A DNA stretch of 64,000 nucleotides. It comes from Roseomonas sp. E05 (lineage in GTDB: Bacteria > Pseudomonadota > Alphaproteobacteria > Acetobacterales > Acetobacteraceae). The stretch spans positions 1 through 64,000 of the forward strand of contig NZ_JASIRT010000011.1 in the NCBI RefSeq assembly GCF_030063475.1, in the 5' to 3' direction. Of the stretch, positions 1-64,000 are shown piece after piece; the stretch's first letter is position 1; the number at the start of each line of letters is the position of its first letter. The notes under the pieces were generated by a model. That model worked only from the letters and a program-made list of their open reading frames with translations. It was not told the origin of the DNA and searched no databases. Position numbers and translations under genes: made by a program.

Positions 1-115
1 TCATCGCGCAACGCATCCGGGTCCGCGCTCATCCAGGCCAGCCTCCAAAAGCCAGCCTTGAATCACGCCCCGCTCAGCAGCGGAATCCCTCAGATCAGGA
101 AATCGTCACCACCGC

Positions 116-223
116 CTAGAGCATTTTCCGTTCGCCCTGGCTCATGGAAAATGCTCCAGCCGTTTGTTTTGACGAGCATCTTCGCCCGTCCCGATGATGC
201 CATCAGAACGGGATCTGCTCTAG
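116..223. repeat. Palindromic intergenic repeat (ctagagca...tgctctag)
   Basis: The element starts with CTAGAGCA at 116-123 and ends with its exact reverse complement TGCTCTAG at 216-223. Inside it, GAGCATTTTCC (119-129) pairs perfectly with GGAAAATGCTC (146-156) across a 16-nt loop. The layout recalls the roughly 100-bp intergenic palindromic elements of Rhizobiales and relatives that begin with ctagagcatttt; that resemblance is from memory. No second copy was seen in the window. The rest of 1-418 shows no convincing gene. Confidence 0.7.
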
Positions 224-418
224 CAACGGTCTGCGGCACCCGGTCGCGGCGGATCAGCGGCCGGCGCCACGGCTTCCGCCTGCTCTCAGGCGCCATTCCC
301 TGCACTGCTGGCGGATGCAGGGCGCCTGCGGTCATGCGGCACCGCCATGGCCCGCTCGAGATCACCGCCCTCGCCCGGAAAGACCGTCAGCCGGGCATGG
401 GCCGGCGAGGAAGCGCCA

Positions 419-1405
419 TCAGCGCCGCACATAGGCCGGGAGCGCGGCTTCGATCTCCCGCAGGCGGGCCTCCAGATCACTCCGCTGGCGGTACTTGCCG
501 ATATTGCCGGCGGAAACGGCCGGATTGAACAGCGTGCCCTGCTTGCTGGCCACCCTCTGCTCCACGGCACCCGCGTCGATCCCGAGCAGCGCACAGATCT
601 CGGCCCGCACCTCCGGCCGAAGGACGAAGCTCTCGAAGGACAGGTAGATGAGCTTGCCGTTCTCCATCTCCCGCCAAAGGAAGCCTTTGTCCCAGATCTT
701 TCCGACATCCTCCGGCCCATAGCCGCCGCGTGCAAGGAACTGGCTGCGGAAACGCTGGTGCACGAAGCAGAACTTCCGCGCGGGGTTCGGATCGTTGATG
801 TAGTCCGGATCTTTCTCGGCGTCCGCGAACTGGTCGAGGATGTCGCGCTCGACAACCACCGTGTTCATCCTCCCGAACAGGCTCCGCTGGTGGAAGTCGA
901 AGGGGTGGAAGAGGTTGTTCCAGAGCGTGAAGCGCGACGAAGTCTCCGCCAGGGCAACTTTTTCGATCCGCTGATACGCCAGCCTGAGGGCACTCAGCAG
1001 CGAGAGCAGAAGCTGTGCGCGCCCTGCCGGCTCCGCGCGCGAGAGCTGGCCGAGTTCGGCCAAGATGCGCTCGACGGCAGGCTCCAACCGCCCGTGGCAC
1101 ATCTTCTGGAGGTCACGAAAGCCCGTGTTCAGCCACAGTCGCGTGTCGCGCGGGTATTGCTTCCACAACGGATCCTCGTCCATCGGCAACGTGCCGGTGA
1201 ACAGGCCGCGGGCCCGCCGGACATCCTCCTCGGACAGCACTCCGTGCTCGGCAGCCTGGCGCCACAGGTAATGGAAGCCGCCTGGGAAGCGGTTGATCGG
1301 GCCTTCGGTCCCCGGCCAGAGCAGGGCGCCGGGGACTCCCTTGAAATATTCCACCACCGCCGACTTACCGGTGGCGACAAAGCCGCAGATGTTGATCGGA
1401 TCCAT
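419..1405 (-). CDS. P-loop (sulfotransferase-like) protein, function unknown
   Basis: This is a 328-residue protein. The reading frame runs on upstream, but the start is set at the ATG at 1405, where clear protein-like sequence begins. Residues 8-15 form a Walker-A-like loop (GFVATGKS) directly after the first beta strand, so it should bind a nucleotide or a nucleotide-derived donor such as PAPS. The remainder is charged, soluble, and rich in Trp, Phe and Arg, as in sulfotransferase-fold or nucleotide-kinase proteins. It lies 86 bp downstream of a CMP-sugar synthetase on the same strand and may modify a surface glycan. Substrate and reaction are not visible, and the sulfotransferase label is tentative. 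Confidence 0.6.
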   Translation of the reverse strand: MDPINICGFVATGKSAVVEYFKGVPGALLWPGTEGPINRFPGGFHYLWRQAAEHGVLSEEDVRRARGLFTGTLPMDEDPLWKQYPRDTRLWLNTGFRDLQKMCHGRLEPAVERILAELGQLSRAEPAGRAQLLLSLLSALRLAYQRIEKVALAETSSRFTLWNNLFHPFDFHQRSLFGRMNTVVVERDILDQFADAEKDPDYINDPNPARKFCFVHQRFRSQFLARGGYGPEDVGKIWDKGFLWREMENGKLIYLSFESFVLRPEVRAEICALLGIDAGAVEQRVASKQGTLFNPAVSAGNIGKYRQRSDLEARLREIEAALPAYVRR

Positions 1406-1491
1406 CGATGCCTCTGACCTGCCGGTCACGAACTTGCAGTGGGGAGCCGCCCTTCCGGTATCGCGCGGCTCCGTTGCCGCGCGGCCGGAAG

Positions 1492-2229
1492 TCAGGTCCT
1501 GTAGTCCTTGCCGGCCACCACCGCGGTGTGGAAGCGGGGCTGATCGGGGCTCTCGGCTTGCCGCATCAGGGCCTCGGCGAGTTGAAACTCGTAGTCGTAG
1601 TCGATGTCGAAGCTCTCGGCCTCCGGCGTCTCCATGAAGCCTACGCGGCCGTTGTAGAGGAAGCTTCCCTTCTCGAGATAGGCCTGCCGCGCATAGTGCG
1701 CGTCGAAGATCGCGACGATGAAGTTGATGATCGTGAGCGGCTCGAGATCCTGCGTCCGCGGGCTCTTCCTGGTGGCATCGAAGTTGATCCACCGGCCATT
1801 GAGGAAGGTGTGCTTCCTGACCGTGTTGGCGGTGAACAGTGCGGTTGGCTTCTCGGCCATGAACTTCCGGACGGCGGCGTCGATGGTCTGCGCCTTCAGG
1901 AAGGGCGCGGTCGGGTTGATCACCGCGACCGCGTCGCACTCATTCTTTGAGATGAAGTCGAAGATGATGTCGTCGGTCGAGGCGGCGGAGGTGGCGAGCT
2001 CGGCGGGGCGCATATAGGCGTCCATGCCGTATTCCGCCGCCACCGCGGCGATCTCGGGGCTCTCGGTGTTGACGACGACGCGTTCGATCTCCTTCGAACG
2101 TTTCGTGGTCTCGATGGCATAGGAAATCAGTGGGCGCCCGTTCAGGTACCGCAGATTCTTGGCCTGCACCCGGACGCTGCCGAGGCGAGCAGGAATATAC
2201 CCGAGGATCTTCATGGGCTTCACGCTCAC
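1492..2229 (-). CDS. Acylneuraminate cytidylyltransferase family protein (CMP-sugar synthetase)
   Basis: A 245-residue protein with the NeuA/KdsB-type fold. It has the N-terminal CTP-binding signature ARLGS (14-18) followed by KN about seven residues later, a central NPTAPFL motif, and an acidic FDIDYDYE motif near the C-terminus that fits the metal and sugar site. Such enzymes couple CTP to a 2-keto sugar acid (sialic, legionaminic or pseudaminic acid, or Kdo) to give a CMP-sugar for lipopolysaccharide, capsule or flagellin glycosylation. The start is a GTG at 2229 sharing GTGA with the stop of the upstream isomerase gene, so the two are translationally coupled; an in-frame ATG at 2214 is the alternative. 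The exact sugar cannot be read from the sequence. Confidence 0.8.
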   Translation of the reverse strand: MSVKPMKILGYIPARLGSVRVQAKNLRYLNGRPLISYAIETTKRSKEIERVVVNTESPEIAAVAAEYGMDAYMRPAELATSAASTDDIIFDFISKNECDAVAVINPTAPFLKAQTIDAAVRKFMAEKPTALFTANTVRKHTFLNGRWINFDATRKSPRTQDLEPLTIINFIVAIFDAHYARQAYLEKGSFLYNGRVGFMETPEAESFDIDYDYEFQLAEALMRQAESPDQPRFHTAVVAGKDYRT

Positions 2230-3227
2230 ACAACGCCGTTGTTGATGAAGTCGTTCAGGTGGATCCCGCCGATGAGCACCTCGCCCGCCACCACCGGGGC
2301 TGCCGTGATCTTCAGGCGGTTCAGAATGCTGAGGCCCTCGCCCGCCAGCAGGTCCGCGCGCAGGGTGGTCGGCCGGGCGGTCATGATCTCGGAGACCGTC
2401 CTCGTGACAAGCTCCGGCGCCATGTGGCGGCGGATGTCGCCATCCGTGACGATGCCCGCCAGATCACCGGCGGGGTGGACCACGAGAACATAGCCGAGCC
2501 CGAAGCGGCTCATGCTGACCAGCGCGTCGCCCACGGACTCCTCCGGCCCGACATGCGGCACTTCGGCCAGCTTGCGGGCGATGTCGCTGACCCGCTTCAA
2601 CTGCGCACCGAGCTTCCCGCCGGGATGGAAGACCTTGAAGTCGGAAGCCGTGAAGCCGCGCGCCTGCAGGAGCGCCACGGCGAGCGCATCGCCCAGGGCG
2701 AGCAGCATTGTCGTCGAGGTGGTGGGGGCCAGCCCGTTCGGGCAGGCCTCGGCCATGCGCGGCAGGGCGAACGTGGTGTCGGCGGCCGATCCGAGAGCGC
2801 TGTCAAGCTTCGAGGTCATGGCGATCAGCGGAATGCTGAAGCGCCGCGTATGCGCCACCAGGTCGTTCAGCTCCGGCGTCTCGCCCGACCAGGAGAGCGC
2901 GATCACCGCGTCGCCGCTCTGGATCATGCCCAGGTCGCCGTGGCTCGCCTCACCCGGATGCACGAACTGGGCCGGCGTGCCGGTCGAGGCCATGGTGGCG
3001 GCAATCTTTCGCCCCACATGGCCCGACTTCCCCATGCCGCTGATGATGACGCGCCCGCGCACCGCCCGAAGGAGTTCGATGGCCTGCTCGAAAGGCGCCG
3101 CGAGCGGCCCCTTCAGCGCGTCTTCGAGAGCTTTGAGGCCGTCCCTCTCGGTCGCGATCGTCAGAATGGCAGCTTTCACTGCCTGCGACCCGGGTCCGCC
3201 AGCATCAGAGGCAAGATCAAGGCTCAT
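2226..3227 (-). CDS. kpsF: KpsF/GutQ-type arabinose-5-phosphate isomerase
   Basis: A 333-residue protein of the usual family length. An N-terminal SIS domain carries GMGKSGHVGRK (64-74) and HPGEASHGDLG (90-100), and two CBS domains fill the C-terminal part from about residue 205. The family interconverts ribulose-5-phosphate and arabinose-5-phosphate, the first step toward Kdo for LPS or capsule (EC 5.3.1.13). It is the first gene of a three-gene minus-strand set and overlaps the next gene by 4 nt. Pairing an isomerase that feeds Kdo synthesis with a CMP-sugar synthetase suggests a Kdo-like surface sugar, but no Kdo-8-phosphate synthase is present in the window. Confidence 0.88.
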   Translation of the reverse strand: MSLDLASDAGGPGSQAVKAAILTIATERDGLKALEDALKGPLAAPFEQAIELLRAVRGRVIISGMGKSGHVGRKIAATMASTGTPAQFVHPGEASHGDLGMIQSGDAVIALSWSGETPELNDLVAHTRRFSIPLIAMTSKLDSALGSAADTTFALPRMAEACPNGLAPTTSTTMLLALGDALAVALLQARGFTASDFKVFHPGGKLGAQLKRVSDIARKLAEVPHVGPEESVGDALVSMSRFGLGYVLVVHPAGDLAGIVTDGDIRRHMAPELVTRTVSEIMTARPTTLRADLLAGEGLSILNRLKITAAPVVAGEVLIGGIHLNDFINNGVV

Positions 3228-4176
3228 GAGTTATTCCCAATCTGCTTTGGTGACATGGCGAACCTGCCGCGCGCCAGTTCGCGCGAAACCGGCAGTCTGC
3301 TGGAATCGCCCGGCTCGGCGTGGTTTCCGTACAGGGTCCGGCTGGAGACGCGGCCATAACGGCGAAGTTGAGTTCGCCCGCCATATCCGACCGCACCGCT
3401 TGGCATATGCCACCTTCTCGAAACCGTGACCGGATTCATGACGCAAACCGTCATCAGCGGCAACGGGTTTTCATCGTTGCGGATCGGGTGTTCTGGCGTG
3501 AATCCGGCAGCGAAGTTTCAAACTCATGCAGAAGTCTCACACGAAAAGAACAGAAGAACGGAAGTTGAGTACAGTACATCCCGGCCCGTCAGAGCTTGAG
3601 CGCCTTCCCCATGTTCTGGGCCTCGCGGAGGGCAAGGGAAGGAAGATTTTCGCGGGCGCGGCCTGGGCGGTGTGGGAGCCGCCGATCGGGGCGGTGTAGC
3701 CGCCTGGCAAGACATTGCCGCAGGAGTTGCCCCAGACGATCCCACCTCGCCTTTGGCGGCATCGGAGCGGCGCCAGGTGGCGCAGCATTCCAGCCGATCC
3801 CGGGCTCGGGTGGCTGGCAGCCCAGTCCCTGCATCCGCTCGAACCGAAGCCGGTACTCTACGGCGGCCAGCCCGGCCAGGATCCTGCCATGTTCCGCGGC
3901 CAGACACACAAGGGTTGCCTGGAAGGGATGCGTGGGGGCTGCTACGGACCTGCGGACGGGCAGAGATCAGGCCGCGGAGCATGGCGGCTTGCAGGCCGCA
4001 CCCGTCCGGCGCGCCCAATGAGGATCAGGCGCTCCGCATGATGCGGCCCTGTGCGTCCTCCGGGCGGGCAGCCCGGCCCTGCCGCAGGCGGTGCCGCGCA
4101 GTACCGCCGCAGAAGGAATCACGGTCGGCGGTCTCTCCGCGTCCCAGTAGGCGCGGGGACCGCCGGCCGCTCGCCT
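3228..4176. other. 949-bp region with no confident gene
   Basis: The left part (3228-3590) is the upstream region of the kpsF cluster. The right part (3590-4176) has open frames on both strands, but none gives a protein-like composition, a good ribosome binding site or a recognisable motif. It could be a decayed gene or non-coding DNA, and I cannot assign it. Confidence 0.5.
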
Positions 4177-5052
4177 TCACCGGCACATCAGGACGGGCAG
4201 CTCCGCATTCTCCAGCACGTGCCGCGTGACGCCCCCCAGGATGAGCTGGCGCAGGCGGGAATGGCTGTAGGCGCCCATGCAGAGCAGGTCGGCGTTGAAG
4301 TCGCGCGCCGCACCGAGCAGCCCGGCACCCACCTCGCGCGTCTGCGGCTTGAAGGGCACCGCCTCGGCGGTGACGCCGTGCCAGCGCAGATAGGCCTGCA
4401 GCCCCTCGGCGCTCGGGCCGCGCCGCTGGTAGTCCTCGCTGTGCAGGATGCGCACGGCCTCGGCATGGTGCAGCCAGGGCAGCGCCGCCGCCACCGCCGC
4501 CGCACTCTCCGCCGTGCCGTTCCAGGCGCAGCAGACGCGGGTACCGATGGTTTCCGGCACCTCGCGCGGGGCGATCAGCACCGGCCGGCCGGAATCGAAC
4601 AGCACGGCATGCAGCGCGTCGGAGGAGGAGACGTCCTCACCCGCCTCGGGGTGCGGCACCACGGCCATGTCGTAGAGGCGCGACTGCTGCGCGACGATGT
4701 CCTCCTCCCGCCCGGCGATCGATTCGAAGGAGAGGGTCGGCCCCTCCGTCTTCGCGGCCGTCTCGGCGGAGAGGGCGATGGTAACGTCGCGGCCCTGCAC
4801 GAAGCGCTCGAACAGGCTGCGCACGCGGTTGGCGCGCTCGCCGCTCTCGCGCTCGGTGGCGGCCATCATCTCCTCGATCATGGCGCCCGAGAGACCCTCG
4901 CCGGCCAAGGGCGCCACGTCGCGGGCGTCCACCCGCACGTGCAGGCAATGCACATGGGCGTTCCAGGTGCGGGCCACCATCAGGGCGGTGTGCAGCGCCG
5001 CCTCGCCGGCGGCGGTTCCAGTCAGCGGCAGCAACAGCCGGCGGTAGGCCAT
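4177..5052 (-). CDS. Universal stress protein (UspA family)
   Basis: A 291-residue protein, the length of a tandem-domain Usp. The N-terminus (KRLLLP-like strand then helix) is typical of the Usp alpha/beta fold. The C-terminal half ends in GAYSHSRLRQLILGGVTRHV, the family ATP-binding signature (G-x2-G-x9-G-[ST]-like) in a slightly altered form, followed by a PVLM strand. Usp proteins are cytoplasmic and linked to stress survival; their clients are usually unknown. The N-terminal half lacks a clear ATP motif and is probably the degenerate repeat. It is transcribed alone, away from the preceding intergenic region. Confidence 0.87.
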   Translation of the reverse strand: MAYRRLLLPLTGTAAGEAALHTALMVARTWNAHVHCLHVRVDARDVAPLAGEGLSGAMIEEMMAATERESGERANRVRSLFERFVQGRDVTIALSAETAAKTEGPTLSFESIAGREEDIVAQQSRLYDMAVVPHPEAGEDVSSSDALHAVLFDSGRPVLIAPREVPETIGTRVCCAWNGTAESAAAVAAALPWLHHAEAVRILHSEDYQRRGPSAEGLQAYLRWHGVTAEAVPFKPQTREVGAGLLGAARDFNADLLCMGAYSHSRLRQLILGGVTRHVLENAELPVLMCR

Positions 5053-5192
5053 GGCTCGGTCTCCTCTCTCAGTCCGGCGCTCCGGTCCGGGGCGCCGGGC
5101 AGTGTAACACGGCCAAGCTCAAGATGTTCCCCTTTGTCCTGCCCGCCCGGCCTCGGCCCGCAGGCTAGAGCCTCGGCCCGGCCGGCGGCTCG

Positions 5193-6641
5193 TTAAATCT
5201 CGTTCGGCATCGCGGCGGTCACGTCCAGCCGCCGCCAGTCCAGCGGCCCCGGGTCCAGCCGCGCCGCCTGTTCCAGCACGGCAAGGTCGGCATCCGAGGC
5301 GTCGCCACGCCTGGCGGCGATCCGCTCGCGCAGCAGCGGCATCGGCGCCTCCAGCCAGATGCCCTGGAAGGGCACGCCGGCCCGCGCCGCGGCGGCGGCG
5401 ATTCCCGCCCGTTGCGCCGGCTCCAGGAAGGCGGCATCGGCGATCACGCAGTGGTCGGCGCGGGCGGCGGCTTCGGCCCCGGCGAAGAGGGCGGCATAGG
5501 CGGCCTCGCTGGCGGCGGCGGAATAGGCCTTGGCGGGCAGGCGAACTTCCGGCGCCACGCCATGCTGGCGCTTGCGGATCTCGTCGCTGCGCAGGACCAG
5601 CGCGCCGGGGGCGGCACCCAGGCCGGGCGCCCAGCGCCGCGCCCAGAAGGACTTGCCGCTGCCCGGCAGCCCGCCCACCGCGACCACCCGCGGGGGGGGC
5701 GGGCGCAGGGCCGCCTCGGCGGCGGCCAGCCAGGGCAGGCCGTCACGCCCGACGCGCTGCAGCACATGCGCGCGGATCAGGCTCCGCAGCGAGAGCCAGA
5801 GCGGCAGCCCCACCACCAGCCCGGCATCGTCACACCGCGCCACATAGCGGTTCAGCACCCGGTTGGCCGCCGGCCGGCCGACATTCAGGTCGAGGTCCGC
5901 GAGCAGGAAGGCCAGGTCATAGCCCGTGTCGACGGTTGCCAGCGCCTCGTCGAATTCCAGCGCGTCGAAGGGCACAGGGCGGCCCCGCCAGAGCACCAGA
6001 TTGCCGAGATGCAGGTCACCATGGCAGCGGCGGACGAAGCCGGCCTCGGCACGCGCCGCCAGAGCGGGGGCCAGGGCATCGAGCCGCGCCAGCGCCATCG
6101 CGGCCCAGGCATCGCTGCGCGCCGGCGGCAGCCCGGCCTCATGCGCCGCCGCCGCCGCGCCGGTGATGACGTCCCGCAGCGCGCCGTTGGCGTCCCAGCC
6201 GGCCACCGGCGGCAGGCTGGCGTGCTGCGCCGCCACCGCGTCGGCCAAGGCGTCCTGCAGCGCCGGGCCCAGCGCCCCGCGCGCTGCGACCGCGTCGAGG
6301 AAATCCCCCGGCGGGAGCGGCGCCATCTCCACCGCCCATTCCTCCGCCGCCCCGTTCCCACCAAGGCGCAGCGTGCCGTCCGGGCTGCGCGTCAGGGGGT
6401 GCACGGCGCGGTAGAGGTCCGGCGCCGCCGGCGCGTTCAGCGCCAGTTCGCGGCGGCAGTAGCGCTCGCGGTCCTCCAGCCGGGTGAAGTCCAGGAAGCC
6501 AAGCGCCACCGCCTTCTTCAGCTTGAACACCCGGTCCGGGCCGACGAAGACGGCGGAGATATGCGTCTCCACCGGCGCCGCATCGCCCGTCAGGCGGGAC
6601 AGCAGGGTGGCGGCCTCCTGCTGCCCTGCCGGGATGCTCAC
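5193..6641 (-). CDS. Bifunctional APH-like kinase / AAA P-loop ATPase fusion
   Basis: A 482-residue two-domain protein. The N-terminal part resembles aminoglycoside phosphotransferase-type kinases, with the catalytic loop [12 protein letters not shown] near residue 206 and a following FDALEFDE metal-binding motif. The C-terminal part begins with a Walker A loop (GGLPGSGKS, near residue 324) as in predicted kinases of the COG0645 type. This arrangement is a recurrent conserved fusion whose substrate is unknown. Its start overlaps the pdxH stop by 4 nt (6638-6641), implying translational coupling, so a link to vitamin B6 or another small-molecule phosphorylation is possible but unproven. Confidence 0.82.
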
Positions 6642-7234
6642 GGGAAAAGCGTCTCAGTGCGCCAGCCACCGCCGGGCTGCGCGTGGAACAGCCGCCGGTC
6701 ATGCAGGCGGAAGGGCATGTCCTGCCAGAATTCGAAATGCGCCGGCAGCACGCGGAAGCCGCCCCAGTAGGGCGGGCGCGGGATGTCCTCGCCGGGGAAG
6801 CGCGCCTCCGCCGCGTTCAGCGCCGCCTCCAGCTCGGTGCGGCCGGCGAGCGGGCGGGACTGCTGCGAGGCCCAGGCGCCGAGGCGCGAAAGGCGCGGGC
6901 GCGTGGCGTAGTAGGCGTCAGACTCCGCCTCGGTCACGGCTTCCACCGCACCCTCCACCCGCACCTGCCGGCGCAGCGACTTCCAGTGGAACAGCAGCGC
7001 CGCGCGCGGGTTGGCCAGCAGTTCCCCGCCCTTGCGGCTCTCGCGGTTGGTGAAGAACACGAAGCCGCGCGAATCCAGCCCCTTCAGCAGCACCATGCGG
7101 GCGGAAGGGAAGCCATCGGCCGTGGTGGTGGCCAGGCACATGGCGTTGGGGTCATTGGGCTCGCTCGCCTCGGCCTCGGCCAGCCAGGCGCGGAACAGGG
7201 TGAACGGATCAGTGGATGCATCAGGCGCGGACAT
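6638..7234 (-). CDS. pdxH: Pyridoxamine 5'-phosphate oxidase
   Basis: A 198-residue protein, normal for the family. It shows the FMN-binding split-barrel core ([11 protein letters not shown] and [12 protein letters not shown]), the [14 protein letters not shown] segment, and the C-terminal signature (WGGFRV, then FEFWQ and RLHDR) that binds substrate and FMN. It oxidises PNP or PMP to pyridoxal 5'-phosphate with oxygen in the cytoplasm (EC 1.4.3.5). It is the first gene of a minus-strand pair with the kinase/ATPase fusion and is divergent from fabI across about 107 bp. Confidence 0.95.
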
Positions 7235-7257
7235 ACGGCTCCCCCTTGCCCAGGCGA

Positions 7258-7279
7258 AGGCGGTGTGCCACCACCGCCT
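7258..7279. promoter_or_regulatory. Inverted repeat in the pdxH-fabI divergent region
   Basis: AGGCGGTG (7258-7265) is perfectly complementary to CACCGCCT (7272-7279) with a 6-nt spacer. It lies between two divergent starts, so it could be an operator or a leader hairpin. No regulator can be named. Confidence 0.4.
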
Positions 7280-7341
7280 GACCCTTGCAACGGGGATCTC
7301 CCCAGCCCCGCCACCCCTGACGAAGACGGTCCTGCCTCACG

Positions 7342-8178
7342 ATGGAAGCTGACGCCCCGCACGCGACCTCTGCAACCGGCACGCTGATGGCCGGCAAGCG
7401 CGGCCTGATCATGGGCGTGGCCAACGACAAGTCGATCGCCTGGGGCATTGCCCGCGCCGTCGCCGCCCAGGGCGCCGAACTGGCCTTCACCTACCAGGGC
7501 GAGGCGCTGGAGAAGCGCGTCCGCCCGCTGGCCGCCAGCGTCGGCAGCGACCTGGTGCTGCCCTGCGACGTCGCCGACGAGGCCAGCATCGACGCCGTCT
7601 TCGCCGCGCTGGAGGGACGCTGGGGCAGGCTGGACTTTCTGGTCCACGCCATCGCCTATGCCGACAAGCAGTATCTCCGCGGCCGCTACATGGACACGCC
7701 GCGCGAGGCCTTCCTGCAGGCGATGGACATCTCCTGCTTCTCCTTCGCCTCGGTCAGCCGCCGGGCGGTGGCGCTGATGCCGGAAGGTGGCAGCCTGCTC
7801 ACCCTCTCCTATCTCGGCGCCGAGCGGGTGATGCCGCACTACAACGTCATGGGCGTCGCCAAGGCGGCGCTGGAGGCTTCGGTGCGCTACATGGCGGCCG
7901 ATGTCGGCGCGGAGAACATCCGGGTCAACGCGATCAGCGCCGGCCCGATCAAGACGCTCGCCGCCAGCGGCATCGGCGACTTCCGCTACATCCTGAAGTG
8001 GAACCAGTACAACGCGCCGATGAAGCGCAACACCACCATCGAGGATGTCGGCGGCGCCGGCGTGTTCCTGCTCTCCGATCTCGGCTCCGGCGTCACCGGC
8101 GAGGTGCTGCATGTGGACAGCGGCTACCACATCGTCGGCATGAAGGCGCCGGACGCGCCGGACATCACCACCGTCTGA
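7342..8178 (+). CDS. fabI: Enoyl-[acyl-carrier-protein] reductase (NADH), FabI type
   Basis: A 278-residue short-chain reductase. It has the FabI cofactor motif (KRGLIMGVANDKSIAWGIA), a LSYLGAERV segment, and the Tyr-x6-Lys pair in YNVMGVAK, followed by NAISAGPIKTLAASGI, which is diagnostic for FabI. It performs the last step of each fatty-acid elongation cycle (EC 1.3.1.9). The start at 7342 gives about 15 more residues than usual; the ATG at 7387 (MAGKRG) gives standard length, and neither has a strong ribosome binding site. It is divergent from pdxH. Confidence 0.93.
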   Translation: MEADAPHATSATGTLMAGKRGLIMGVANDKSIAWGIARAVAAQGAELAFTYQGEALEKRVRPLAASVGSDLVLPCDVADEASIDAVFAALEGRWGRLDFLVHAIAYADKQYLRGRYMDTPREAFLQAMDISCFSFASVSRRAVALMPEGGSLLTLSYLGAERVMPHYNVMGVAKAALEASVRYMAADVGAENIRVNAISAGPIKTLAASGIGDFRYILKWNQYNAPMKRNTTIEDVGGAGVFLLSDLGSGVTGEVLHVDSGYHIVGMKAPDAPDITTV

Positions 8179-8186
8179 GGCCACTT

Positions 8187-8213
8187 CCGCGCCGCGTCAT
8201 CCGCGCGGCGCGG
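8187..8213 (+). terminator. GC-rich hairpin downstream of fabI
   Basis: A perfect 10-bp stem, CCGCGCCGCG (8187-8196) with CGCGGCGCGG (8204-8213), has a 7-nt loop and starts 8 nt after the fabI stop. A pyrimidine-rich tract follows rather than a pure T run. It could terminate fabI transcription or stabilise its 3' end. Confidence 0.5.
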
Positions 8214-8282
8214 CAACCTCCCCCCCTCCCTCGCCGTTCCTCTCCCACGCGGCCAATCGGGGCCGCGTCAGGGGAGGCGCGC

Positions 8283-8507
8283 ATGAGCCAGCACGAGCAA
8301 CCGCCGCTGCCGCCGGCTGCGCATGGGCCGACACCCACCGCCGGTGCGCGCACGGCCCCCGCCTCCAGCGGCGCCGAGGGCGACGCCGCCGCGGCGGAGC
8401 GGCGCGACGAGGGCGCTTCACCCCAGTCCGCCACCCAGGCTGCGACCGAGGCCGAGCAGGACGACCGCGCCGAGCGCGCGGAAGCCGCGGCGAAGAACGC
8501 TCGCTGA
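8283..8507 (+). CDS. Small Ala/Glu-rich hydrophilic protein (1 of 4)
   Basis: A 74-residue protein starting at an ATG preceded by a strong GGGGAGG site. It is dominated by Ala, Pro, Glu, Gln and Thr, with a charged C-terminal stretch (EAEQDDRAERAEAAAKNAR). It has almost no large hydrophobic residues and no membrane segment or known motif, so it should be intrinsically disordered or at most partly helical. It is the first of four similar small genes in a row. Function unknown. Confidence 0.65.
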   Translation: MSQHEQPPLPPAAHGPTPTAGARTAPASSGAEGDAAAAERRDEGASPQSATQAATEAEQDDRAERAEAAAKNAR

Positions 8508-8544
8508 GGCGCCGCACCCCATCCTACGGATCGAGGAGAAAGTT

Positions 8545-8733
8545 ATGAGCAAGGCGCACATGCCGCCCGTGCCCCCCGAGAACCGGCCCAAGGGTCCGGG
8601 CGGGAGCACCGAGGCTGCGTCCGACAAGACCGAGCAGCATGCCAAGCCGATGAACAACATCCCGCAGAACCAGGGCCGCAGCGGCGATATCGCCCAGAAT
8701 ACGCGGAACGAGGGCTACCAGCAGGACCGCTGA
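8545..8733 (+). CDS. Small Gly/Asn/Gln-rich hydrophilic protein (2 of 4)
   Basis: A 62-residue protein with a GAGGAG ribosome binding site before the ATG at 8545. It is rich in Pro, Gly, Asn and Gln, ends in NTRNEGYQQDR, and has no hydrophobic core. The composition resembles hydrophilins or LEA-like stress proteins, which is an inference from composition only. It lies 37 bp after the previous small gene and 24 bp before the next, so an operon is likely. Confidence 0.65.
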   Translation: MSKAHMPPVPPENRPKGPGGSTEAASDKTEQHAKPMNNIPQNQGRSGDIAQNTRNEGYQQDR

Positions 8734-8757
8734 CCGGCGGCGAAGGAGAAGGCACCA

Positions 8758-8979
8758 ATGCCCGAGCATAATTCCGACACCCAGCGCCACGGCGGTCCCG
8801 GCAGCAGCCATCAGAACCGCCAGGATCCGAGCAAGTCCGCCCCCACTGGCCATAAGGGCGGCGGCTCGACGGAAGGGCCGACGCCCGGTTCGCCGACCAA
8901 TAGCCGCGAGAGCCGAACCTCCGGCGGCGGCGGCGAGCGGGACAGCCACCACACCCACGATTCCACCAGCCGCTCCTGA
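8758..8979 (+). CDS. Small Gly/Ser/His-rich hydrophilic protein (3 of 4)
   Basis: A 73-residue protein with an AAGGAG site upstream of the ATG at 8758. It consists almost entirely of Gly, Ser, His, Thr, Asp, Arg and Pro, ending in GGGGERDSHHTHDSTSRS, which could bind metal. There is no hydrophobic core, so disorder is expected. It is the third member of the tandem set, and no homologous family is recognised. Confidence 0.6.
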   Translation: MPEHNSDTQRHGGPGSSHQNRQDPSKSAPTGHKGGGSTEGPTPGSPTNSRESRTSGGGGERDSHHTHDSTSRS

Positions 8980-9008
8980 GGGCAGGAGCGGTCCGGAAGG
9001 AGGCTCAG

Positions 9009-9248
9009 ATGGCCGACGACGACAAGCAGAACCGCGACGCGATGAACCCGGACGACAGCGGCACCATCCGCAAGTCGCATCTCGGCGATGCCGAGCAGCA
9101 GGAAACCGCCAGCGGCACCATCCGTCAGCCGATCCAGCCGGGGGAAGTGCAGCCGGGCGAGACGAACGAGCTGGCGCAGACCCTGGGCGGGCCGGTGGAT
9201 GTCTTCCCCGCCGGCGGGCGCCGCAAGACGCCGCAGTCCGGCGCCTGA
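9009..9248 (+). CDS. Small acidic hydrophilic protein (4 of 4)
   Basis: A 79-residue protein with a strong GGAAGGAGG site before the ATG at 9009. The N-terminus (MADDDKQNRDAMNPDDSG) is very acidic; the middle contains two similar pieces (SGTIRKSHLGD and SGTIRQPIQPG) and the C-terminus is basic. The internal near-repeat is the only structural feature visible. It closes the four-gene run and is followed by a hairpin repeat that could end the transcript. Confidence 0.65.
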   Translation: MADDDKQNRDAMNPDDSGTIRKSHLGDAEQQETASGTIRQPIQPGEVQPGETNELAQTLGGPVDVFPAGGRRKTPQSGA

Positions 9249-9254
9249 GCCCTC

Positions 9255-9320
9255 GGGGGAGGCGCCGCCTCTCCCCCGAACCCCCTCCGCCGGGGTGACC
9301 GTGTCACCCCGGACCCCGCC
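9255..9320 (-). repeat. GC-rich double-hairpin repeat, copy A
   Basis: Two dyads are visible. The first is a GGGGGAGGCG arm against a CGCCTC-TCCCCC arm at 9255-9277. The second is a perfect 10-bp stem (CCGGGGTGAC with GTCACCCCGG, 3-nt loop) at 9290-9312, flanked by GGACCCCGCC. The same pattern, a GGCGGGGTCC edge followed by two or more hairpins, recurs at about 12.9, 31.0, 32.45 and 35.0 kb; this copy is inverted relative to those. It may act as a terminator for the small-protein operon. Confidence 0.75.
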
Positions 9321-9402
9321 ATCAGGGGGATAGCCTCTTGGCGTTCGCGGCGCGGTTCCGCATAACCACCGGCCATGATCGTTGCCGCCGGTGCCCTCTT
9401 CC

Positions 9403-10509
9403 ATGTCCCATAACAGCTTCGGCCACCTGTTCCGCGTCACCTCCTGGGGCGAAAGCCACGGGCCGGCGATCGGCGGCGTGGTGGATGGCTGCCCGCCCGG
9501 CATCCCCCTCAGCGAGGCCGACATCCAGCCTTTCCTGGACCGCCGGCGGCCCGGCCAGTCCAAGTTCGTCACCCAGCGGCAGGAGCCGGACCAGGTCCGT
9601 ATTCTCTCCGGCGTCTTCGAGGGCATCACCACCGGCACGCCGATCTCCCTGCTGATCGAGAACCAGGACCAGCGCAGCAAGGACTACGGCGAGATCAAGG
9701 ACCGCTTCCGCCCCGGTCATGCCGACCTGGCCTATCACCTGAAATACGGCCTGCGCGACTACCGCGGCGGCGGCCGCTCCAGTGCGCGGGAGACGGCGGT
9801 GCGCGTCGCCGCCGGCGCCATCGCCCGCAAGGTGCTGGGCGCCGGCGTCACCATCCGCGGCGCCATGGTCGCCATGGGGCCGCTCGGCATCGCGCGCAGC
9901 CGCTTCGACTGGGCCGAGGTGGAGCGCAACCCCTTCTTCTGCCCCGACCCCGGCGCCGTGCCGCTCTGGGAGGAGAAGCTGGCCGCCACCCGCAAGGCGG
10001 GCTCCTCCCTCGGCGCCGTCATCGAGCTGGTGGCGGAGGGCGTGCCGGTCGGCCTCGGCGCGCCGCTCTACGGCAAGCTGGACGCCGACCTCGCCGCCGC
10101 GCTGATGAGCATCAATGCCGTCAAGGGCGTGGAGATCGGCGAGGGCTTCGCGAGCGCCGCCCTGGACGGGGAAGGCAATGCCGACGAGATGCGGATGCGG
10201 CCGGACGGCGAGGTGGAATTCCTCTCCAACCATGCCGGCGGCGTTCTGGGCGGCATCTCCACCGGCCAGCCCGTCGTGGCGCGCTTCGCGGTGAAGCCCA
10301 CCTCCTCCATCCTGACGCCGCGCCGCTCGGTGGACCGCTTCGGCCAGGAGGTGGAAGTGCTGACCAAGGGCCGGCATGATCCCTGCGTCGGCATCCGGGC
10401 CGTGCCGGTGGGCGAGGCCATGCTGGCCTGCGTGCTGGCCGACCACCTGCTGCGCCACCGGGCCCAGAACCCCGATGCGCCGGAGCGCCCCCGCCTGCCG
10501 CGCAACTGA
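9403..10509 (+). CDS. aroC: Chorismate synthase
   Basis: A 368-residue protein that begins [20 protein letters not shown], the highly conserved N-terminus that fixes the start at 9403 rather than the in-frame codon at 9382. It also has [20 protein letters not shown] and, near the C-terminus, [18 protein letters not shown], the three family signatures. It removes phosphate from EPSP to give chorismate using reduced FMN (EC 4.2.3.5), the last shikimate step. It follows the small-protein cluster and a hairpin repeat, so it is probably transcribed separately. Confidence 0.96.
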
Positions 10510-10605
10510 CCGTGAAGCGGCCTGCTGAGTAAAATTCGTGCATCGACTTGACCCCTCCGAAACCGGTCTGGATAGCGGGACGGTCCGTTTGGCGGAGGAT
10601 TCCCC

Positions 10606-11805
10606 ATGCTTCGCGCTGTCGATGACACTCCTGACGCCTGCCGCGGCTTTCTCGCCCTTGCGGGAGAAGCATCCTGGCAGCGCCGCATGGCCGATCTGGC
10701 CGTCCGGGCGACCTCGCAATCCTGGCGCGGCCGCGCCACCCAGCAGCGGCACGCGCTGGAACTGATCCTGGCGCGCCTCGCGGGCCAGCGGCAGGCGCCG
10801 CGCCTCGGCCGTGCCGAGCGCCTCGTCCTGGCGCTGGCCCGCGAGGCGGTGGCCCTGGCCGATACCCTTCCCCAGGAGCCGCGCACCCGGCTGCGGGAGC
10901 GCCTGCTGCAGGGTCTGACCGGCGAGGCCACCCTGATCCCTCTCTTTCACCTGCTGCGCGAGGCCGCGCGCCAGCGCGAGCGCGGCTTCACCGTCCGCTT
11001 CACCGGCCTGACCGAGAACACGCCCTATGACCTGCTGCTGGAGCGGGAGGGCGTGCAGGCGGAGCTGGTCTGTGAGACGCTCTCGGCGGAGGAAGGCCGG
11101 CAGGTGCCGCGAGGCGACTGGTGCCGGCTGATGGATGGCATCAATCCCGACCTGCAGACCTGGCTCGCCGCCCATCCCGGCCGCTACCTGCTGAAGATGA
11201 CGCTGCCCGAGGGCATCCAGGGACCGGAGCAGCTCGCCGAACTCCAGCAGCGGATCAGCGCCATGCTGGCCGACCGCAAGCGGCAGGATGCCAGCGCCGC
11301 TGCCGTGCTGAAGCTCGATCCCTTGATGCTGGCCGGCGCCCAGGCCGCCGGACAGGGCCTGCCGGAGCGGCTGCGCAACCAGTTCGGCCCCGATGCGCAA
11401 CTGGCGGTGACGGCCGACCCTGCGGGGGGCAGCGTCTTCGTCATGGCGGCCCGGGCGGGGCGGGAGAATGCGGTGGCCGGCGCCATCGTCCGCCGGCTGG
11501 AAGCTGCCGCCGAAAGCCGGCTTTCCGGCACCCGCGCCGGCATCGTCTCGGTGTTCCTGGAGGATGTGGAGCGCCCCGAGTGGCGCAGCCTGCGCGAGAC
11601 GCTGGAGGTGGAGGGCGCCGTGCGGCGCTTCTTCACCACGACCAAGGCGGCCCGCATCACCGCCGTCGCCTGCGCCACGCGGATGGAGATGTTCGGCATG
11701 GCCCCGCCGGACGCGGCGGAGCAGGGAGAGCTGCGCTTCCGCAACCAGGCGCATCCGGCGGCAAAGCTGTCCGCGCTGCAGCCCGCCATCCTCTCATTCT
11801 CCTAA
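10606..11805 (+). CDS. Conserved-looking hypothetical protein
   Basis: A 399-residue soluble protein with an Arg- and Ala-rich helical N-terminal half and a mixed C-terminal half. The segment GFTVRFTGLTENTPYDLLLE, followed by a QAELVCETLS strand, looks like a nuclease-like or restriction-endonuclease-fold core in which YDLLLE and ELVCET supply acidic residues, but this is only a visual impression. No signal peptide or membrane span is present. A GCGGAGGATTCCCC stretch upstream of the ATG at 10606 offers a ribosome binding site. I do not recognise the family. It stands alone between aroC and a small ORF. Confidence 0.65.
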   Translation: MLRAVDDTPDACRGFLALAGEASWQRRMADLAVRATSQSWRGRATQQRHALELILARLAGQRQAPRLGRAERLVLALAREAVALADTLPQEPRTRLRERLLQGLTGEATLIPLFHLLREAARQRERGFTVRFTGLTENTPYDLLLEREGVQAELVCETLSAEEGRQVPRGDWCRLMDGINPDLQTWLAAHPGRYLLKMTLPEGIQGPEQLAELQQRISAMLADRKRQDASAAAVLKLDPLMLAGAQAAGQGLPERLRNQFGPDAQLAVTADPAGGSVFVMAARAGRENAVAGAIVRRLEAAAESRLSGTRAGIVSVFLEDVERPEWRSLRETLEVEGAVRRFFTTTKAARITAVACATRMEMFGMAPPDAAEQGELRFRNQAHPAAKLSALQPAILSFS

Positions 11806-11955
11806 ACAGCGAACTACCAGGCTGAAATCCAGATATAAATATAAAGTGAAGGTTTCTGAGGCCCAATCGTAAAGTTTCGTCGTTCTGCTGCCACTTTTTA
11901 GGTCATGCTGCGTTGCATGGTTCTTACAACCACCGTGCCGCACACGAGAGCGCCC

Positions 11956-12102
11956 ATGTCCGAGCGTGAAATGGAAGCCAAGCTGCTGGAGCTTGATCGG
12001 CTGCTGAACGACCCCGAGGTGCAGATGGACCCGCACCGCGTCTGGTCGTTGCTGCAGGAGATCGCCGGCGCCACGAAACTGGCGGTGCCGCGCCCGGCTT
12101 AG
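11956..12102 (+). CDS. Small hypothetical protein (48 aa)
   Basis: The reading frame opens at 11905, but the likely start is the ATG at 11956. The 48-residue product (MSEREMEAKLLELDRLLNDP at its N-terminus) is a charged amphipathic helix with no membrane segment. The 150 bp before it is notably AT-richer than its surroundings, which suits a promoter. It converges on tlyA with only 4 bp between the stops. Function unknown. Confidence 0.55.
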   Translation: MSEREMEAKLLELDRLLNDPEVQMDPHRVWSLLQEIAGATKLAVPRPA

Positions 12103-12106
12103 CCCC

Positions 12107-12847
12107 TCAGCCCTCGCGCCGGGCGGCAATCAGGAATTCCCGGTTGCCCTCCGGCCCGAGGATTGGGCTGGGTTCGATCCCCAGCACCGTCCAGCCGGGC
12201 AAGGTTCCCCACCAGTCGCGAACCCGCTCGCAGACTTCGTCATGCACCGCCGGGTCGCGCACCACCCCGCCCTTCCCCACCTTCTCCGGCCCCGCCTCGA
12301 ACTGCGGCTTGATCAGCGCCACCGCCCAGGCATCGGGCGCGGCCAGCCCCAGCGCCGCCGGCAGCACGGTGGCCAGCCCGATGAAGCTGGCATCGCAGAC
12401 CACCACCCCCGGCGCCTCCGGGATCAACCCGGCATCCAGGCGGCGGGCATTGGTCCGCTCCAGCACCGCGACGCGCGGGTCGCTGCGCAGCTTCCAGGCG
12501 AGCTGCCCGTGCCCGACATCCACCGCGTAGACCTTCGCGGCCCCGTGCTGCAGCAGCACATCCGTGAAGCCGCCGGTGGAGGCGCCGACATCGACGGCGA
12601 CGCGCCCCTCGGGCGAGAGGCCGAAATGGGCCAGGGCATGGGCGAGCTTCATGCCGCCGCGGCTGACCCAGGGGTGCTCCTGCCCCTTCACCTCCAGCGG
12701 CGTGTCCTCCGCCACCGGCTGGCCGGCCTTCTCCACCCGCCGGGTGTCCGAGAACACCTTGCCGGCCATGATCAGGGCCTGGGCCTTGGCCCGCGACTCC
12801 ACCAGGCCCCGCTCGACCAGGGCCACATCCGCACGCTGCTTGGGCAT
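12107..12847 (-). CDS. tlyA: TlyA-family rRNA 2'-O-methyltransferase
   Basis: A 246-residue protein. An N-terminal S4 RNA-binding domain (RADVALVERGLVESRAKAQ) precedes an FtsJ-type methyltransferase domain with the SAM motif VDVGASTGGFTDVLL, then YAVDVGHGQLAWKLR, and a KPQFE motif typical of TlyA. In other bacteria TlyA methylates ribose of 16S and/or 23S rRNA and affects capreomycin susceptibility. The start is the ATG at 12847; the longer open frame reads into the repeat and dxs. It lies downstream of dxs on the same strand, separated by a hairpin repeat. Confidence 0.9.
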   Translation of the reverse strand: MPKQRADVALVERGLVESRAKAQALIMAGKVFSDTRRVEKAGQPVAEDTPLEVKGQEHPWVSRGGMKLAHALAHFGLSPEGRVAVDVGASTGGFTDVLLQHGAAKVYAVDVGHGQLAWKLRSDPRVAVLERTNARRLDAGLIPEAPGVVVCDASFIGLATVLPAALGLAAPDAWAVALIKPQFEAGPEKVGKGGVVRDPAVHDEVCERVRDWWGTLPGWTVLGIEPSPILGPEGNREFLIAARREG

Positions 12848-12880
12848 GTCTCTCGATCCAGGACCGCGCCCCACGAAAGG

Positions 12881-12938
12881 CGGGGTCCGGGGGGATACTA
12901 TCCCCCCGGCCGGGGTTCCAGGGGGCAGCGCCCCCTGG
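12881..12938 (-). repeat. GC-rich double-hairpin repeat, copy B (dxs-tlyA spacer)
   Basis: After the GGCGGGGTCC edge, a perfect 11-bp stem (CCGGGGGGATA with TATCCCCCCGG, 1-nt loop) spans 12887-12909. A second 9-bp stem (CCAGGGGGC with GCCCCCTGG, 3-nt loop) spans 12918-12938. Placed 3 bp after the dxs stop, it probably attenuates or ends dxs transcription before tlyA. Confidence 0.75.
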
Positions 12939-12941
12939 CGC

Positions 12942-14915
12942 TCACGCGCGGGCCGGCTGCGCGCTGGCCGCGTCGCCCAGCGCCGCCACCGCCGCCGCCA
13001 CGATGGAGCGCGCCGAAAGGCCGGCGGCCTCGTACTGGGCCTTCGGGCTGTCGTGGTCGATGAAGGCATCCGGCAGGGTCATCGGCCGGAACTTCAGCCC
13101 GGCGTCGAAGGCACCCTTCCAGGCCAGATGCTGCATGACCAGGGCGCCGAAGCCGCAGACCGAGCCTTCCTCGATGGTGATCAGCACCTCGTGCTCGCGC
13201 GCCAGCCGCTCGACGAGAGGGGTGTCCAGCGGCTTGGCGAAGCGGGCATCGGCCACAGTGCAGGAGAGGCCGCGCGCACTCAGTTCCTCGGCCGCCTTCA
13301 GGCATTCCTGCAGCCGTGCGCCATAGCTGAGGAGCGCGATCTTGGTACCTTCCCTGATCACGCGGCCCTGGCCGATCGGCAACACCGTGCCGCGCGCCGG
13401 CACGGCTTCCAGCCCGAAGCCCTCACCGCGCGGGAAGCGGAGGGCGATCGGCCCGGCGTCATGCGCGGCGGCGGTGGCCACCATGTGCGCCAGCTCCACC
13501 TCGTCGGCCGAGGCCATCAGCACCATGTCCGGCAGGCAGCCGAGATAGGCGATGTCATAGGCGCCGGCATGGGTGGCGCCGTCGGCGCCGACCAGCCCGG
13601 CGCGGTCCAGCGCGAAGCGGACGGGCAGCTTCTGCAGCGCCACGTCATGCACCACCTGGTCATAGGCGCGCTGCAGGAAGGTCGAGTAGATCGCCACGAA
13701 GGGCTTCATCCCCTCGGTCGCCATGCCGGCGGCGAAGGTGACGGCGTGCTGCTCGGCGATGCCGACATCGAAGGTGCGCTTCGGGAAGCGCTTGCCGAAG
13801 GCGTCCAGCCCCGTGCCCGAGGGCATGGCGGCGGTGACGGCGACGATGCGGTCGTCCTGCTCCGCCTCGGCGATCAGCGACTGGGCGAAGACCTTGGTAT
13901 AGGTCGGCGGTCCCGGCGGCGCCTTGGCCTGGGTGCCGGTGACGACGTTGAACTTGCTGACGGCGTGGTACTTGTCGGCGCTCGCCTCGGCGGGGGCATA
14001 GCCCTTGCCCTTGCGGGTGACGACGTGCAGCAGGATGGGCGCCCCCTCCTCCGCGTCGCGCAGGTTGCGCAGCAGCGGCAGCAGGTGGTCCATGTTGTGC
14101 CCGTCGATCGGGCCGACATAGTAGAAGCCCAGCTCCTCGAAGAGCGTGCCGCCGGTCAGCATGCCGCGGGCGAACTCGTCGGCGCGGCGGGCGGCGCGCT
14201 CCAGCGGCGCCGGGAAGCGGCGGGCCACCTTGGCCATCACCTCGCGCAGCGAGAGGAAGGGCCGCGAGGAGATCAGCCGCGACAGATAGGCCGACATGGC
14301 GCCGACCGGCGGCGCGATGGACATGTCGTTGTCGTTCAGCACCACGATCAGGCGGGATTTCATGGCGCCGGCGTTGTTCATCGCCTCATAGGCCATGCCG
14401 GCGCTCATCGCGCCGTCGCCGATCACCGCGATGACGTTGCGGTCGTCGCGAAAACCACCCTGGCGCTTCAGGTCGCGCGCCACCGCCATGCCCAGCCCGG
14501 CCGAGATGGAGGTGGAGGAATGCGCGGCGCCGAAGGGGTCGTATTCACTCTCGCTGCGGCGGGTGAAGCCGGAGAGGCCGCCGCCCTGGCGCAGGGTGCG
14601 GATGCGGTCGCGCCGGCCGGTCAGGATCTTGTGCGGATAGGCCTGGTGGCCGACATCCCAGAGCAGCCGGTCCTTCGGCGTGTCGAAGACGGCATGGATG
14701 GCGACCGTCAGCTCCACCACGCCGAGCGAGGCGCCGAGATGGCCGCCGGTCTGGCTGACCGCATGGATGGTCTCCGCGCGCAGCTCATCGGCGATCTGGC
14801 GGAGCTGCTCGGCCGAGAAGTTCTTCAGGTCGGCCGGGACGCGCACCCGGTCCAGCAGCGGGGTCGCCGGCGGCTGGTTGGGAGGCAGCCGGGCGGGATT
14901 CGAGGGATTCGCCAT
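12942..14915 (-). CDS. dxs: 1-deoxy-D-xylulose-5-phosphate synthase
   Basis: A 657-residue transketolase-family enzyme of normal length. It has the thiamine diphosphate motif [18 protein letters not shown] ending in NDN (about residues 165-200), an early [13 protein letters not shown] segment, and the catalytic Glu motif [15 protein letters not shown] near residue 383. It condenses pyruvate and glyceraldehyde-3-phosphate, the entry to the MEP isoprenoid route (EC 2.2.1.7). Its ATG overlaps the ispA stop by one base (TGATG), so the xseB-ispA-dxs genes are a translationally coupled operon. Confidence 0.96.
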
Positions 14916-15823
14916 CAGGACCTCCGGGCAATGGTATAGGCGGCCAGCATTCGCAGCAGATCGGCGCGCTCACCGAAACTGTCGAGATGCGCCGCAGCCT
15001 GCTCCGCCAGCCTTTCGGCCTGCACCTTTGCGCGATCAAGGCCGAGCAGCCCCACCAGGGTCGCCTTGCCGGCCTCGGCGTCCTTGCCGGTGCGCTTGCC
15101 GGTCTCGGCGGCGCTGGCGGTGGCGTCGAGGATGTCGTCGGCGATCTGGAAGGCGGCACCCAGTTCGCGGCCATAGGCGCAGAGGGCATGGCGCTGCTGC
15201 CCCGGCGCCTTGCCGAGGACGGCCCCCGCCTCGGCCGAGAACTCGATCAGCTTGCCGGTCTTGAGCAGCTGCAGCCGGCCGATGGCGGCCTCGCTCGGGG
15301 CCTCGGCGCCCTCCTCGGCCAGCATGTCCAGCATCTGGCCGCCGCACATGCCGCGCGGGCCGGCGGCCTGGGCCAGGCGCAGGCACAGTTCCGCCCGCAC
15401 GGCGGGATCGGAATGCGTGTCCTCATGCGCCAGCACAGCGAAGGCCTGCGCCTGCAACGCGTCGCCGGCGAGGATCGCGGTGGCCTCGTCGAAGGCCTTG
15501 TGCACCGTGGGCTTGCCGCGGCGCAGGTCGTCATTGTCCATCGCCGGCAGGTCGTCATGCACCAGAGAATAGGCGTGCAGCATCTCGATGGCGGCGGCGA
15601 CCCGCAGCGCCGAGGTGCGGGAGACGCCGAACTGCGCCGCCCCCTCCAGCACCAGGAAGCCGCGCATCCGCTTGCCGCCGCCGAGCGCGGCATGGCGCAT
15701 GGCGGCATAGAGCCGCGCCTCCGGCCCTTCCTCGGCCGGCAGCAGGGTGTCGAGCGCGTGCTCGATCTCGGTCACGGCGGCGCCGAGCGCCGTGGCGAGC
15801 GGGGAGGCCTGGAGTTCCGACAT
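14915..15823 (-). CDS. ispA: Polyprenyl (farnesyl) diphosphate synthase
   Basis: A 302-residue trans-prenyltransferase with both aspartate-rich motifs: [13 protein letters not shown] (near 91, first DDxxD-type motif) and QIADDILD (near 225). GGKRMRGFL at about 53 binds diphosphate. The [17 protein letters not shown] spacing is that of the bacterial farnesyl/geranylgeranyl group, and ispA is the usual gene beside dxs and xseB. It makes C15 (or C20) prenyl diphosphates for quinones, bactoprenol, hopanoids or carotenoids; chain length cannot be read with certainty. Confidence 0.92.
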
Positions 15824-15825
15824 GG

Positions 15826-16080
15826 TCAGGTCAGGTCCCGCAGCGTGGCGCCCTCCGGCCCGCCGGACGGACCGGCGACGATCGCCTGCACCTTGCCCTC
15901 CGCCTCGGCCAGCTTGGCCTCGCAGTGGCGGCGCAGCGCGGCGCCGCGCTCATAGTCGGCGATCGCCTCTTCCAGCTTCGCCTGGCCGCCTTCCAGCTTG
16001 CGAACGATGGCATCCAGCTCCGCCAGGGCGGCCTCGAAGGACAGGGAAGCGACGTCCGTCTGGGGGGGCGTCTCGGGCAT
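15826..16080 (-). CDS. xseB: Exodeoxyribonuclease VII small subunit
   Basis: An 84-residue, mostly helical protein with the family core SFEAALAELDAIVRKLEGGQ and then LEEAIADYERGAALRRHCEA. It forms part of the multi-subunit single-strand-specific nuclease (EC 3.1.11.6) with XseA, which is not in the window. The xseB-ispA-dxs order is widespread in proteobacteria. It starts 33 bp after the HDAC-like gene and ends 2 bp before ispA. Confidence 0.93.
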   Translation of the reverse strand: MPETPPQTDVASLSFEAALAELDAIVRKLEGGQAKLEEAIADYERGAALRRHCEAKLAEAEGKVQAIVAGPSGGPEGATLRDLT

Positions 16081-16113
16081 GGCGCAGGAACCTCGGAGCA
16101 GGGTATCGGCAGG

Positions 16114-17043
16114 TCAGGCGTGCATCAGCGCGCGCACATGGCTGGCGGCGGAAGCCGCCAGCGCGTCCAGATCATAGCCGCCTTCCAGCGTGGAGACGAC
16201 CCGGCCGCCGCAGGCGCGCTCCGCGAGGCGGCAGATTTCCGCCGTGATCCATTCGAAATCCGGCTCGCGCAGGCGGAGCTGCGCCAGCGGATCGCGCGCA
16301 TGGGCGTCGAAGCCGGCCGAGATCACAATCAGGCCAGGAGCGAAATCCTGCACCGCCGGCAGCAGGCGCTCCGCCCAGGCGGCGCGGAACGCCTCGCCCG
16401 TGGCGCCCGGCGGCAGCGGGGCATTGAACACATTGCCGACGCCACGCTCCGTGGCCTCCCCTGTGCCGGGGTAGCAGGGCGACTGGTGCGTCGAGGCAAA
16501 GAGGATGCCGGGGTCGCGCTCCACCACGGCCTGGGTGCCGTTGCCGTGGTGCACGTCGAAGTCGAGGATGGCCACGCGCCCGATGCCATGCGCGGCCTGG
16601 GCGTGGCGGGCCGCCACCGCGGCATTGGCGAAGAGGCAGAAGCCCATCGGCCGCCGCGGCTCGGCATGGTGGCCGGGCGGGCGCACGGCGCAGAAGGCGC
16701 GCCGCACCTCGCCCCGGCAGACGGCATCCACCGCCGCCACCCCCGCCCCGGCGGCGCGCAACGCGGCCTCGGCGCTGCCGGCGGCCATGCCGGTATCGCC
16801 GTCCAGCGGCACCCATTCGCCCTCGGCGGGGCGGATGTCGAGGAGGCCGCGCACATAGGCCTCCGGATGCACGCGGCAGAGCTGCTCCAGGCTGGCGCGC
16901 GGCGCCTCCTCGCGCAGCAGATGGGCGAACTCCTCCGCTTCCAGGGCGGCCAGCACCGCGCGCAGCCGGTCCGGGCATTCCGGATGGTCCGGGCCGTTGG
17001 AATGCCCGAGGCAGGCGTGGTGCGAGACCAGCAGGACGCTCAT
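16114..17043 (-). CDS. Histone deacetylase superfamily protein (AcuC/AphA-like)
   Basis: A 309-residue amidohydrolase. It has the His-His pair in RPPGHHAE (about 121), the zinc site in DFDVHHGNGTQ (about 163), later acidic and Gly motifs (SAGFDAHARDPL), and the terminal EGGYD loop. Bacterial members deacetylate acetylpolyamines, acetoin-related substrates or protein lysines; the substrate here is unknown. It overlaps the upstream TusA-like gene by 4 nt (17040-17043) and leads into xseB, so it sits at the head of the isoprenoid operon. Confidence 0.92.
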   Translation of the reverse strand: MSVLLVSHHACLGHSNGPDHPECPDRLRAVLAALEAEEFAHLLREEAPRASLEQLCRVHPEAYVRGLLDIRPAEGEWVPLDGDTGMAAGSAEAALRAAGAGVAAVDAVCRGEVRRAFCAVRPPGHHAEPRRPMGFCLFANAAVAARHAQAAHGIGRVAILDFDVHHGNGTQAVVERDPGILFASTHQSPCYPGTGEATERGVGNVFNAPLPPGATGEAFRAAWAERLLPAVQDFAPGLIVISAGFDAHARDPLAQLRLREPDFEWITAEICRLAERACGGRVVSTLEGGYDLDALAASAASHVRALMHA

Positions 17044-17294
17044 TTGGCCGGTTTCTCTCCGGCTGGGTCCTCCCGCCGCCGCAAGGTGAAGCGGTACAGC
17101 CCCGCCACCTCGCTGAAGGAGACCAGCGCATGGCCGGTCTCCCGGCTATAGGCCTGAAAATCCTTCACGCTCGCGGGATCGGTCGCCAGCACGGTCAGCC
17201 TGGCGCCGGGCGGCAGGCCACGCAGCACCTTGTTGGCCTTCAGCACGGGCAGCGGGCAGGTCAGCCCCTGCACATCGAGGGTGGTCTCACTCAT
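17040..17294 (-). CDS. TusA/SirA-family sulfur carrier
   Basis: An 84-residue protein beginning with VQGLTCPLPVLKANKVLRGL. The CPLPVLK segment is the CPxP motif that carries the persulfide cysteine in TusA proteins, and the downstream LTVLATDPASVKDF strand-helix completes the small fold. TusA relays sulfur for tRNA thiolation or molybdenum-cofactor sulfuration, while paralogues serve other sulfur transfers. Its stop overlaps the start of the HDAC-like gene, and no other sulfur-relay genes are nearby, so the physiological partner is unclear. Confidence 0.9.
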   Translation of the reverse strand: MSETTLDVQGLTCPLPVLKANKVLRGLPPGARLTVLATDPASVKDFQAYSRETGHALVSFSEVAGLYRFTLRRREDPAGEKPAK

Positions 17295-17337
17295 GGGCGG
17301 ACTGCACCACCGCCGAAGGCCGCGCGCAAGCCTCCGC

Positions 17338-17727
17338 TCACAAGCCCCGCACCCGCTCGGCCAGCACGCGCTGCGCCGCCATGGCAGCCCCCGTGCCGCG
17401 CCGGAAGCTGAAGGCCAGCGGCTCGGCGCCGCCGCGGTCCCAGACCTTCAGCTCCTCGTCGAAATCGGCCGTGCCGCCGGCCTCCACCGAGAAGCGGTAG
17501 ATCGCCTTGTAGGGAACGCTCACCACCTCGGTCTTGGACCCGGTGACGCCCTGGCGGTCCAGCAGCATGATGCGCCAGTCGGTCAGCGCGAAACCGTCCC
17601 GCACGGTGCGGAAGGCCGCCAGCACCTCTTCCCCCGGGAGCAGCGCCTCCTGAAAGCGCGGTCCGAGATCCTTCGGCTCCACCTGCCCGGCATCGCCGGT
17701 GATCGCACCCAGAAGCCTGCCCAGCAT
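17338..17727 (-). CDS. Bacterial PH-domain protein
   Basis: A 129-residue protein whose central part (FQEALLPGEEVLAAFRTVRD, then ALTDWRIMLLDRQG and VVSVPYKAIYRFSVEAGGTA) matches the bacterial pleckstrin-homology-like fold. These proteins are thought to scaffold or bind peptides; their job is mostly unknown. It has no signal peptide or membrane segment. It lies 43 bp upstream of the TusA-like gene on the same strand and may be the first gene of the operon. Confidence 0.8.
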   Translation of the reverse strand: MLGRLLGAITGDAGQVEPKDLGPRFQEALLPGEEVLAAFRTVRDGFALTDWRIMLLDRQGVTGSKTEVVSVPYKAIYRFSVEAGGTADFDEELKVWDRGGAEPLAFSFRRGTGAAMAAQRVLAERVRGL

Positions 17728-17838
17728 CGCCCGCCTCCCCTCTGCCGATCATCGGGATATGGGTCGGCCAGAGGCACAAGGCCAGGGGCCAGGGAAGGCG
17801 CCACCCTCCCCCGGATCCCGCCCTTCGTTGACGGCCTC

Positions 17839-17854
17839 CCTACTGGAAGGTAGG
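17839..17854. promoter_or_regulatory. Candidate TetR operator
   Basis: CCTAC (17839-17843) and GTAGG (17850-17854) form a perfect inverted repeat with a 6-nt spacer, ending 8 bp before the TetR start. TetR-family repressors commonly bind such dyads over their own promoter, so autoregulation is likely. Confidence 0.5.
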
Positions 17855-17862
17855 CAAACCGG

Positions 17863-18450
17863 ATGAGCACCCGATCGGCCCTCCTCCGGCACGCCGAAAC
17901 CCTGATGCGCACGCGCGGCTATGCCGCCTTCAGCTTCGCCGACCTCGCGGAGCACGTCGCCATCCGCAAGGCGAGCGTGCACCACCACTTCCCCTCCAAG
18001 GAGGAACTGGGCCGCGCCCTGGTCCAGGACTACCGGCAAGGCTTCGAGAAGCAGCTCCACGCCATCGAGGCGGAACACGACAGCGCACCGGCGCGGCTGC
18101 GGGCCTTCGGCCATGTCTTCGCGGCCAGTTGCGAGGCCGGCATGCTGCCGCTCTGCTGCGCCCTCGCGGGGGAACGCGCCGCCCTGCCGGAGAGCCTGCG
18201 CGAGGCGGTCCGCGACTTCTTCCAGATGCATCTGCGCTGGCTCACCCGGATCGTCGCCGCAGGGCAGGAAGCGGGGGAGCTGGCGCATCCCGCGCCGGCC
18301 GCGCAGGTCGCCCTGACGCTGCTCAGCCTGCTGGAAGGCGGCAGCCTGGTCGGCTGGGCCCTGCAGGAGCGCGCGCCGGTCCTGCACGGCTTCGAAAGCG
18401 CCCTGCACGACATGGAACGCGTGGTGGCGCCCGGTAGGGAAGCGCCATGA
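17863..18450 (+). CDS. TetR-family transcriptional regulator
   Basis: A 195-residue protein. The N-terminal helix-turn-helix (GYAAFSFADLAEHVAIRKAS followed by VHHHFPSKEELG) is typical of TetR, and the AIRKASVHHHFP form is common in the LmrA/YxaF group. The C-terminal ligand domain has several Cys residues (CEAGMLPLCCALAG) that could sense thiols or oxidants. It lies 106 bp upstream of an EamA exporter on the same strand, which it may control together with itself. The ligand is unknown. Confidence 0.9.
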   Translation: MSTRSALLRHAETLMRTRGYAAFSFADLAEHVAIRKASVHHHFPSKEELGRALVQDYRQGFEKQLHAIEAEHDSAPARLRAFGHVFAASCEAGMLPLCCALAGERAALPESLREAVRDFFQMHLRWLTRIVAAGQEAGELAHPAPAAQVALTLLSLLEGGSLVGWALQERAPVLHGFESALHDMERVVAPGREAP

Positions 18451-18556
18451 CAGGCGGGCCGCAGGTGGCACTTCACGGCAGGGCCAGCACCATTCCCCCG
18501 AGGGGAACCATGGCCCTGCTCACCCGCCGCCCGCGGCGGCCGAAAGGCATGCCGGC

Positions 18557-19498
18557 ATGACCCGCAGCCTGGCGCAGGTCGAGGAGGCGGAACTCGGCAG
18601 CCTCCCCGGCCCTCCCCCGGCCGACCGGCGCTCGGAACGCGCGGTGGGCATCGCCTGCCTGCTGGCCACCGCCTGCGGCTGGGCGCTCAACTGGGTGGCC
18701 ATGAAGTTCCTGCTGCAGGTCTGGCCGCCGCTGTTCGCGCGCGGGCTCGCGGGCGTGGTGGCGGCAGCCGGCCTCGCTTTGGTGGCAGTGCTGCTCGGGC
18801 AGAGCCTCCGGGTGCCGCGCGCGGCGACGCCGCGGCTACTCGGTGCCGCCTTCACCAACGTCTTCGCCTGGATGGGCTTTTCCTCGCTCTGCATGCAGTG
18901 GGTGAGCGTCGGCGAGGGGGCGCTGCTGGTCTATACCATGCCGATCTGGGCGACGATCTTCGCCTGGCCCGTGCTCGGCACGCGGCCGACGCGGCGTGGC
19001 ATCGCCGCCCTGCTGCTGGGCGTGGCGGGGATCGGCGTGCTGCTCGGCGGGCAGAGCTTCGCGGCGGGCAGCGGGCAGTTGCCCGGCGTCAGCCTCGCGC
19101 TGGGCGCGGCGGTGCTGTTCGCCCTCGGCACCGTGCTGAACGGGGCGCCGCTGCCGCTGGCGCCGGTCGCCTCGACGGCGTGGCAGGTCGGGCTGGGCTG
19201 CTTCCCCATGCTCCTGCTGGGCCTCGCTTTCGAGCAGCCGCAGTTCGGCGCCCTGACCCCCGCCGGTCTCGGCGCCATGCTTTACATGACCATCTTTCCG
19301 ATGGGGGTCTGCTACCTGACCTGGTTCGGCGCGCTGCGCCGCCTGCCGCCCTCCGCCGCCTCGACCGGGATGCTGCTGGTCCCCCTGCTCGGCACGCTGA
19401 CGGCGGCCGCCCTGCTGGACGAGCCTTTCGGCCTGCGCCAGGCCCTCTCGATGGTCCTGACGCTCAGTGGCGTGACGCTGGCCCTGCGGCGCAACTGA
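18557..19498 (+). CDS. EamA/DMT-family transporter
   Basis: A 313-residue membrane protein with about ten hydrophobic helices arranged as two EamA repeats. Each repeat has the family pattern of small and aromatic residues (WPPLFARGLAGVVAAAG in the first, LYMTIFPMGVCYLTWFGALR in the second). The C-terminus ends in a short basic tail. DMT transporters export amino acids, metabolites or drugs. The preceding TetR gene suggests substrate-induced expression. The substrate is not predictable. Confidence 0.9.
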   Translation: MTRSLAQVEEAELGSLPGPPPADRRSERAVGIACLLATACGWALNWVAMKFLLQVWPPLFARGLAGVVAAAGLALVAVLLGQSLRVPRAATPRLLGAAFTNVFAWMGFSSLCMQWVSVGEGALLVYTMPIWATIFAWPVLGTRPTRRGIAALLLGVAGIGVLLGGQSFAAGSGQLPGVSLALGAAVLFALGTVLNGAPLPLAPVASTAWQVGLGCFPMLLLGLAFEQPQFGALTPAGLGAMLYMTIFPMGVCYLTWFGALRRLPPSAASTGMLLVPLLGTLTAAALLDEPFGLRQALSMVLTLSGVTLALRRN

Positions 19499-19588
19499 GC
19501 GCGGGAGGCCGGGTGGCCAGAGGAAACGCCGTCCCCTCCCCGGCCCTGGCCTGTCGCCCCAGCCTGCGCTGAACTATTCTCGCTCCTC

Positions 19589-20488
19589 ATGACCCTCCGC
19601 ATCGGCATTGATCTCGGCGGCACCAAGACGGAGATCGTCGCACTGGACGACGCGGGCGCGGTGCGGCTGCGCCGGCGCGCCGCCACGCCGGGCGACTATG
19701 ACGGCATCCTCCGCCTGCTGGCGGAGCTGGTCTCCGGTGCCGAGGCCGCGCTCGGCGCTCAGGGCGCCACGGTCGGTGTCGGCATTCCCGGCAGCCTGAG
19801 CCCCGCCACCGGGCTGGTGCGCAACGCCAATACCCAGTGCCTGAACGGCCGCGCACTGGACCGCGACCTGGAGACGCGACTCGGCCGCCCGGTGCGGCTT
19901 TCCAACGATGCCAACTGCCTGGCACTGAGCGAGGCGGCGGATGGCGCCGGTGCGGGCCATGGCGTGGTCTTCGCGGTCATCCTGGGCACGGGCGTGGGCG
20001 GCGGGGTGGTGGTGGAGGGGCGGCTGATCGAGGGTCGCAACCGGGTGGGCGGCGAATGGGGGCATAACCCCCTGCCCTGGGCCCGGCCGGAGGAGCATCC
20101 CGGCCCGCGCTGCTGGTGCGGCCAGCGGGGCTGCCTGGAGGCATGGCTCTGCGGCCCGGCGCTGGCCGCCGACTGGAAGGGCGCCGGCCATCGCGACGCG
20201 GGCGGCATCGCCGAGGCGGCCGCGGCCGGGGATGAGGCTGCAAAGGCGGCACTGGACCGCCATGCCGACCGACTGGCGCGGGCCCTGGCCGCCGTGACGA
20301 ACCTGATCGATCCGGACGCCATCGTGCTGGGGGGCGGCCTCTCCAACCTGGACCACCTCTATGACGAGGTGCCGCGCCGCATGGCGCCCTATGTCTTCGG
20401 TGACGTGGCGGCGGTGCGGCTGGTGCGGGCGAGGCACGGCGACTCCTCCGGCGTGTTCGGTGCTGCGCGCCTGTGGGACCGCCCCTGA
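19589..20488 (+). CDS. ROK-family sugar kinase
   Basis: A 299-residue protein with the ATP-binding DLGGTKTEIVAL at the N-terminus and NDANCLALSE around the catalytic Asp. It has the zinc motif CWCGQRGCLEAW characteristic of ROK kinases and a second phosphate motif GGGLSN near the C-terminus. The GGEWGHNPLPW segment places it with bacterial fructokinase/Mak or N-acetylglucosamine kinases. It phosphorylates a hexose in the cytoplasm, but specificity cannot be fixed. A terminator-like hairpin follows it. Confidence 0.9.
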   Translation: MTLRIGIDLGGTKTEIVALDDAGAVRLRRRAATPGDYDGILRLLAELVSGAEAALGAQGATVGVGIPGSLSPATGLVRNANTQCLNGRALDRDLETRLGRPVRLSNDANCLALSEAADGAGAGHGVVFAVILGTGVGGGVVVEGRLIEGRNRVGGEWGHNPLPWARPEEHPGPRCWCGQRGCLEAWLCGPALAADWKGAGHRDAGGIAEAAAAGDEAAKAALDRHADRLARALAAVTNLIDPDAIVLGGGLSNLDHLYDEVPRRMAPYVFGDVAAVRLVRARHGDSSGVFGAARLWDRP

Positions 20489-20512
20489 ACTGACAGAAAG
20501 AAGATGGGGGTT

Positions 20513-20540
20513 CGGGGGAATTCCTTCCCCCGGCCTTTTT
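20513..20540 (+). terminator. Rho-independent terminator after the ROK kinase
   Basis: CGGGGGAA (20513-20520) pairs with TTCCCCCG (20525-20532) around a TTCC loop, and TTTTT follows at 20536-20540. The element is nearly the reverse complement of the terminator at 30938-30976. Confidence 0.75.
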
Positions 20541-20558
20541 CCGCCCTAGAATACGGCC

Positions 20559-21812
20559 ATGCCCGCCCTCTGCCGCGACTGCCTGCGCCTGTTCCAGGAG
20601 GAGGCCACCTGCCCGGCCTGCAAGGGTCGGCGCATCGTCCGGCATGCCGAGCTGACCGACCTCGCCATCGCGCATGTGGACTGCGACGCCTTCTTCGCCA
20701 GCGTGGAGAAACGCGACCGGCCGGAGCTGCGGGCGCAGCCGGTGATCGTCGGCGGCGGCAAGCGGGGCGTGGTGGCGGCCTGCTGCTACCTGGCGCGTAT
20801 CCGGGGCGTGCGTTCGGCCATGCCGATGTTCAAGGCGCTCTCCCTCTGCCCGGATGCGGTGGTGATCCGTCCGGAGATGGCGAAATACGCCGCCGCCAGC
20901 CGCGCCATCCGGGCGCTGATGGAAGACCTCACCCCCCTGGTGCAGCCGCTTTCGATCGACGAGGCGGTGCTCGACCTCTCCGGCACCGCGGCGCTGCACC
21001 GTGCGCCGCCCGCCGCCGTGCTGGCGCGCTTCGCGCTGCGGGTGGAGCGGGAGGTGGGCGTCACCGTCTCGGTCGGCCTCGCCCCGAACCGGTTGCTGGC
21101 GAAGCTGGCGGTGGAGCGGGACAAGCCGCGCGGCTTCGCGGTGATCGGCGCCGCCGAGGCGGCCTCGGTGCTGGCGGGGGAGCCCGTCTCGGCCTTGCCG
21201 GGGGTCGGGCCGGTGCTGGCGCGCAAGCTGAACGGGCTGGGCTTCGTCACGCTCGGGCAGTTGCAGGCGCTCTCCCCGCGCGAGGCGGCGGCGCGGCTCG
21301 GCGAGGAGGGGCCGGCGCTCGCCGCCCGCGCGCGCGGCGAGGACAGCCGGCGGGTGGACCCGAACCGCGAGACCAAGTCGATCAGCGCCGAGACCACCTT
21401 CGAGGCGGACCTGCGCGGGGTGGCCGAGCTGGAGGCGCCGCTCTGGCGGCTCTGCGAGAAGTTGGCGCGGCGGCTGAAGGAGAAGGGCTTCGCCGCCGGC
21501 GGCGTGGTGCTGAAGCTGAAGACGGCCAGCTTCGCGCTGCGCACGCGGCACGTCCGGCTGCCGGCGCCGACCCGCCTGCCCGATACGCTCTTCGCCGCCG
21601 CCCGGCCGCTGCTGGCGCGGGAGGCCGACGGCACGGCCTTCCGGCTCATCGGCATCGGCGCGCAGCCGCTGCTGCCCGGGGCCGGGGCCGATCTGGGTGA
21701 CCTGGTGGATGCCGAGGCGCCGCGCCGCGCCGCCCGCTGGGAGGCGATGGAGAAGCTGCGCGCCCGCTTCGGCGAGGCGGCGGTGACGCGGGGGCTGGCA
21801 GTGAAGCGCTGA
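20559..21812 (+). CDS. dinB: DNA polymerase IV (Y-family) with N-terminal zinc ribbon
   Basis: A 417-residue Y-family polymerase. The palm has HVDCDAFFASVEKRD and LSIDEAVLDL (near 134), giving the catalytic acidic residues. The helix-hairpin-helix thumb shows VSALPGVGPVLARKL and a little-finger domain follows. Before the polymerase core, residues 5-22 carry two CxxC pairs (CRDC and CPAC) that should bind one zinc, an extension seen in some alphaproteobacterial DinB proteins. It performs error-prone translesion synthesis. No LexA box is evident in the short upstream spacer. Confidence 0.93.
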   Translation: MPALCRDCLRLFQEEATCPACKGRRIVRHAELTDLAIAHVDCDAFFASVEKRDRPELRAQPVIVGGGKRGVVAACCYLARIRGVRSAMPMFKALSLCPDAVVIRPEMAKYAAASRAIRALMEDLTPLVQPLSIDEAVLDLSGTAALHRAPPAAVLARFALRVEREVGVTVSVGLAPNRLLAKLAVERDKPRGFAVIGAAEAASVLAGEPVSALPGVGPVLARKLNGLGFVTLGQLQALSPREAAARLGEEGPALAARARGEDSRRVDPNRETKSISAETTFEADLRGVAELEAPLWRLCEKLARRLKEKGFAAGGVVLKLKTASFALRTRHVRLPAPTRLPDTLFAAARPLLAREADGTAFRLIGIGAQPLLPGAGADLGDLVDAEAPRRAARWEAMEKLRARFGEAAVTRGLAVKR

Positions 21813-21898
21813 AGCCGGTGCATTTCTGGCATGGACCTTGCCACCTTGCCAGACATAGGATGACCTGACATCAGTTTTGCACGGCAGAGGAACCGCAC

Positions 21899-22837
21899 AT
21901 GCCCCAGATGATCCCCGCCGAGATGGCGAAGCAGATCGGCAGCGGCCTGCTTTCCTTCCCGGTGACGCATTTCCGGCCCGACTTCACCTTCGACGCGGCG
22001 CCCTACCGCGAGCATATCGGCTGGATGCTGGGCCACAAGCCGGCCGGGCTCTTCGCCGCCGGCGGCACGGGCGAGTTCTTCAGCCTCTCCGCCGCTGAGA
22101 TCGCCACCGTGGTGAAGGCGGCCGTGGACGAGGTGAATGGCGCCGTGCCGGTGATCGCCCCCTGCGGCATGGCCACCGCCATCGCCAGGGAACTGGCGCA
22201 GTCGGCCGAGGCGGCGGGCGCCGACGGGCTGCTGCTGCTGCCGAACTACCTGGTGAACTCGGAGCAGGCCGGCCTCGCCGCGCATATCGAGGCGGTCTGC
22301 AAGAGCACGAAGCTCGGCGTCATCGTCTACAACCGCGACAATGCCATCCTGAACGAGGACACGCTGGCGCGGCTCTGCGAGCGCTGCCCGAACCTCGTCG
22401 GCTTCAAGGACGGTGTCGGCGATATCGAGCTGATGACGCGGATCTACGCCAGGATGGGCGACCGGCTGACCTATGTCGGCGGCCTGCCGACGGCGGAGAC
22501 CTTCGCCCTGCCCTATCTGGAGATGGGGGTGACGACCTATTCCTCCGCGATCTTCAACTTCGTGCCGGAATTCGCGCAGGACTTCTACGCCGCGGTGCGC
22601 CGGCATGACCGCGAGGCGGTGTTCCAGGGTCTGCGCGACTTCGTGCTGCCCTACATCGCCCTCCGCAACCGCCGGAAGGGCTATGCCGTCTCCATCGTGA
22701 AGGCGGGCTGCGCCGCGGTCGGCCGCCCCGCCGGCCCGGTGCGCGCGCCACTGACCGACCTGGACGCGGGCGAGATGGAAATGCTGAAGGCGCTGATCGC
22801 CAAGCTGCCGGCAGCCGCGCAGCGCGCCGCCGCCTGA
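21899..22837 (+). CDS. kdgD: 5-dehydro-4-deoxyglucarate dehydratase
   Basis: A 312-residue DHDPS-superfamily lyase. It has [15 protein letters not shown] (the substrate loop), VIVYNRDNA containing the catalytic Tyr, and GFKDGVGD, whose K170 should form the Schiff base. It matches the KdgD group, which converts 5-dehydro-4-deoxy-D-glucarate to 2,5-dioxopentanoate with loss of CO2 and water (EC 4.2.1.41), the final part of oxidative uronate and aldarate degradation. It fits with the uronate dehydrogenase operon 14 kb away. It converges with the HpaI-type aldolase gene. Confidence 0.9.
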
Positions 22838-22886
22838 AGCGGCGCCGGCAGATGCGTGGGGGAGCCTTGCTCCCCCACCGCTTTCC

Positions 22887-23714
22887 CTACTTGCGCAGCT
22901 CGCCGGGCTCGCGCTGGCTGCCGGCCTGGCTGTGCCGCGCCGCCTGCTCGCTGCCCTCGCCCCGCGCACCCGCCACCGCGACGCGCGCCGCCTGCAGCAG
23001 CAGGCCGCTGTCATTGCCGATGGTGACCAGCTTGAAGCCCATGCCGATCATCCGCTTGGCATAGGCGGCCGTGGCATTGTGCAGGCCGACGGCGATGTTG
23101 CGCTTGCCGCACTCGCTCAGCAGGCGCTCGTAGATCTTCATGATCTCCGGCTCCTCGCGGTCCAGCTTCGGCACCAGGCCGAGCGAGAGGCCGAGATCGG
23201 AAGGGCCGACATAGATGCCGTCGATGCCCGGCGTATCCAGGATGGCTTCCAGATTGTCGAGCGCCTCCTGCGTCTCGATCATCGGGATGACCGCGACGTC
23301 CTTGTTCGCGGTGGCGAAGTAGGAACCGGCCTCGCCGTAGATGCCGGCGCGAATCGGGCCGAAGGAGCGCGTGCCCTCCGGCGGGTAGCGGCAGGAGGAA
23401 ACCAGTTGCCTCGCCTGCTCCGCCGTGTTCACCATCGGGCAGATCACGCCCATGGCACCGGCATCCAGCACCTTGCCGATGATGCCCGGCTCGTTCCAGG
23501 GCACCCGCACCATCGGCGTCACCGCGTGCGGCTGCATGCCCTGGAAGCAGGCCACGGCGGAGAGATAGTCCTGCACGCCGTGCTGCATATCGACGGTCAG
23601 ACTGTCGAAGCCGGCCTGAGCCATGACTTCGGCGCTGTAGGCGTTGGGAATCGCAAGCCAGCCATTGACCACGGCTCGGCCCTGCGCCCAGGCCTCCTTC
23701 ACCTTGTTTGCCAT
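22887..23714 (-). CDS. HpcH/HpaI-family aldolase
   Basis: A 275-residue class II aldolase. PMVRVPWNEPG supplies the substrate Arg, MIETQEALDNLE the metal-binding Glu, and YVGPSDLGLSLG the metal Asp of the HpaI fold; MQHGVQDY is the N-terminal acid/base region. Relatives cleave 2-dehydro-3-deoxy-glucarate or 4-hydroxy-2-oxoheptanedioate to pyruvate and an aldehyde. With kdgD next door, a sugar-acid substrate is plausible. The last ~25 residues are a disordered Gln/Ser/Arg-rich tail. A GGAAACGAAG site precedes the ATG. Confidence 0.9.
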   Translation of the reverse strand: MANKVKEAWAQGRAVVNGWLAIPNAYSAEVMAQAGFDSLTVDMQHGVQDYLSAVACFQGMQPHAVTPMVRVPWNEPGIIGKVLDAGAMGVICPMVNTAEQARQLVSSCRYPPEGTRSFGPIRAGIYGEAGSYFATANKDVAVIPMIETQEALDNLEAILDTPGIDGIYVGPSDLGLSLGLVPKLDREEPEIMKIYERLLSECGKRNIAVGLHNATAAYAKRMIGMGFKLVTIGNDSGLLLQAARVAVAGARGEGSEQAARHSQAGSQREPGELRK

Positions 23715-23927
23715 AGGATCTTCGTTTCCTCCGGGATGGAGGAAAACGCTAGGCCCGGTATAGCGTGAGCGTCAACGTACCGAACGCATGATCGATACGC
23801 TTTTGCCATGGTGTGCGCGGACGGTCGCAGACGGCCGGGCGCGTGTGGAGCGGTTTGCAAGGCGGCTCCGATACGCAATCCTTGCGCAGGGCTGAGCGGT
23901 TGGCGCTCCCCACAGAGAGGAGGCAAC

Positions 23928-24215
23928 ATGCTGCCCGGAGGACTTCTGCTCACGGCCTGCCAGGTCAGAATGGCGCGGGCGGCGCTGCGCTGGCCGGTCG
24001 AGGAACTCGCGCGTCGCTCGGGCGTCAGCCAGGCCAGCATCCGGCGCATTGAGTCGGTCTATGGCGTGCCCAACGTGACGGTCAGCATCCTGGACAAGCT
24101 GCGCAGCGCCTTCGAGGAGGCGGGCATCGTCTTCCTGGCCGATGACGGCGCGCAGGACGGCGGTCCGGGGATCCGCTTCAGCCGCTATCCCGGCCGGTCC
24201 GCCGCCGCCGCCTGA
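23928..24215 (+). CDS. Small XRE-type helix-turn-helix regulator
   Basis: A 95-residue protein that starts at the ATG at 23928 behind a strong GAGAGGAGG site; the open frame reaches further upstream but without protein-like sequence. The helix-turn-helix is RMARAALRWPVEELARRSGV followed by SQASIRRIE, as in Cro/C1-type proteins, with a short C-terminal extension. Such single-domain proteins bind DNA as dimers. It lies between the aldolase and amidinohydrolase genes, with no obvious target. Confidence 0.82.
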   Translation: MLPGGLLLTACQVRMARAALRWPVEELARRSGVSQASIRRIESVYGVPNVTVSILDKLRSAFEEAGIVFLADDGAQDGGPGIRFSRYPGRSAAAA

Positions 24216-24268
24216 GGCGGCCGCTTTCCGCTGGCCCGTCCCGGCGGGCGGGCGTAGCCTGCGGCGCC

Positions 24269-25174
24269 ATGTCCCACGCGACGATCCACGCTCCCGCCCC
24301 GGCGGCGCCCCACTGGCGCCTCGCCTCGGAAACCGGCGCGCTGCGGGAGGTGCTGGTCTGCCCGCCGGACCACTACCGCTGGCTCCCCACCAACAGCATC
24401 GCCCGCCGCACGCTGGCCGAGGCGCGGCAGGCCCCGGCCCCGGCCCATCTCGCCGCGCAACACGCCGAGCTGGTGGCGGCGCTGCGGGAAGGCGGCGCCA
24501 GCGTGCACCAGCTCCAGCCCGAGCCGCACCTGCCCTACATGGTCTATACACGGGACAGCGTGGTGGTGACGCATCGCGGCCCGGTGCTGTGCCAGCTGGA
24601 GCGGCCGCAGCGCCGCGGCGAATACGCCGCCCTGCTCGACTTCCACGCCGCGCATGGCAGCGGCTTCTGGCGCAAATCCTCCGCCGGCACGCTGGAGGGC
24701 GGGGACATCCACATCCTGCGGCCCGGCCTGGCGGTGATCGGCCATTCCGGCGGGCGTACGGATGAGGCAGGGGCGGAGCAGCTCGCCGGCTGGCTGCGCG
24801 CCGAGGGCTGGGAGGTCCGGCTGGAGCCCTTCGACGAGCATTTCCTCCATCTCGACGTGCTGTTCTGCATGGCCGCGCCCGGCCTCGCCGTCGCCTGCAC
24901 CGAGGTGCTGGAGGAGGACTTCATGGCCTGGCTGGCGGCGCACGGCATCCGCTGCCTTCCCGTCCCCTACCGCGACGCAATGCAGCTCGGCTGCAACATC
25001 CTCGCCCTGGGCGGCGGACGCGTGGTATCCGCCCGCGGCAGCAAGGCCCTGAACACCGCGCTCCGCGCGGAGGGGCTGACCGTGCTCGACCCCGAGCTGT
25101 CGCTGTTCACCCTGGGCGGCGGCGGCCCGCATTGCCTGACCTGCCCGCTCCTGCGGGGAGAGGAGACTGCATGA
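24269..25174 (+). CDS. Amidinotransferase/arginine-deiminase-superfamily hydrolase
   Basis: A 301-residue protein of the guanidino-group-modifying superfamily. It shows YTRDSVVVTH and LEGGDIHIL (substrate-binding Asp and Glu), FLHLDVLFCM (catalytic His region) and a C-terminal HCLTCPLLR segment. There C289, directly after H288, is the expected nucleophile. Family members hydrolyse arginine, dimethylarginine or related guanidines to citrulline-type products. The stop overlaps the next start (ATGA), so it is coupled to an FAD-linked oxidase, hinting that the same substrate chain is oxidised afterwards. Substrate unknown. Confidence 0.85.
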   Translation: MSHATIHAPAPAAPHWRLASETGALREVLVCPPDHYRWLPTNSIARRTLAEARQAPAPAHLAAQHAELVAALREGGASVHQLQPEPHLPYMVYTRDSVVVTHRGPVLCQLERPQRRGEYAALLDFHAAHGSGFWRKSSAGTLEGGDIHILRPGLAVIGHSGGRTDEAGAEQLAGWLRAEGWEVRLEPFDEHFLHLDVLFCMAAPGLAVACTEVLEEDFMAWLAAHGIRCLPVPYRDAMQLGCNILALGGGRVVSARGSKALNTALRAEGLTVLDPELSLFTLGGGGPHCLTCPLLRGEETA

Positions 25175-26559
25175 CCATCACCGCCAACCCCGTGGACACC
25201 GTGATCGCCGCCGCGCGGGCGTTCCTGGGCGACCGGCTCTCCACCAACGCCTCGGTGCGCGAGCAGCATGCCAAGGGCGAGGACGCCAATCCGCCCGTGC
25301 TGCCGGATGCCGTCGCCTTCGTCGAGAGCACCGAGGAAGTCTCCCGCCTGCTGGCGCTGTGCAACACGCATGGCGTGCCCGTCACCCCCTTCGGCGCCGG
25401 CACCAGCCTGGAGGGGCATGTGGTGCCGCTCCGGCGCGGCATCAGCCTCGACCTCAGCCGCATGACCGCCATCCTGGAGGTCAATGCCGAGGACATGGAC
25501 TGCCTGGTGGAGCCGGGCGTCAGCCGCCATCAGCTCAACGACCACCTGCGCGACCAGGGCCTGTTCTTCCCCGTCGATCCGGGCAGCCACTGTTCGCTCG
25601 GCGGCATGGTGGCGACCCGCGCCTCCGGCACCAATGCGGTGCGCTACGGCACCATGCGCGAGGCGACGCTCGGCCTGGAGGTGGTGCTGGCCGATGGCCG
25701 GGTGATCACCACCGGCGGCCGCACCCGCAAGGCCGCCAATGGCTACGACCTGACGCGGCTTTTCGTCGGCTCCGAGGGCACGCTCGGCGTGGTCACCAAG
25801 ATCCGCCTGCGGCTGCAGGGCATCCCGGAGGCGACCAGCGCCGCCGTCTGCCAGTTCGAGAGCCTGCAGGCGGCGGTCGAGACCGTCATCATGACCATGC
25901 AGGCCGGCATTCCCGTCGCCCGCATCGAACTGGCCGATGCCGACCAGATGCGCGCCTCGATCGCCTATTCCAAGCTGGATTTCCAGCCGCTGCCGACGCT
26001 CTTCCTGGAGTTCCACGGCAGCCCGGCCGGCGTGCAGGAGCAGGCGGCGGCGGTGGAGGCCATCGCCGAGGACATGGGCGGCAAGGGCTTCGCCTGGGCG
26101 CACGACGCCGAGGCGCGCAGCAAGCTCTGGAAGGCCCGGCATGACGCCTGGTGGGCAGCCAATGCCCTCTATCCGGGCTGCCGCGGCATCACCACCGATG
26201 TCTGCGTGCCGATCTCGCGCCTAGCCGAGGCCATCACCGGCGCCAAGGCGCTGGCCGATGCCGCCGGGCAGAACACCTGCATCGTCGGCCATGTGGGGGA
26301 CGGCAACTACCACGTCGTCATCCTCTTCCCCGCCGACGACCCGCAGGGGCTGGAGAAGGCCTGGGCGCTGGACCGGCAGATCGTCGCGCAGGGACTGGCG
26401 CTGGGCGGCACCTGCTCGGGCGAGCACGGCATCGGCCTCGGCAAGCGCGAGTTCCTGGAGCAGGAGCACGGGGCCGAGGTGCTGGCGGTGATGCGCAGCC
26501 TGAAGGCAACACTCGACCCGAAGGGCATCCTGAACCCGGGCAAGCTCTTCCTGAACTGA
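25171..26559 (+). CDS. FAD-linked 2-hydroxyacid dehydrogenase (GlcD/D-lactate type)
   Basis: A 462-residue flavoprotein. The N-terminal PCMH FAD domain has PVTPFGAGTSLEGHVVPLRR, DPGSHCSLGGMVATRASG and GTLGVVTKIRLRL. The C-terminal cap has GHVGDGNYHV, GGTCSGEHGIGLGKREF and LDPKGILNPGK, the full GlcD/DLD signature. It oxidises a D-2-hydroxy acid such as D-lactate or glycolate, passing electrons to a quinone or cytochrome. The start at 25171 overlaps the amidinohydrolase stop by 4 nt, and that coupling supports it over the upstream in-frame codon at 25132. Confidence 0.93.
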   Translation: MTITANPVDTVIAAARAFLGDRLSTNASVREQHAKGEDANPPVLPDAVAFVESTEEVSRLLALCNTHGVPVTPFGAGTSLEGHVVPLRRGISLDLSRMTAILEVNAEDMDCLVEPGVSRHQLNDHLRDQGLFFPVDPGSHCSLGGMVATRASGTNAVRYGTMREATLGLEVVLADGRVITTGGRTRKAANGYDLTRLFVGSEGTLGVVTKIRLRLQGIPEATSAAVCQFESLQAAVETVIMTMQAGIPVARIELADADQMRASIAYSKLDFQPLPTLFLEFHGSPAGVQEQAAAVEAIAEDMGGKGFAWAHDAEARSKLWKARHDAWWAANALYPGCRGITTDVCVPISRLAEAITGAKALADAAGQNTCIVGHVGDGNYHVVILFPADDPQGLEKAWALDRQIVAQGLALGGTCSGEHGIGLGKREFLEQEHGAEVLAVMRSLKATLDPKGILNPGKLFLN

Positions 26560-26583
26560 GCCACCTGCTCCGGGGCGGCCCCG

Positions 26584-27519
26584 TCAGGCGGCCGAGGCCG
26601 CCGCGACGGACTTGTCCCGGGGCTCGAACAGCACCGTACGGACCTCCTCATGCCCGGCGCGGATGCGGCGGGCGATCTCCCGCGTGCTCGCCTCCACCGC
26701 CTCGTCGCCGAGCTGGTCCTGGAAGTCGAGGGTCAGGCCAACGAGCACGTGGTTCGGCCCGAGATGCAGGGTCAGGATGCGATCCAGCCGCACCACCCGC
26801 GGATCGGCGCGGACCAGCCCGGCGATGTCCCGCCGCACCTCCGGCGAGACGCTCTCGCCCAGCAGCAGGCTGCGGCTCTCCCGCGCCAGGAAGAGCGCGG
26901 TCCCGCCGAGCAGCAGGCCGATCAGCAGCGAGGCCACCCCTTCCATGACCGGCCAGCCGAAGACATAGTCGAAGGTAAGGCCGAGCGCAGCGATCACCAC
27001 GCCGGCCACCGCCGCGCTGTCCTCGAATACCGCCGTCATGGCGATGGGGTCCTTGGTCGTGCGGGCGGCGCGCAGCCAGTTGCCCCGGGGGCGCGCCTGC
27101 TTGCGGAACTCGCGGGCGCCGAAGAACAGGCTGATGCCCTCGAAGATGAAAGCGAGGGCGAGCACGCCATAGCTGATCCAGACACTCTGTGCCGGCACGG
27201 GATGCAGCATCTGCTCGATGCCCTCCCAGACCGAGACGCCGGCGCCGACGCCGAAGATCATCATCGCCACGATGAAGCTCCAGAAATACACCTCCAGACC
27301 GTGGCCGAAGGGGTGCAGCTCGTCGGCCGGCCGGCTCGCCTTGTGCATGCCGTAGAGCATGAGGACTTGGTCACCGGAGTCGACGGTGGAATGGATCGCC
27401 TCGCTCAACATCGCCGAGCTGCCGGAGAGCAGGGCGGCGCCGAACTTGGTCGCGGCGACGGCGACGTTCCCGGCCAGCGCGGCGTAGACCGCCAGCTTCG
27501 AGCTTCCCTCTTTCGGCAT
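26584..27519 (-). CDS. Cation diffusion facilitator family transporter
   Basis: A 311-residue inner-membrane protein with six transmembrane helices. The metal site of helix 2 is present as HSTVDSGDQVLMLYG (His-x3-Asp) and recurs in the helix 5 segment EDSAAVAGVVIA. The cytoplasmic domain follows with the usual LGPNHVLVGLTLDF strand. CDF proteins export Zn2+, Fe2+, Co2+ or Cd2+ against protons. The HPFGHG segment after helix 2 is typical of the COG0053 group. It converges with the GlcD-type oxidase gene. Confidence 0.9.
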   Translation of the reverse strand: MPKEGSSKLAVYAALAGNVAVAATKFGAALLSGSSAMLSEAIHSTVDSGDQVLMLYGMHKASRPADELHPFGHGLEVYFWSFIVAMMIFGVGAGVSVWEGIEQMLHPVPAQSVWISYGVLALAFIFEGISLFFGAREFRKQARPRGNWLRAARTTKDPIAMTAVFEDSAAVAGVVIAALGLTFDYVFGWPVMEGVASLLIGLLLGGTALFLARESRSLLLGESVSPEVRRDIAGLVRADPRVVRLDRILTLHLGPNHVLVGLTLDFQDQLGDEAVEASTREIARRIRAGHEEVRTVLFEPRDKSVAAASAA

Positions 27520-27733
27520 CCGTGTCCCTCGCTGCGGCCCGCTCCACGGGGAGCAAGCGTGGCGCGCCGGAATCGTTGCCCAGTCGCGGCACGGGAGCGC
27601 AGGGATGAACGATCATCCATAATAATATTTCGCGGTGGCTGCTGGCGGACGATGACAAAACCAAGGCTCTACCCGCAAAATGGGACAGGCCGGCGGCGTG
27701 AGCCGCCGAATGTCCAAGGGAGCCTCAGACCGA

Positions 27734-28834
27734 ATGATCCGTCGCCAATTGCTGACCGGTGGCGCCGTGCTGGGCGCCTCGGCGCTGGCCGCCCCGGCCA
27801 TCGCCCAGACCGCGCCCGAAATCCGCTGGCGGCTGGCCAGTTCCTTCCCCCGTTCGCTGGACACCATCTGGGGCGCCGGCGAGCATGTCGCACAGCGTGT
27901 CGCGGCGCTGACGGACGGCAAGTTCCAGATCCGCGCCTTCCCCGCCGGGGAGCTGGTGCCGGGCCTGCAGGTGGCGGACGCGGTGCAGAACGGCACCGTC
28001 GAGTGTGCCCACACCGCCTCCTACTACTTCGTCGGCAAGGACCCGACCTTCGCCTTCGACGCCACCCTCCCCTTCGGCCTGAACACCCGGCAGATGAACG
28101 CCTGGATGCACGAAGGGGGCGGCCGCGAGGCGCTGCGCACGTTCTTCGCCGGCTACAACATCGTCTCCATCCCCGCCGGCAATACCGGCGCGCAGATGGG
28201 CGGCTGGTTCCGGCGCGAGATCAAGTCGGTGCAGGACCTGAACGGGCTCAAGATGCGCATCGCCGGCCTGGCCGGGAACGTGATGCAGAAGCTCGGCGTG
28301 GTGCCGCAGCAGATCGCCGGCGGCGACATCTACCCGGCCCTGGAGAAGGGCACGGTGGACGCCGCCGAATGGATCGGCCCCTATGACGACGAGAAGCTCG
28401 GCTTCAACCGCGTCGCGCCCTACTACTACTTCCCGGGCTGGTGGGAGGGCTGCCTCAACCTCTCGCTCTACGTCAACCAGGCCAAGTACGACGAGCTGCC
28501 GAAGCTCTACAAGGAGGTCCTGGAGAGCGCCTGCCACGACGCCACCCTCACCTCCATTGCCAAGTACGACGTGCAGAACCCGGCGGCGCTGAAGCGGCTG
28601 ATCGCCGCCGGCACGCAGTTGCGCGCCTTCCCCCGCGACGTCATGGGCGCCGCCTACAAGGCCAGCTTCGAGCTGTACGATGAGATCGCCGCCCAGAACG
28701 CCACCTTCAAGAAGATCTACGACGGCTGGCGGGAGTTCCGGGACACCGAATATGGCTGGTTCCGGGTGACGGAGCACAGCTTCGACCAGTTCGTCTATGC
28801 TATGTACGGCCAGGAGGCGCAGCAGCGCCGCTGA
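27734..28834 (+). CDS. dctP: TRAP transporter substrate-binding protein (operon 1)
   Basis: A 366-residue periplasmic protein with a Tat-like signal (MIRRQLLTGGAVLGASALAA ending in AIAQ). The start at 27734 was chosen for that signal and an AAGGGAG site; 27710 is possible. The motif EWIGPYDDEKLGF followed by PGWWEG places it in the TakP-like group that binds 2-oxo acids or related carboxylates, often as a dimer. It captures the substrate for the following DctQ and DctM permeases. A strong hairpin follows the gene. Confidence 0.92.
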   Translation: MIRRQLLTGGAVLGASALAAPAIAQTAPEIRWRLASSFPRSLDTIWGAGEHVAQRVAALTDGKFQIRAFPAGELVPGLQVADAVQNGTVECAHTASYYFVGKDPTFAFDATLPFGLNTRQMNAWMHEGGGREALRTFFAGYNIVSIPAGNTGAQMGGWFRREIKSVQDLNGLKMRIAGLAGNVMQKLGVVPQQIAGGDIYPALEKGTVDAAEWIGPYDDEKLGFNRVAPYYYFPGWWEGCLNLSLYVNQAKYDELPKLYKEVLESACHDATLTSIAKYDVQNPAALKRLIAAGTQLRAFPRDVMGAAYKASFELYDEIAAQNATFKKIYDGWREFRDTEYGWFRVTEHSFDQFVYAMYGQEAQQRR

Positions 28835-28841
28835 GGGCCGC

Positions 28842-28867
28842 CCCGGCGCCGCCCGCGCGGCGCCGGG
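28842..28867 (+). promoter_or_regulatory. Intercistronic hairpin between dctP and dctQ (operon 1)
   Basis: A perfect 11-bp stem, CCCGGCGCCGC (28842-28852) with GCGGCGCCGGG (28857-28867), has a 4-nt loop and begins 8 nt after the dctP stop. With no T tract, it probably shields the dctP 3' end or attenuates read-through so the binding protein outnumbers the permease. Confidence 0.65.
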
Positions 28868-28935
28868 CTCCCCTTCTCCCACGGCGCCCGCGTGGCGCCG
28901 GCTTTGTTTGTGTCAGATCTGGAAGGACCCGCTGG

Positions 28936-29484
28936 ATGGGTGCCCTGCTTGGCTTCAGTCGGGCGATGGACAAGGTCAGCACCGCCTTCGGTGTGATCGC
29001 CTACTGGCTGGTGCTGCTGGCCTGCCTGGTCAGTGCCGGCAATGCCGTGGTGCGCTACGGCCTCAACTACTCCTCGAACGCCTGGCTGGAGGTGCAGTGG
29101 TACTTCTTTGCCGGCATCGTCATGCTCGGCGCCGCACCGACGCTGATGCGCAACGAGCATGTGCGCGTGGACCTGGTGTTCGGCAACCTCTCGCCGCGCG
29201 CCCGGCTCTGGGTGGACGTGGTCGGCCTGATCCTGTTCCTGCTGCCGGCCATGGGGCTGATGGCGTGGATGACCTGGCCCTTTTTCCTCGACAGCTGGCA
29301 GCGCATGGAGGAGTCCTCCAATGCCGGCGGGCTGATCCGCTGGCCGGTGAAGCTGATCCTGCCCGTCGGCTTCGCGCTGGTCTGGCTGCAGGGGCTGGCC
29401 GAGCTGATCAAGCGCGCCGCGCTGCTGCGCGGCATCACCCCGCAGGGTGGGGTGGTCACCGACTACCACCGCCCCGACCAATGA
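28936..29484 (+). CDS. dctQ: TRAP transporter small permease (operon 1)
   Basis: A 182-residue membrane protein with four hydrophobic helices, the DctQ topology. NYSSNAWLEVQWYFFAGIVM and NEHVRVDLVF are characteristic, the latter being the conserved loop between helices 2 and 3. It partners DctM to move the captured solute with sodium. An AAGGACC ribosome binding site lies upstream, and dctM starts 33 bp after its stop. Confidence 0.92.
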   Translation: MGALLGFSRAMDKVSTAFGVIAYWLVLLACLVSAGNAVVRYGLNYSSNAWLEVQWYFFAGIVMLGAAPTLMRNEHVRVDLVFGNLSPRARLWVDVVGLILFLLPAMGLMAWMTWPFFLDSWQRMEESSNAGGLIRWPVKLILPVGFALVWLQGLAELIKRAALLRGITPQGGVVTDYHRPDQ

Positions 29485-29516
29485 TCGCCACCCCGTAACG
29501 CGGACAATCCTCCCCG

Positions 29517-30929
29517 ATGCTGACCCTTGAGATGATGCCGCCGCTGATGTTCGGCGGTCTCGTCGTGTTCCTGCTGATCGGCTTCCCGGTGGCCTTCTCG
29601 CTGGCCGCGGCGGGGCTGTTCTTCGGCTTCCTCTCCATCGACCTCGGCTTCTTCACCCCGGCCTATCTGGGCAACCTGCCCTTCCGGGTGTTCGGCATCA
29701 TGTCGAACGAGCTGCTGCTCTCCATCCCCTTCTTCACCCTGATGGGGGCGGTGCTGGAGCGCTGCGGGCTGGCGGAGGACCTGCTGGAGGGCACCGGCCA
29801 GCTCTTCGGCAAGGTGCCGGGCGGGCTCGCCATCGCCGTCATCCTGGTGGGTGCCGTGCTCGGCGCCATCACCGGCACGGTGGCGGCCTCGGTCATCGCC
29901 ATGGGCATGATCAGCCTGCCGGTGATGCTCCGCTACGGCTACGACATGCGGATCGCAACCGGCGTCATCGCCGCCTCCGGCACCATCGCCCAGCTCATCC
30001 CGCCCTCGCTGGTGCTGATCCTGCTCGGCGACCAGCTCGGCCGCTCGGTGGGCGACATGTATGCCGGCGCGATCGGCCCCTCGATGCTGCAGATCGCGCT
30101 GTTCATCCTGTTCATCGCGCTGGTCGCCATCTTCCAGCCGCACCGCGTGCCGCCGCTGCCGCCCGAGGCGCTGGGGCCGCGCGGCTGGCCGCTCTACTGG
30201 CGCGTGGCGAAGGGCATGGTGCCCTCGATCGTGCTGATCTTCCTGGTGCTCGGCACCATCTTCTTCGGCATCGCCACGCCGACGGAAGCCGGCGCCATGG
30301 GCGCGGTGGGCGCCATGGCGCTGGCCGCCATCAACCGCCGCCTGACCTGGGCGCTGCTGCGCCAGGCCATGGAGAACACCATGCGGCTGACCGCCATGGT
30401 GATCTTCATCCTGGTCGGCTCCACGGTGTTCAGCCTGGTGTTCCAGGGGGTGGACGGCGCGCTCTGGATCGAGCACCTGCTCTCGCACCTGCCGGGCGGC
30501 CAGACCGGCTTCCTGATCTTCGTCAATATCTTCATCTTCTTCCTGGCCTTCTTCCTCGACTTCTTCGAGATCGTCTTCATCGTCGTGCCGCTGCTGGCGC
30601 CGGCGGCGGCGAAACTCGACATCAACCTGGTCTGGTTCGGCGTGCTGCTCTGCGTGAACCTGCAGACCAGCTTCATGCACCCGCCCTTCGGCTTCGCGCT
30701 GTTCTATCTGCGCGGCGTGGCCCCCAAGGAGGTGCTGACCAAGGACATCTACTGGGGCGCCATTCCCTGGGTGTGCATGCAGCTCGTGCTGGTGGCCACC
30801 GTCATCCTCTGGCCGCAGAGCGTGACCTACTGGCTGGATTCCGGCCCGAAGGTGGACCCCAGCAGCATCCGCATCGAGGTGCCGCTGCCGGACATGCCGG
30901 CGGACGACGCTCCCATCATCTTCAAGTAA
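29517..30929 (+). CDS. dctM: TRAP transporter large permease (operon 1)
   Basis: A 470-residue membrane protein with about 12 helices. NELLLSIPFFTLMGAVLERC, GAVLGAITGTVAASVIAMG and GVIAASGTIAQLIPPSLVLI are the classic DctM signatures of the channel and substrate region. It has a slightly extended C-terminus (PADDAPIIFK). It uses the sodium gradient to import the solute delivered by the binding protein. A strong terminator begins 9 nt after the stop. Confidence 0.94.
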   Translation: MLTLEMMPPLMFGGLVVFLLIGFPVAFSLAAAGLFFGFLSIDLGFFTPAYLGNLPFRVFGIMSNELLLSIPFFTLMGAVLERCGLAEDLLEGTGQLFGKVPGGLAIAVILVGAVLGAITGTVAASVIAMGMISLPVMLRYGYDMRIATGVIAASGTIAQLIPPSLVLILLGDQLGRSVGDMYAGAIGPSMLQIALFILFIALVAIFQPHRVPPLPPEALGPRGWPLYWRVAKGMVPSIVLIFLVLGTIFFGIATPTEAGAMGAVGAMALAAINRRLTWALLRQAMENTMRLTAMVIFILVGSTVFSLVFQGVDGALWIEHLLSHLPGGQTGFLIFVNIFIFFLAFFLDFFEIVFIVVPLLAPAAAKLDINLVWFGVLLCVNLQTSFMHPPFGFALFYLRGVAPKEVLTKDIYWGAIPWVCMQLVLVATVILWPQSVTYWLDSGPKVDPSSIRIEVPLPDMPADDAPIIFK

Positions 30930-30937
30930 GGGAAAAA

Positions 30938-30976
30938 GTCCGGGGGAAGGAATTCCCCCGGACCCCCATCTTTTTT
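30938..30976 (+). terminator. Rho-independent terminator of TRAP operon 1
   Basis: GTCCGGGGGAA (30938-30948) pairs with TTCCCCCGGAC (30953-30963), and TTTTTT follows at 30971-30976. The surrounding 40 nt are nearly the reverse complement of the terminator at 20513-20540, so it belongs to a repeated terminator type. In reverse it can also serve the convergent gene. Confidence 0.85.
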
Positions 30977-30986
30977 CTGCCGGTTG

Positions 30987-31061
30987 GCGGGGTCCGGGGT
31001 GGCACGGCCACCCCGACAGAGGGGTCGGACGCACTGCGTCCGACGGGAGGCGGCGCCTCCC
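30987..31061 (+). repeat. GC-rich triple-hairpin repeat, copy C
   Basis: After GGCGGGGTCC come three dyads. They are CGGGGTGGC/GCCACCCCG (30995-31015), GTCGGACGC/GCGTCCGAC (31024-31044) and GGGAGGC/GCCTCCC (31045-31061), each with a 3-nt loop. It lies between two convergent genes, directly after the TRAP terminator. Confidence 0.75.
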
Positions 31062-31073
31062 TTGGCCCCGCGC

Positions 31074-32357
31074 TCAGTCCAGCACGCCTTTCACCAGCGC
31101 GATGCGCGTGTGCTCGCCGGTAATGCCGAAGTCGTCGTCGTTGATCAGCATCAGCGTGCCGCCCGGCAGCAGGGCGATGCCCTCGATCTTCGCCGGCAGT
31201 TCCGGATGATCGGCACTGTCGAGCAGGAGGCGCTTGGCCAGCGGCTTGAGGTCGGTGCCCCCGAGGTCTCCGACCTGCTCCAGGCTGGGCTGCGTCGCCG
31301 CCTCGTCCCAGCGGGTGCCGTTGATGTTCGTGGCGCCCTGATCCAGCCTCACCTCGTAGAGCTTGGTGGTCTTCTCGGTCCGCTCCAGCACCAGCAGGCG
31401 CTCGGGGCCGAGCCAGGCCAGTTCGGAGATGCGCGGATCGCTCTGCTTCTTCGAGGGGTCGTTGCGGAAGCTCTGCGGGTCGTCGAGCTGGTAGATCCAT
31501 TCGCCCGTCACCGTGTTGGTGGCGGGGTCGTAGCGCAGCAGGCGGGTGTTGCGGGCGTCCCGATAGGCAGCGGCATCGGGGTTGGCAAGCGGGTTCTGCA
31601 GGATGGCGTAGAGGGTGGCGCCATCCGGCCTGCCCGCCATGCTCTCGATGCCGCGGTTGGACTGGCGCTTCGCCAGGAGGGCGGGCAGGCCGTCCACCAC
31701 CTCGTAGCCGGCGCCGGCGAACTCGCCCGCGGTACCGGCCGGCACCACCCGGCGCAGGATGCGGCCATCGGCGCCGACATGCACCAGGGAGGGGCCGTTC
31801 TCCTCGCCCACCCAGAAGCTGCCATCCGGCAGGCGCAGCAGGCCCTCGGCGTCGATGGCGGAGGGATCGAAGTCGAGCTTCTGGCCTTCGCCATCCAGCG
31901 GCTGCTCGGTGCGCCCCTTCAGCGGATTGGTCAGGCCGGTGATGGGGCGGCCGTCCTGCGTCTTCAGGGCGATCGCCTCGAAGACGCGGAAGCGCTTCTG
32001 CCCGGGCAGGAGCTGCACGCCATAGAGCGTCGGCGCGTAGTCCGGGAGGGGGTAGAGCCGGCCGCGCTTGTCGGCCGCGCAGATCCTGTCGGCGGCGAGG
32101 CCGGTGATGCCCTCGGCATCGCTGCAGGCGATGTTCGGGCCGCGGTCCGAGAGGGTGTAGACGATGTCGGCCGGGTCGTTCGGCCGGTGATAGGCGGCGC
32201 TGCCGATGCCGATATCGAGGTCCAGCGTCTTGCCACCCTCGAAGCGGAACTGCCCAAGGCGCAGCGACGGATCGCTGTTGTCGAGGATGGTGATCTCAGG
32301 CCTGGCCTGGGCGATGCCCGGCAGCAGCAGGCAGGTGGCGAGGAGAAGACGACGCAT
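31074..32357 (-). CDS. Esterase-like phytase-family protein, exported
   Basis: A 427-residue secreted beta-propeller-type protein. The signal peptide MRRLLLATCLLLPGIAQA fixes the start at 32357. YTLSDRGPNIACSD, AEGLLRLPDGSFWVGEENGP and the later KIEGIALLPGGTLMLINDDD form the acidic calcium-binding blades of the esterase-like-activity-of-phytase family. The family may hydrolyse phosphate or carboxylic esters, but activity is rarely shown. It is transcribed alone, bounded by hairpin repeats on both sides. Confidence 0.85.
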   Translation of the reverse strand: MRRLLLATCLLLPGIAQARPEITILDNSDPSLRLGQFRFEGGKTLDLDIGIGSAAYHRPNDPADIVYTLSDRGPNIACSDAEGITGLAADRICAADKRGRLYPLPDYAPTLYGVQLLPGQKRFRVFEAIALKTQDGRPITGLTNPLKGRTEQPLDGEGQKLDFDPSAIDAEGLLRLPDGSFWVGEENGPSLVHVGADGRILRRVVPAGTAGEFAGAGYEVVDGLPALLAKRQSNRGIESMAGRPDGATLYAILQNPLANPDAAAYRDARNTRLLRYDPATNTVTGEWIYQLDDPQSFRNDPSKKQSDPRISELAWLGPERLLVLERTEKTTKLYEVRLDQGATNINGTRWDEAATQPSLEQVGDLGGTDLKPLAKRLLLDSADHPELPAKIEGIALLPGGTLMLINDDDFGITGEHTRIALVKGVLD

Positions 32358-32435
32358 CGGCGCCCCCGTTGTCGATTCGCGATGGCGCAAGCTAGGCATT
32401 CGCCTTCGGCGCGGCGTGTGACCCTTTGATGACGG

Positions 32436-32498
32436 ATGGCGGGGTCCGGGGTAACACTGTTACCCCGGCGGGGGGTGCAGGGGGGCGGCGCCTCCCTG
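32436..32498 (+). repeat. GC-rich double-hairpin repeat, copy D
   Basis: The GGCGGGGTCC edge is followed by a perfect 11-bp stem (CCGGGGTAACA with TGTTACCCCGG, 1-nt loop) at 32446-32468, then a weaker GC-rich dyad at 32478-32498. The repeat overlaps the last 13 codons of the FAD oxidoreductase gene, whose stop is at 32460, so part of the element is translated. Confidence 0.75.
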
Positions 32499-33578
32499 CC
32501 CTGCGGCCCATCTGGCGAGCGCCTCGGCATTGCCCGCCGCCACCGCCAGCCCGAGCAGCGCGCCGAACTTGAAGCCATGCCCGGAGAAGCCGCTCATGAC
32601 GACGCAGCGCTCTCCCAGCGGCTCGACGATGAAGCGTTCCTCCGGCTCGACGTCGTAGTAGCAGGCGCGCGCACCGAGGAGGCGATAGGCGCTCGCATCG
32701 CGCAGCCGGGGCCGGGCCAGGGCGAGGATGGCCTCTGCCTCGGCGGCGCTGGCCTCGCGCGGGTCCTCGGCGTCGCCCTGCAGGGAGAAGCGGTGGTCGC
32801 CGACCTTCAGCGGCGTGCCGGCGACGGGCGGCACGGCATAGAAGCCCCCCTCATCCGAGAGGTCGAGCAGCATGGGTGCGGCTTCCCAGGCGGCGCGGTG
32901 TGCCGGCGGCGGCTCCAGATACACGACGATCTGGCGGGAGGCGGTGACGCGCCCGGCGAGGCCCGGCAGGAAGCGCGGCGCCCAGGGGCCGGCGGCGAGC
33001 ACCAGGCGGTCGGCCGCGTGGCGGGTGCCGTCCTCCAGCGTCAGGCTGGCGCGGGCGGGATCGGCCGCCCTGGCCCGCGCCTGCAGGAAGCGCACGCCGC
33101 GCCCGCGCAGGTGCCGCGCCAGCGCGCCCACGATGCGGCTGGCCAGCAGCACGCCGCCGCTCGCCATGTGGAACGCGGCGCCGATGCCGTGGGTGCCCAG
33201 CATCGGAAAGCGGGCGGCGAGCGCGGCAGGGGCGAGATCGGTGAAGGCGTGGCCCTGGGCGGCGAGGGTGGCGCGGCTCTCGGCCAGCCAGCCTTCCTGC
33301 CGGCTGGCCACGGCCAGAACGCCGGTCGGCACGTAGGGGCGTTCGCCGAGATCCGCCCAGAGCAGGTCCCAGGCGGCATAGGCCTCCTCCACCATCCGCG
33401 TGTAGCCGGTGGCGGCGCCATAGGCGTGACGGATCAGCCGGTGCTCGTCCACGCTGGCGCCGCGCGGGTTCGGCACCGGGTCCTGCTCGACGACGGTGAC
33501 GGAGAAGCCTGCGCGGGACAGGCCCCAGGCGGCGGAAAGGCCCATGATCCCGGCCCCGAGGACAAGCGCGTTCGGCAT
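32460..33578 (-). CDS. FAD-dependent amine oxidoreductase (sarcosine-oxidase-like)
   Basis: A 372-residue DAO-family flavoenzyme. It opens with the Rossmann motif VLGAGIMGLSAAWGLSRAG, then has LVLAAGPWAPRFLP, CYYDVEPEERFIVEPLGERC and SGFSGHGFKFG. That last segment matches the FAD-attachment and active-site region of monomeric sarcosine oxidase / N-methyltryptophan oxidase, though the family's flavin-linking Cys is not confidently placed. It would oxidise an N-methyl amino acid or similar amine. The C-terminal tail (GGAAPLHPPPG) is encoded by a hairpin repeat and is probably a neutral extension. Confidence 0.85.
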   Translation of the reverse strand: MPNALVLGAGIMGLSAAWGLSRAGFSVTVVEQDPVPNPRGASVDEHRLIRHAYGAATGYTRMVEEAYAAWDLLWADLGERPYVPTGVLAVASRQEGWLAESRATLAAQGHAFTDLAPAALAARFPMLGTHGIGAAFHMASGGVLLASRIVGALARHLRGRGVRFLQARARAADPARASLTLEDGTRHAADRLVLAAGPWAPRFLPGLAGRVTASRQIVVYLEPPPAHRAAWEAAPMLLDLSDEGGFYAVPPVAGTPLKVGDHRFSLQGDAEDPREASAAEAEAILALARPRLRDASAYRLLGARACYYDVEPEERFIVEPLGERCVVMSGFSGHGFKFGALLGLAVAAGNAEALARWAAGQGGAAPLHPPPG

Positions 33579-33689
33579 GGGCGCGAGGATGGCGCAGCAC
33601 CGCCACGCTGCCTAGACGGGTGCGACATGCAACACCCTCACTCCTGGCTGGTTGTCTGGCCAGGGACGCAAGTGAGAAAGGGTGACCGG

Positions 33690-34835
33690 ATGGAGCGGAT
33701 TCTCGACGCCTTCCTGACCGGAGCCGGGATGCTCTGGCAGGCCCTTTGGGCACTGATCTTTGGCTACATCATCTCGGCCGGCATTCAGGTGCTGGTGTCG
33801 CGCGAGCAGATGGCGCGGCTTCTCGGGGCGAAGGGCGTGAAGGAAACGGCGCTGGCCAGCCTCTTCGGCTTCATCTCCTCCTCCTGCTCCTTCGCGGCGC
33901 TGGCGGCCTCCCGCTCCGTGCTGGTCAAGGGCGCGCACCCGGCCAATGCCCTTGCCTTCCTGATCGCCTCGACGAACCTCGTCATCGAGTTGGGCGTCGT
34001 GCTCTGGGTGCTGCTGGGCTGGCGTTTCATGGTCGGCAACCTGCTGCTCGGGCTGCTGATGATTGCCTATGCCTTCCTGCTCACCAGCCTGTGGTTCCCC
34101 TCCCGCCTCGCCGCGCAGGGCAAGGCACATGCCGAGGAGGCGCAGCAGGCGGGCGGCATGGAGATGGAACACGGCATGCGGGGCAGCTGGCGGGAGAAGC
34201 TGCTCTCCCGCGAGGGCTGGCAGCACATCGCCATGGCCTTCTTCATGGAATGGCGAATGGTCTGGAAGGAAATCCTGTTCGGCTTCACCATCGCCGGCTT
34301 CATTTCGGTCTTCGTGCCGCAGGCCTTCTGGAACGCGATCTTCCTGGTGGAGAACGGGGCGCAGGCCTCCCCCTCCTTCCTCATCGTCGTCGAGAACGCC
34401 CTCGTCGCGCCGGTCGTGGCCTTCTTCACCTTCATCGGCTCCATGGGCAACGTGCCCCTGGCGGCCATGCTGTGGTCCAAGCAGGCCTCCCTCGGCGGGG
34501 TCATGGCCTTTCTCGGCGCCGACCTGGTGGCCGCGACGGTGGTCTGGGTGCATGCCAAGTATTATGGCTGGCGCTATGCGCTCTACCTTTCAGCGCTGCT
34601 CTATGTCTGCATGGTCGCGGCGGGAATCAGCGTCCACTACCTCTTTGCTCTTGCCGGCATGATGCCCGACCAGCGCCCCGCGCTCGACGAGATGGTACGT
34701 TTCGCCATCGACTACACCTTCTTTCTCAACCTGGCCTTCCTGGCGGCCGCGGCGATCCTGGTGTGGCTGAACTTCCGCGGCGGCACGCCAGGGCATCAGG
34801 CGAAGCGGGAGGGGCAGCATGCCCATGCCGACTGA
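33690..34835 (+). CDS. YraQ/DUF318-type permease
   Basis: A 381-residue membrane protein starting at the ATG at 33690 behind a GAAAGGGTG site; the frame continues far upstream but is not coding there. It has about eight helices in two halves, with LGAKGVKETALASLFGFISS-type and FTFIGSMGNVPLAAMLWSKQ segments typical of the predicted permeases related to ArsP. A Met/His-rich linker (GGMEMEHGMRG) and a His-rich tail (HQAKREGQHAHAD) could bind metal. Substrate unknown; metal or organoarsenical export is a guess. Confidence 0.85.
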   Translation: MERILDAFLTGAGMLWQALWALIFGYIISAGIQVLVSREQMARLLGAKGVKETALASLFGFISSSCSFAALAASRSVLVKGAHPANALAFLIASTNLVIELGVVLWVLLGWRFMVGNLLLGLLMIAYAFLLTSLWFPSRLAAQGKAHAEEAQQAGGMEMEHGMRGSWREKLLSREGWQHIAMAFFMEWRMVWKEILFGFTIAGFISVFVPQAFWNAIFLVENGAQASPSFLIVVENALVAPVVAFFTFIGSMGNVPLAAMLWSKQASLGGVMAFLGADLVAATVVWVHAKYYGWRYALYLSALLYVCMVAAGISVHYLFALAGMMPDQRPALDEMVRFAIDYTFFLNLAFLAAAAILVWLNFRGGTPGHQAKREGQHAHAD

Positions 34836-34990
34836 ACCATTCCCGCTTTGCCTCTGGCGCCGCGGCGCAGGCCCTTGCACCGCAGCACCCGGGAGCACGC
34901 CACGCTGAAGATCGGGCTGGGCTGGCGGGTGCAGTATGACCGGGTCCTGCTGGCCGGCCAGCGCGCCGGCTGAGGCCACGAAGGCGGAAG

Positions 34991-35050
34991 GCGGGTCCGG
35001 GGTGACAGTGTCGCCCTTGGCTGGGGTCCCGGGGAGGCGCCGCCTCCCGG
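34991..35050 (+). repeat. GC-rich double-hairpin repeat, copy E (degenerate)
   Basis: GGCGGGTCC leads into an imperfect CCGGGGTGAC/GTCGCCCTTGG dyad at 34997-35020 and a strong CCGGGGAGGC/CGCCTCCCGG dyad at 35029-35050, which lies 5 bp from the end of the minus-strand aldose epimerase gene. It is the most diverged of the five copies. Confidence 0.65.
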
Positions 35051-35055
35051 TGGAA

Positions 35056-35871
35056 TCACGCTGCCGGGCCGACCGACAGGGCGATCGTGCCCCGCAGCGC
35101 CTCGCCGGGCGCCAGCACACGCATTGCTCCCCAGGGCGCGAGTTGTGGCCGGTTGATCACGTCCGGCACATGGCTCACCGGCTCCAGGCAGAGCACGGGC
35201 CGGTCGATGGGGGCGAAGAACTGCAGGTTGCGCGCCCAGTCGCCGGTGGCACGCAGCACCAGGGTCAGGTCGGGGCGGTGCAGTTCCGCCACGCCGTCCC
35301 AGCCGGCGAAATGGCCGTCGGTGCCGAGCCAGTCGGCCTCGCCGCCGTCCAGGCCGCGCGAAGGAATCGCCTCGACCGGCAGCTTGCGCGCGTTCCGCCG
35401 GAAGGTGACCTTGCTGGCGAAGCGGACCCTGCAGCCCGCCGGCCGGGCGAACCAGGGATGCCAGCCGAAGCCCATCGGGCAAGGCTCGGCGCCCCGGTTG
35501 CGCAGGGTGAGGTCCAGTGCCAGCCCTTCTTCGGAGAGCGCCACCTCCAGCCGCGCGGCATAGTCGAAGGGGGCCCGCGCCAGGGCCTGGGTCAGCACCG
35601 CCCGCTCCGCCGAAGCGGTTTCCACCTGCCAGGGCAAGGCTCGGGACAGGCCGTGCAGGGCATTGCCCTCATCGGGGTGGGTGATCGGGAAGTGGTAGGT
35701 CTCGCCGGCCCAGGGGAAGCGGCCGCCGTCGATCCGGTTGGTCCAGGGCAGCATCCAGAAGGCGCCGTGGGCCGGGTCGAGCAGCGCCCGCCCGGCATGG
35801 GCGAGGCCGGCGAAATGGGCGCCCCGCTCCGGCAGCAGATCAGCCCGCCAGGGGCCGCATTCGAGGCGCAT
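35056..35871 (-). CDS. Aldose 1-epimerase family protein
   Basis: A 271-residue beta-sandwich mutarotase-like protein. WTNRIDGGRF supplies the substrate-binding Arg, NALHGLSR the catalytic His, and LEPVSHVPDVINR the region expected to carry the catalytic Glu. GALM-type enzymes interconvert alpha and beta anomers of sugars. As the last gene of the TRAP-2/uronate dehydrogenase operon, it may supply the anomer preferred by uronate dehydrogenase. The start is the ATG at 35871. Confidence 0.88.
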   Translation of the reverse strand: MRLECGPWRADLLPERGAHFAGLAHAGRALLDPAHGAFWMLPWTNRIDGGRFPWAGETYHFPITHPDEGNALHGLSRALPWQVETASAERAVLTQALARAPFDYAARLEVALSEEGLALDLTLRNRGAEPCPMGFGWHPWFARPAGCRVRFASKVTFRRNARKLPVEAIPSRGLDGGEADWLGTDGHFAGWDGVAELHRPDLTLVLRATGDWARNLQFFAPIDRPVLCLEPVSHVPDVINRPQLAPWGAMRVLAPGEALRGTIALSVGPAA

Positions 35872-35936
35872 GCATCCTCCCGAGGATGGATGATCAGGGC
35901 TTGGGCGCGGGGCATCGCCCGCGCCCGGAGGCCGGC

Positions 35937-36767
35937 TCAGTCGAGCGCGAAGGGGTCCCGCGGGCTCGGCGTGGCGCGGCTGTAGTTGTTGGCGCAGTAG
36001 TCGCCGCCCTGGTAGCGCTCCACCACCGGGTTGTCGGAGACCTTGTCCTTCACCTGCTCGCGGGAGGTCTCGGCGGTGTCCTGCGGGTGCCAGCCGATGC
36101 GGTCGCGATGGTCCTTGCCCCAGAAGCTGGCCGGGTTGTCGCTGGCGCCCCAGACCACGGCATGGCCGACCTTCGGCGCCTTCAGGAAGGCGTCGCAGAG
36201 CCGGGCCAGGTCGGCATAGGAAAGCCAGGTGGAGAGCATCCGCGCATTCGCCACCTCGGGGAAGCAGCTGCCGATGCGGACGTTCAGGTTCTCGACGCCG
36301 TGCTTGTCCCAGTAGAGCCGGCCGATCAGCTCGCCATAGGCCTTGGAGAGGCCGTAGAAGCTGTCGGGGCGGAAGGCGCAGTCATGGTCCAGCTTCTCGC
36401 TGCGCTCATGAAAGCCGATCGAGTGGTTGGATGAGGCGAAGAGCACCCGCGCCGCGTTCCGCCGCGCCGCCTCGTAGACGTGGTAGAGGCCGCGGATATT
36501 GGGATCGAGCACCTCCTCGAAGGGCCGGTCCACCGAGACGCCGCCGAAATGCAGGATGGCGCCGCAGCCATCCGCCAGATCGTGCATCGTCACCTCGTCG
36601 CCGAGATCGGCGGTGGTGAACTTCGCGCCCGCCGGCATCTCGTCCGGAAAGGCCTTGATATCGGTCAGCACCAGGGTGTGGCCGAGGGCGGCGAGCTCGC
36701 GGGCCAGCATGCGCCCGAGATTGCCGGAGGCGCCGGTGAGCAGGACGGGCTTTTGCGAAGCGGACAT
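35937..36767 (-). CDS. udh: Uronate dehydrogenase
   Basis: A 276-residue short-chain dehydrogenase with TGASGNLG (11-18) for NAD, FASSNHSIGF, and the catalytic YGLSK (Tyr138, Lys142). VRIGSCFPEVANARMLSTWL and VVWGASDNPASFW match the uronate dehydrogenases of Agrobacterium and Pseudomonas. It oxidises galacturonate or glucuronate to the aldaro-lactone with NAD (EC 1.1.1.203). It lies 20 bp downstream of the TRAP large permease gene and 65 bp upstream of the epimerase, so it is part of an uptake-and-oxidation operon. KdgD at 21.9 kb provides a later step. Confidence 0.92.
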   Translation of the reverse strand: MSASQKPVLLTGASGNLGRMLARELAALGHTLVLTDIKAFPDEMPAGAKFTTADLGDEVTMHDLADGCGAILHFGGVSVDRPFEEVLDPNIRGLYHVYEAARRNAARVLFASSNHSIGFHERSEKLDHDCAFRPDSFYGLSKAYGELIGRLYWDKHGVENLNVRIGSCFPEVANARMLSTWLSYADLARLCDAFLKAPKVGHAVVWGASDNPASFWGKDHRDRIGWHPQDTAETSREQVKDKVSDNPVVERYQGGDYCANNYSRATPSPRDPFALD

Positions 36768-36787
36768 GGGTTCGGATCCTCAGGACA

Positions 36788-38086
36788 TCACTGGCCGTAG
36801 CCGAGGAGCAGGCGCGGCAGGGTGAGGGAAACAGCCGGCCAGTAGGTGGTCAAGGCCAGCGCCACCAGGATGGCGCCGTAGAAGGGCCAGATGCCCTTCA
36901 TCGTCTGCTCCATGCGGATCTTGCCGATGGCGCAGCCGACGAAGAGCACAGCGCCGACCGGCGGCGTGGTGAGGCCGAGGCCCAGGTTCATCATCACCAC
37001 CATGCCGAACTGCACGGGGTCCATGCCGAGCGCCTGCACCACCGGCAGGAAGATCGGCGTGGTGATCAGGATCAGCGCGGCCATGTCCATCACGCAGCCG
37101 AGCAGCAGCAACGCCACGTTGATCAGCAGCAGGATGACCACGGGGTTGTCGCTGATCGCCAGCATGCCGCGCGTCAGCATGTCGGCGAAGCCATAGAGCG
37201 CCAGCAGCCAGGCGAAGGCGGTGGCGGTGCCGACCAGCAGCAGCACCACCGCGGTGGTGCGGACCGAGGCGGCGAGCGCAACCTTGAAGGTCTCCCAGGA
37301 GAGGCCGCGATAGACGACCAGCGTCGCCGCCAGCGCCCAGATGGCGCCGAAGGCGGCGCTCTCCGTCACCGTGAAGACGCCGCCCAGCACGCCGCCCAGG
37401 ATGATGACGCCGGTCATCAGCCCCGGCAGGGCGTCGAGGAAGGTCATGATCAGGTGGCGGAAGCCCTGCCATTGCTCGGCCGGGTAGCCGCGCCGCACCG
37501 CCAGCACATAGGCGGCGACCCCGAGGCAGAGGCACATCACCACGCCGGGGATGATGCCGGCGAAGAACAGCGCCGAGACCGAGATGCCGCCGCCTGCCGC
37601 CAGCGAGTAGAGGATCATGTTGTGGCTGGGCGGGATCATGATGCCGGCGATGGAGGCGGTGACGGTGACGTTCACCGCGTAGTCGGTGTCGTAGCCCTTC
37701 TGCTTCATGGCCGGGATCAGCACGCTGCCCAGCGCCGAGGCATCGGCCACTGCCGAGCCGGAGATGCCGCCGAACAGCATCGAGGCGGCGACGTTCACCA
37801 TGCCGAGCCCGCCGCGCATCCAGCCGACCGCGCTGGCCGCCACCGCGATCAGCCGGCGGGCGATGCCGCCATGCATCATGATCTCGCCGGCGAAGATGAA
37901 GAAGGGAATGGCGAGCAGCGAGAAGGAGCTCATTCCCGCGGTCATCTGCTGGAAGGCGACGGCGGGGCTGATGCCCTCCCACAGGAAGCCGCCGAGCGCC
38001 GCGAGGCCGAGCGTGAAGGCCACCGGCACGCCCATGACGATGCCGCCGAAGAAGATGGCGAAAAGGATGATCAGGCCGATTTCCAC
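36788..38086 (-). CDS. dctM: TRAP transporter large permease (operon 2)
   Basis: A 432-residue protein with about 12 helices. It shows the DctM motifs GISGSAVADASALGSVLIPA, NVTVTASIAGIMIPPSHNMI and LGLTTPPVGAVLFVGC. The ADASALGSVLIPAMK form is common in TRAP systems for sugar acids and gluconate-like solutes. It starts 7 bp after the dctQ stop. The context of udh and an epimerase makes hexuronates the likely cargo. Confidence 0.94.
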   Translation of the reverse strand: MEIGLIILFAIFFGGIVMGVPVAFTLGLAALGGFLWEGISPAVAFQQMTAGMSSFSLLAIPFFIFAGEIMMHGGIARRLIAVAASAVGWMRGGLGMVNVAASMLFGGISGSAVADASALGSVLIPAMKQKGYDTDYAVNVTVTASIAGIMIPPSHNMILYSLAAGGGISVSALFFAGIIPGVVMCLCLGVAAYVLAVRRGYPAEQWQGFRHLIMTFLDALPGLMTGVIILGGVLGGVFTVTESAAFGAIWALAATLVVYRGLSWETFKVALAASVRTTAVVLLLVGTATAFAWLLALYGFADMLTRGMLAISDNPVVILLLINVALLLLGCVMDMAALILITTPIFLPVVQALGMDPVQFGMVVMMNLGLGLTTPPVGAVLFVGCAIGKIRMEQTMKGIWPFYGAILVALALTTYWPAVSLTLPRLLLGYGQ

Positions 38087-38093
38087 GGGCGGG

Positions 38094-38600
38094 CTACTCC
38101 AGCGACGGGGCGGAACGGGCTTCGGTGTGCCGCCCCATCAGGGCCAGCAGGGCCTGCTCGGCGGCGAAGAGGGCGATCAGCACGCCGCTGACGATGAGCG
38201 GCAGGTAGGTGAAGACCTGGCTGATGCCGAGCAGCGGGATTCGGATGCCCTGGCTGGTCTGCACCAGTTCCCAGGACCAGATCGCCATGCCGAGGCCGAA
38301 CAGCCCGACGACGATGTCGGAGAACACCTCGATGGCGCGGCACGGGCCCGGCGGCAGCGCCTCACGGAAGCCGAGGACGGAAAGGTGGAAGCGCTCCCGG
38401 ACGCCGACCGCCGCGACCGGCAGGGCAATGGTGACGACGATCAGCGTCGCCGCGCGCTCGACCCAGGTCGGCGTGTCGTTCAGCACGTAGCGGCCGAACA
38501 CCATCCAGCCGGTGATGACGACCAGCGCCACCATGGCGATGGAGGCGAGCACGATGACCAGTGTGGCGAGGCCATCCAGCACGCGCGAGAAAAGCTTCAT
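38094..38600 (-). CDS. dctQ: TRAP transporter small permease (operon 2)
   Basis: A 168-residue four-helix membrane protein starting at the ATG at 38600 (MKLFSRVLDG); the frame extends upstream into a hairpin but without coding character. VFGRYVLNDTPTWVERAATL matches the conserved DctQ segment between helices 1 and 2. It completes the permease with DctM and lies downstream of a terminator-like hairpin. Confidence 0.9.
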   Translation of the reverse strand: MKLFSRVLDGLATLVIVLASIAMVALVVITGWMVFGRYVLNDTPTWVERAATLIVVTIALPVAAVGVRERFHLSVLGFREALPPGPCRAIEVFSDIVVGLFGLGMAIWSWELVQTSQGIRIPLLGISQVFTYLPLIVSGVLIALFAAEQALLALMGRHTEARSAPSLE

Positions 38601-38675
38601 GGGCGGGTGGACTCCGAAGGAGAGCGACTCCGGCGGGCAACGGGGCGGCCGCACGGGGCCGCCGGCCGAGACATG

Positions 38676-38708
38676 AAAAAGGCGCGGCGCCCTTGCGGAC
38701 GCCGCGCC
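38676..38708 (-). terminator. Attenuator-like hairpin between dctP and dctQ (operon 2)
   Basis: Read on the minus strand, GGCGCGGCG (38708-38700) pairs with CGCCGCGCC (38689-38681) around a 10-nt loop, and TTTTT follows at 38680-38676. It sits 13 nt after the dctP stop, in the same position as the hairpin in TRAP operon 1. It is a likely partial terminator that keeps the binding protein in excess. Confidence 0.75.
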
Positions 38709-38721
38709 CCGGATCACCGGT

Positions 38722-39702
38722 TCATTTCGTTTCGCGGATCTGCTTGACCAGTTCGGCCATCTTCGGATCGGCCGCGTACTTGTCGTAGACCGGCTTCATC
38801 AGCTCCGCCCAGGGAGAGCGATCCTCGACGTCCGTCACGACGGCGCCGCCGGTGATGACGCGCTCGCGCGAGACCTTCTCGCGCTCGGCCCAGAGCTGCC
38901 GCTGGTAGGTGGCGCTCTCACGCGCCGCGTCCTTCACCAGCTTCTTGTCGGCATCGTTCAGCCGGCGCCAGCGGGTCGCCGAGACAGCCAGGATCTCCGG
39001 CACGTTCGAATGCTCGTCGGTGATGTAGTACTTGGCCACTTCGAAATGCCGGGTGCTCTCGTAGGAGGGCCAGTTGTTCTCGGCGCCGTCGATCACGCCC
39101 GACTGCAGGCTGGTATAGACCTCGCCGAAGGGCAGCGGCGTCGGGTTGGCGCCCAGCGCCTTGACCAGGTCGATCCAGAGATCGGAGGTCTGCACGCGGA
39201 TCTTCATGCCCTTCAGGTCGGCCGGGCTGGTGACCTTGTTGCGGGTGTAGAAGCTGCGCGCGCCGGCGTCGTACCAGGCGAGCGGCACAATGCCGACCTT
39301 CTCCAGATCGGCGGCGATGGCGTCGCCCACCGGGCCATCGACGACATGATGAAGGTGCTCGACGTCGCGGAACAGATAGGGCAGCGTCAGCACCTGGGTG
39401 GTGGCGACCAGGTTGTTCAGCGGGCTCAGGTTGAACTCGGCGAAGTCGATCGAGCCGAGGCGCATCTGCTGGATGGCTTCATCCTGCTGGCCGAGCTGGG
39501 CGGAGTGGTAGGTCTTGAGTTTCAGGCGACCGTTGCTGCGCTGGGCGACCAGCTCGCTGAAGCGGTCCATGCCCTTGGAAACGGGGTAGTCCGGCGGATG
39601 GATGTTCCAGCCGCGCCACTCCTGCGCCTGCGAAGGGGTGGAGGTCCAGCCCAGCAGGGCGATGGCGGCTGCGGCCGCCCAATTCATCAGACGTCGTGTC
39701 AT
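38722..39702 (-). CDS. dctP: TRAP transporter substrate-binding protein (operon 2)
   Basis: A 326-residue periplasmic protein. The start at 39702 gives a clean signal peptide (MTRRLMNWAAAAAIALLGW ending in SQAQ); the open frame upstream is spurious. DLKGMKIRVQTSDLWIDLVK and the core GEVYTSLQSGVIDGAENNWP are the hallmark of DctP proteins, the latter in the sugar-acid-binding group. It would bind a hexuronate given the operon. A TTGACA hexamer (39759-39764) reads toward the gene, but no clear -10 is seen. Confidence 0.92.
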   Translation of the reverse strand: MTRRLMNWAAAAAIALLGWTSTPSQAQEWRGWNIHPPDYPVSKGMDRFSELVAQRSNGRLKLKTYHSAQLGQQDEAIQQMRLGSIDFAEFNLSPLNNLVATTQVLTLPYLFRDVEHLHHVVDGPVGDAIAADLEKVGIVPLAWYDAGARSFYTRNKVTSPADLKGMKIRVQTSDLWIDLVKALGANPTPLPFGEVYTSLQSGVIDGAENNWPSYESTRHFEVAKYYITDEHSNVPEILAVSATRWRRLNDADKKLVKDAARESATYQRQLWAEREKVSRERVITGGAVVTDVEDRSPWAELMKPVYDKYAADPKMAELVKQIRETK

Positions 39703-39855
39703 CGTACGTCCCCCCATATGATTTTCTTCAGCGGAGGTTGCGCCGGAAATAGGGAGGCTGTCAAACCCCCAAACAGCAATGTTCCCTCCAGCTTGCAGCG
39801 CGGCGCGGCCGCGCTCAGCATGCGGCCTGTCTGTTCCGCCGGAGCTAAACGCCGC

Positions 39856-41214
39856 ATGAGCCTGCCGATCACCTCCCTCGCCGCCGCCGCCGAAGCCCTC
39901 GCGGCCGGCCGCACCACCGCGCTGGCCCTGACGGAGGCGGCGCTGGCCCGCATCGCGGATCCCGCCGGCGAGGGCAGCCGCGCCTTCCTGGCGGTGCAGG
40001 CGGAAGCCGCCTGCGCCGCGGCCCGCGCCATGGACGGGCTGCGCGCCGCCGGCCGCGCCCCCTCCCCCTGGGCCGGCATCCCGATCTCGGTGAAGGACCT
40101 GTTCGACCAGCGGGGCGTGCCGACCCGCGCCGGCGCCGTGGCGCTGGAGGATGCACCGCCCGCCGCCGCCACGGCACCCGCCGTGGCCCGGCTGGAGCGC
40201 GCCGGCTTCGTCGTACTCGGGCGCACCAACATGGTGGAGTTCGCCTTCAGCGGCCTGGGCGTCAACCCGCATCACGGCACCCCGCGCGCACCCTGGGACC
40301 GCGCCACCGGCCGGCTGCCCGGCGGCTCCTCCTCCGGTGCCGCGGTCGCCGTGGCCGACGGCATGGGACTGGGCGCGCTGGGTTCGGACACCGGCGGCTC
40401 CTGCCGCGTGCCGGCGGCGCTCTGCGGCATCGTCGGCTACAAGCCGACCGCGAAGCGCGTGCCGCTGGAGGGCGTGCTGCCGCTCTCCGGTTCGCTCGAC
40501 AGCATCGGGCCGCTGGCCAATACCGTCGGCTGCTGCGCCGTGCTGCACGCGCTGATGGCCGGGGCGGAGGAGGCCGCGCCGCCGCCGGTCCTCTCGTTGG
40601 CCGGCCTGCGCTTCGGCCTGCCGGAGGAGACCTATCTCTTCGAGGGGCTGGAGCCGACCGTCGCCGAGGCCTTTGCACGCGCCGTGACGCGGCTGAAGGC
40701 AGCGGGCGCGCATGTCGAGCGTCTCGCCCTGCCAGAGTTGGCGGAGATCCCCGCGACCAATGCGGCGGGCGGTTTCACGGCGGCGGAGTCCTATGCCTGG
40801 CATCGCGGCCTCATCGCGCGGGCGCGCGACCGCTACGATCCGCGCATCCTGTCCCGCATCCTGCGGGGCGCCAGCATGAGCGCGGCGGATTACCTGGATC
40901 TGCACAAGGCCCGGAGCCGCATCATCGCCGCCGTGGCGGCCAGGACCGCATCCTATGACGCCGTGCTCTGCCCGACCACGGCGCTGACGCCGCCTGCCCT
41001 CAGCGCGGTGGACGAGGAGGCGGAGTACAACCGCATCAACCTGCTGCTGCTGCGCAATACGGCCGCCTTCAACTTCCTCGACCGTTGCAGCATCAGCCTG
41101 CCCTGCCACGCTCCGGGCGAGGCGCCGGTCGGGCTGATGCTGAGCGGCGCGCATGACGGCGATGCCGCCCTGTTCGCCACCGCAGCGGCAGTGGAGGCCA
41201 CCCTGCGCGGCTGA
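39856..41214 (+). CDS. Amidase-signature family amidase
   Basis: A 452-residue protein starting at the ATG at 39856. The catalytic triad is complete: K80 in ISVKDLF, S158 in GGSSSGAAVA and S182 in GSDTGGSCRVPA, with the usual 24-residue spacing between the serines. It hydrolyses a carboxylic amide; the family is too broad to name a substrate. It is divergent from TRAP operon 2 across about 150 bp and precedes a tRNA gene. Confidence 0.9.
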   Translation: MSLPITSLAAAAEALAAGRTTALALTEAALARIADPAGEGSRAFLAVQAEAACAAARAMDGLRAAGRAPSPWAGIPISVKDLFDQRGVPTRAGAVALEDAPPAAATAPAVARLERAGFVVLGRTNMVEFAFSGLGVNPHHGTPRAPWDRATGRLPGGSSSGAAVAVADGMGLGALGSDTGGSCRVPAALCGIVGYKPTAKRVPLEGVLPLSGSLDSIGPLANTVGCCAVLHALMAGAEEAAPPPVLSLAGLRFGLPEETYLFEGLEPTVAEAFARAVTRLKAAGAHVERLALPELAEIPATNAAGGFTAAESYAWHRGLIARARDRYDPRILSRILRGASMSAADYLDLHKARSRIIAAVAARTASYDAVLCPTTALTPPALSAVDEEAEYNRINLLLLRNTAAFNFLDRCSISLPCHAPGEAPVGLMLSGAHDGDAALFATAAAVEATLRG

Positions 41215-41281
41215 AACCGACCAATCGCGCAGGGAGGGGCTTCCCCTGCGCGCCCACTGCCGCTAAAGAAGCCCCTGGCGA

Positions 41282-41358
41282 GGACCCGTAGCTCAGCTGG
41301 ATAGAGCGTTGCCCTCCGAAGGCAAAGGTCGCACGTTCGAATCGTGTCGGGTCCGCCA
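41282..41358 (+). tRNA. tRNA-Arg (anticodon CCG)
   Basis: A full cloverleaf can be drawn. The acceptor GGACCCG pairs with CGGGTCC, the D arm contains AGCTCAGCTGGATAGAGC, the anticodon stem TTGCC/GGCAA encloses CTCCGAA (anticodon CCG, reading CGG), and the T arm contains GTTCGAATC. The 3' CCA is encoded at 41356-41358. A decayed IS element lies 62 bp downstream. Confidence 0.95.
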
Positions 41359-41420
41359 TCTCCATCAATGGATTAGCTCTTCGGCACCTCAACAGGCCGC
41401 GGCTTCTGGCAGAGCCTTGG

Positions 41421-42056
41421 CCTAAGGTTCGTCAGGCAACCCGCCAAAGGTTGATGCCAGGTGCAGGCTGCTGCTGAAGTTGGCAGCCGCCTTGTAGCGG
41501 TGGCGACGTCCCTCCACTCTTTCAGCCGCCAGCCGCGCCCAGAGATTCTCGGTGCGTTGCCATCGCCGGTAGGCGGCACGGTTGAAGTGCGGCTGGCGAG
41601 GATGCGTGGGGCTGGAGCGCGCCAAAGGGGTGGCGCCCGCCTCGGCCATCAGCGCAAGCCAGGCCACCGACGGGTAGGCGGCATCACAGACCACATGGCC
41701 GAGATGAGCGGCGGTGAGCAGCAGCGCCGGAGCGGCACGGAATTCGGAGACTTGGCCCGGCATCGCGCAGGTGAGCAAAGGTGCGCTCCCATACGCCCGG
41801 CCGAGATCAGCGGATCTGCAAGCTGGGCAGCCTTCCAGCACGGGTCGAGCGCAGGTGGCACCGGGTGCCATTTGGCACCGTTGTGCTGACGCCAGATCAC
41901 CGTCTCAACCGTCTGCCGCTGGTCCGGAAAAGGCCGCCCCGTACCAGATCCCGCCACGTCCAGCGCCGTCTTCAGACGCGCCCACTCTCCATTGCTCAGA
42001 ACCCGCATCCCAGGCCAACAACCAGAACGTAGCAGGGGTGTCTGACGGGCCTTAGG
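41421..42056 (-). mobile_element. Degenerate IS5-type insertion sequence
   Basis: The 636-bp element is bounded by imperfect 19-bp inverted repeats. The left end CCTAAGGTTCGTCAGGCAA is at 41421-41439. The right end, CCTAAGGCCCGTCAGACAC on the minus strand, is at 42056-42038; 15 of 19 positions match. It contains a broken transposase on the minus strand. No clear target-site duplication is seen. It lies between a tRNA gene and an Lrp-type regulator whose stop codon falls within the right repeat. Confidence 0.8.
41422..42008 (-). pseudogene. IS5-family transposase, frameshifted and internally deleted
   Basis: The N-terminal part (LSNGEWARLKTALDVAGSGT, then QTVETVIWRQHNGAKW) lies in the frame opening at 42008. 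The C-terminal part (VVCDAAYPSVAWLALMAEAG, RRWQRTENLWARL, FSSSLHLAS) lies in the frame ending at 41422. Both match opposite ends of IS5-type transposases, but the two frames differ, and the middle with the first catalytic Asp is missing. The gene cannot make an active transposase. Confidence 0.8.
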
Positions 42057-42513
42057 GAATATTGATCGCCGTCGTGCTCTTCACCTCCTCCATCACGGTA
42101 TAGGTGTGGGTCTGGCGGATGCCGGGCAGCGCAACGAGAGTGGCGCCGAGAAAGGCGCGATAGGCCGCCATGTCGCGGACGCGCACCTTGATGAGATAGT
42201 CGAAGCCGCCGGCGATCATGTGGCACTCCATGATCTCCGGCGTACGGCGAACGGCGGCGGCGAAATCCTCGAAAACCCGTGTGCTCGTTCGGTCCAACGT
42301 GACCTCGACGAAAATCAGCAACGCGCGGTCCAGCTTCGCCGGGTTCAGGCGGACGGTATAGCCTTCGATGACGCCGTCCTTCTGCAGCCGCCGCACCCGC
42401 TCATGCGTGGCGGGCGGGCTCAGATGCGCCTGCCGCGCCAGTTCCACGTTCGTCATGCGCCCATCCTTCTGCAGCAGGCGCAGAAGGCGCTTGTCGATGT
42501 CGTCCATGTGCAC
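42052..42513 (-). CDS. putR: Lrp/AsnC-family regulator (PutR-like)
   Basis: A 153-residue protein. The helix-turn-helix region is MTNVELARQAHLSPPATHER followed by VRRLQKDGVIEGY, and the C-terminal RAM ligand-binding domain runs to VMEEVKSTTAINI. It is divergent from putA, the arrangement of PutR, which activates putA in response to proline in Rhizobium, Agrobacterium and relatives. The stop TAA lies inside the right inverted repeat of the neighbouring IS, though the protein ends at a normal family position. Start at 42513, with an alternative Met at 42507. Confidence 0.87.
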   Translation of the reverse strand: MHMDDIDKRLLRLLQKDGRMTNVELARQAHLSPPATHERVRRLQKDGVIEGYTVRLNPAKLDRALLIFVEVTLDRTSTRVFEDFAAAVRRTPEIMECHMIAGGFDYLIKVRVRDMAAYRAFLGATLVALPGIRQTHTYTVMEEVKSTTAINIP

Positions 42514-42638
42514 CGAATTTCCGTCACCGAATTCACGCGGGCCTTTGGCGAAAATTTTATATCCTGGCCTGACTACCGAACCAAATTCGCCTGACCTCCC
42601 GGTACACCGTCGATTGAACCAGAGATGCCGTAGAGCCC
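42514..42638. promoter_or_regulatory. putR-putA divergent control region
   Basis: This 125-bp spacer contains an AT-rich core (AAAATTTTATAT, 42552-42563) flanked by GGCGAA (42547-42552) and TTCGCC (42586-42591) in inverted orientation. It is a reasonable place for Lrp-type binding sites controlling both genes. Confidence 0.4.
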
Positions 42639-45600
42639 ATGCCGTCCGACGAAGCCCTGGCCACGCCGCAGGTGGCGCCTGCGCTCTTCAGCCGCTTCAC
42701 GACCCTGCCGCGGCAGGAGCCGCTGCGGGCCGCCGTCACCCGCCAGACCCGCACCCCCGAGGCGGACTGCATCGCCCGCCTGCTGCCCGCCGCGACCCTG
42801 CCCCCGGCCCAGGCCGAACAGGCGGCGGCGACGGCGCGCCGGCTGGTGGAGGCGCTGCGCCGGAAGGGCACGCGCGGCACTGTCGAGGGGCTCATGCAGG
42901 AATTCTCCCTGTCCAGCCAGGAGGGGGTGGCGCTGATGTGCCTGGCCGAGGCGCTGCTGCGCATCCCGGATGCCGCCACGCGCGACGCGCTGATCCGCGA
43001 CAAGGTGGGCGAGGGCAACTGGCGCGCACATCTCGGCCACTCATCCTCGCTCTTCGTCAACGCCGCCGCCTGGGGGCTCGTGGTGACCGGCAGGCTGGTG
43101 GCGACCAGCAGCGAACAGGGGCTCTCGGAAGCGCTGCGGCGCCTCATCGCCCGTTGCGGCGAGCCGGTGGTCCGCCGCGGCGTCGATCTCGCCATGCGGA
43201 TGATGGGCGAGCAGTTCGTCACCGGCCAGACCATCGCCGAGGCGCTGGCACGCAGGCGCAGGATGGAGGCCAAGGGCTTCCGCCACTCCTACGACATGCT
43301 GGGCGAGGCCGCCCTCACCGCCGCCGACGCCGCGCGCTACCACGCGGCCTATGAGGCAGCGATCCAAGCGATCGGCACCGCCGCGGCCGGGCGCGGCATC
43401 CATGACGGTCCGGGGATCTCGATCAAGCTTTCCGCCCTGCACCCGCGCTATTCCCGCGCGCAGCGGGAGCGCGTCCTGGCCGAGCTGCTGCCGCGGGTCG
43501 CGGCCCTCGCCGCGCTGGCCAAGCGCTATGGCATCGGACTGAACATCGACGCCGAGGAGACCGAAAGGCTGGAGCTCTCGCTCGACCTGCTGGAGGCGCT
43601 CTGCGCCGACCCGGCGCTCGCCGGCTGGAACGGGCTGGGCTTCGTGGTGCAGGCCTACCAGAAGCGCGCGCCCTTCGTGCTGGACTTCGTCATCGATCTC
43701 GCCCGGCGCAGCGGCCACCGGCTGATGGTGCGGCTCGTCAAGGGCGCCTACTGGGACAGCGAGATCAAGCGCGCGCAGCTCGACGGGCTGGCGGACTACC
43801 CCGTCTTCACCCGCAAGCTGCATACCGACGTCTCCTATCTGGCCTGCGCCCGCAAGCTGCTCGATGCGCGGGACAGCGTCTTCCCGCAGTTCGCCACGCA
43901 CAACGCGCAGACGCTCGCCGCCGTCCATGCCATGGCAGGGCCGGCTTTCAGGTCCGGCGACTACGAGTTCCAGTGCCTGCACGGCATGGGCGAGCCGCTC
44001 TACGAGGAGGTCGTCGGCCCCGACGGGCTGGACCGGCCCTGCCGCATCTACGCTCCGGTCGGCACGCATGACACGCTGCTCGCCTATCTCGTGCGGCGGC
44101 TGCTGGAGAACGGCGCCAACTCCTCCTTCGTGAATCGCATCCAGGACCCGGCGGTGCCGGTCGAGACGCTGGTGGCCGATCCGGCGACGCAGGTGGCGGC
44201 GATGCAGCCGCCGGGCGCGCCACATCCGCGCATCCCGCTGCCGCGCGACCTCTACGGGCCGGTGCGCGCGAATTCCGCCGGGATGGACCTCAGCAGCGAG
44301 GCGGTGCTGACCCTGCTGGCGGAGGCGCTGCGGGAGAGCGCGGCGCGGCCCTGGCAAGCCGTGCCCCTGGTGGCCGGCTCCGAGGGTGCGGGCGAGGTGC
44401 GGGCGGTGCGCAACCCGGCCGACCGGCGCGACCTTGTCGGTCATGTGCTCGAGGCCGGCGAGGCGGAGGCCGGACACGCCCTCGCCGCCGCCGAGGCCGC
44501 CGCGCCGCGCTGGCGCGACACCCCACCGGCCGAGCGGGCTGCCTGCCTGCTGCGCGCTGCCGACCTGCTGGAGCAGCGTATGCCGGCGCTGCTTGGCCTG
44601 ATCGCGCGCGAGGCCGGCAAGTCGATGGCCAATGCGGTCGCGGAGGTGCGCGAGGCGGTGGACTTCCTCCGCTACTACGGCGCGCAGGTGCGGGACGGCT
44701 TCGACAACGCGACGCACCGGCCGCTCGGCCCGGTGCTCTGCATCAGCCCCTGGAACTTTCCGCTGGCCATCTTCACCGGGCAGGTGGCGGCGGCGCTGGC
44801 GGCCGGCAACCCGGTGCTCGCCAAGCCGGCAGAGGAAACGCCGCTGATCGCGGCGCAGGCCGTGACCATCCTGCACGCGGCGGGCGTGCCGCCGGACGTG
44901 TTGCAGTTCCTCCCCGGCGATGGCCGGCTCGGCGCCCTGCTGGTGGCGGACGCGCGGGTGCGCGGCGTCATGTTCACCGGCTCCACCGAGGTGGCCAGGC
45001 TGATCCAGGCCGAGTTGGCGAAGCGCCTGAACCCGGATGGCACGCCGGTGCCGCTGGTGGCCGAAACCGGCGGGCAGAATGCGCTGGTGGTGGATTCGTC
45101 GGCGCTGGCGGAGCAGGTGGTGGCCGATACGCTGACCTCGGCCTTCGACAGCGCCGGGCAGCGCTGCTCGGCACTCCGCGTGCTCTGCCTGCAGGAAGAG
45201 GTGGCGGAGCGCATGCTGACCATGCTGCTGGCGGCGATGGCGGAGCTGTCGGTCGGCAACCCCGACCGGCTCGCCACCGATGTCGGCCCGGTCATCACCG
45301 AGGAGGCGCGGAACGGCATCCTGGCGCATGTCGAGGCGATGCGCCGCGCCGGCCGCCGCGTGCATCAGGCGCCGCTGCCGGAGGACTGCCGCCAGGGCAG
45401 TTTCGTGCCGCCGACGGTGATCGAGATCGGCGACATCGCCGAGCTGCAACGCGAGGTCTTCGGCCCGGTGCTGCACGTGCTGCGCTTCCGCCGCGAGAAG
45501 CTGGACGCGCTGGTGGATGCGGTGAACGCCACCGGCTATGGCCTCACCTTCGGCGTGCATTCCCGCATCGACGAGCGGATCACGCAGGTGACGGAGCGCG

Positions 45601-46304
45601 TGCGGGCGGGGAATGTCTATGTGAACCGCAACCTGGTGGGCGCGGTGGTGGGGGTGCAGCCCTTCGGCGGGCATGGGCTTTCGGGCACCGGGCCGAAGGC
45701 GGGCGGGCCGCTCTACCTGCGGCGCCTGCTGGCGGAATGCCCGCTGGCCGCCAGCCTGCCGGCGGGCCGGGTGCCGGCGCCGGCGCGGGCCTGGGCGGAA
45801 TGGCTGGCCGCCCGGGGCGAGGCGGGCCTGGCGGAGGAGGTCCGCGGCCTGCTCGCCGCGACGCCCCATGGTGTCACGATCGAACTGGCGGGGCCGGTCG
45901 GCGAGCGCAACCTCTACGCCACCGGGCCGCGCGGTGCGGTGCTCTGCCTCGGCGCCGCGCGGCCGGCAGTGCTGCGCGCCATCGGCGCCGCGCTGGCCAC
46001 CGGCAACCGCGCCTTGGTCGAGCGCGACGGCCCCCTGGACCCCGGCGCGCTGCCGCCGGCGCTGCGGCCCTGGGTCGGCCAGGGCAATGCGGCGATGGCG
46101 CAGGCCGTGTTGCTCGGCGATGGCGGGCCGGAGAGGGTGCTGGCCCGCGCCCGGCAGCTTGCGGCAGCGGAAGGTGCGATCGTGGCGCTGCATGCCGCCC
46201 GCCCGGACGGCAGCTTCCCGCTCGACATGTTGGTGCAGGAGCGCGCCACCAGCATCAACACCGCAGCCGCCGGCGGCAATGCCAACCTGATGATGATCGG
46301 CTGA
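42639..46304 (+). CDS. putA: Bifunctional proline dehydrogenase / glutamate-semialdehyde dehydrogenase
   Basis: A 1221-residue enzyme converting proline to glutamate in two steps with channelling. The proline dehydrogenase barrel has SIKLSALHPRYSRAQ (about 260) and RLVKGAYWDSEIKRAQ (about 365). The aldehyde dehydrogenase module has PWNFPLAIFTGQ (about 704), Glu809 in ETGGQN and Cys843 in GQRCSALR, correctly spaced. It is shorter than E. coli PutA because it lacks the N-terminal ribbon-helix-helix DNA-binding domain, so regulation must come from the divergent Lrp-type gene. A C-terminal domain (about 1000-1221) closes the oligomer. Confidence 0.96.
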   Translation: MPSDEALATPQVAPALFSRFTTLPRQEPLRAAVTRQTRTPEADCIARLLPAATLPPAQAEQAAATARRLVEALRRKGTRGTVEGLMQEFSLSSQEGVALMCLAEALLRIPDAATRDALIRDKVGEGNWRAHLGHSSSLFVNAAAWGLVVTGRLVATSSEQGLSEALRRLIARCGEPVVRRGVDLAMRMMGEQFVTGQTIAEALARRRRMEAKGFRHSYDMLGEAALTAADAARYHAAYEAAIQAIGTAAAGRGIHDGPGISIKLSALHPRYSRAQRERVLAELLPRVAALAALAKRYGIGLNIDAEETERLELSLDLLEALCADPALAGWNGLGFVVQAYQKRAPFVLDFVIDLARRSGHRLMVRLVKGAYWDSEIKRAQLDGLADYPVFTRKLHTDVSYLACARKLLDARDSVFPQFATHNAQTLAAVHAMAGPAFRSGDYEFQCLHGMGEPLYEEVVGPDGLDRPCRIYAPVGTHDTLLAYLVRRLLENGANSSFVNRIQDPAVPVETLVADPATQVAAMQPPGAPHPRIPLPRDLYGPVRANSAGMDLSSEAVLTLLAEALRESAARPWQAVPLVAGSEGAGEVRAVRNPADRRDLVGHVLEAGEAEAGHALAAAEAAAPRWRDTPPAERAACLLRAADLLEQRMPALLGLIAREAGKSMANAVAEVREAVDFLRYYGAQVRDGFDNATHRPLGPVLCISPWNFPLAIFTGQVAAALAAGNPVLAKPAEETPLIAAQAVTILHAAGVPPDVLQFLPGDGRLGALLVADARVRGVMFTGSTEVARLIQAELAKRLNPDGTPVPLVAETGGQNALVVDSSALAEQVVADTLTSAFDSAGQRCSALRVLCLQEEVAERMLTMLLAAMAELSVGNPDRLATDVGPVITEEARNGILAHVEAMRRAGRRVHQAPLPEDCRQGSFVPPTVIEIGDIAELQREVFGPVLHVLRFRREKLDALVDAVNATGYGLTFGVHSRIDERITQVTERVRAGNVYVNRNLVGAVVGVQPFGGHGLSGTGPKAGGPLYLRRLLAECPLAASLPAGRVPAPARAWAEWLAARGEAGLAEEVRGLLAATPHGVTIELAGPVGERNLYATGPRGAVLCLGAARPAVLRAIGAALATGNRALVERDGPLDPGALPPALRPWVGQGNAAMAQAVLLGDGGPERVLARARQLAAAEGAIVALHAARPDGSFPLDMLVQERATSINTAAAGGNANLMMIG

Positions 46305-46374
46305 CGAGCTGACCGGCGTGCGGGCTGGGGAGGCCACGACGTCGCCTGGGGGCAGCCAGGCGGCCCCGGTCCGG

Positions 46375-47193
46375 TCATGATGGGGAGGCGCAGCTCTTCG
46401 TCAGATGCATTCCCCGCCGCCGGCCACGCGCGACTGGTTCATCCCCCGGATGGGCGAGCCGCAGGGCGCCACGGCGCGCTCCGGGACCATACAGATAGTA
46501 CCCGATCAGCATCCGCGAGCCGCCCGAGGCGGGGAGGATGGGATTGACGCTGCGGCCCGCAGGCACTGCGACTGAGATCGGCTGCCCGGCGTTCTCGTTG
46601 CTGGGGAGGCCCGGACTGTGCAGAGCTTGATCCCGCACATCGTCATTGCGGGGTGTGGCAGAGGGCGTGGTGATGGCCCTATGCGCCGCCGCCTCGCAGC
46701 GGCCAGGGATCTCGGCCGCCAGATCCGCCAGTTGGCCGAGCGCCGCCTGCTTCATCAGGACCAGCAGATGCTCCTCGATCAGCTCGGGAGCAACAGCCTG
46801 CGCCCAGAGGTCGCCCATGGTCCGGTCGCCCATGGTCCGGTCGGGCATGCGGGCATTCTTGCGGATGATCGCGGCCCGCGTCTCATCCGCCCGCCCACCA
46901 CGCACCAGCTTTATGGGCGGGATCTGCAAGCCCTCATCAAACACCTCGCGCAGTTCGGGGCTGCGGGTCTTGTCGCCAATGTCGGGTGCATGCGCGGTGG
47001 AGGCGTTGAAGGCCACCAGCCTGCCGTTGCGGAGGATCGGCTTGGCCACGGGGTGGCCGGTGCTGAGCCAGGGGCCGCTGGTGATCAGCACCTCGCCCGG
47101 CGACAGCACCTCTTCCGGGAAGCGGCGGATGATGATGTGCTTCACCGTCTCCGGCAGCGTGTCGATGAAGTTGGGGATGCTTTCCGTCGAGAG
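46375..47193 (-). pseudogene. Decayed hydantoinase B gene fragment
   Basis: One open frame carries two blocks that match hydantoinase B/oxoprolinase. The N-terminal block is SPGEVLITSGPWLSTGHPVA, AFNASTAHAPDIGDKTRSPE, EGLQIPPIKLVRGGR and MGDLWAQ. The C-terminal block is PGLPSNENAGQPISVAVPAG, followed by NPILPASGGSR. The blocks are joined with most of the middle absent, and the key N-terminal metal-binding region before SPGEV is missing, so about 270 codons remain of some 550-650. No start or ribosome binding site is apparent. An intact paralogue lies at 51102-53078. Confidence 0.75.
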
Positions 47194-48176
47194 AGGGGCC
47201 GGGGCACATCCAGCATGTGTGGCCGTAACCCTCCTCTTCCCCGGGCGGCACATGCCCTTTCGAACCGTGTCCGGGTTGCGGCTGAGGTGGGCACTTTCCT
47301 GCCGTGCTGCCCCTCCTCCCGTCTTTGCAGGACATTGAGGCGCAGGCACCCGCACCCCGGCGAAGCACACAGCATCGTGTCTCTCCGCACCCAGAATGTT
47401 TATATTACGATAATATATCGTGCTTAAAGGGATTTTTATATAAATAGTGAATTTTTCTATATTTTTAGGAGAAAAAACAGCAATTTTCCAATCGTTCTGG
47501 CTTCGCGGGGGCCCCATTCGTCCCGCGAAAAGCCGGCTCTCCGCACCCGCGGGAGACTCCCAAGAAAGTTCTGCACTTTCTTCCGAGAGGCCCGATCGTA
47601 ACACGGCATTCCCCCACCCTGGCCTCCCATACGGCATGCAGAGGCTATCTCCTGGGTGAGCCCAGGAATTCTCCTGCCACTTCCCAACTATCCGCCACCC
47701 ATCAGCGGAACCAGGACCCTCTCTGGCTCCGTCCATGATCCAGGGCTGGTCCTCGGCGGCCGGTCCACACTGTGGCTGGCATCGCCACAAAATCCGGAAC
47801 CTGCCGGCGAAACTGAACCAAGAGCGCGCCCTTGCCACCGCTGCGGCAAGAGCCACAAGCCCTCCAGGAAAATCTTCTTTGTTTCGAATTCGTATATAAT
47901 CTAAAAAGTTATAATATTCACAATTTACAACAACACAAAGTGAATTTGTTTGTTCTGCTGCCGCGACATCTTCGCTTTGCCGCCGGGAGATCTCGTATTT
48001 TTTTATCCGTTCTCATGATGAGGAAAGATTATTCACACCCAGCGGAGCATTTCTTGCGTGAATGCAACAAATATTTGCTGCTCCGGCCCCGCGCAGCTGG
48101 CGCGCATGCGGCCGCCGGCTTCTGATCGCTGAGCCACCCGCCCGGATGGCGGAGGCTCTCTTCTGGAGGACCGTGA
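47194..48176. other. Gene-free segment with AT-rich patches upstream of the fusion gene
   Basis: This 983-bp region has no credible gene. Two AT-rich patches stand out against the high-GC genome: 47395-47490 and 47870-48075. The first holds the palindrome ACGATA-ATA-TATCGT (47407-47421). The second holds TATAAT hexamers at 47895-47900 and 47910-47915, possible -10 elements for the gene at 48177, though no good -35 is seen. The composition suggests foreign or regulatory DNA. Confidence 0.6.
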
Positions 48177-51014
48177 ATGGCGCGCTTACCGGCAGACCGG
48201 ACCCGTCATGGCAGCAGCGATGGACGCCAGGACCTCTTCAGCCGGATCGAGGCATTCGGCACCGCGCTGGCCGTCGTCGATGAAAGTGGCCGGTCATGGT
48301 CCCATGCGGAGTTTGCTGCGCATGCGGATGCCGGGTGCGCGCCACTGCCGCCAAAGCGCTGCTTCGTTGCGGTCGAGGCCGCAAACGCGCTGCACTCGCT
48401 CGCCGCCTATGTCGGCGCCCTCCGGGCCGGCCATGCGGTGCTGCTCCTCAAGGAGGGTGAAGGCGAGGGCTGCCCGCTGCTGGAGCGGTTCCGCCCCGAC
48501 TTCGTCTACCGGGCCGACAGGCAGGCGTGGCAGGAAGGATCCGCCGGGCCCGCGGAGGCCGATCTACATCCGGACCTGGCCGTCCTGCTGGCCACCTCCG
48601 GTTCCACGGGGGAGCCGAAGCTGGTGCGGCTCTCCAACACCAACCTGCTCTCGAATGCCCTGGCCATTGCCGAGTATCTCGGCTTCCGCCCCGGCGAGCG
48701 CGCGATCACCACGCTGCCGTTCCACTATTCCTACGGCATGTCCGTCATCAACTCCCATCTGGCGACAGGCGGCGCGCTCATCCTGAACCAGGACTCGGTC
48801 GCCGAGCCGGCCTTCTGGAGACGCTTCGAGGCCTTTGAAGCCACGAGCCTCGCCGGCGTGCCGCACAGCTTCGCGCTGCTGGAGCGGAGCGGCTTCCTGT
48901 CCAGGCCCCTGCCGGCTTCGCTGCGGTACATCACGCAGGCCGGCGGCAAGCTGCCGGAGGACAAGGTCCGGCGGTTCGCCGATCACGCCGAGGCGCAAGG
49001 CCGCCGCTTCTACGTGATGTATGGCCAGACCGAGGCGGCGCCGCGCATCGCCTACGTGCCTCCTGCGCTGCTGAAGCGGCATCCGGCTGCCATTGGCGTG
49101 CCGGTTCCAGGCGGCAAGATCGCGCTGCTGGATGAGCGCGGGGTGCCCATCGATGCCGCCAATGCCGAGGGTGAACTCGTTTATTCCGGCCCGAACGTGA
49201 TGATGGGCTACGCGCTGAGGCGCGAGGATCTGGGCCGGGGCGCGGAGCTGTCCGAGCTGCGGACAGGGGATCTGGCCGTCCGCAACGCGGAGGGGCTTTT
49301 CACCATCACCGGCCGGAAGAGCCGCTTCATCAAGCCCTTCGGGCTGCGTATCGGCCTGGATGACATCGAGGCGCGGCTGCGCGAGGCCGGCTTCGAGGGC
49401 GCGGCCACCGGAACGGACGACGGCCTGCAGATCGCGGTGGTGGCCCCCGCCTCGACCGAGGCGGTGGTGGAGCTGGTGCTGCGCCAGCATGCCCTGCCCG
49501 CCACGAGCGTTCAGGTCGCCCATGTCGCCGAAGTTCCCCGCCTGCCCTCCGGCAAGGTGGATTACGCCGGCATCCGCAGGGTGTTCGACGCCAGCGCCGC
49601 GCCCGCAGGCCAGGCCGGCCGGAACCTCTCCCTGCATGCGGCCTTTGCCGATCTGCTCGGCCGGCCCGATCTCGGACGGGATGAGTCCTTCGCATCGGCG
49701 GGGGGTGATTCGCTCAACTTCATCAACGCGCTGCTGCTGGTCGAGGAACGCCTCGGCTTCGCGCCCGAGGGCTGGGAGCGGATGACCATCTGCGAGCTCG
49801 AAGCCGCCAAGGCGCGCAAGCCGGATGCAGCAGAGGTCTCCGCCAGCCAGACGAAGCTGTTCTTCCTGGACCAGGTGCGCGCCAGCCTGATGCTGCTGGG
49901 CATCCCCTTCCACACCGCGCTGGCCTATACCGCCTTCCCCTGGATCGCCAAGGGCGGCGAGCCGTCATCCCTGCTGATGAACTTCTCCGAGTTCCTCAAC
50001 ACCTTCCGGATGCCCGCCTTCTTCCTGCTGGCCGGCTTCTTCGCCATGATGTTCGTCGACGAGAAGAGCCCGGCGAAGTGGTGGAGAAGCCGCGCCGTTC
50101 AGCTGGGCCTTCCGCTGTTCGCCACCATCCTCCTCATCAATCCCCTGCTGATGCTGGCGCGCGCGCTGAACACCGCACAGGATGCGGACGTCATGGCGAC
50201 CTGGCTCGCCCTGCTCACCACACCGGGGCAGCACTGGATCGAGCATGCGTGGTTCCTGGTCTTCCTGCTGGCCTACACGCTCGTGCTCGCCCTGTTGTGC
50301 GGCCTCTGGCGGGGAAGGCCGATCCGGCGCGACACCGCCGCCCTGGCGGAGCGCGTTCTCGCCAGCCGGACCAGTCTGGCCCTCACGGCCATCGCCGCCG
50401 GCCTCGCCAGCACCCTGGGCGTTGGCGTCCTGAAGGTCCTCGGCATCACCTTCGCCTACCGGCACATGCTCTATCTGAGCGAGATGGCCGCGCTGCTGCC
50501 GGTTTTCGCCATGGGCTGCCTTGTCGCCTCGCGCAGGGACTTCATCGGGCGCTTCGCTTCGGTTGACTGGTCGGCCATCGCCCTGGCGCTCGGCGGGGCC
50601 GTCATCCTGACGAACATCCAGTTGCGCGAGGAAACGCTCTACCGCGTGGTGACCTTCTTCCTCGTGCCCATCATGGGCATCTACTGGTCCAAGCTGCTGT
50701 GCTTCGTGGCCCTGCGCTGGTTCGACGCGCCGAACCGCTGGACGCGCCTCCTGGTCAACGCCTCCATGACCGTCTACCTGATCCACATCCTCTTCATCGT
50801 GTTCCTCGCGAATGCCTTCGCCTATGTGCAGTTGCCGTCCCTGGTCGAGTTCCTGATCATCACCGGGCTGGCCGGCGCGCTTTCGCTGGGCTTCCACCAG
50901 ATCGTGGCGCGCCATTGGCTGCTGATGCTGCTCTTCACCGGAACGGCCAGGGGCCGGCGCGGGACGGCGGCTCCGGGGCGCCAGCCTGCTGGCCGCATCG
51001 TGCGTTCCGCATAG
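48177..51014 (+). CDS. Adenylation-carrier-OpgC acyltransferase fusion protein
   Basis: A 945-residue three-module protein. Residues 1-465 form an AMP-forming adenylation domain: SGSTGEPK (141-148), YGQTEAAPR (282-290), RTGDLA (362-367), GRKSRFIKPFGLRI (379-392) and the catalytic Lys in LPSGK (K460). Residues about 485-545 form a phosphopantetheine carrier with GGDSL (Ser512). From about 558 a membrane acyltransferase begins FFLDQVRASLMLLGIPFHTA (His579), then RMPAFFLLAGFF, with about ten helices and a basic tail. The membrane part closely resembles OpgC/MdoC, which succinylates periplasmic glucans. It should activate an acid, tether it to its own carrier and pass it across or onto a surface glycan. 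Substrate and acceptor unknown. Confidence 0.88.
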   Translation: MARLPADRTRHGSSDGRQDLFSRIEAFGTALAVVDESGRSWSHAEFAAHADAGCAPLPPKRCFVAVEAANALHSLAAYVGALRAGHAVLLLKEGEGEGCPLLERFRPDFVYRADRQAWQEGSAGPAEADLHPDLAVLLATSGSTGEPKLVRLSNTNLLSNALAIAEYLGFRPGERAITTLPFHYSYGMSVINSHLATGGALILNQDSVAEPAFWRRFEAFEATSLAGVPHSFALLERSGFLSRPLPASLRYITQAGGKLPEDKVRRFADHAEAQGRRFYVMYGQTEAAPRIAYVPPALLKRHPAAIGVPVPGGKIALLDERGVPIDAANAEGELVYSGPNVMMGYALRREDLGRGAELSELRTGDLAVRNAEGLFTITGRKSRFIKPFGLRIGLDDIEARLREAGFEGAATGTDDGLQIAVVAPASTEAVVELVLRQHALPATSVQVAHVAEVPRLPSGKVDYAGIRRVFDASAAPAGQAGRNLSLHAAFADLLGRPDLGRDESFASAGGDSLNFINALLLVEERLGFAPEGWERMTICELEAAKARKPDAAEVSASQTKLFFLDQVRASLMLLGIPFHTALAYTAFPWIAKGGEPSSLLMNFSEFLNTFRMPAFFLLAGFFAMMFVDEKSPAKWWRSRAVQLGLPLFATILLINPLLMLARALNTAQDADVMATWLALLTTPGQHWIEHAWFLVFLLAYTLVLALLCGLWRGRPIRRDTAALAERVLASRTSLALTAIAAGLASTLGVGVLKVLGITFAYRHMLYLSEMAALLPVFAMGCLVASRRDFIGRFASVDWSAIALALGGAVILTNIQLREETLYRVVTFFLVPIMGIYWSKLLCFVALRWFDAPNRWTRLLVNASMTVYLIHILFIVFLANAFAYVQLPSLVEFLIITGLAGALSLGFHQIVARHWLLMLLFTGTARGRRGTAAPGRQPAGRIVRSA

Positions 51015-51101
51015 AGGCCGGCGCGAGCCGCCGGTTCACCGCGGCCGGGAACCATCCCCGGCCGCAGCCGCCCGCGGATGGCCTGCAACGGTGCGGCCCG
51101 G

Positions 51102-53078
51102 TCAGACGCCTCCGCCGCGCTCGGCCAGCAGCCGCGCGCCGATCCGCGCCATCTGCTCTGCAACGCCGAGGCCGGCTCCCTCCCCCGCCGCCACGGCGGC
51201 AAAGAAGCGGCGCTTCAGGAAATGCCGCCAGCGCACGGGCTGCGCCATCAGGAACTCCGTCAGCAGGGCGTACCGCTCGGGCGACCAGACCGCCTCGAAC
51301 TCCCGCCGGGCCTGGCCCAGGTCGAAATGCGCCGGCGGTGATCTCTCTCCACGCGCGGCACGCAGCGCGGCGGTCGCCGCCCCGTCCACCTTCCCTCCGC
51401 GCAACGCCACGCCGTAAGCCTCCCGCGCGGCCGCCTCGGAGATGAAGCCGCTGCGCAGATCGGCCAGGACGAGCGCCGGGTCACGCGTGAACGGATCGCC
51501 ATAGCCGCCGGCCCCGGCGCCCACCACGCGCACGATGTCGCCCGGCTCGCAGCGCAGGATGTCGGTATTGCCGAGGCTGAGTTCCGCCGGCGTGCCGGGA
51601 TTGCGCAGGAAGCGCGAGGTCGTGCCGGCCCGGCCGCCCATCACCCCCCAGGAGGCGAAGACCGAACGGTTGCGGTTGCGCGCCGTCACCACGGTGTCGG
51701 GCGAGAAGACCTGGAACTCCATCACCGCCGAGAGCCCGCCGCGATACCGTCCGGGGCCGGCACTGTCGGGCCAGAGCCCGTAGCGCCGAAAGAGGATCGG
51801 AACCTCGGCCTCGCTGATCTCGATCGGCGTGTTCTTCAGGAAGGCCTGCGCGCCGCCCGCGCCGTTCGGGCCGTCGGAGACCGGCGTGCCGCCGCCGCCG
51901 CCGCCCACCGGGCCGATCGAGGCCATCACCGGCCGCCCGTCCCATCCGGTGGTGCGCACATTCATGATCGAGTTGCCGCCCGGCGAGGTGGCCGGCATCT
52001 GCTCCGGCAGCGCCAGCGAGAAGGCACCGAAGGTGACGATCTGCGTCAGCATGCAGGTCAGCGAGCGCATGCCCACGGCGGCCGGCGCCACGGCGTTGAC
52101 CACTGTGCCTTCCGGCATGATGGCGCGCGCCGCGCGCAGCGTGCCGGCGTTCAGCAGCAGCTCGGGGTTGAGCGTGAAGAGCACATAGGTCAGCCCGACC
52201 AGGCAGAGCGGATGCCGCTCCCGCCCTCCGGTCGGCATGTTGAGCGAGGAGGCGACCTGCGGGTCGCTGCCGGTGTAGTCGAGTTCCACCGTCTCGTCCC
52301 GCACGCGGAGCGTCAGCGCGATGCGGCAGGGCACGCCGCCCTCGCCGTCCTCGTCGGCGAAGTCGGCGAAAAAGTACTCGCCGTTGGGAATGCCGCGGAT
52401 GACGGCACGCGCCTGCTCCTCGGCATAGTCGAGCATCTGGCGGATGCCGTCGCGGAAGGCCTCGGTGCCGAAGCGGGCGATGATCTCGTGGATCTTGCGC
52501 TCGCCGATGTTGACCGAGGCGATCTGCGCCTTGAGGTCGCCCCAGTTCTGCTCCGGCGCGCGGACATTGAGCCGCATGATGCGCAGCACGTCCTCGTTCA
52601 TCTGGCCGCGGCGCACGAGCCTGAGCGGCGGCACGCGCAGCCCCTCCTGCTCGATCTCGGTCAGCGAGCGCGAGAGCGAGGCCGGCACCGCGCCGCCCAC
52701 ATCGGTGTTGTGGATGTGGCCGACGACGAAGCAGACGATCTCGCCGGCGTGGAAGACGGGCTTCCAGATATGGATGTCGGGCGTGTGGGTGGCGACATTG
52801 CCGCTGTAGGGATCGTTGGTGATGCAGATGTCGCCCTCCTCGTAGGAGCCGATCATCTCCAGCACCGGGCCGTAGTCGATGCCGCTGTACCAGGGCGCGC
52901 CGAACTGGCGCGGCGAGGCAAAGGCCAGGCCGTCCGGCGTCACCAGCGTGCAGGAGAAATCCTCGGTCTCCTTGACGAAGGCGGAATGCGCGGTGCGCAT
53001 CAGGGTGAAGGCCATGGCATCGGCGGCGGCGCCGCAATGGTTGGCCAGGATCTGCAGGCTGCGGCGGTCGATCGGCAT
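51102..53078 (-). CDS. hyuB: Hydantoinase B / oxoprolinase family protein
   Basis: A 658-residue protein, somewhat longer than usual. The N-terminus has the family metal-site region (LANHCGAAADAMAFTLMRTA), EGDICITNDPYSGNVATHTP and VCFVVGHIHNTDVGGAVPAS, and the middle has ELDYTGSDPQVASSLN. It pairs with HyuA to hydrolyse a cyclic imide such as hydantoin, N-methylhydantoin or 5-oxoproline with ATP. It starts 12 bp after the hyuA stop. A GGAGGCAGAAGG ribosome binding site precedes the ATG. The C-terminal ~100 residues after the AYG(V/L) region are a plausible lineage-specific extension. Confidence 0.9.
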   Translation of the reverse strand: MPIDRRSLQILANHCGAAADAMAFTLMRTAHSAFVKETEDFSCTLVTPDGLAFASPRQFGAPWYSGIDYGPVLEMIGSYEEGDICITNDPYSGNVATHTPDIHIWKPVFHAGEIVCFVVGHIHNTDVGGAVPASLSRSLTEIEQEGLRVPPLRLVRRGQMNEDVLRIMRLNVRAPEQNWGDLKAQIASVNIGERKIHEIIARFGTEAFRDGIRQMLDYAEEQARAVIRGIPNGEYFFADFADEDGEGGVPCRIALTLRVRDETVELDYTGSDPQVASSLNMPTGGRERHPLCLVGLTYVLFTLNPELLLNAGTLRAARAIMPEGTVVNAVAPAAVGMRSLTCMLTQIVTFGAFSLALPEQMPATSPGGNSIMNVRTTGWDGRPVMASIGPVGGGGGGTPVSDGPNGAGGAQAFLKNTPIEISEAEVPILFRRYGLWPDSAGPGRYRGGLSAVMEFQVFSPDTVVTARNRNRSVFASWGVMGGRAGTTSRFLRNPGTPAELSLGNTDILRCEPGDIVRVVGAGAGGYGDPFTRDPALVLADLRSGFISEAAAREAYGVALRGGKVDGAATAALRAARGERSPPAHFDLGQARREFEAVWSPERYALLTEFLMAQPVRWRHFLKRRFFAAVAAGEGAGLGVAEQMARIGARLLAERGGGV

Positions 53079-53090
53079 CCTTCTGCCTCC

Positions 53091-55136
53091 TCAGCGGCCT
53101 TCGGGCGTGATGACGAGGTTCCCGAAGCCGTCCACCACGACGCCGAAGCCGGCCGGGACGCAGGTTGTGCTGTCGGGCTGGGCGATGATGGCGGGCCCGG
53201 GAAAGGTGTGTCCGGCGCGCAGCCCCTCGCGGGCATAGAGCGGCACCGGCCGGCGCGCGCCGTCGAGCCAGGCCTCGGCCACCGCCTCCGCGCGGGCGGG
53301 CGCCGCCGCCTCGGCCAGCCGCGGCAGCACGGGCTTCGGCGTCTCCCCGGTGACCACCAGCCGCAGCGAGACGATCTGCACCGCGCCCTCGCGGTCGGCA
53401 TGGCCGTGCAGGCGCTCGTGTCGGGCATGGAAGGCCTCGCGCAGCGCGGCAAGGTCACCGGCCTCGATCCAGCCCGGCTCCAGCGGCGTCTCCACCTCGA
53501 AGGACTGGCCGCGATAGCGCATCTCGGCCGAGAGGCTGATCACAGGCGTGCCGCCGAAGCCCTGCTCCTCGACCAGCCAGGCATGGGCCTCGCGCTGCAT
53601 GGCAACGAGCGCCTCGCGCAGCGCCGCCTCCGCGCCCGGCTCCAGCCCGAGCCAGAGGGTGCGAATGACGTCGTTGCGCAGGTCGGCGACGAGGCCGCCC
53701 AGGGCGCTCAGCACGCCGGGCGTCGGCGGCACCACCACGCCCGCCAGGTTCAGCTCGCGCGCCAGGAAGCAGGCCAGCATCGGCCCGGCGCCGCCGAAGG
53801 CCAGCATGCGGAAGGCCCGCGCATCCAGCCCGAAGCGCGAGATCAGCCCGCTGGCATCGGCATACATGGCGGAGACGGACAGCTCCAGGATGCTGGCCGC
53901 CGTCTCCTCCAGGCCGGTGCCGAGCCGCGCCGCCAGCCGCGCCACCGCCGCGCGCGCCGCCGCCACGTCCAGCCGCACCGCGCTGTAGCCGAGGTCGCTG
54001 TGTCCGATCAGCCCGAGCACGGCGACGGCGTCGGTGATGGTCGGCTCGGTGCCGCCCTTGCCGTAGCAGGCCGGGCCGGGCGTGGAGCCGGCGCTGCGCG
54101 GCCCCACCTGCAGCACGCCGAAATCATCCACCCAGGCGATCGAGCCACCCCCCTGCCCGATCGAGGTGACGGAGACCGAGGGGATATGGATCTGGAAATC
54201 GCCGATCACCTCGCCGCTGCCGTACTCGGCCTCGCCCTCGACGAGCACGGCGAGATCGGCGCTGGTGCCGCCGATATCCAGCGTGAGCAGCCGCGGAAAG
54301 CCGCAGGCGCGGGCGATGAAACCCGCCCCGATCACCCCCGAGGCGGTGCCGGAAAGGATCATCTGCACGCATTCGGCGCGCGCCTGGGCAAGCCCCATGA
54401 CGCCGCCGTTCGACTTGGTGATGCGCGGCGCCGCCGGCACGCCGAGGCCGGAGAGCGTCGCCGCGAAGCGGTCGAGATAGTGCGCCACGCGCGGCTGCAC
54501 ATAGCCGCTGATGCAGGCGGTGATGCTGCGCTCGTATTCGCGGATGATCGGCCAGATGCCGCTGCTGCGGAACACCGGCAGGGCGGGGTCCAGCTCCGCC
54601 AGCATCGTCTCGACCGCCCGCTCATGGGCATCGTTGCGCCAGGCGTGCAGCAGCCCGATCACCACCGCCTCGGCGCCCGCCGCGCGCGCCGCCGCGTATG
54701 CTGCCGCGACGCGCTCACGGGTGACGGGCGCGAGTTCCCGCCCATCGGCGCGGATCCGCCCGTCGAGGCCGAAGACGCGCGCGCGCGGCACCAGCGGGTC
54801 CGGCCGGCGGGCATAGAGGTTGTGGTAGCGCGGCACTTTGAGGCGCGCCATTTCCAGCACGTCCTCGAAGCCCTCGGTGGTCAGCAGCGCCAGCCGCACG
54901 CCGTTGCGCTGGATGACGGTATTGATGCCGACCGTGGTGCCATGGGTGAAGTCGGTGACCGCCTCGGGCGCCACGCCGTGGTGCGTGGCCAGCAGGCCGA
55001 GCCCCTGCTCGATCTCGGCGCCCGGTGCGTCCGGGCGGGAGAAGACCTTGAGCGTGACGAGCCGCCCATCCGCCTCATCCAGCGCGGCGAAGTCGGTGAA
55101 GGAACCGCCTACGTCCACGCCCACGCGCCAGCCCAT
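53091..55136 (-). CDS. hyuA: Hydantoinase A / oxoprolinase family protein
   Basis: A 681-residue ASKHA-fold ATPase. RVGVDVGGSFTDFAALDEAD is the N-terminal phosphate-1 motif and fixes the start at 55136; DFTHGTTVGINTVIQRNG and the central LTLDIGGTSADLAVL complete the ATP site. It couples ATP to ring opening of a cyclic amide together with HyuB. The first gene of the minus-strand pair, it is divergent from the amine dehydrogenase operon across 239 bp that contain a perfect inverted repeat. Confidence 0.92.
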   Translation of the reverse strand: MGWRVGVDVGGSFTDFAALDEADGRLVTLKVFSRPDAPGAEIEQGLGLLATHHGVAPEAVTDFTHGTTVGINTVIQRNGVRLALLTTEGFEDVLEMARLKVPRYHNLYARRPDPLVPRARVFGLDGRIRADGRELAPVTRERVAAAYAAARAAGAEAVVIGLLHAWRNDAHERAVETMLAELDPALPVFRSSGIWPIIREYERSITACISGYVQPRVAHYLDRFAATLSGLGVPAAPRITKSNGGVMGLAQARAECVQMILSGTASGVIGAGFIARACGFPRLLTLDIGGTSADLAVLVEGEAEYGSGEVIGDFQIHIPSVSVTSIGQGGGSIAWVDDFGVLQVGPRSAGSTPGPACYGKGGTEPTITDAVAVLGLIGHSDLGYSAVRLDVAAARAAVARLAARLGTGLEETAASILELSVSAMYADASGLISRFGLDARAFRMLAFGGAGPMLACFLARELNLAGVVVPPTPGVLSALGGLVADLRNDVIRTLWLGLEPGAEAALREALVAMQREAHAWLVEEQGFGGTPVISLSAEMRYRGQSFEVETPLEPGWIEAGDLAALREAFHARHERLHGHADREGAVQIVSLRLVVTGETPKPVLPRLAEAAAPARAEAVAEAWLDGARRPVPLYAREGLRAGHTFPGPAIIAQPDSTTCVPAGFGVVVDGFGNLVITPEGR

Positions 55137-55215
55137 GCCACCCTCCCTGGTCGAGGTCGTGATGACTGCCACGCGCAGCGCCGGCGGCGCCAATGACTTC
55201 TGGCCCGGCGGAGCA

Positions 55216-55254
55216 AACCCGGGGTTATGGCCCGTTGCACCATAACCCCGGGTT
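55216..55254. promoter_or_regulatory. Perfect 15-bp inverted repeat in a divergent promoter region
   Basis: AACCCGGGGTTATGG (55216-55230) and CCATAACCCCGGGTT (55240-55254) are exact complements around a 9-nt loop. It lies about 80 bp upstream of hyuA and 120 bp upstream of the 2Fe-2S gene, so it could be an operator for both operons or a leader hairpin. Confidence 0.65.
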
Positions 55255-55375
55255 CTGGCGGCTGTGCCGAAAGCGATTGGACCACCGCCGCGCCCCGGCC
55301 TGATTCTTGCTGCCGTGAATCGAAGTCCGGCATGGAGGGGGCAGGGATGGCGTGGCGGTTGCAGGCAGGTTTCCG

Positions 55376-55690
55376 ATGAATCCAGCGCCGCCCCCCCTGC
55401 TGCGCCGGCTGGGCGAGGCGCATCGCCGGCCCGTGGCATTCACCCTCGATGGGCAGCCCGCGACGGCCCTGGAAGGCGACACGCTGCTCACCGCCATCCT
55501 CACCAACGCTTCCGCGCTGCGCCTGTCGGAATTCGGCGACGGGCCGCGCGCCGGCTTCTGCCTGATGGGCGCCTGCCAGGATTGCTGGGTCTGGACCGAG
55601 GCGGGCACGCGGCTGCGCGCCTGCGGCACACCCGTCACCGCGGGCCTGCGGATCATGACGAAGGAGGCCCCATGGCCCAGCCTCGGGTGA
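55376..55690 (+). CDS. 2Fe-2S subunit of an amine/amino-acid dehydrogenase (HcnA/OoxA-like)
   Basis: A 104-residue ferredoxin-like protein starting at the ATG at 55376. The cluster loop is GFCLMGACQDCWVWT with a later Cys in RLRACGTPV, giving the Cx4-5CxxC plus distal Cys pattern. Such small subunits accept electrons from the FAD subunits in hydrogen-cyanide-synthase-like, opine-oxidase or D-hydroxyproline dehydrogenase complexes. It overlaps the next gene by 19 nt. Confidence 0.85.
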   Translation: MNPAPPPLLRRLGEAHRRPVAFTLDGQPATALEGDTLLTAILTNASALRLSEFGDGPRAGFCLMGACQDCWVWTEAGTRLRACGTPVTAGLRIMTKEAPWPSLG

Positions 55691-57057
55691 CCATCGTCGG
55701 CGCCGGCCCGGCCGGGACGCGCGCCGCCGAGTTGCTGGTCGCCGCCGGGCTGCATCCGCTGCTGGTGGACGAGGCGGCCGACAATGGCGGGCAGATCTAT
55801 CGCCGCCAGCCCGCCGGCTTCCGGCGCCCGCCCGCAGCGCTCTACGGCACCGAGGCCGGCCGCGCGACGGCCCTGCATGCCAGCTTCGATGCGCTGCGCG
55901 GCCGCATCGAGCACTGGCCGGAGAGCCTCGCCTGGAACCTCCGGGATGGCGTGCTGCACGTGCTGCGCGGGGAGCGCAGCCATGCCTTGCCCTTCGATGC
56001 CCTGATCCTGGCCACCGGCGCCACCGACCGGCTGATCCCGCTGCCCGGCTGGACGCTGCCCGGCGTCTTCACCCTGGGCGGTGCACAGATCGCGCTGAAG
56101 GCGCAGGCCTGCGCCATTGGCCGGCGGGTCGCCTTCCTCGGCTCGGGGCCGCTGCTCTATCTGGTGGCGGCGCAATACGCCAAGGCGGGGGCGGAGGTGG
56201 CGGCGGTGCTCGACACCGCGCCCGCCGGTGCGCGCTGGCGTGCCCTGCCGCTGATGGCCGCGCGCCCCGCCCTGCTGGCCAAGGGCGCGGCGCTGCTCGC
56301 CCGGCTGCGCCGCGCCGGAGTGCCGGTGCATCGCGGCGTGACGCCGCTCCGCCTGTGCCCAGACGCCTCCGGCGCGCGGCTCGGCGGCATCGCCTTCCGC
56401 CAGGCCGACGGCCGCGAGGCCGTGCTCGACTGTGACGCCTCCGGCCTCGGCTGGCACCTGCGCGCCGAGACGCAGCTCGCCGGCCTCGCCGGCTGCGGCT
56501 TCGACTTCGACCGGGCGAGCCGGCAATGGCTGCCGCGCATCGACGCGGATGGCCGCAGCGAGGTGCCGGGCCTTTACATGGCCGGTGACGGCGTGCGGCT
56601 GCTGGGCGCGGATGGCGCCGAGATCGCGGGCCGGCTGGCGGCGCTTGCGGTGCTGCGGGATCTCGGCTTCGCCCCGCCGGCGGGCGCTGATCCCGCCGCG
56701 CTGCGCCGCCGACGCCAGGCGATGGACCGCTTCCGCCGCGGCCTCGCCATCGCCTTCCCCTGGCCGGCACAGCTCGTCGCCGGCCTGCCGGACGAGACGC
56801 TGGTCTGCCGCTGCGAGGCCATCACCGCGGGCGAGTTGCGCCGCAGCGCAGGCGCCCTCGATGCGCCCGAGGTGAACCGCGCCAAGGCCTTCAGCCGCGT
56901 CGGCATGGGGCGCTGCCAGGGGCGGATGTGCGGGCTGGCGGGCGCCGAGATCCTGGCCGCCGCGCGCGGCGTGCCGGTGGAGGAGGTCGGCCGGCTGCGC
57001 GGTCAGGCGCCGGTGAAGCCGCTGCCCGTCGCCGCTCTCCGGGAGGAGGAGGCATGA
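55672..57057 (+). CDS. FAD/NAD(P)-type subunit of an amine/amino-acid dehydrogenase (HcnB-like)
   Basis: A 461-residue protein with VTIVGAGPAGTRAAELLVAA at the N-terminus and a second dinucleotide fold (RRVAFLGSGPLLYLVA). A C-terminal BFD-like cysteine cluster follows (LVCRCEAITAGELRR and GRCQGRMCG). That cluster probably holds a second 2Fe-2S. This is the layout of the middle subunit of HcnABC-like, octopine-oxidase-like and hydroxyproline dehydrogenase complexes. An AAGGAGG site precedes the ATG, which lies inside the 2Fe-2S gene. Its stop overlaps the next start. Confidence 0.88.
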   Translation: MAQPRVTIVGAGPAGTRAAELLVAAGLHPLLVDEAADNGGQIYRRQPAGFRRPPAALYGTEAGRATALHASFDALRGRIEHWPESLAWNLRDGVLHVLRGERSHALPFDALILATGATDRLIPLPGWTLPGVFTLGGAQIALKAQACAIGRRVAFLGSGPLLYLVAAQYAKAGAEVAAVLDTAPAGARWRALPLMAARPALLAKGAALLARLRRAGVPVHRGVTPLRLCPDASGARLGGIAFRQADGREAVLDCDASGLGWHLRAETQLAGLAGCGFDFDRASRQWLPRIDADGRSEVPGLYMAGDGVRLLGADGAEIAGRLAALAVLRDLGFAPPAGADPAALRRRRQAMDRFRRGLAIAFPWPAQLVAGLPDETLVCRCEAITAGELRRSAGALDAPEVNRAKAFSRVGMGRCQGRMCGLAGAEILAAARGVPVEEVGRLRGQAPVKPLPVAALREEEA

Positions 57058-58190
57058 GCGACAACCGCGCCGACGTGCTGGTGCTGGGCGGCGGGCTGAT
57101 GGGCGCCGCCACCGCCTTCTTCCTGCGCCGCCGGGGCCTCTCCGTCATCCTGCTGGAGCGCGGGCTGGTCGGGCAGCAGGCGAGCGGCGTCAATTTCGGC
57201 AATGTCCGGCGGCAGGGGCGCTTTCCGCCACAACTGCCGCTGGCCAACCGCTCCCGTGCCCTCTGGGGCCAGCTGCCGGAACTGCTCGGCGAGGATATCG
57301 AGTTCCTGCCCAGCGGCCATCTGCGCGTCGCCTATACCGACGAGGCGGCCGGCATGATGGAGGCCTATCGCGAGGCTGCCCGCCCCTACGGGCTGAAGCT
57401 TGAGGTGCTGAGCGGCAACGCGGTGCGCGCGCGCTTCCCCTGGCTCTCGGCGGAGGTGCGCGCCGGCTCCTGGTCGGCCGAGGACGGGCACGCCAATCCG
57501 CGCCTGGCCGCCCCCGCCTTCGCCCGCGCCGCGCGGCGCGCCGGCGCGCGTATCGAGGAGAACACCGAGGTGCTCGCCATCGAGCGCGAGGCCGCCGGCT
57601 GGCGGCTCGATGCCGCCGATGGCCGCGCCTTCCGCGCCCCGGTGCTGCAGGTCTCGGCCGGCGCCTGGGGCGGGCGGCTCGCCGCGCAGCTCGGCGAACC
57701 CGTGCCGATCGTCGTGCGCGGGCCGCAGATGGGCGTGACGGAACCGGTGCCCTATGCCCTCACCCCCGTCCTCGGCGTGACGGCGACGGTGGTCGGCGAG
57801 GTGATCTACCTGCGGCAGGTGACGCGCGGCAACATCGTCTTCGGCGGCGTCGGCCACGGGCCGGCCGACCTCGACACGTGCCGCGCCCGCGTCGAGCCCG
57901 CCATCACGCTGCGGCAGTTCATCCAGCTCCGCCGCATGGTGCCGGCGCTCGGCGCGCTGCGGATCATCCGCACCTGGAGCGGCATCGAGGGCTATATGCA
58001 TGACGAGATCCCGGTGATGGGGCCGAGCGCCCGCTGGCCGGATCTGTTCTACGCCTTCGGCTTCTGCGGCGCCGGCTTCCAGCTCGGCCCGGGCGTGGGC
58101 GACGTGATGGCCGAGCTGATCGCGGCGGGCCGGAGCACGACGCCGATCGAACCCTTCCACATCGCCCGCTTCGCCGCCAAGGCCGCATGA
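57054..58190 (+). CDS. FAD-dependent catalytic subunit of an amine/amino-acid dehydrogenase (HcnC-like)
   Basis: A 378-residue DAO-family flavoprotein with VLVLGGGLMGAATAFFLRRR at the N-terminus. It has EDGHANPRLAAPAFARAARR, a central VSAGAWGGRLA, and EGYMHDEIPVMGPS near the C-terminus. It would oxidise an amino acid, opine or D-amino acid and pass electrons through the preceding two subunits. The start sits at the 4-nt overlap with the previous stop, behind GGAGGAGGAGG. The neighbouring oligopeptide-binding protein and D-aminopeptidase suggest a D-amino acid or imino acid substrate. Confidence 0.88.
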   Translation: MSDNRADVLVLGGGLMGAATAFFLRRRGLSVILLERGLVGQQASGVNFGNVRRQGRFPPQLPLANRSRALWGQLPELLGEDIEFLPSGHLRVAYTDEAAGMMEAYREAARPYGLKLEVLSGNAVRARFPWLSAEVRAGSWSAEDGHANPRLAAPAFARAARRAGARIEENTEVLAIEREAAGWRLDAADGRAFRAPVLQVSAGAWGGRLAAQLGEPVPIVVRGPQMGVTEPVPYALTPVLGVTATVVGEVIYLRQVTRGNIVFGGVGHGPADLDTCRARVEPAITLRQFIQLRRMVPALGALRIIRTWSGIEGYMHDEIPVMGPSARWPDLFYAFGFCGAGFQLGPGVGDVMAELIAAGRSTTPIEPFHIARFAAKAA

Positions 58191-58666
58191 TCCCGCCGCC
58201 GCTGCCCTTCGAGACCATGATCCTGGAGCGGCGGCACGGCCCCTACCGCCTCTCCACCGACCGCGCGCTGCTCGATCTCGACGCGATCCACCGCTTCCTC
58301 GCGGAGGACTCCTACTGGGCGCGCGGCATCGGGCGCGGGCTGGTGGAGCGCGCCATCCGCGGCTCGCTGCCGCTCGGCGCCTATGACGCCGGGGGGCGGC
58401 TGGCCGGCTTCGCCCGCGCCGTCACCGACGGCGCCGTCTTCGGCTATCTGCGCGACGTCTTCGTGCTGCCGGCGCATCGCGGCCGCGGCCTCGGGCGCGC
58501 ACTCACCGCCGCCCTGCTGGAGCACCCCGACCTCGCCGGCCTGCGCAACTGGATGCTGGCGACCGAGGATGCCCACAGCCTCTATGCCACGCTCGGCTTC
58601 GCCCCGGTCGCCAACCCCGCGCGCCTGATGCAGCGCCGGCGCCCACCGGACGCCCCCGCTTCCTGA
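58187..58666 (+). CDS. GNAT-family N-acetyltransferase
   Basis: A 159-residue protein with the GNAT core: VTDGAVFGYLRDVFVLPAHR followed by GRGLGRALTAALL, containing the R/Q-x-x-G-x-G/A acetyl-CoA loop. NWMLATEDAHSLYATLGFAP forms the last strand-helix. It would acetylate a small amine or amino acid. It overlaps the previous gene by 4 nt and lies 13 bp before the binding-protein gene, so it is part of the same operon, perhaps for detoxifying an intermediate. Confidence 0.88.
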   Translation: MIPPPLPFETMILERRHGPYRLSTDRALLDLDAIHRFLAEDSYWARGIGRGLVERAIRGSLPLGAYDAGGRLAGFARAVTDGAVFGYLRDVFVLPAHRGRGLGRALTAALLEHPDLAGLRNWMLATEDAHSLYATLGFAPVANPARLMQRRRPPDAPAS

Positions 58667-58679
58667 AGGAGACCCGACC

Positions 58680-60260
58680 ATGCCGCTGAAGCCCCGCCAC
58701 CGGCCGGCCATTCCGCTGGCCCTCGCCGCCCTGCTCCTGGCCACGCCCGCCCTGGGACAGTCGATCCTGCGGATGGGCATCAGCGCGGCGCCGGGCTCGG
58801 TGGACCCGCATTTCAACCAGGGCACCTCCACCCAGACCCTGACCTACCATGTCTTCGAGACCCTCACCGACCGGCGTCCCGATTCCAGCCTCGCCCCCGG
58901 CCTGGCGCTGAGCTGGAAGCCGGTCGCGGACGATGTCTGGGAGTTCAGGCTGCGCCCCGGCGTGCGCTTCTCCGATGGCCAGCCCTTCACCGCCGACGAC
59001 GTCGCCTTCACCATCGCCCGCGTGCCGAAGGTGCCGAACGCCACGGCGAGCTATGCCGGACAGACCCGCTCCATCCGGCGCGTCGAGGTGGTGGACCCGC
59101 TGACGGTGCGCTTCCACACCGATGGCCCCTCGCCCAACCTGCCGATCGACCTTGCCGTGGTCGGTATCGTCTCGCGCCATGCCGGCGAGGGCGCCACCAC
59201 CGAGGACTACAATGCCCTCAAGGCCGCCATCGGCACCGGCCCCTTCATCCTGCGCTCCTTCGTGCCGGGGACCGAGGCGAAGCTGGAACGCAACCCAGGC
59301 TGGTGGGGCCCGAAGCCGGACTGGGACGCGGTGGAGTTCCGCTACATCGCCAATCCCGGCGCGCGCTCGGCGGCGCTGCTCTCCGGCGGCGTGGACCTGA
59401 TCGACCTGCCTTCGCCCAACGACCTGCCGCGCTTCCGCAACGACCCCGGCATCTCCCTCTTCTCCACCCAGGGGCTGCGGCTGGTCTATCTGGCGCCCAA
59501 CCAGGCGGCCGAGGTGGCGCCCTTCATCACCGGCAATGACGGCCAGCCGCTGCCGCGCAATCCGCTGCGCGACCAGCGGGTGCGGCGCGCGCTCTCGGTC
59601 GCCATCAACCGCACCGGCCTCACCGAGCGGGTGATGCAGGGCACCGCCGAGCCGAACGGCCAGTTCATGCCCCGGGGCACCTACTCCTACAACCCCGGCA
59701 TTCCCGTGCCGCCCTACGACCCGGCGCTGGCGCGGAAGCTGCTGGCCGAGGCCGGCTATCCCGACGGCTTCCGCATGACGCTGCACGTGGCGCAGAACGC
59801 CCGGCCGACCGACCCGGTCTCGGCCCAGGCGATCGCGCAGATGTGGACCCGCGCCGGCGTGCAGACCGAGGTCGAGACCATGCCGCTTTCCGCCTACAGC
59901 CCGCGCGCCGCGAAGATGGAGTTCGCCGCCACGATGTGGGGCTGGGCCAGCCCGGGCCATGCCGGCCATCCGCTGATCAGCGTGCTCAGCAGCTACAACC
60001 GCGAGCAGCTGACCGGCAGCTTCAACCGCGAGGGCTATTCCAACCCAGCGCTCGACGCGCTGGTCCAGCGCGCCGTCACCACCCTCGACGACGGCGCGCG
60101 CGAGCGGCTGTTCCGGGAAGCGATGGCCATGGCGATGGAGGACGTCGCCGTCATTCCGCTCTACCAGCTCACCAATATCTGGGCGACGCGCAAGGGCATC
60201 ACCTACGAGGCCAGCGGCTACGACTACACCCGCGCCGTGCTGGCGCATCAGGCGCGCTGA
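58680..60260 (+). CDS. ABC transporter substrate-binding protein, family 5 (peptide/opine type)
   Basis: A 526-residue periplasmic protein with a signal peptide (RPAIPLALAALLLATPALG, ending in Q). The SBP-family-5 core is present: SVDPHFNQGTSTQTLTYHVF, WEFRLRPGVRFSDGQPFTAD, NPLRDQRVRRALSVAINRTG. It binds di/oligopeptides, opines, nickel or similar solutes. No matching permease or ATPase genes are in the window, so it either serves a distant transporter or a sensing role. The next gene, a DppA-type D-aminopeptidase, supports a peptide cargo. A GAAGGAGA site precedes the ATG. Confidence 0.92.
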   Translation: MPLKPRHRPAIPLALAALLLATPALGQSILRMGISAAPGSVDPHFNQGTSTQTLTYHVFETLTDRRPDSSLAPGLALSWKPVADDVWEFRLRPGVRFSDGQPFTADDVAFTIARVPKVPNATASYAGQTRSIRRVEVVDPLTVRFHTDGPSPNLPIDLAVVGIVSRHAGEGATTEDYNALKAAIGTGPFILRSFVPGTEAKLERNPGWWGPKPDWDAVEFRYIANPGARSAALLSGGVDLIDLPSPNDLPRFRNDPGISLFSTQGLRLVYLAPNQAAEVAPFITGNDGQPLPRNPLRDQRVRRALSVAINRTGLTERVMQGTAEPNGQFMPRGTYSYNPGIPVPPYDPALARKLLAEAGYPDGFRMTLHVAQNARPTDPVSAQAIAQMWTRAGVQTEVETMPLSAYSPRAAKMEFAATMWGWASPGHAGHPLISVLSSYNREQLTGSFNREGYSNPALDALVQRAVTTLDDGARERLFREAMAMAMEDVAVIPLYQLTNIWATRKGITYEASGYDYTRAVLAHQAR

Positions 60261-60264
60261 GCCG

Positions 60265-61089
60265 ATGCGCCTCTACATCTCCGCCGACATCGAGGGCATC
60301 GCCGGCGTCGTCTCGCGCCAGCAGACCCTGCCCTCGGGCCTGGAATACGAGGCGGCGCGACGCTGGATGACCGACAGCGTCGCCGCCGCCGCCGAGGCCG
60401 CCTTCGCCATGGGCGCCGAGGAGGTGGTGGCCTGCGACAGCCATCTCGCCTCGCAGAACATGATGATCGACCGCCTGCCGGAGCGGGTGCAGCTCATCCG
60501 TGGCGTGCGCCGGCCGCTCGGCATGGTGGCCGGCATCGACGAGGGGCGCTTCGACGGCGCCCTCTTCATCGGCTGGCACACCGGCAGCACGCACCGCTCC
60601 GGCGTGCTGGGGCACACCATGCGCGGCCTGGTGCTGCGCGAGGTGCGGCTCAACGGCCGGGTGGTCTCGGAGGCCGGCTTCTACCACCCGCTGCTCGGCC
60701 AGTTCGGCGTGCCGCTGATCGGCATCTCCGGCGACGACGCCTTCGTCGAGGAGACGCGCGGGCTGGTGGGCGATGTCGAGGCGGCGGTGGTGAAATGGGC
60801 CTATGGCCATCTCGCCGCGCGCAGCCTGACGCCGGCCGCGGCGCAGGCGGAGATCGCCGCCATGACGCGCCGCGCCCTCGGGCGGCTCGCCGACTTCCGC
60901 CCGGCCCCAATCGAAGGACCGATCGCGCTGGATGTGGTGTTCAAGCACCGCCCCCCGGCTGACACCCTCGCGCTGCTGCCGCAGGTGGAGCGGCTCGACG
61001 CCTACAGCATCCGCGTGATGGTGCCGGACATGCGCGGCGCCTCGAACTTCATGGCCGTCGTGACCGGCTACGACCCGACGGAGCAGTAG
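60265..61089 (+). CDS. M55-family D-aminopeptidase (DppA-like)
   Basis: A 274-residue zinc peptidase beginning MRLYISADIEGIAGV. Expected zinc ligands are D8, E10, H60, H105 and E136, with a further His at 117, in the order known from Bacillus DppA. It would release D-amino acids from peptides, probably in the cytoplasm after uptake. It starts 4 bp after the binding-protein gene, so the two are co-transcribed, and its 3' end overlaps the convergent LysR gene by 41 bp. Confidence 0.9.
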   Translation: MRLYISADIEGIAGVVSRQQTLPSGLEYEAARRWMTDSVAAAAEAAFAMGAEEVVACDSHLASQNMMIDRLPERVQLIRGVRRPLGMVAGIDEGRFDGALFIGWHTGSTHRSGVLGHTMRGLVLREVRLNGRVVSEAGFYHPLLGQFGVPLIGISGDDAFVEETRGLVGDVEAAVVKWAYGHLAARSLTPAAAQAEIAAMTRRALGRLADFRPAPIEGPIALDVVFKHRPPADTLALLPQVERLDAYSIRVMVPDMRGASNFMAVVTGYDPTEQ

Positions 61090-61975
61090 CATCGCCCGCG
61101 CCGCCGATGGCGGCGCGGATATCCTCGGCGATGTCGCGCACGAAGCGCGAGGCCGGCCGCGTGCCCGAGGTGACGAGGCTGAGGCTCATCAGCACGCGCG
61201 GCAGGAAAGGCCGCGCCACCACGCCGGGGAACTCCGCCCAGGGCAGCATCCCGTCCACCAGCCCGACGCCGAGCCCCGCCTGCACCAGCGGCAGCGCGGC
61301 GATCGCGGTGGCGACCTCGACATGCACCTGCCGCGACAGCCCGGCGCGCTCGAAGGCGGCATCCAGCAGCGGCCCGACATCGGCATGCGAGCCATAGGAG
61401 ATCAGCCGCTCGCCCTCCAGGTCGGCGGGCTCGATGGCGGCGCGGCGGGCCAGCGGCGAGGCCGCCGGGATCAGCGCCACCACCGCCGCCGTCGTCAACA
61501 GCTCGGCCTGCACCATCGGCACCCGGATGGCCGAGAGGGTGAGGCCGAGATCCACCTCCCCCACCAGGATCTTCTCGCTCAGCTCCTCGGCCGAGAGGGT
61601 GCGCAGCAGCACCTTCACGCCGGGATGCCGCGCCTGGAAGGCGGTCAGCGCCGCCGGCAGCACGGCGAAGCTGGGCGGCGCGCTGGCCCCGATGCGCAAC
61701 AGCCCGACGCGCCGCTCCCGGATGCGGATGGCGAGGTCGCGCACCGTCTCGATCTCGCGGAAGACACGGTCGGCATCGGCGAAAAGAAGCTGCGCCTCCG
61801 CCGTCGGGTGCAGCCGGCCACCGGCGCGCTCGAACAGCCGATAGCCGAGCTGGCTCTCCAGATGACGCAGGATCTTGCTGACGGCAGGCTGCGAAACGTT
61901 CAGGAACTGCGCGGCGGCGGTGAGGGTGCCGCTGCGCATGATGGCGCGGAAGACTTCGAGCTGGCGAGCATTCAT
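61049..61975 (-). CDS. LysR-family transcriptional regulator
   Basis: A 308-residue protein. The N-terminal winged helix (MNARQLEVFRAIMRSGTLTA, then FLNVSQPAVSKILRHLESQL) is classic LysR, followed by a periplasmic-binding-like effector domain. The C-terminus is long and Arg-rich. Its 3' end overlaps that of the D-aminopeptidase gene. It might control the convergent catabolic operon or the downstream GMC gene; neither is proven. Confidence 0.9.
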   Translation of the reverse strand: MNARQLEVFRAIMRSGTLTAAAQFLNVSQPAVSKILRHLESQLGYRLFERAGGRLHPTAEAQLLFADADRVFREIETVRDLAIRIRERRVGLLRIGASAPPSFAVLPAALTAFQARHPGVKVLLRTLSAEELSEKILVGEVDLGLTLSAIRVPMVQAELLTTAAVVALIPAASPLARRAAIEPADLEGERLISYGSHADVGPLLDAAFERAGLSRQVHVEVATAIAALPLVQAGLGVGLVDGMLPWAEFPGVVARPFLPRVLMSLSLVTSGTRPASRFVRDIAEDIRAAIGGAGDATAPSGRSRSRRP

Positions 61976-62037
61976 GCCACGAGCATAGGGTCACGCAGCG
62001 GCGCCGCACCATGCCCCCGCGGACCCTGGCCAGGTGA

Positions 62038-63648
62038 TCATGCCGGCCGGATCATGGAAGCGGCCTTCTCCGCGATCATGATCGTCGCGGCATTGGTGTT
62101 GGCGGATACCAGGCTCGGCATCACCGAGGCATCGGCAATGCGCAGCGCGCCGAGCCCGTGCACGCGGAGGTCGGGCGCGACCACCGACTGCGGATCCACT
62201 CCCATCCGGCAGGTGCCGGCGGCGTGGTACACGGTCGATCCGCGCGCCCGGGCATGGGCAAGCAGCGCCTCATCCTCCTCGCAGCACCCGCCCGGCACGG
62301 TTTCGGGCCCGCGGAAGCGCGCCAGGGCTTTCGTCCCGAGCAGCCGGCGCGCCCAGCGCAGGCCGGCCACCGCGGCGGCGCGGTCCTCCGGCGCGGCGAG
62401 GTAGTTCGGCTGAATCATCGGCGCCACAGCCGGGTCAGGGCCGCGCAGCCGCACATGGCCACGGCTCTCCGGCCGCAACTGCCAGACCCCGAGCGTCATG
62501 CCCGGCTCGCGCTCCAGCACCCCGGTGACGCCCCCCTCCTGATAGCTCGCCGGTGTGAAGACGAACTGCAGATCCGGCTCCTCCAGATGCGGCATGGAGC
62601 GGAGGAAGACACCCGCATGGGCCGGGCTGAAGGCGAGCAGTCCCCGGCGGCTGGCGAGCCAGGCGACAATCTCGGCGCCGAGGCGAAGGCCACGCGCACG
62701 CTCGTTCAGCGTTCCGGCGCCGGTGACGCGCCGCGCCACGCGCAGCGCATAGTGGTCCTGGAGCCCCTCCCCGACCCCTGGCAGCTCGTGCGCAGGCGGC
62801 ACGCCGGCCGCACGCAACGGGTCCGCCGGCCCGATGCCGGAGAGCTGCAGCAGGTGGGGCGAGCCGATCGCGCCCGCGGCGAGCACCACCTCACGGCGCG
62901 CCGTCGCCCGCAGCAGCCGGCCGCCCTGGCGGAACACCACGGCCGTCGCGCGGCGCCCCTCAAGCTCGATCCGCACCGCCTGGGCATGCGTCTCGACCCG
63001 CAGGTTCGGGCGGCGCAGCGCGGGCCGCAGGAAGGCCGTGGCGGCGCTGACGCGCCGCCCGTTGCGGATGCTGCGCTGATAGTAGAAGGCGCCTTCCTGC
63101 CGCGCGCCGTTGTAGTCGGGATTGCGGGGCAGGCCCAGCTCCGCCGCGCCGGCCAGGAAGGCTTCGCAGAGCGGGTGCCGCGCATGGATGTCGGAGACAT
63201 GCTGCGGCCCGCCCGTCCCGCGCCAGGCATCGGCGCCGGCGCTGCGGTTCTCGGCCTGGCGGAAGAAGGGCAGGACGTCCGCATAGGACCAGCCCCGGCA
63301 GCCCCGCTGTGCCCAGGTGTCGAAGTCGCGCGCCTGGCCGCGCACCCAGAGATGACCGTTGATCGCACTGGAGCCGCCGAGCACCTTCCCGCGCGGGAAG
63401 AAGATCCGGCGCCCATCCACCTCCGGGCCCGGCTCCGTCTCGAAGCACCAGTTGAAGCGGGGGTCCCGGAAGGTCTTCAGGAAGCCGGCGGGAACGTGCA
63501 GGTAGGGGTGGCGGTCCGGCCCGCCGGCCTCCAGCAGCAGCACGCGGCTGCGTCCATCCTCGGTCAGGCGGTTCGCCAGGACGCAGCCGGCGGAGCCGGC
63601 ACCGACGACGAGATAGTCCCACTCGCCGTCGAGCTGCTCGGCCATCAT
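62038..63648 (-). CDS. GMC-family oxidoreductase (choline-dehydrogenase-like)
   Basis: A 536-residue FAD enzyme starting at the ATG at 63648, in a 4-nt overlap with the dioxygenase gene. It has DYLVVGAGSAGCVLANRLTE, GKVLGGSSAINGHLWVRG and VLAAGAIGSPHLLQLSGIGP (GMC signatures 1 and 2). YHAAGTCRMG with the catalytic His and SVMPSLVSANTNAATIMIAE close the fold. It oxidises an alcohol to an aldehyde in the cytoplasm; the substrate is unknown. Coupling to a TauD-type enzyme hints at a two-step oxidation. Confidence 0.92.
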   Translation of the reverse strand: MMAEQLDGEWDYLVVGAGSAGCVLANRLTEDGRSRVLLLEAGGPDRHPYLHVPAGFLKTFRDPRFNWCFETEPGPEVDGRRIFFPRGKVLGGSSAINGHLWVRGQARDFDTWAQRGCRGWSYADVLPFFRQAENRSAGADAWRGTGGPQHVSDIHARHPLCEAFLAGAAELGLPRNPDYNGARQEGAFYYQRSIRNGRRVSAATAFLRPALRRPNLRVETHAQAVRIELEGRRATAVVFRQGGRLLRATARREVVLAAGAIGSPHLLQLSGIGPADPLRAAGVPPAHELPGVGEGLQDHYALRVARRVTGAGTLNERARGLRLGAEIVAWLASRRGLLAFSPAHAGVFLRSMPHLEEPDLQFVFTPASYQEGGVTGVLEREPGMTLGVWQLRPESRGHVRLRGPDPAVAPMIQPNYLAAPEDRAAAVAGLRWARRLLGTKALARFRGPETVPGGCCEEDEALLAHARARGSTVYHAAGTCRMGVDPQSVVAPDLRVHGLGALRIADASVMPSLVSANTNAATIMIAEKAASMIRPA

Positions 63649-64000
63649 GCGGCGGCGGCGCTCCGCGGCGCCTCGCCGGCGATCGTCGTGCGCACCATGT
63701 GCCGCCGCTCGGCGCTGCTGGCGAAGGGCGTGGCGCGATGCAGAACCGCGCGGTTGTCCCACAGCACGAGGTCGTGCCGCGACCAGCGATGGGCATAGAC
63801 GAAGCGCGGCTGCGTCGCGAAGGCCATCGCCTCCTCGATCAGCGCGCGGCCTTCCGTCTCGTCCATGCCCTCGATGCCGCGCGCATGGGCGCCGAGATAG
63901 AGCGCCTCCCCCTGCGGCCCGTCGAGCACCACGGGGTGGCGCACCGGCGGCCAGTCCTGGCGCTCCGCCGCGGTGACCAGCTCGGGCATGATGCGGCTGC
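63645..64000 (-). CDS. TauD/TfdA-family dioxygenase, 5' end truncated by the window edge
   Basis: Only the C-terminal part (about 118 residues) is inside the window; the start lies beyond 64000. WSRHDLVLWDNRAVLHRATP holds the distal iron-binding His, and RRHMVRTTI the Arg that binds 2-oxoglutarate. These Fe(II)/2-oxoglutarate enzymes hydroxylate sulfonates, herbicides, amino acids and the like. The stop overlaps the GMC start (ATGA), so the two are translationally coupled. Confidence 0.88.
   Translation of the reverse strand, partial: SRIMPELVTAAERQDWPPVRHPVVLDGPQGEALYLGAHARGIEGMDETEGRALIEEAMAFATQPRFVYAHRWSRHDLVLWDNRAVLHRATPFASSAERRHMVRTTIAGEAPRSAAAA

Follow-up and report, generated by a model that had tools for sequence, protein, structure and literature searches.

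A predicted general-stress operon in Roseomonas sp. E05 encoding four small, disordered, hydrophilin-like proteins with conserved end motifs

The window analysed here is the whole 64,000-nucleotide stretch of Roseomonas sp. E05 DNA, and between its fabI and aroC genes lie four consecutive small open reading frames (ORFs), here called A to D. The preliminary description of this DNA had reported four plus-strand ORFs, each behind a Shine-Dalgarno site, and both points hold: the ORFs encode 74, 62, 73 and 79 residues, and the purine-rich sites AGGGGAGG, GAGGAG, GAAGGAG and GGAAGGAGG precede A, B, C and D, respectively. The features of the locus are as follows.

7342-8178, same direction as A-D and 5' of them: fabI (name from NCBIfam)
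8187-8213, plus strand: hairpin after fabI, its probable terminator (RNA fold -23.8 kcal/mol, z -3.06 against 200 shuffles)
8213-8238, plus strand: EcfG-type promoter-like site, GCAAC-N17-CGTT, 70 nt before the ATG of ORF A
8283-8507, plus strand: ORF A, 74 aa, Ala/Glu/Pro-rich, predicted to be disordered
8545-8733, plus strand: ORF B, 62 aa, two end motifs with a variable linker between them
8758-8979, plus strand: ORF C, 73 aa, partner of B
9009-9248, plus strand: ORF D, 79 aa, family core ASGTIxxPIPPGEPQPGDxNELAxxLGGPVDVFP
9253-9279, plus strand: G+C-rich hairpin 3' of D, a possible transcript end (-26.7 kcal/mol for a 55-nt stretch, z -0.88, a stability no greater than that of shuffles by RNA fold)
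9403-10509, 3' of A-D: aroC (name from NCBIfam)

The last base of the hairpin after fabI touches the promoter-like site. No convincing sigma-70 promoter or U-tract terminator was found on the plus strand between 8100 and 9500. The four ORFs are predicted to form one transcript. Among the 37 ATG-initiated ORFs of 50-90 residues that follow a Shine-Dalgarno site on either strand of the window, A, B, C and D rank 6, 2, 1 and 4 for hydrophilicity; these high ranks, together with the adjacent positions of the four ORFs, argue against a chance cluster. A few kilobases upstream, on the minus strand (4180-5052), the window also contains a gene for a universal stress protein (PF00582), which was found in five other genomes of the compared set.

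The substitution pattern in relatives marks the four ORFs as real genes. Each of the 36 sequence pairs compared has a dN/dS ratio below 1 (range 0.07-0.78), and in the alignment of the window with the related genome G005 the substitutions peak at the third codon position in A, B, C and D, with no gap columns inside the ORFs and 17 between them. The preliminary description had named a lack of reading-frame conservation as grounds for giving up its proposal; the third-position excess, the absence of internal gaps and the dN/dS values all point the other way. Its statement that the four proteins are not copies of one another also stands, the best blastp cross-match being that between A and B (E = 0.03); with a match of only this strength, a derivation of A as a diverged copy of B is not claimed.

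All four proteins lie beyond the two numerical limits used for hydrophilins (Gly >6%, GRAVY <-1), with Gly contents of 6.8, 9.7, 17.8 and 12.7% and GRAVY values of -1.04, -1.62, -1.86 and -1.11 for A, B, C and D, respectively, as do 75 of 76 distinct relatives of B. The hydrophilin-like composition first noted is thereby borne out, although a passage in PMC4190154 calls numerical criteria or composition alone insufficient to define a hydrophilin. The earlier wording that the proteins are almost free of large hydrophobic residues describes A and C exactly but goes somewhat too far for B and D, the summed content of F, I, L, M, V, W, Y and C being 2.7% (A), 11.3% (B), 1.4% (C) and 15.2% (D). Aromatic residues are confined to one Tyr in B and one Phe in D, with none in A or C. 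Disorder prediction, one of the checks proposed at the outset, classed all four proteins as disordered by the charge-hydropathy plot, and AlphaFold found no fold for B alone (pLDDT 61, pTM 0.16) or for C alone (pLDDT 56, pTM 0.13).

Neither A-D nor profiles built for B and C matched anything in Pfam, NCBIfam, PHROGs or the solved structures of the PDB, the Pfam search for A-D having been taken to E ≤ 1. Conservation in B and C is concentrated at the ends of the proteins. Family B (50 sequences) carries an N-terminal H-x-PPVPPANR and a C-terminal QGrxgniKQNTTnQGYQQDR motif, joined by a linker of variable length, and eight positions are invariant (P7, P10, N52, T53, G57, Q60, D61 and R62). Family C carries GGPGSSHQ near the N terminus and SRvSGGGGERDxHHTHDPxxK at the C terminus; within SGGGGERDxHHTHD, three Gly residues, D62 and H65 are invariant over 36 sequences (from the 37 picked, two were dropped from the alignment, L194 with a long spurious N terminus and L226, which is short). 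The middles of both proteins differ in length between relatives. The sub-clade of D to which the window belongs has an extra N-terminal copy of SGTIR, making two in all (window 9057-9125), and relatives outside it carry the second copy only. A literature search with the conserved motif strings gave no match, though the genes may stand in supplementary tables under locus tags, and the four families were not found named in the literature searched on small hydrophilic proteins, EcfG or hydrophilins. Judged by these searches, B-C is an undescribed gene pair and A-D are new protein families, hydrophilin-like in kind.

To map the families, 17 genomes of the genus, including that of strain E05, were searched (E limits of 0.001 for B and 0.01 for A, C and D), giving A in 4, B in 12, C in 12 and D in 15. 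Apart from these four genomes, A was seen only as two further diverged copies in named relatives, all within the genus. Of 160 genomes of the family, 24 contain B by profile search, 23 contain C and 19 contain D; across the class, the B profile matched in 9 of 385 genomes. The E05 genome is counted in both totals for B. A scan of named species genomes for B returned 348 pattern stretches, of which 313 were confirmed and 80 loci kept, from Pseudoroseomonas, Belnapia, Roseomonas, Siccirubricoccus, Bradyrhizobium, Devosia, Azospirillum, Paracoccus, Phyllobacterium and others. All are alphaproteobacterial by title except for one metagenome-assembled genome labelled Candidatus Marinimicrobia, which may be misbinned. 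Six plasmid records (Azospirillum, Pelagibacterium and Rhizobium) contain B, either unannotated or as 'hypothetical protein', and C was not found in plasmid records.

In 67 of the 80 loci, C follows B on the same strand at a distance of no more than 500 nt, while the further partners change by lineage. In Bradyrhizobium and some others, two other small hydrophilic families, E (26 of 80 loci) and F (29 of 80), follow B-C, as at L189, where they occupy 6641-6901 and 6938-7174 on the 3' side of the pair; neither has a Pfam match. Within the genus, A and D are added to the pair, and in two genomes (G003 and G004) C-D lies between fabI and aroC with B at another place. Outside the genus, D had its own separate location in all 15 loci opened. 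Conservation of the cluster in relatives, a further check suggested by the preliminary description, is therefore split: the B-C pair is widespread, while A was seen within the genus alone and D, outside the genus, occupies a place of its own. From this distribution, the A-B-C-D set is not one unit by descent, and B-C is an old pair that forms its core, since it persists while A and D (here) or E and F (in Bradyrhizobium) come and go.

A strict EcfG motif, GGAAC-N16/17-[CT]GTT, was searched for within 150 nt upstream of B; a passage in PMC6599016 gives the motif in Sphingomonas as GGAAC-N17-20-GTT. The strict motif was present in 41 of the 80 loci and absent from 39, compared with a mean of 0.14 and a maximum of 2 of 80 after dinucleotide shuffling, 5 hits on the reverse strand, and a background in the same loci of 0.006 per 150 nt and strand. 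The 41 hits carry 17 genus-level labels, and 19 of them come from Bradyrhizobium, relatives of the same genus not being independent. Their distances to B cluster at 47-64 and 82-104 nt. In a separate set of genomes, 12 of the 20 clusters from other genera that begin with B have the strict motif upstream (shuffle mean 0.03), and 17 of the 20 have a relaxed form.

Within the genus, the relaxed motif stands before 16 of 19 clusters (4/4 A-first, 7/8 B-first, 2/2 C-first and 3/5 D-first). It is nearly self-complementary, with a reverse-strand match as well in all four A-first and both C-first cases; as it reads on both strands, its orientation is assigned from distance and from the strict sites found at other loci. 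Before D alone outside the genus, the strict motif was found in none of 15 loci, and the relaxed motif in 7 of 15 on the forward versus 8 of 15 on the reverse strand. The 64-kb window contains no perfect GGAAC EcfG site. The site at 8213-8238, which has one mismatch to GGAAC, is one of seven relaxed matches on the two strands of the window and is kept upstream of A in all four genomes that contain A. GCAAC variants are included in the Sphingomonas EcfG target list, as given in part of PMC6599016, together with DUF3597 and PRC-barrel genes.

Profile matches place the components of the general stress response in the E05 genome: NepR above the cut-off at two places, a PhyR-type protein, an ECF sigma factor and a HisKA_2/HWE kinase. 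The sigma factor is taken to be EcfG proper from its place beside PhyR and NepR. Directly after PhyR lies an ORF for a 67-residue hydrophilic protein (ALEDTFPASDPPAT; L174:6443-6646), with GCAACC-N15-GGTT about 70 nt upstream of it. The pattern GCAACC-N15/16-[CG]GTT occurs 56 times in this genome versus 11 times for a crude control, the pattern read backwards. Thirty of the 56 sites were inspected; 23 lie outside called genes, which is an upper estimate because the gene caller used misses some genes, and 15 of these 23 have an ORF start within 220 nt. Two of the entries, L264 and L265, are one site on two strands. The genes behind such sites encode a CsbD protein, a DUF3072 protein, a short-chain dehydrogenase near PhyR, a carbonic anhydrase and three small hydrophilic ORFs, and other sites precede genes with no clear link to stress. 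Two of the small hydrophilic ORFs behind the motif, at L271:1133-1375 and L277:1558-1752, are unannotated.

Several neighbours of the four families in relatives are of stress types. In genome G411, a KGG hydrophilin gene precedes B by 67 nt; a regular-expression scan of the 80 named loci found no KGG gene beside B, so this is a single case. The hpf gene lies 63-64 nt from B in G003 and G004, a relative of D is near a gene for an hpf-cold-shock fusion in G001, a PRC-barrel gene is near C in G471, and DUF3597 and Transgly_assoc genes adjoin D in relatives. A group of longer D-type paralogues adjoins a DUF3775 gene (L142 and L143) and, in G001, is also near the hpf-cold-shock fusion gene. The divergent neighbour of B-C, or of B, is a tyrosine-phosphatase-like gene in 10 genomes (L116-L118, L122-L126, L128 and L130). 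Among the recurrent neighbours, called with a simple third-position G+C caller that misses some genes, neither a modification enzyme nor a toxin was noticed, and the ideas of a RiPP precursor and of a toxin-antitoxin system were dropped.

On balance, we consider A-D to be probably, though by no means securely, a small operon of the general stress response, whose products are disordered, hydrophilin-like and marked by conserved end motifs. The stress role suggested in the preliminary description is partly supported, by the EcfG-type promoter motifs, the general-stress regulators of the genome and the stress-type neighbours in relatives. EcfG is the predicted regulator of the operon, strongly suggested by the promoter motifs before B in relatives and by the regulators present in the genome, with a one-mismatch site in the window itself, and it would be the sigma factor that transcribes the operon in E05. 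In the mechanism that we propose, PhyR would free EcfG from NepR, and RNA polymerase would start at the 8213-8238 site to give a single short A-B-C-D message, separate from that of fabI (by the hairpin that comes before it) and from aroC. The products would accumulate in cells that are stressed, shocked with salt, drying out or at rest, and would shield macromolecules by maintaining their hydration and their separation from one another, a protective role to which the composition of the proteins and the stress-type neighbours point. B and C would be the old, jointly inherited pair, and A and D exchangeable extras.

The invariant ends of B and C exceed the needs of a bulk protectant, which suggests a definite partner. 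B and C might accordingly be short stress-induced adaptors and not bulk protectants, with ends that bind a single partner, such as the ribosome, a hibernation factor, RNA polymerase, a protease or an RNA, and with a disordered middle that is a mere spacer. Conservation that resides in the end motifs and not in composition, the variable length of the middles and the hpf genes close to B and to the relative of D fit such adaptors; however, hpf adjacency is limited to three genomes, neither a partner nor a fused domain was seen for B or C, and AlphaFold gave no fold for either protein alone. We regard this alternative as unlikely, yet serious enough to keep in view. A more specific proposal is that B-C is a two-part device within the general stress response of alphaproteobacteria, made of disordered tethers whose fixed end motifs (QNTTxQGYQQDR and SGGGGERDxHHTHDP) dock on one conserved cellular machine, and that it forms an exchangeable protective kit with the changing partners A, D, E and F; this is put forward as speculation, and we would be inclined to doubt it.

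Two further alternatives concern the composition of the proteins. Their disorder and their Gly, Ser, Gln and His content might be expected of condensate scaffolds that reorganise the stressed cytoplasm; however, aromatic residues are the usual stickers of such scaffolds and are almost absent from A-D, which makes this reading very improbable. It is just as hard to credit that C binds metal through its HHTHD cluster and that the operon buffers metals under stress: the HH.H motif is nearly invariant in C, and the window copy has 7 His in 73 residues, but C has no Cys, the motif is not shared by A, B or D, and no metal transporter was noticed among the recurrent neighbours. Finally, open frames are many in high-GC genomes and fabI lies upstream in the same direction, but the codon-position pattern, the conservation of the families over many genera, the location of B-C away from fabI in other genera and the hairpin after fabI leave next to no probability that A-D are spurious frames produced by G+C-rich sequence, or that they reflect an unrelated housekeeping transcript running through from fabI.

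The predicted operon was compared with known stress systems. Like the KGG hydrophilins (PF10685; YciG/YmdF of enterobacteria, GsiB-type), A-D are small, Gly-rich and very hydrophilic; they differ in having no KGG profile match, in their own conserved motifs and in the presence of several unrelated proteins in one operon. With LEA/dehydrin-type proteins, for which literature abstracts propose protection during water loss, A-D share hydrophilicity and disorder but no Pfam match. CsbD-like general-stress proteins (PF05532) are likewise short and hydrophilic, and the CsbD gene of the E05 genome has the same GCAACC-N-GTT motif upstream, but A-D have no sequence match to CsbD. The likeness to the PhyR-NepR-EcfG regulon lies in the EcfG-type promoter motif (one base off in the window itself), the regulators present in the genome and the neighbours of EcfG-target types; the A-D families were not found named for this regulon, and their regulation by it is a prediction. 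The nearest known parallel is the group of RpoS-controlled small proteins of Salmonella, which include KGG hydrophilins: in part of PMC5437024, Salmonella YciG is called a hydrophilin and KGG proteins are placed under the general-stress sigma factor RpoS.

The general-stress regulons of alphaproteobacteria contain many small proteins annotated merely as hypothetical. B-C offers a concrete and widespread pair with a recognisable promoter and strict motifs, and its occurrence in Bradyrhizobium, Azospirillum and other genera makes the function of such proteins open to testing. If the two-part device were true, it would represent a new stress-protein class, with docking motifs as its defining feature in place of composition. 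The locus further suggests that mixed operons of hydrophilin-like proteins can exist, in which conservation of the core extends beyond composition to sequence.

Follow-up and report, generated by a model that had tools for sequence, protein, structure and literature searches.

A candidate carrier-fed acyltransferase in Roseomonas sp. E05: fusion of an adenylation domain, a carrier domain, and an OpgC-like AT3 domain

O-antigen, capsule, peptidoglycan, and periplasmic glucans are all modified by AT3 enzymes, for which acyl-CoA is the described donor. The question raised by the locus described here is whether an enzyme of this type could receive its acyl group from a carrier domain of its own polypeptide. 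The locus lies in a window (the whole stretch of 64,000 nucleotides of Roseomonas sp. E05 DNA that was analysed), in which one gene encodes an adenylation (A) domain, a carrier (T) domain, and an OpgC-like AT3 membrane domain. The combination of activating, carrying, and transferring an acid is known from separate cell-wall-decorating proteins and was not found described for an AT3-type membrane enzyme. No description of an A-T-AT3 protein was found in the open-licence PMC papers searched, and an earlier description outside that set is possible.

The fusion gene and its family

The gene is a single stop-free frame of 945 codons (Table 1), and three Pfam domains were detected in its product, i.e., AMP-binding (PF00501) at residues 125-345 (140.8 bits against a cut-off of 29.9), PP-binding (PF00550) at residues 486-528 (24.7 bits against 20.8), and Acyl_transf_3 (PF01757) at residues 563-904 (94.4 bits against 31). 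The PP-binding match is partial (profile positions 3-47 of 67), which counts against a carrier that feeds the AT3 domain. The translation contains the A-domain motifs A3 (LATSGSTGEPK), A7 (LRTGDL), A8 (GRKSRFIKPFGLRIGLDDIE), and A10 (LPSGKVDY, with K460), the carrier motif GGDSL with S512, and the AT3 motif LDQVR...GIPFH, corresponding to R568-X10-H579. Thus, the one-frame A-T-OpgC-type fusion claimed in an earlier note on this DNA holds, with all three domains above cut-off and every quoted motif present. Conservation of Ser512 and K460 in homologues, on which that note had made its reading depend, was also found: K460, S512, R568, and H579 are invariant across 65 aligned fused A-T-AT3 proteins. 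In the AlphaFold model (m1040798bb4a6; mean pLDDT 83), the A domain is well modelled and the AT3 domain moderately so (about 60-95). Structural matches from Foldseek and VIA are mostly to the A domain, which acyl-CoA synthetases and A domains match with Z of about 38.

Table 1. Features of the fusion gene (window coordinates) and of two sister loci
Feature	Position	Strand	Basis
Complete gene, 945-aa adenylation-carrier-AT3 (OpgC-like) fusion	48177..51014	+	ORF translation, Pfam, matching layout in L039-L041
Adenylation domain, residues ~20-470, catalytic Lys460	48234..49586	+	Pfam AMP-binding
Ser185-Tyr186-Gly187, site of the amino-group-binding Asp in amino-acid A domains	48729..48737	+	VinN and LgrA alignments
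Arg290 of the pocket (invariant), at the column of VinN Arg331 (GrsA position 331)	49044..49046	+	Alignments
Carrier (PP-binding) domain, residues ~483-548	49623..49820	+	Pfam; helices in model
Ser512, predicted phosphopantetheine attachment site	49710..49712	+	Invariant in all carrier-bearing module classes
OpgC-like AT3 membrane domain, residues ~551-925	49827..50951	+	Pfam, NF003014, AT3 tree
R568-X10-H579, AT3 catalytic motif in TMH1	49878..49913	+	Invariant in 65/65 fused proteins
Broken RXXR, Arg639 ... Gln642, AT3 cytoplasmic side	50091..50102	+	Alignment with OpgC-like proteins
A-T-SGNH gene followed by DltB-like MBOAT	L042:5986-10056, L047:6025-10174		

A search by domain and architecture, as the earlier note had suggested, recovered the same layout in three further loci (L039-L041). 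The R. pecuniae protein (L039; 935 aa) contains the same three domains and is 66% identical across residues 12-941, and the layout is shared, at 37% identity, by proteins of two Asticcacaulis species (genome scan). An assembly artefact, a frameshift separating the modules, and a chimera are very unlikely because all of these proteins match in layout; a sequencing artefact is rejected on the same ground, and the gene is a real fusion in a real protein family. It is also highly improbable that the fusion is degenerate and inactive in Roseomonas sp. E05. It was not found in three sampled genomes of the same genus and may therefore be a transient import, but its catalytic motifs are all intact and R. 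pecuniae retains the entire protein.

The A-T module is patchy yet widespread according to the genome scan and profile searches, occurring in Alphaproteobacteria (Rhizobium, Ensifer, Mesorhizobium, Rhodobacterales, Sphingomonadales, and Caulobacterales), Actinomycetota (mycobacteria, Nocardia, Nocardioides, and Microbacteriaceae), and some Beta- and Gammaproteobacteria (Oxalobacteraceae and Vibrionaceae), which rules out a fusion family exclusive to Roseomonas sp. E05. The Rhizobium etli member is named merely 'AMP-binding protein' in RefSeq. In a profile search, the full module was found in four of 385 sampled Alphaproteobacteria. Among 200 sampled Acetobacteraceae genomes, a full-length match was obtained in the window's own genome only, which makes it probable that the fusion gene was gained by horizontal transfer.

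The activated acid and the acyl donor

The nearest named family of the A domain is ligase_PEP_1 (TIGR03098), an exosortase-associated acyl-CoA ligase, whose model includes neither a carrier nor an AT3 domain and is matched at 154 bits, well under its cut-off of 592. With regard to the substrate, no acidic residue is present at Ser185-Tyr186-Gly187, and the same columns read S/C, Y/F, and G across all module classes, with a single exception (Ala at 185). The position equivalent to Asp235 of GrsA differs by two residues between the VinN and LgrA alignments, and neither candidate is acidic. The A domain thus lacks the acidic residue that marks the amino-acid-activating type (NRPS or DltA), and the acid activated by the window protein is probably not an amino acid, because the amino-group-binding Asp is missing in all aligned members. 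It has been described that A domains for alpha-hydroxy acids have Ala or Gly where this Asp would be, and the same review covers K330/R331 of VinN (PMC11253843), the second of which aligns with Arg290. Much of the A-domain pocket is common to modules with different outputs, suggesting that the acid, lacking an amino group, is identical or similar for most of the family; the specificity code is read here solely as excluding the amino group, and dicarboxylates, hydroxy acids, and keto acids are all candidates.

On the side of the transferase, AT3 enzymes have R-X10-H in TMH1, and their TMH3 carries RXXR on its cytoplasmic side; these four residues are reported to be essential, and in simulations Arg14 and Arg74 of OafB touch the 3'-phosphate of CoA (PMC9833829). 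RXXR is highly conserved in AT3s, yet it is no defining criterion of PF01757. In the alignment, each of 13 free OpgC-like proteins, E. coli OpgC among them, retains both arginines, whereas both occur at the aligned columns in none of the 65 fused AT3s, a count that overstates independence since the fused proteins are mutually related. A pattern search gave RXXR in 19/19 free AT3 controls and in 0/4 AT3s near module-only genes. The loss may be partly inherited within clades; it is nevertheless seen in several separately placed lineages, and the Asticcacaulis fusions lack the opposite arginine from that missing in the window protein. One fused protein (L065) has RXXR one residue out of register, which counts against the argument from RXXR loss. 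Three further arginine columns (628, 846, and 908) that appeared lost in a first comparison gave no contrast in the larger set, and the claim is confined to RXXR.

Loss of RXXR is what would be expected if the donor changed from CoA to the carrier, because carrier-bound phosphopantetheine has no 3'-phosphate. On the other hand, CoA use is possible because Arg568, likewise a proposed contact of that phosphate, is retained. The AT3 domain might thus have kept an OpgC-like use of succinyl-CoA, with the A-T module being a passenger or serving another reaction. Retention of R568-X10-H579 and of most residues conserved in OpgC, as well as the fact that free OpgC is a succinyltransferase (PMC9558356), would fit such an arrangement, but it is improbable, since the fused forms have a broken RXXR, a motif credited in part with binding the CoA 3'-phosphate, and the same A-T module is coupled with several different transferases. 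The alignments accordingly provide strong but circumstantial evidence for a donor switch from CoA to the carrier in the fused AT3s. A candidate enzyme for arming the carrier is encoded in the genome, in which one gene of the ACPS family, AcpS-sized (140 aa), is the sole phosphopantetheinyl transferase found.

Interchangeable output modules and comparison with known systems

The A-T module is joined to an OpgC-like AT3 domain in the window protein and in L039, L040, and L041, to AT3 domains of a separate clade in the majority of other members, and to an SGNH/GDSL domain in seven loci (L042, L047, L133, L134, L138, L139, and L140). In addition, module-only genes (L061 and L087; ~560 aa) have no fused transferase, and separate AT3 genes lie nearby. 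The fused AT3s occupy separate positions in the AT3 tree: the AT3 domain of the window protein nests among free OpgC-like proteins, most of which are congeneric (support values of 100/100 for the OpgC-like clade and 96/97 for the genus group), and 19 other fused AT3s form a clade of their own. In the A-T tree, the OpgC-like fusions are split between two places.

An MBOAT gene directly follows the A-T-SGNH gene in 7/7 loci. For the two MBOATs that were fully read, the DltB model TIGR04091 gives 159-166 bits (cut-off 375), and both terminate in FIYFQF, fitting the acyl-tyrosine hexapeptide FXYXXF. In DltX and PatA, the Tyr of this acyl-shuttle motif is the residue to which the acyl group is attached (PMC12148441). 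Together, the A-T-SGNH protein and its MBOAT cover the functions of DltA, DltC, DltD, DltB, and DltX, and these Gram-negative loci resemble a Dlt-type system in condensed form.

The window protein would share adenylation, a carrier thioester, and transmembrane transfer with the Dlt system of teichoic acid D-alanylation (DltA, DltC, DltB, DltX, and DltD), and its sister proteins pair the A-T module with an SGNH domain and a DltB-like MBOAT bearing FXYXXF. It differs in having AT3 instead of MBOAT and SGNH, in being a single polypeptide, and in lacking the amino-group Asp; its score with the DltA equivalog TIGR01734 is 67.4 bits against a cut-off of 559.85. The single-polypeptide, Dlt-like system proposed in the earlier note is therefore upheld in part: the A-T-SGNH genes beside an FIYFQF-bearing MBOAT and the loss of RXXR are in its favour, and the amino acid that the note had allowed as the transferred group is not supported. 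A similar ligase-carrier-transferase logic is found in AlmE-AlmF-AlmG, which makes glycyl lipid A, but with separate proteins, glycine as the substrate, and a different transferase. Compared with the OpgC/MdoC succinyltransferase, the window protein has an OpgC-like AT3 domain with R-X10-H retained but differs by its own activation and carrier domains and its broken RXXR, and it scores 192.7 bits with the OpgC/MdoC equivalog NF003014, under the cut-off of 338. The AT3-SGNH acyltransferases OafB and OatA have R-X10-H in common with it and are described as acyl-CoA fed (PMC9833829), with no activation or carrier domain.

Relatives of the A domain that stand alone adjoin LuxE- and LuxC-family genes in four loci (L099:260-9597, L111, L112, and L115), the first of which additionally encodes a carrier as a protein of its own, together with an SDR and the PseI/PseC pseudaminic acid genes.

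Genomic context, acceptor, and biological meaning

The fusion gene stands alone amid catabolic genes, and its neighbours are uninformative on function. They encode PutA (an assignment based on sequence alone), hydantoinase A/B, oxidoreductases, a peptide-binding protein, and a D-aminopeptidase, and no MBOAT or SGNH partner was found among the neighbours tested. Upstream, an ORF at window 46375-47856 (-) contains only the middle part of Hydantoinase_B (profile 53-241 of 519) and is probably a gene remnant, an intact copy being located at 51102-53078 (-). The content of the region 55264-61089 suggests an amino-acid or peptide catabolic cluster, with two oxidoreductases, one of the pyridine nucleotide-disulphide type bearing a BFD-like [2Fe-2S] domain and the other FAD-dependent (DAO), as well as a binding protein of the peptide type and a D-aminopeptidase (Peptidase_M55). 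In an 810-aa ORF at 38722-41154 (-), the DctP binding-protein match is confined to residues 519-794, and the true start probably lies much further in.

As to the acceptor, a periplasmic glucan is plausible. OpgG is encoded in the genome, but on a different contig, and three free OpgC-like proteins are already present. The main rival reading is that the acyl product of A-T-AT3 proteins is small and either diffusible or lipid-linked, such as an iron-binding metabolite, which would leave the carrier-fed chemistry unchanged and replace the glycan by a small-molecule acceptor. It draws on the resemblance of the A domain to NRPS and acyl-CoA ligase domains and on the actinobacterial relatives, where a gene for an SfuA-like ferric-iron-binding protein occurs in the fetched flank of 19 of 33 Actinomycetota loci, in most cases accompanied by genes for an ABC permease and ATPase (SfuA/YfuA-type; for example L090:2433-6064 and 18 other loci). 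Three rhizobial loci contain a weaker relative of this protein. For the ABC genes of these relatives, an assignment to 2-aminoethylphosphonate transport (NCBIfam, below cut-off) was replaced by ferric iron after a solved-structure search. Proximity to iron importers is left unexplained by a glycan role and counts against glycan decoration, and an iron-related role is favoured for the actinobacterial clade because of the ferric-iron-binding gene in these 19 loci. However, no iron genes lie beside the window gene or its L039 counterpart, the AT3 domain of the window protein is OpgC-like and nests with same-genus free OpgC-like proteins, and characterised AT3s mainly act on extracytoplasmic glycans (PMC9558356), so that a small-molecule product is unlikely here.

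It appears probable, then, that the fusion is a self-loading, carrier-fed transmembrane AT3 acyltransferase with Dlt-like logic. In the proposed topology, the cytosolic A domain would adenylate a small carboxylic acid that probably lacks an amino group and load it as a thioester onto the phosphopantetheine arm predicted at Ser512. The carrier, which would be tethered on the cytosolic side where the AT3 domain begins, would put this arm, instead of acyl-CoA, into the AT3 pore, and R568 and H579 would pass the acyl group to an extracytoplasmic acceptor, which may be a periplasmic glucan or another envelope glycan. The overall scheme would resemble DltA-DltC-DltB/D, with AT3 performing the transmembrane step.

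For the family as a whole, the balance tilts slightly towards a widespread, undescribed class of envelope-acylating systems, in which one conserved A-T module would supply a single kind of acid, not an amino acid, to membrane transferases that are interchangeable, either carrier-fused AT3s that have abandoned CoA or, in Gram-negative bacteria, condensed Dlt-like pairs of A-T-SGNH and MBOAT. If these sister pairs work in this way, they would represent a carrier-dependent MBOAT/SGNH pathway outside Dlt; the MBOAT/SGNH pathways other than Dlt are described without a carrier (PMC12148441). The contrast in RXXR makes the proposed CoA-binding role of this motif directly testable. A carrier-fed AT3, if true, would be a second donor type for AT3 enzymes, would account for the loss of RXXR in a defined subset of them, and would offer a one-polypeptide system for studying acyl passage across the membrane.
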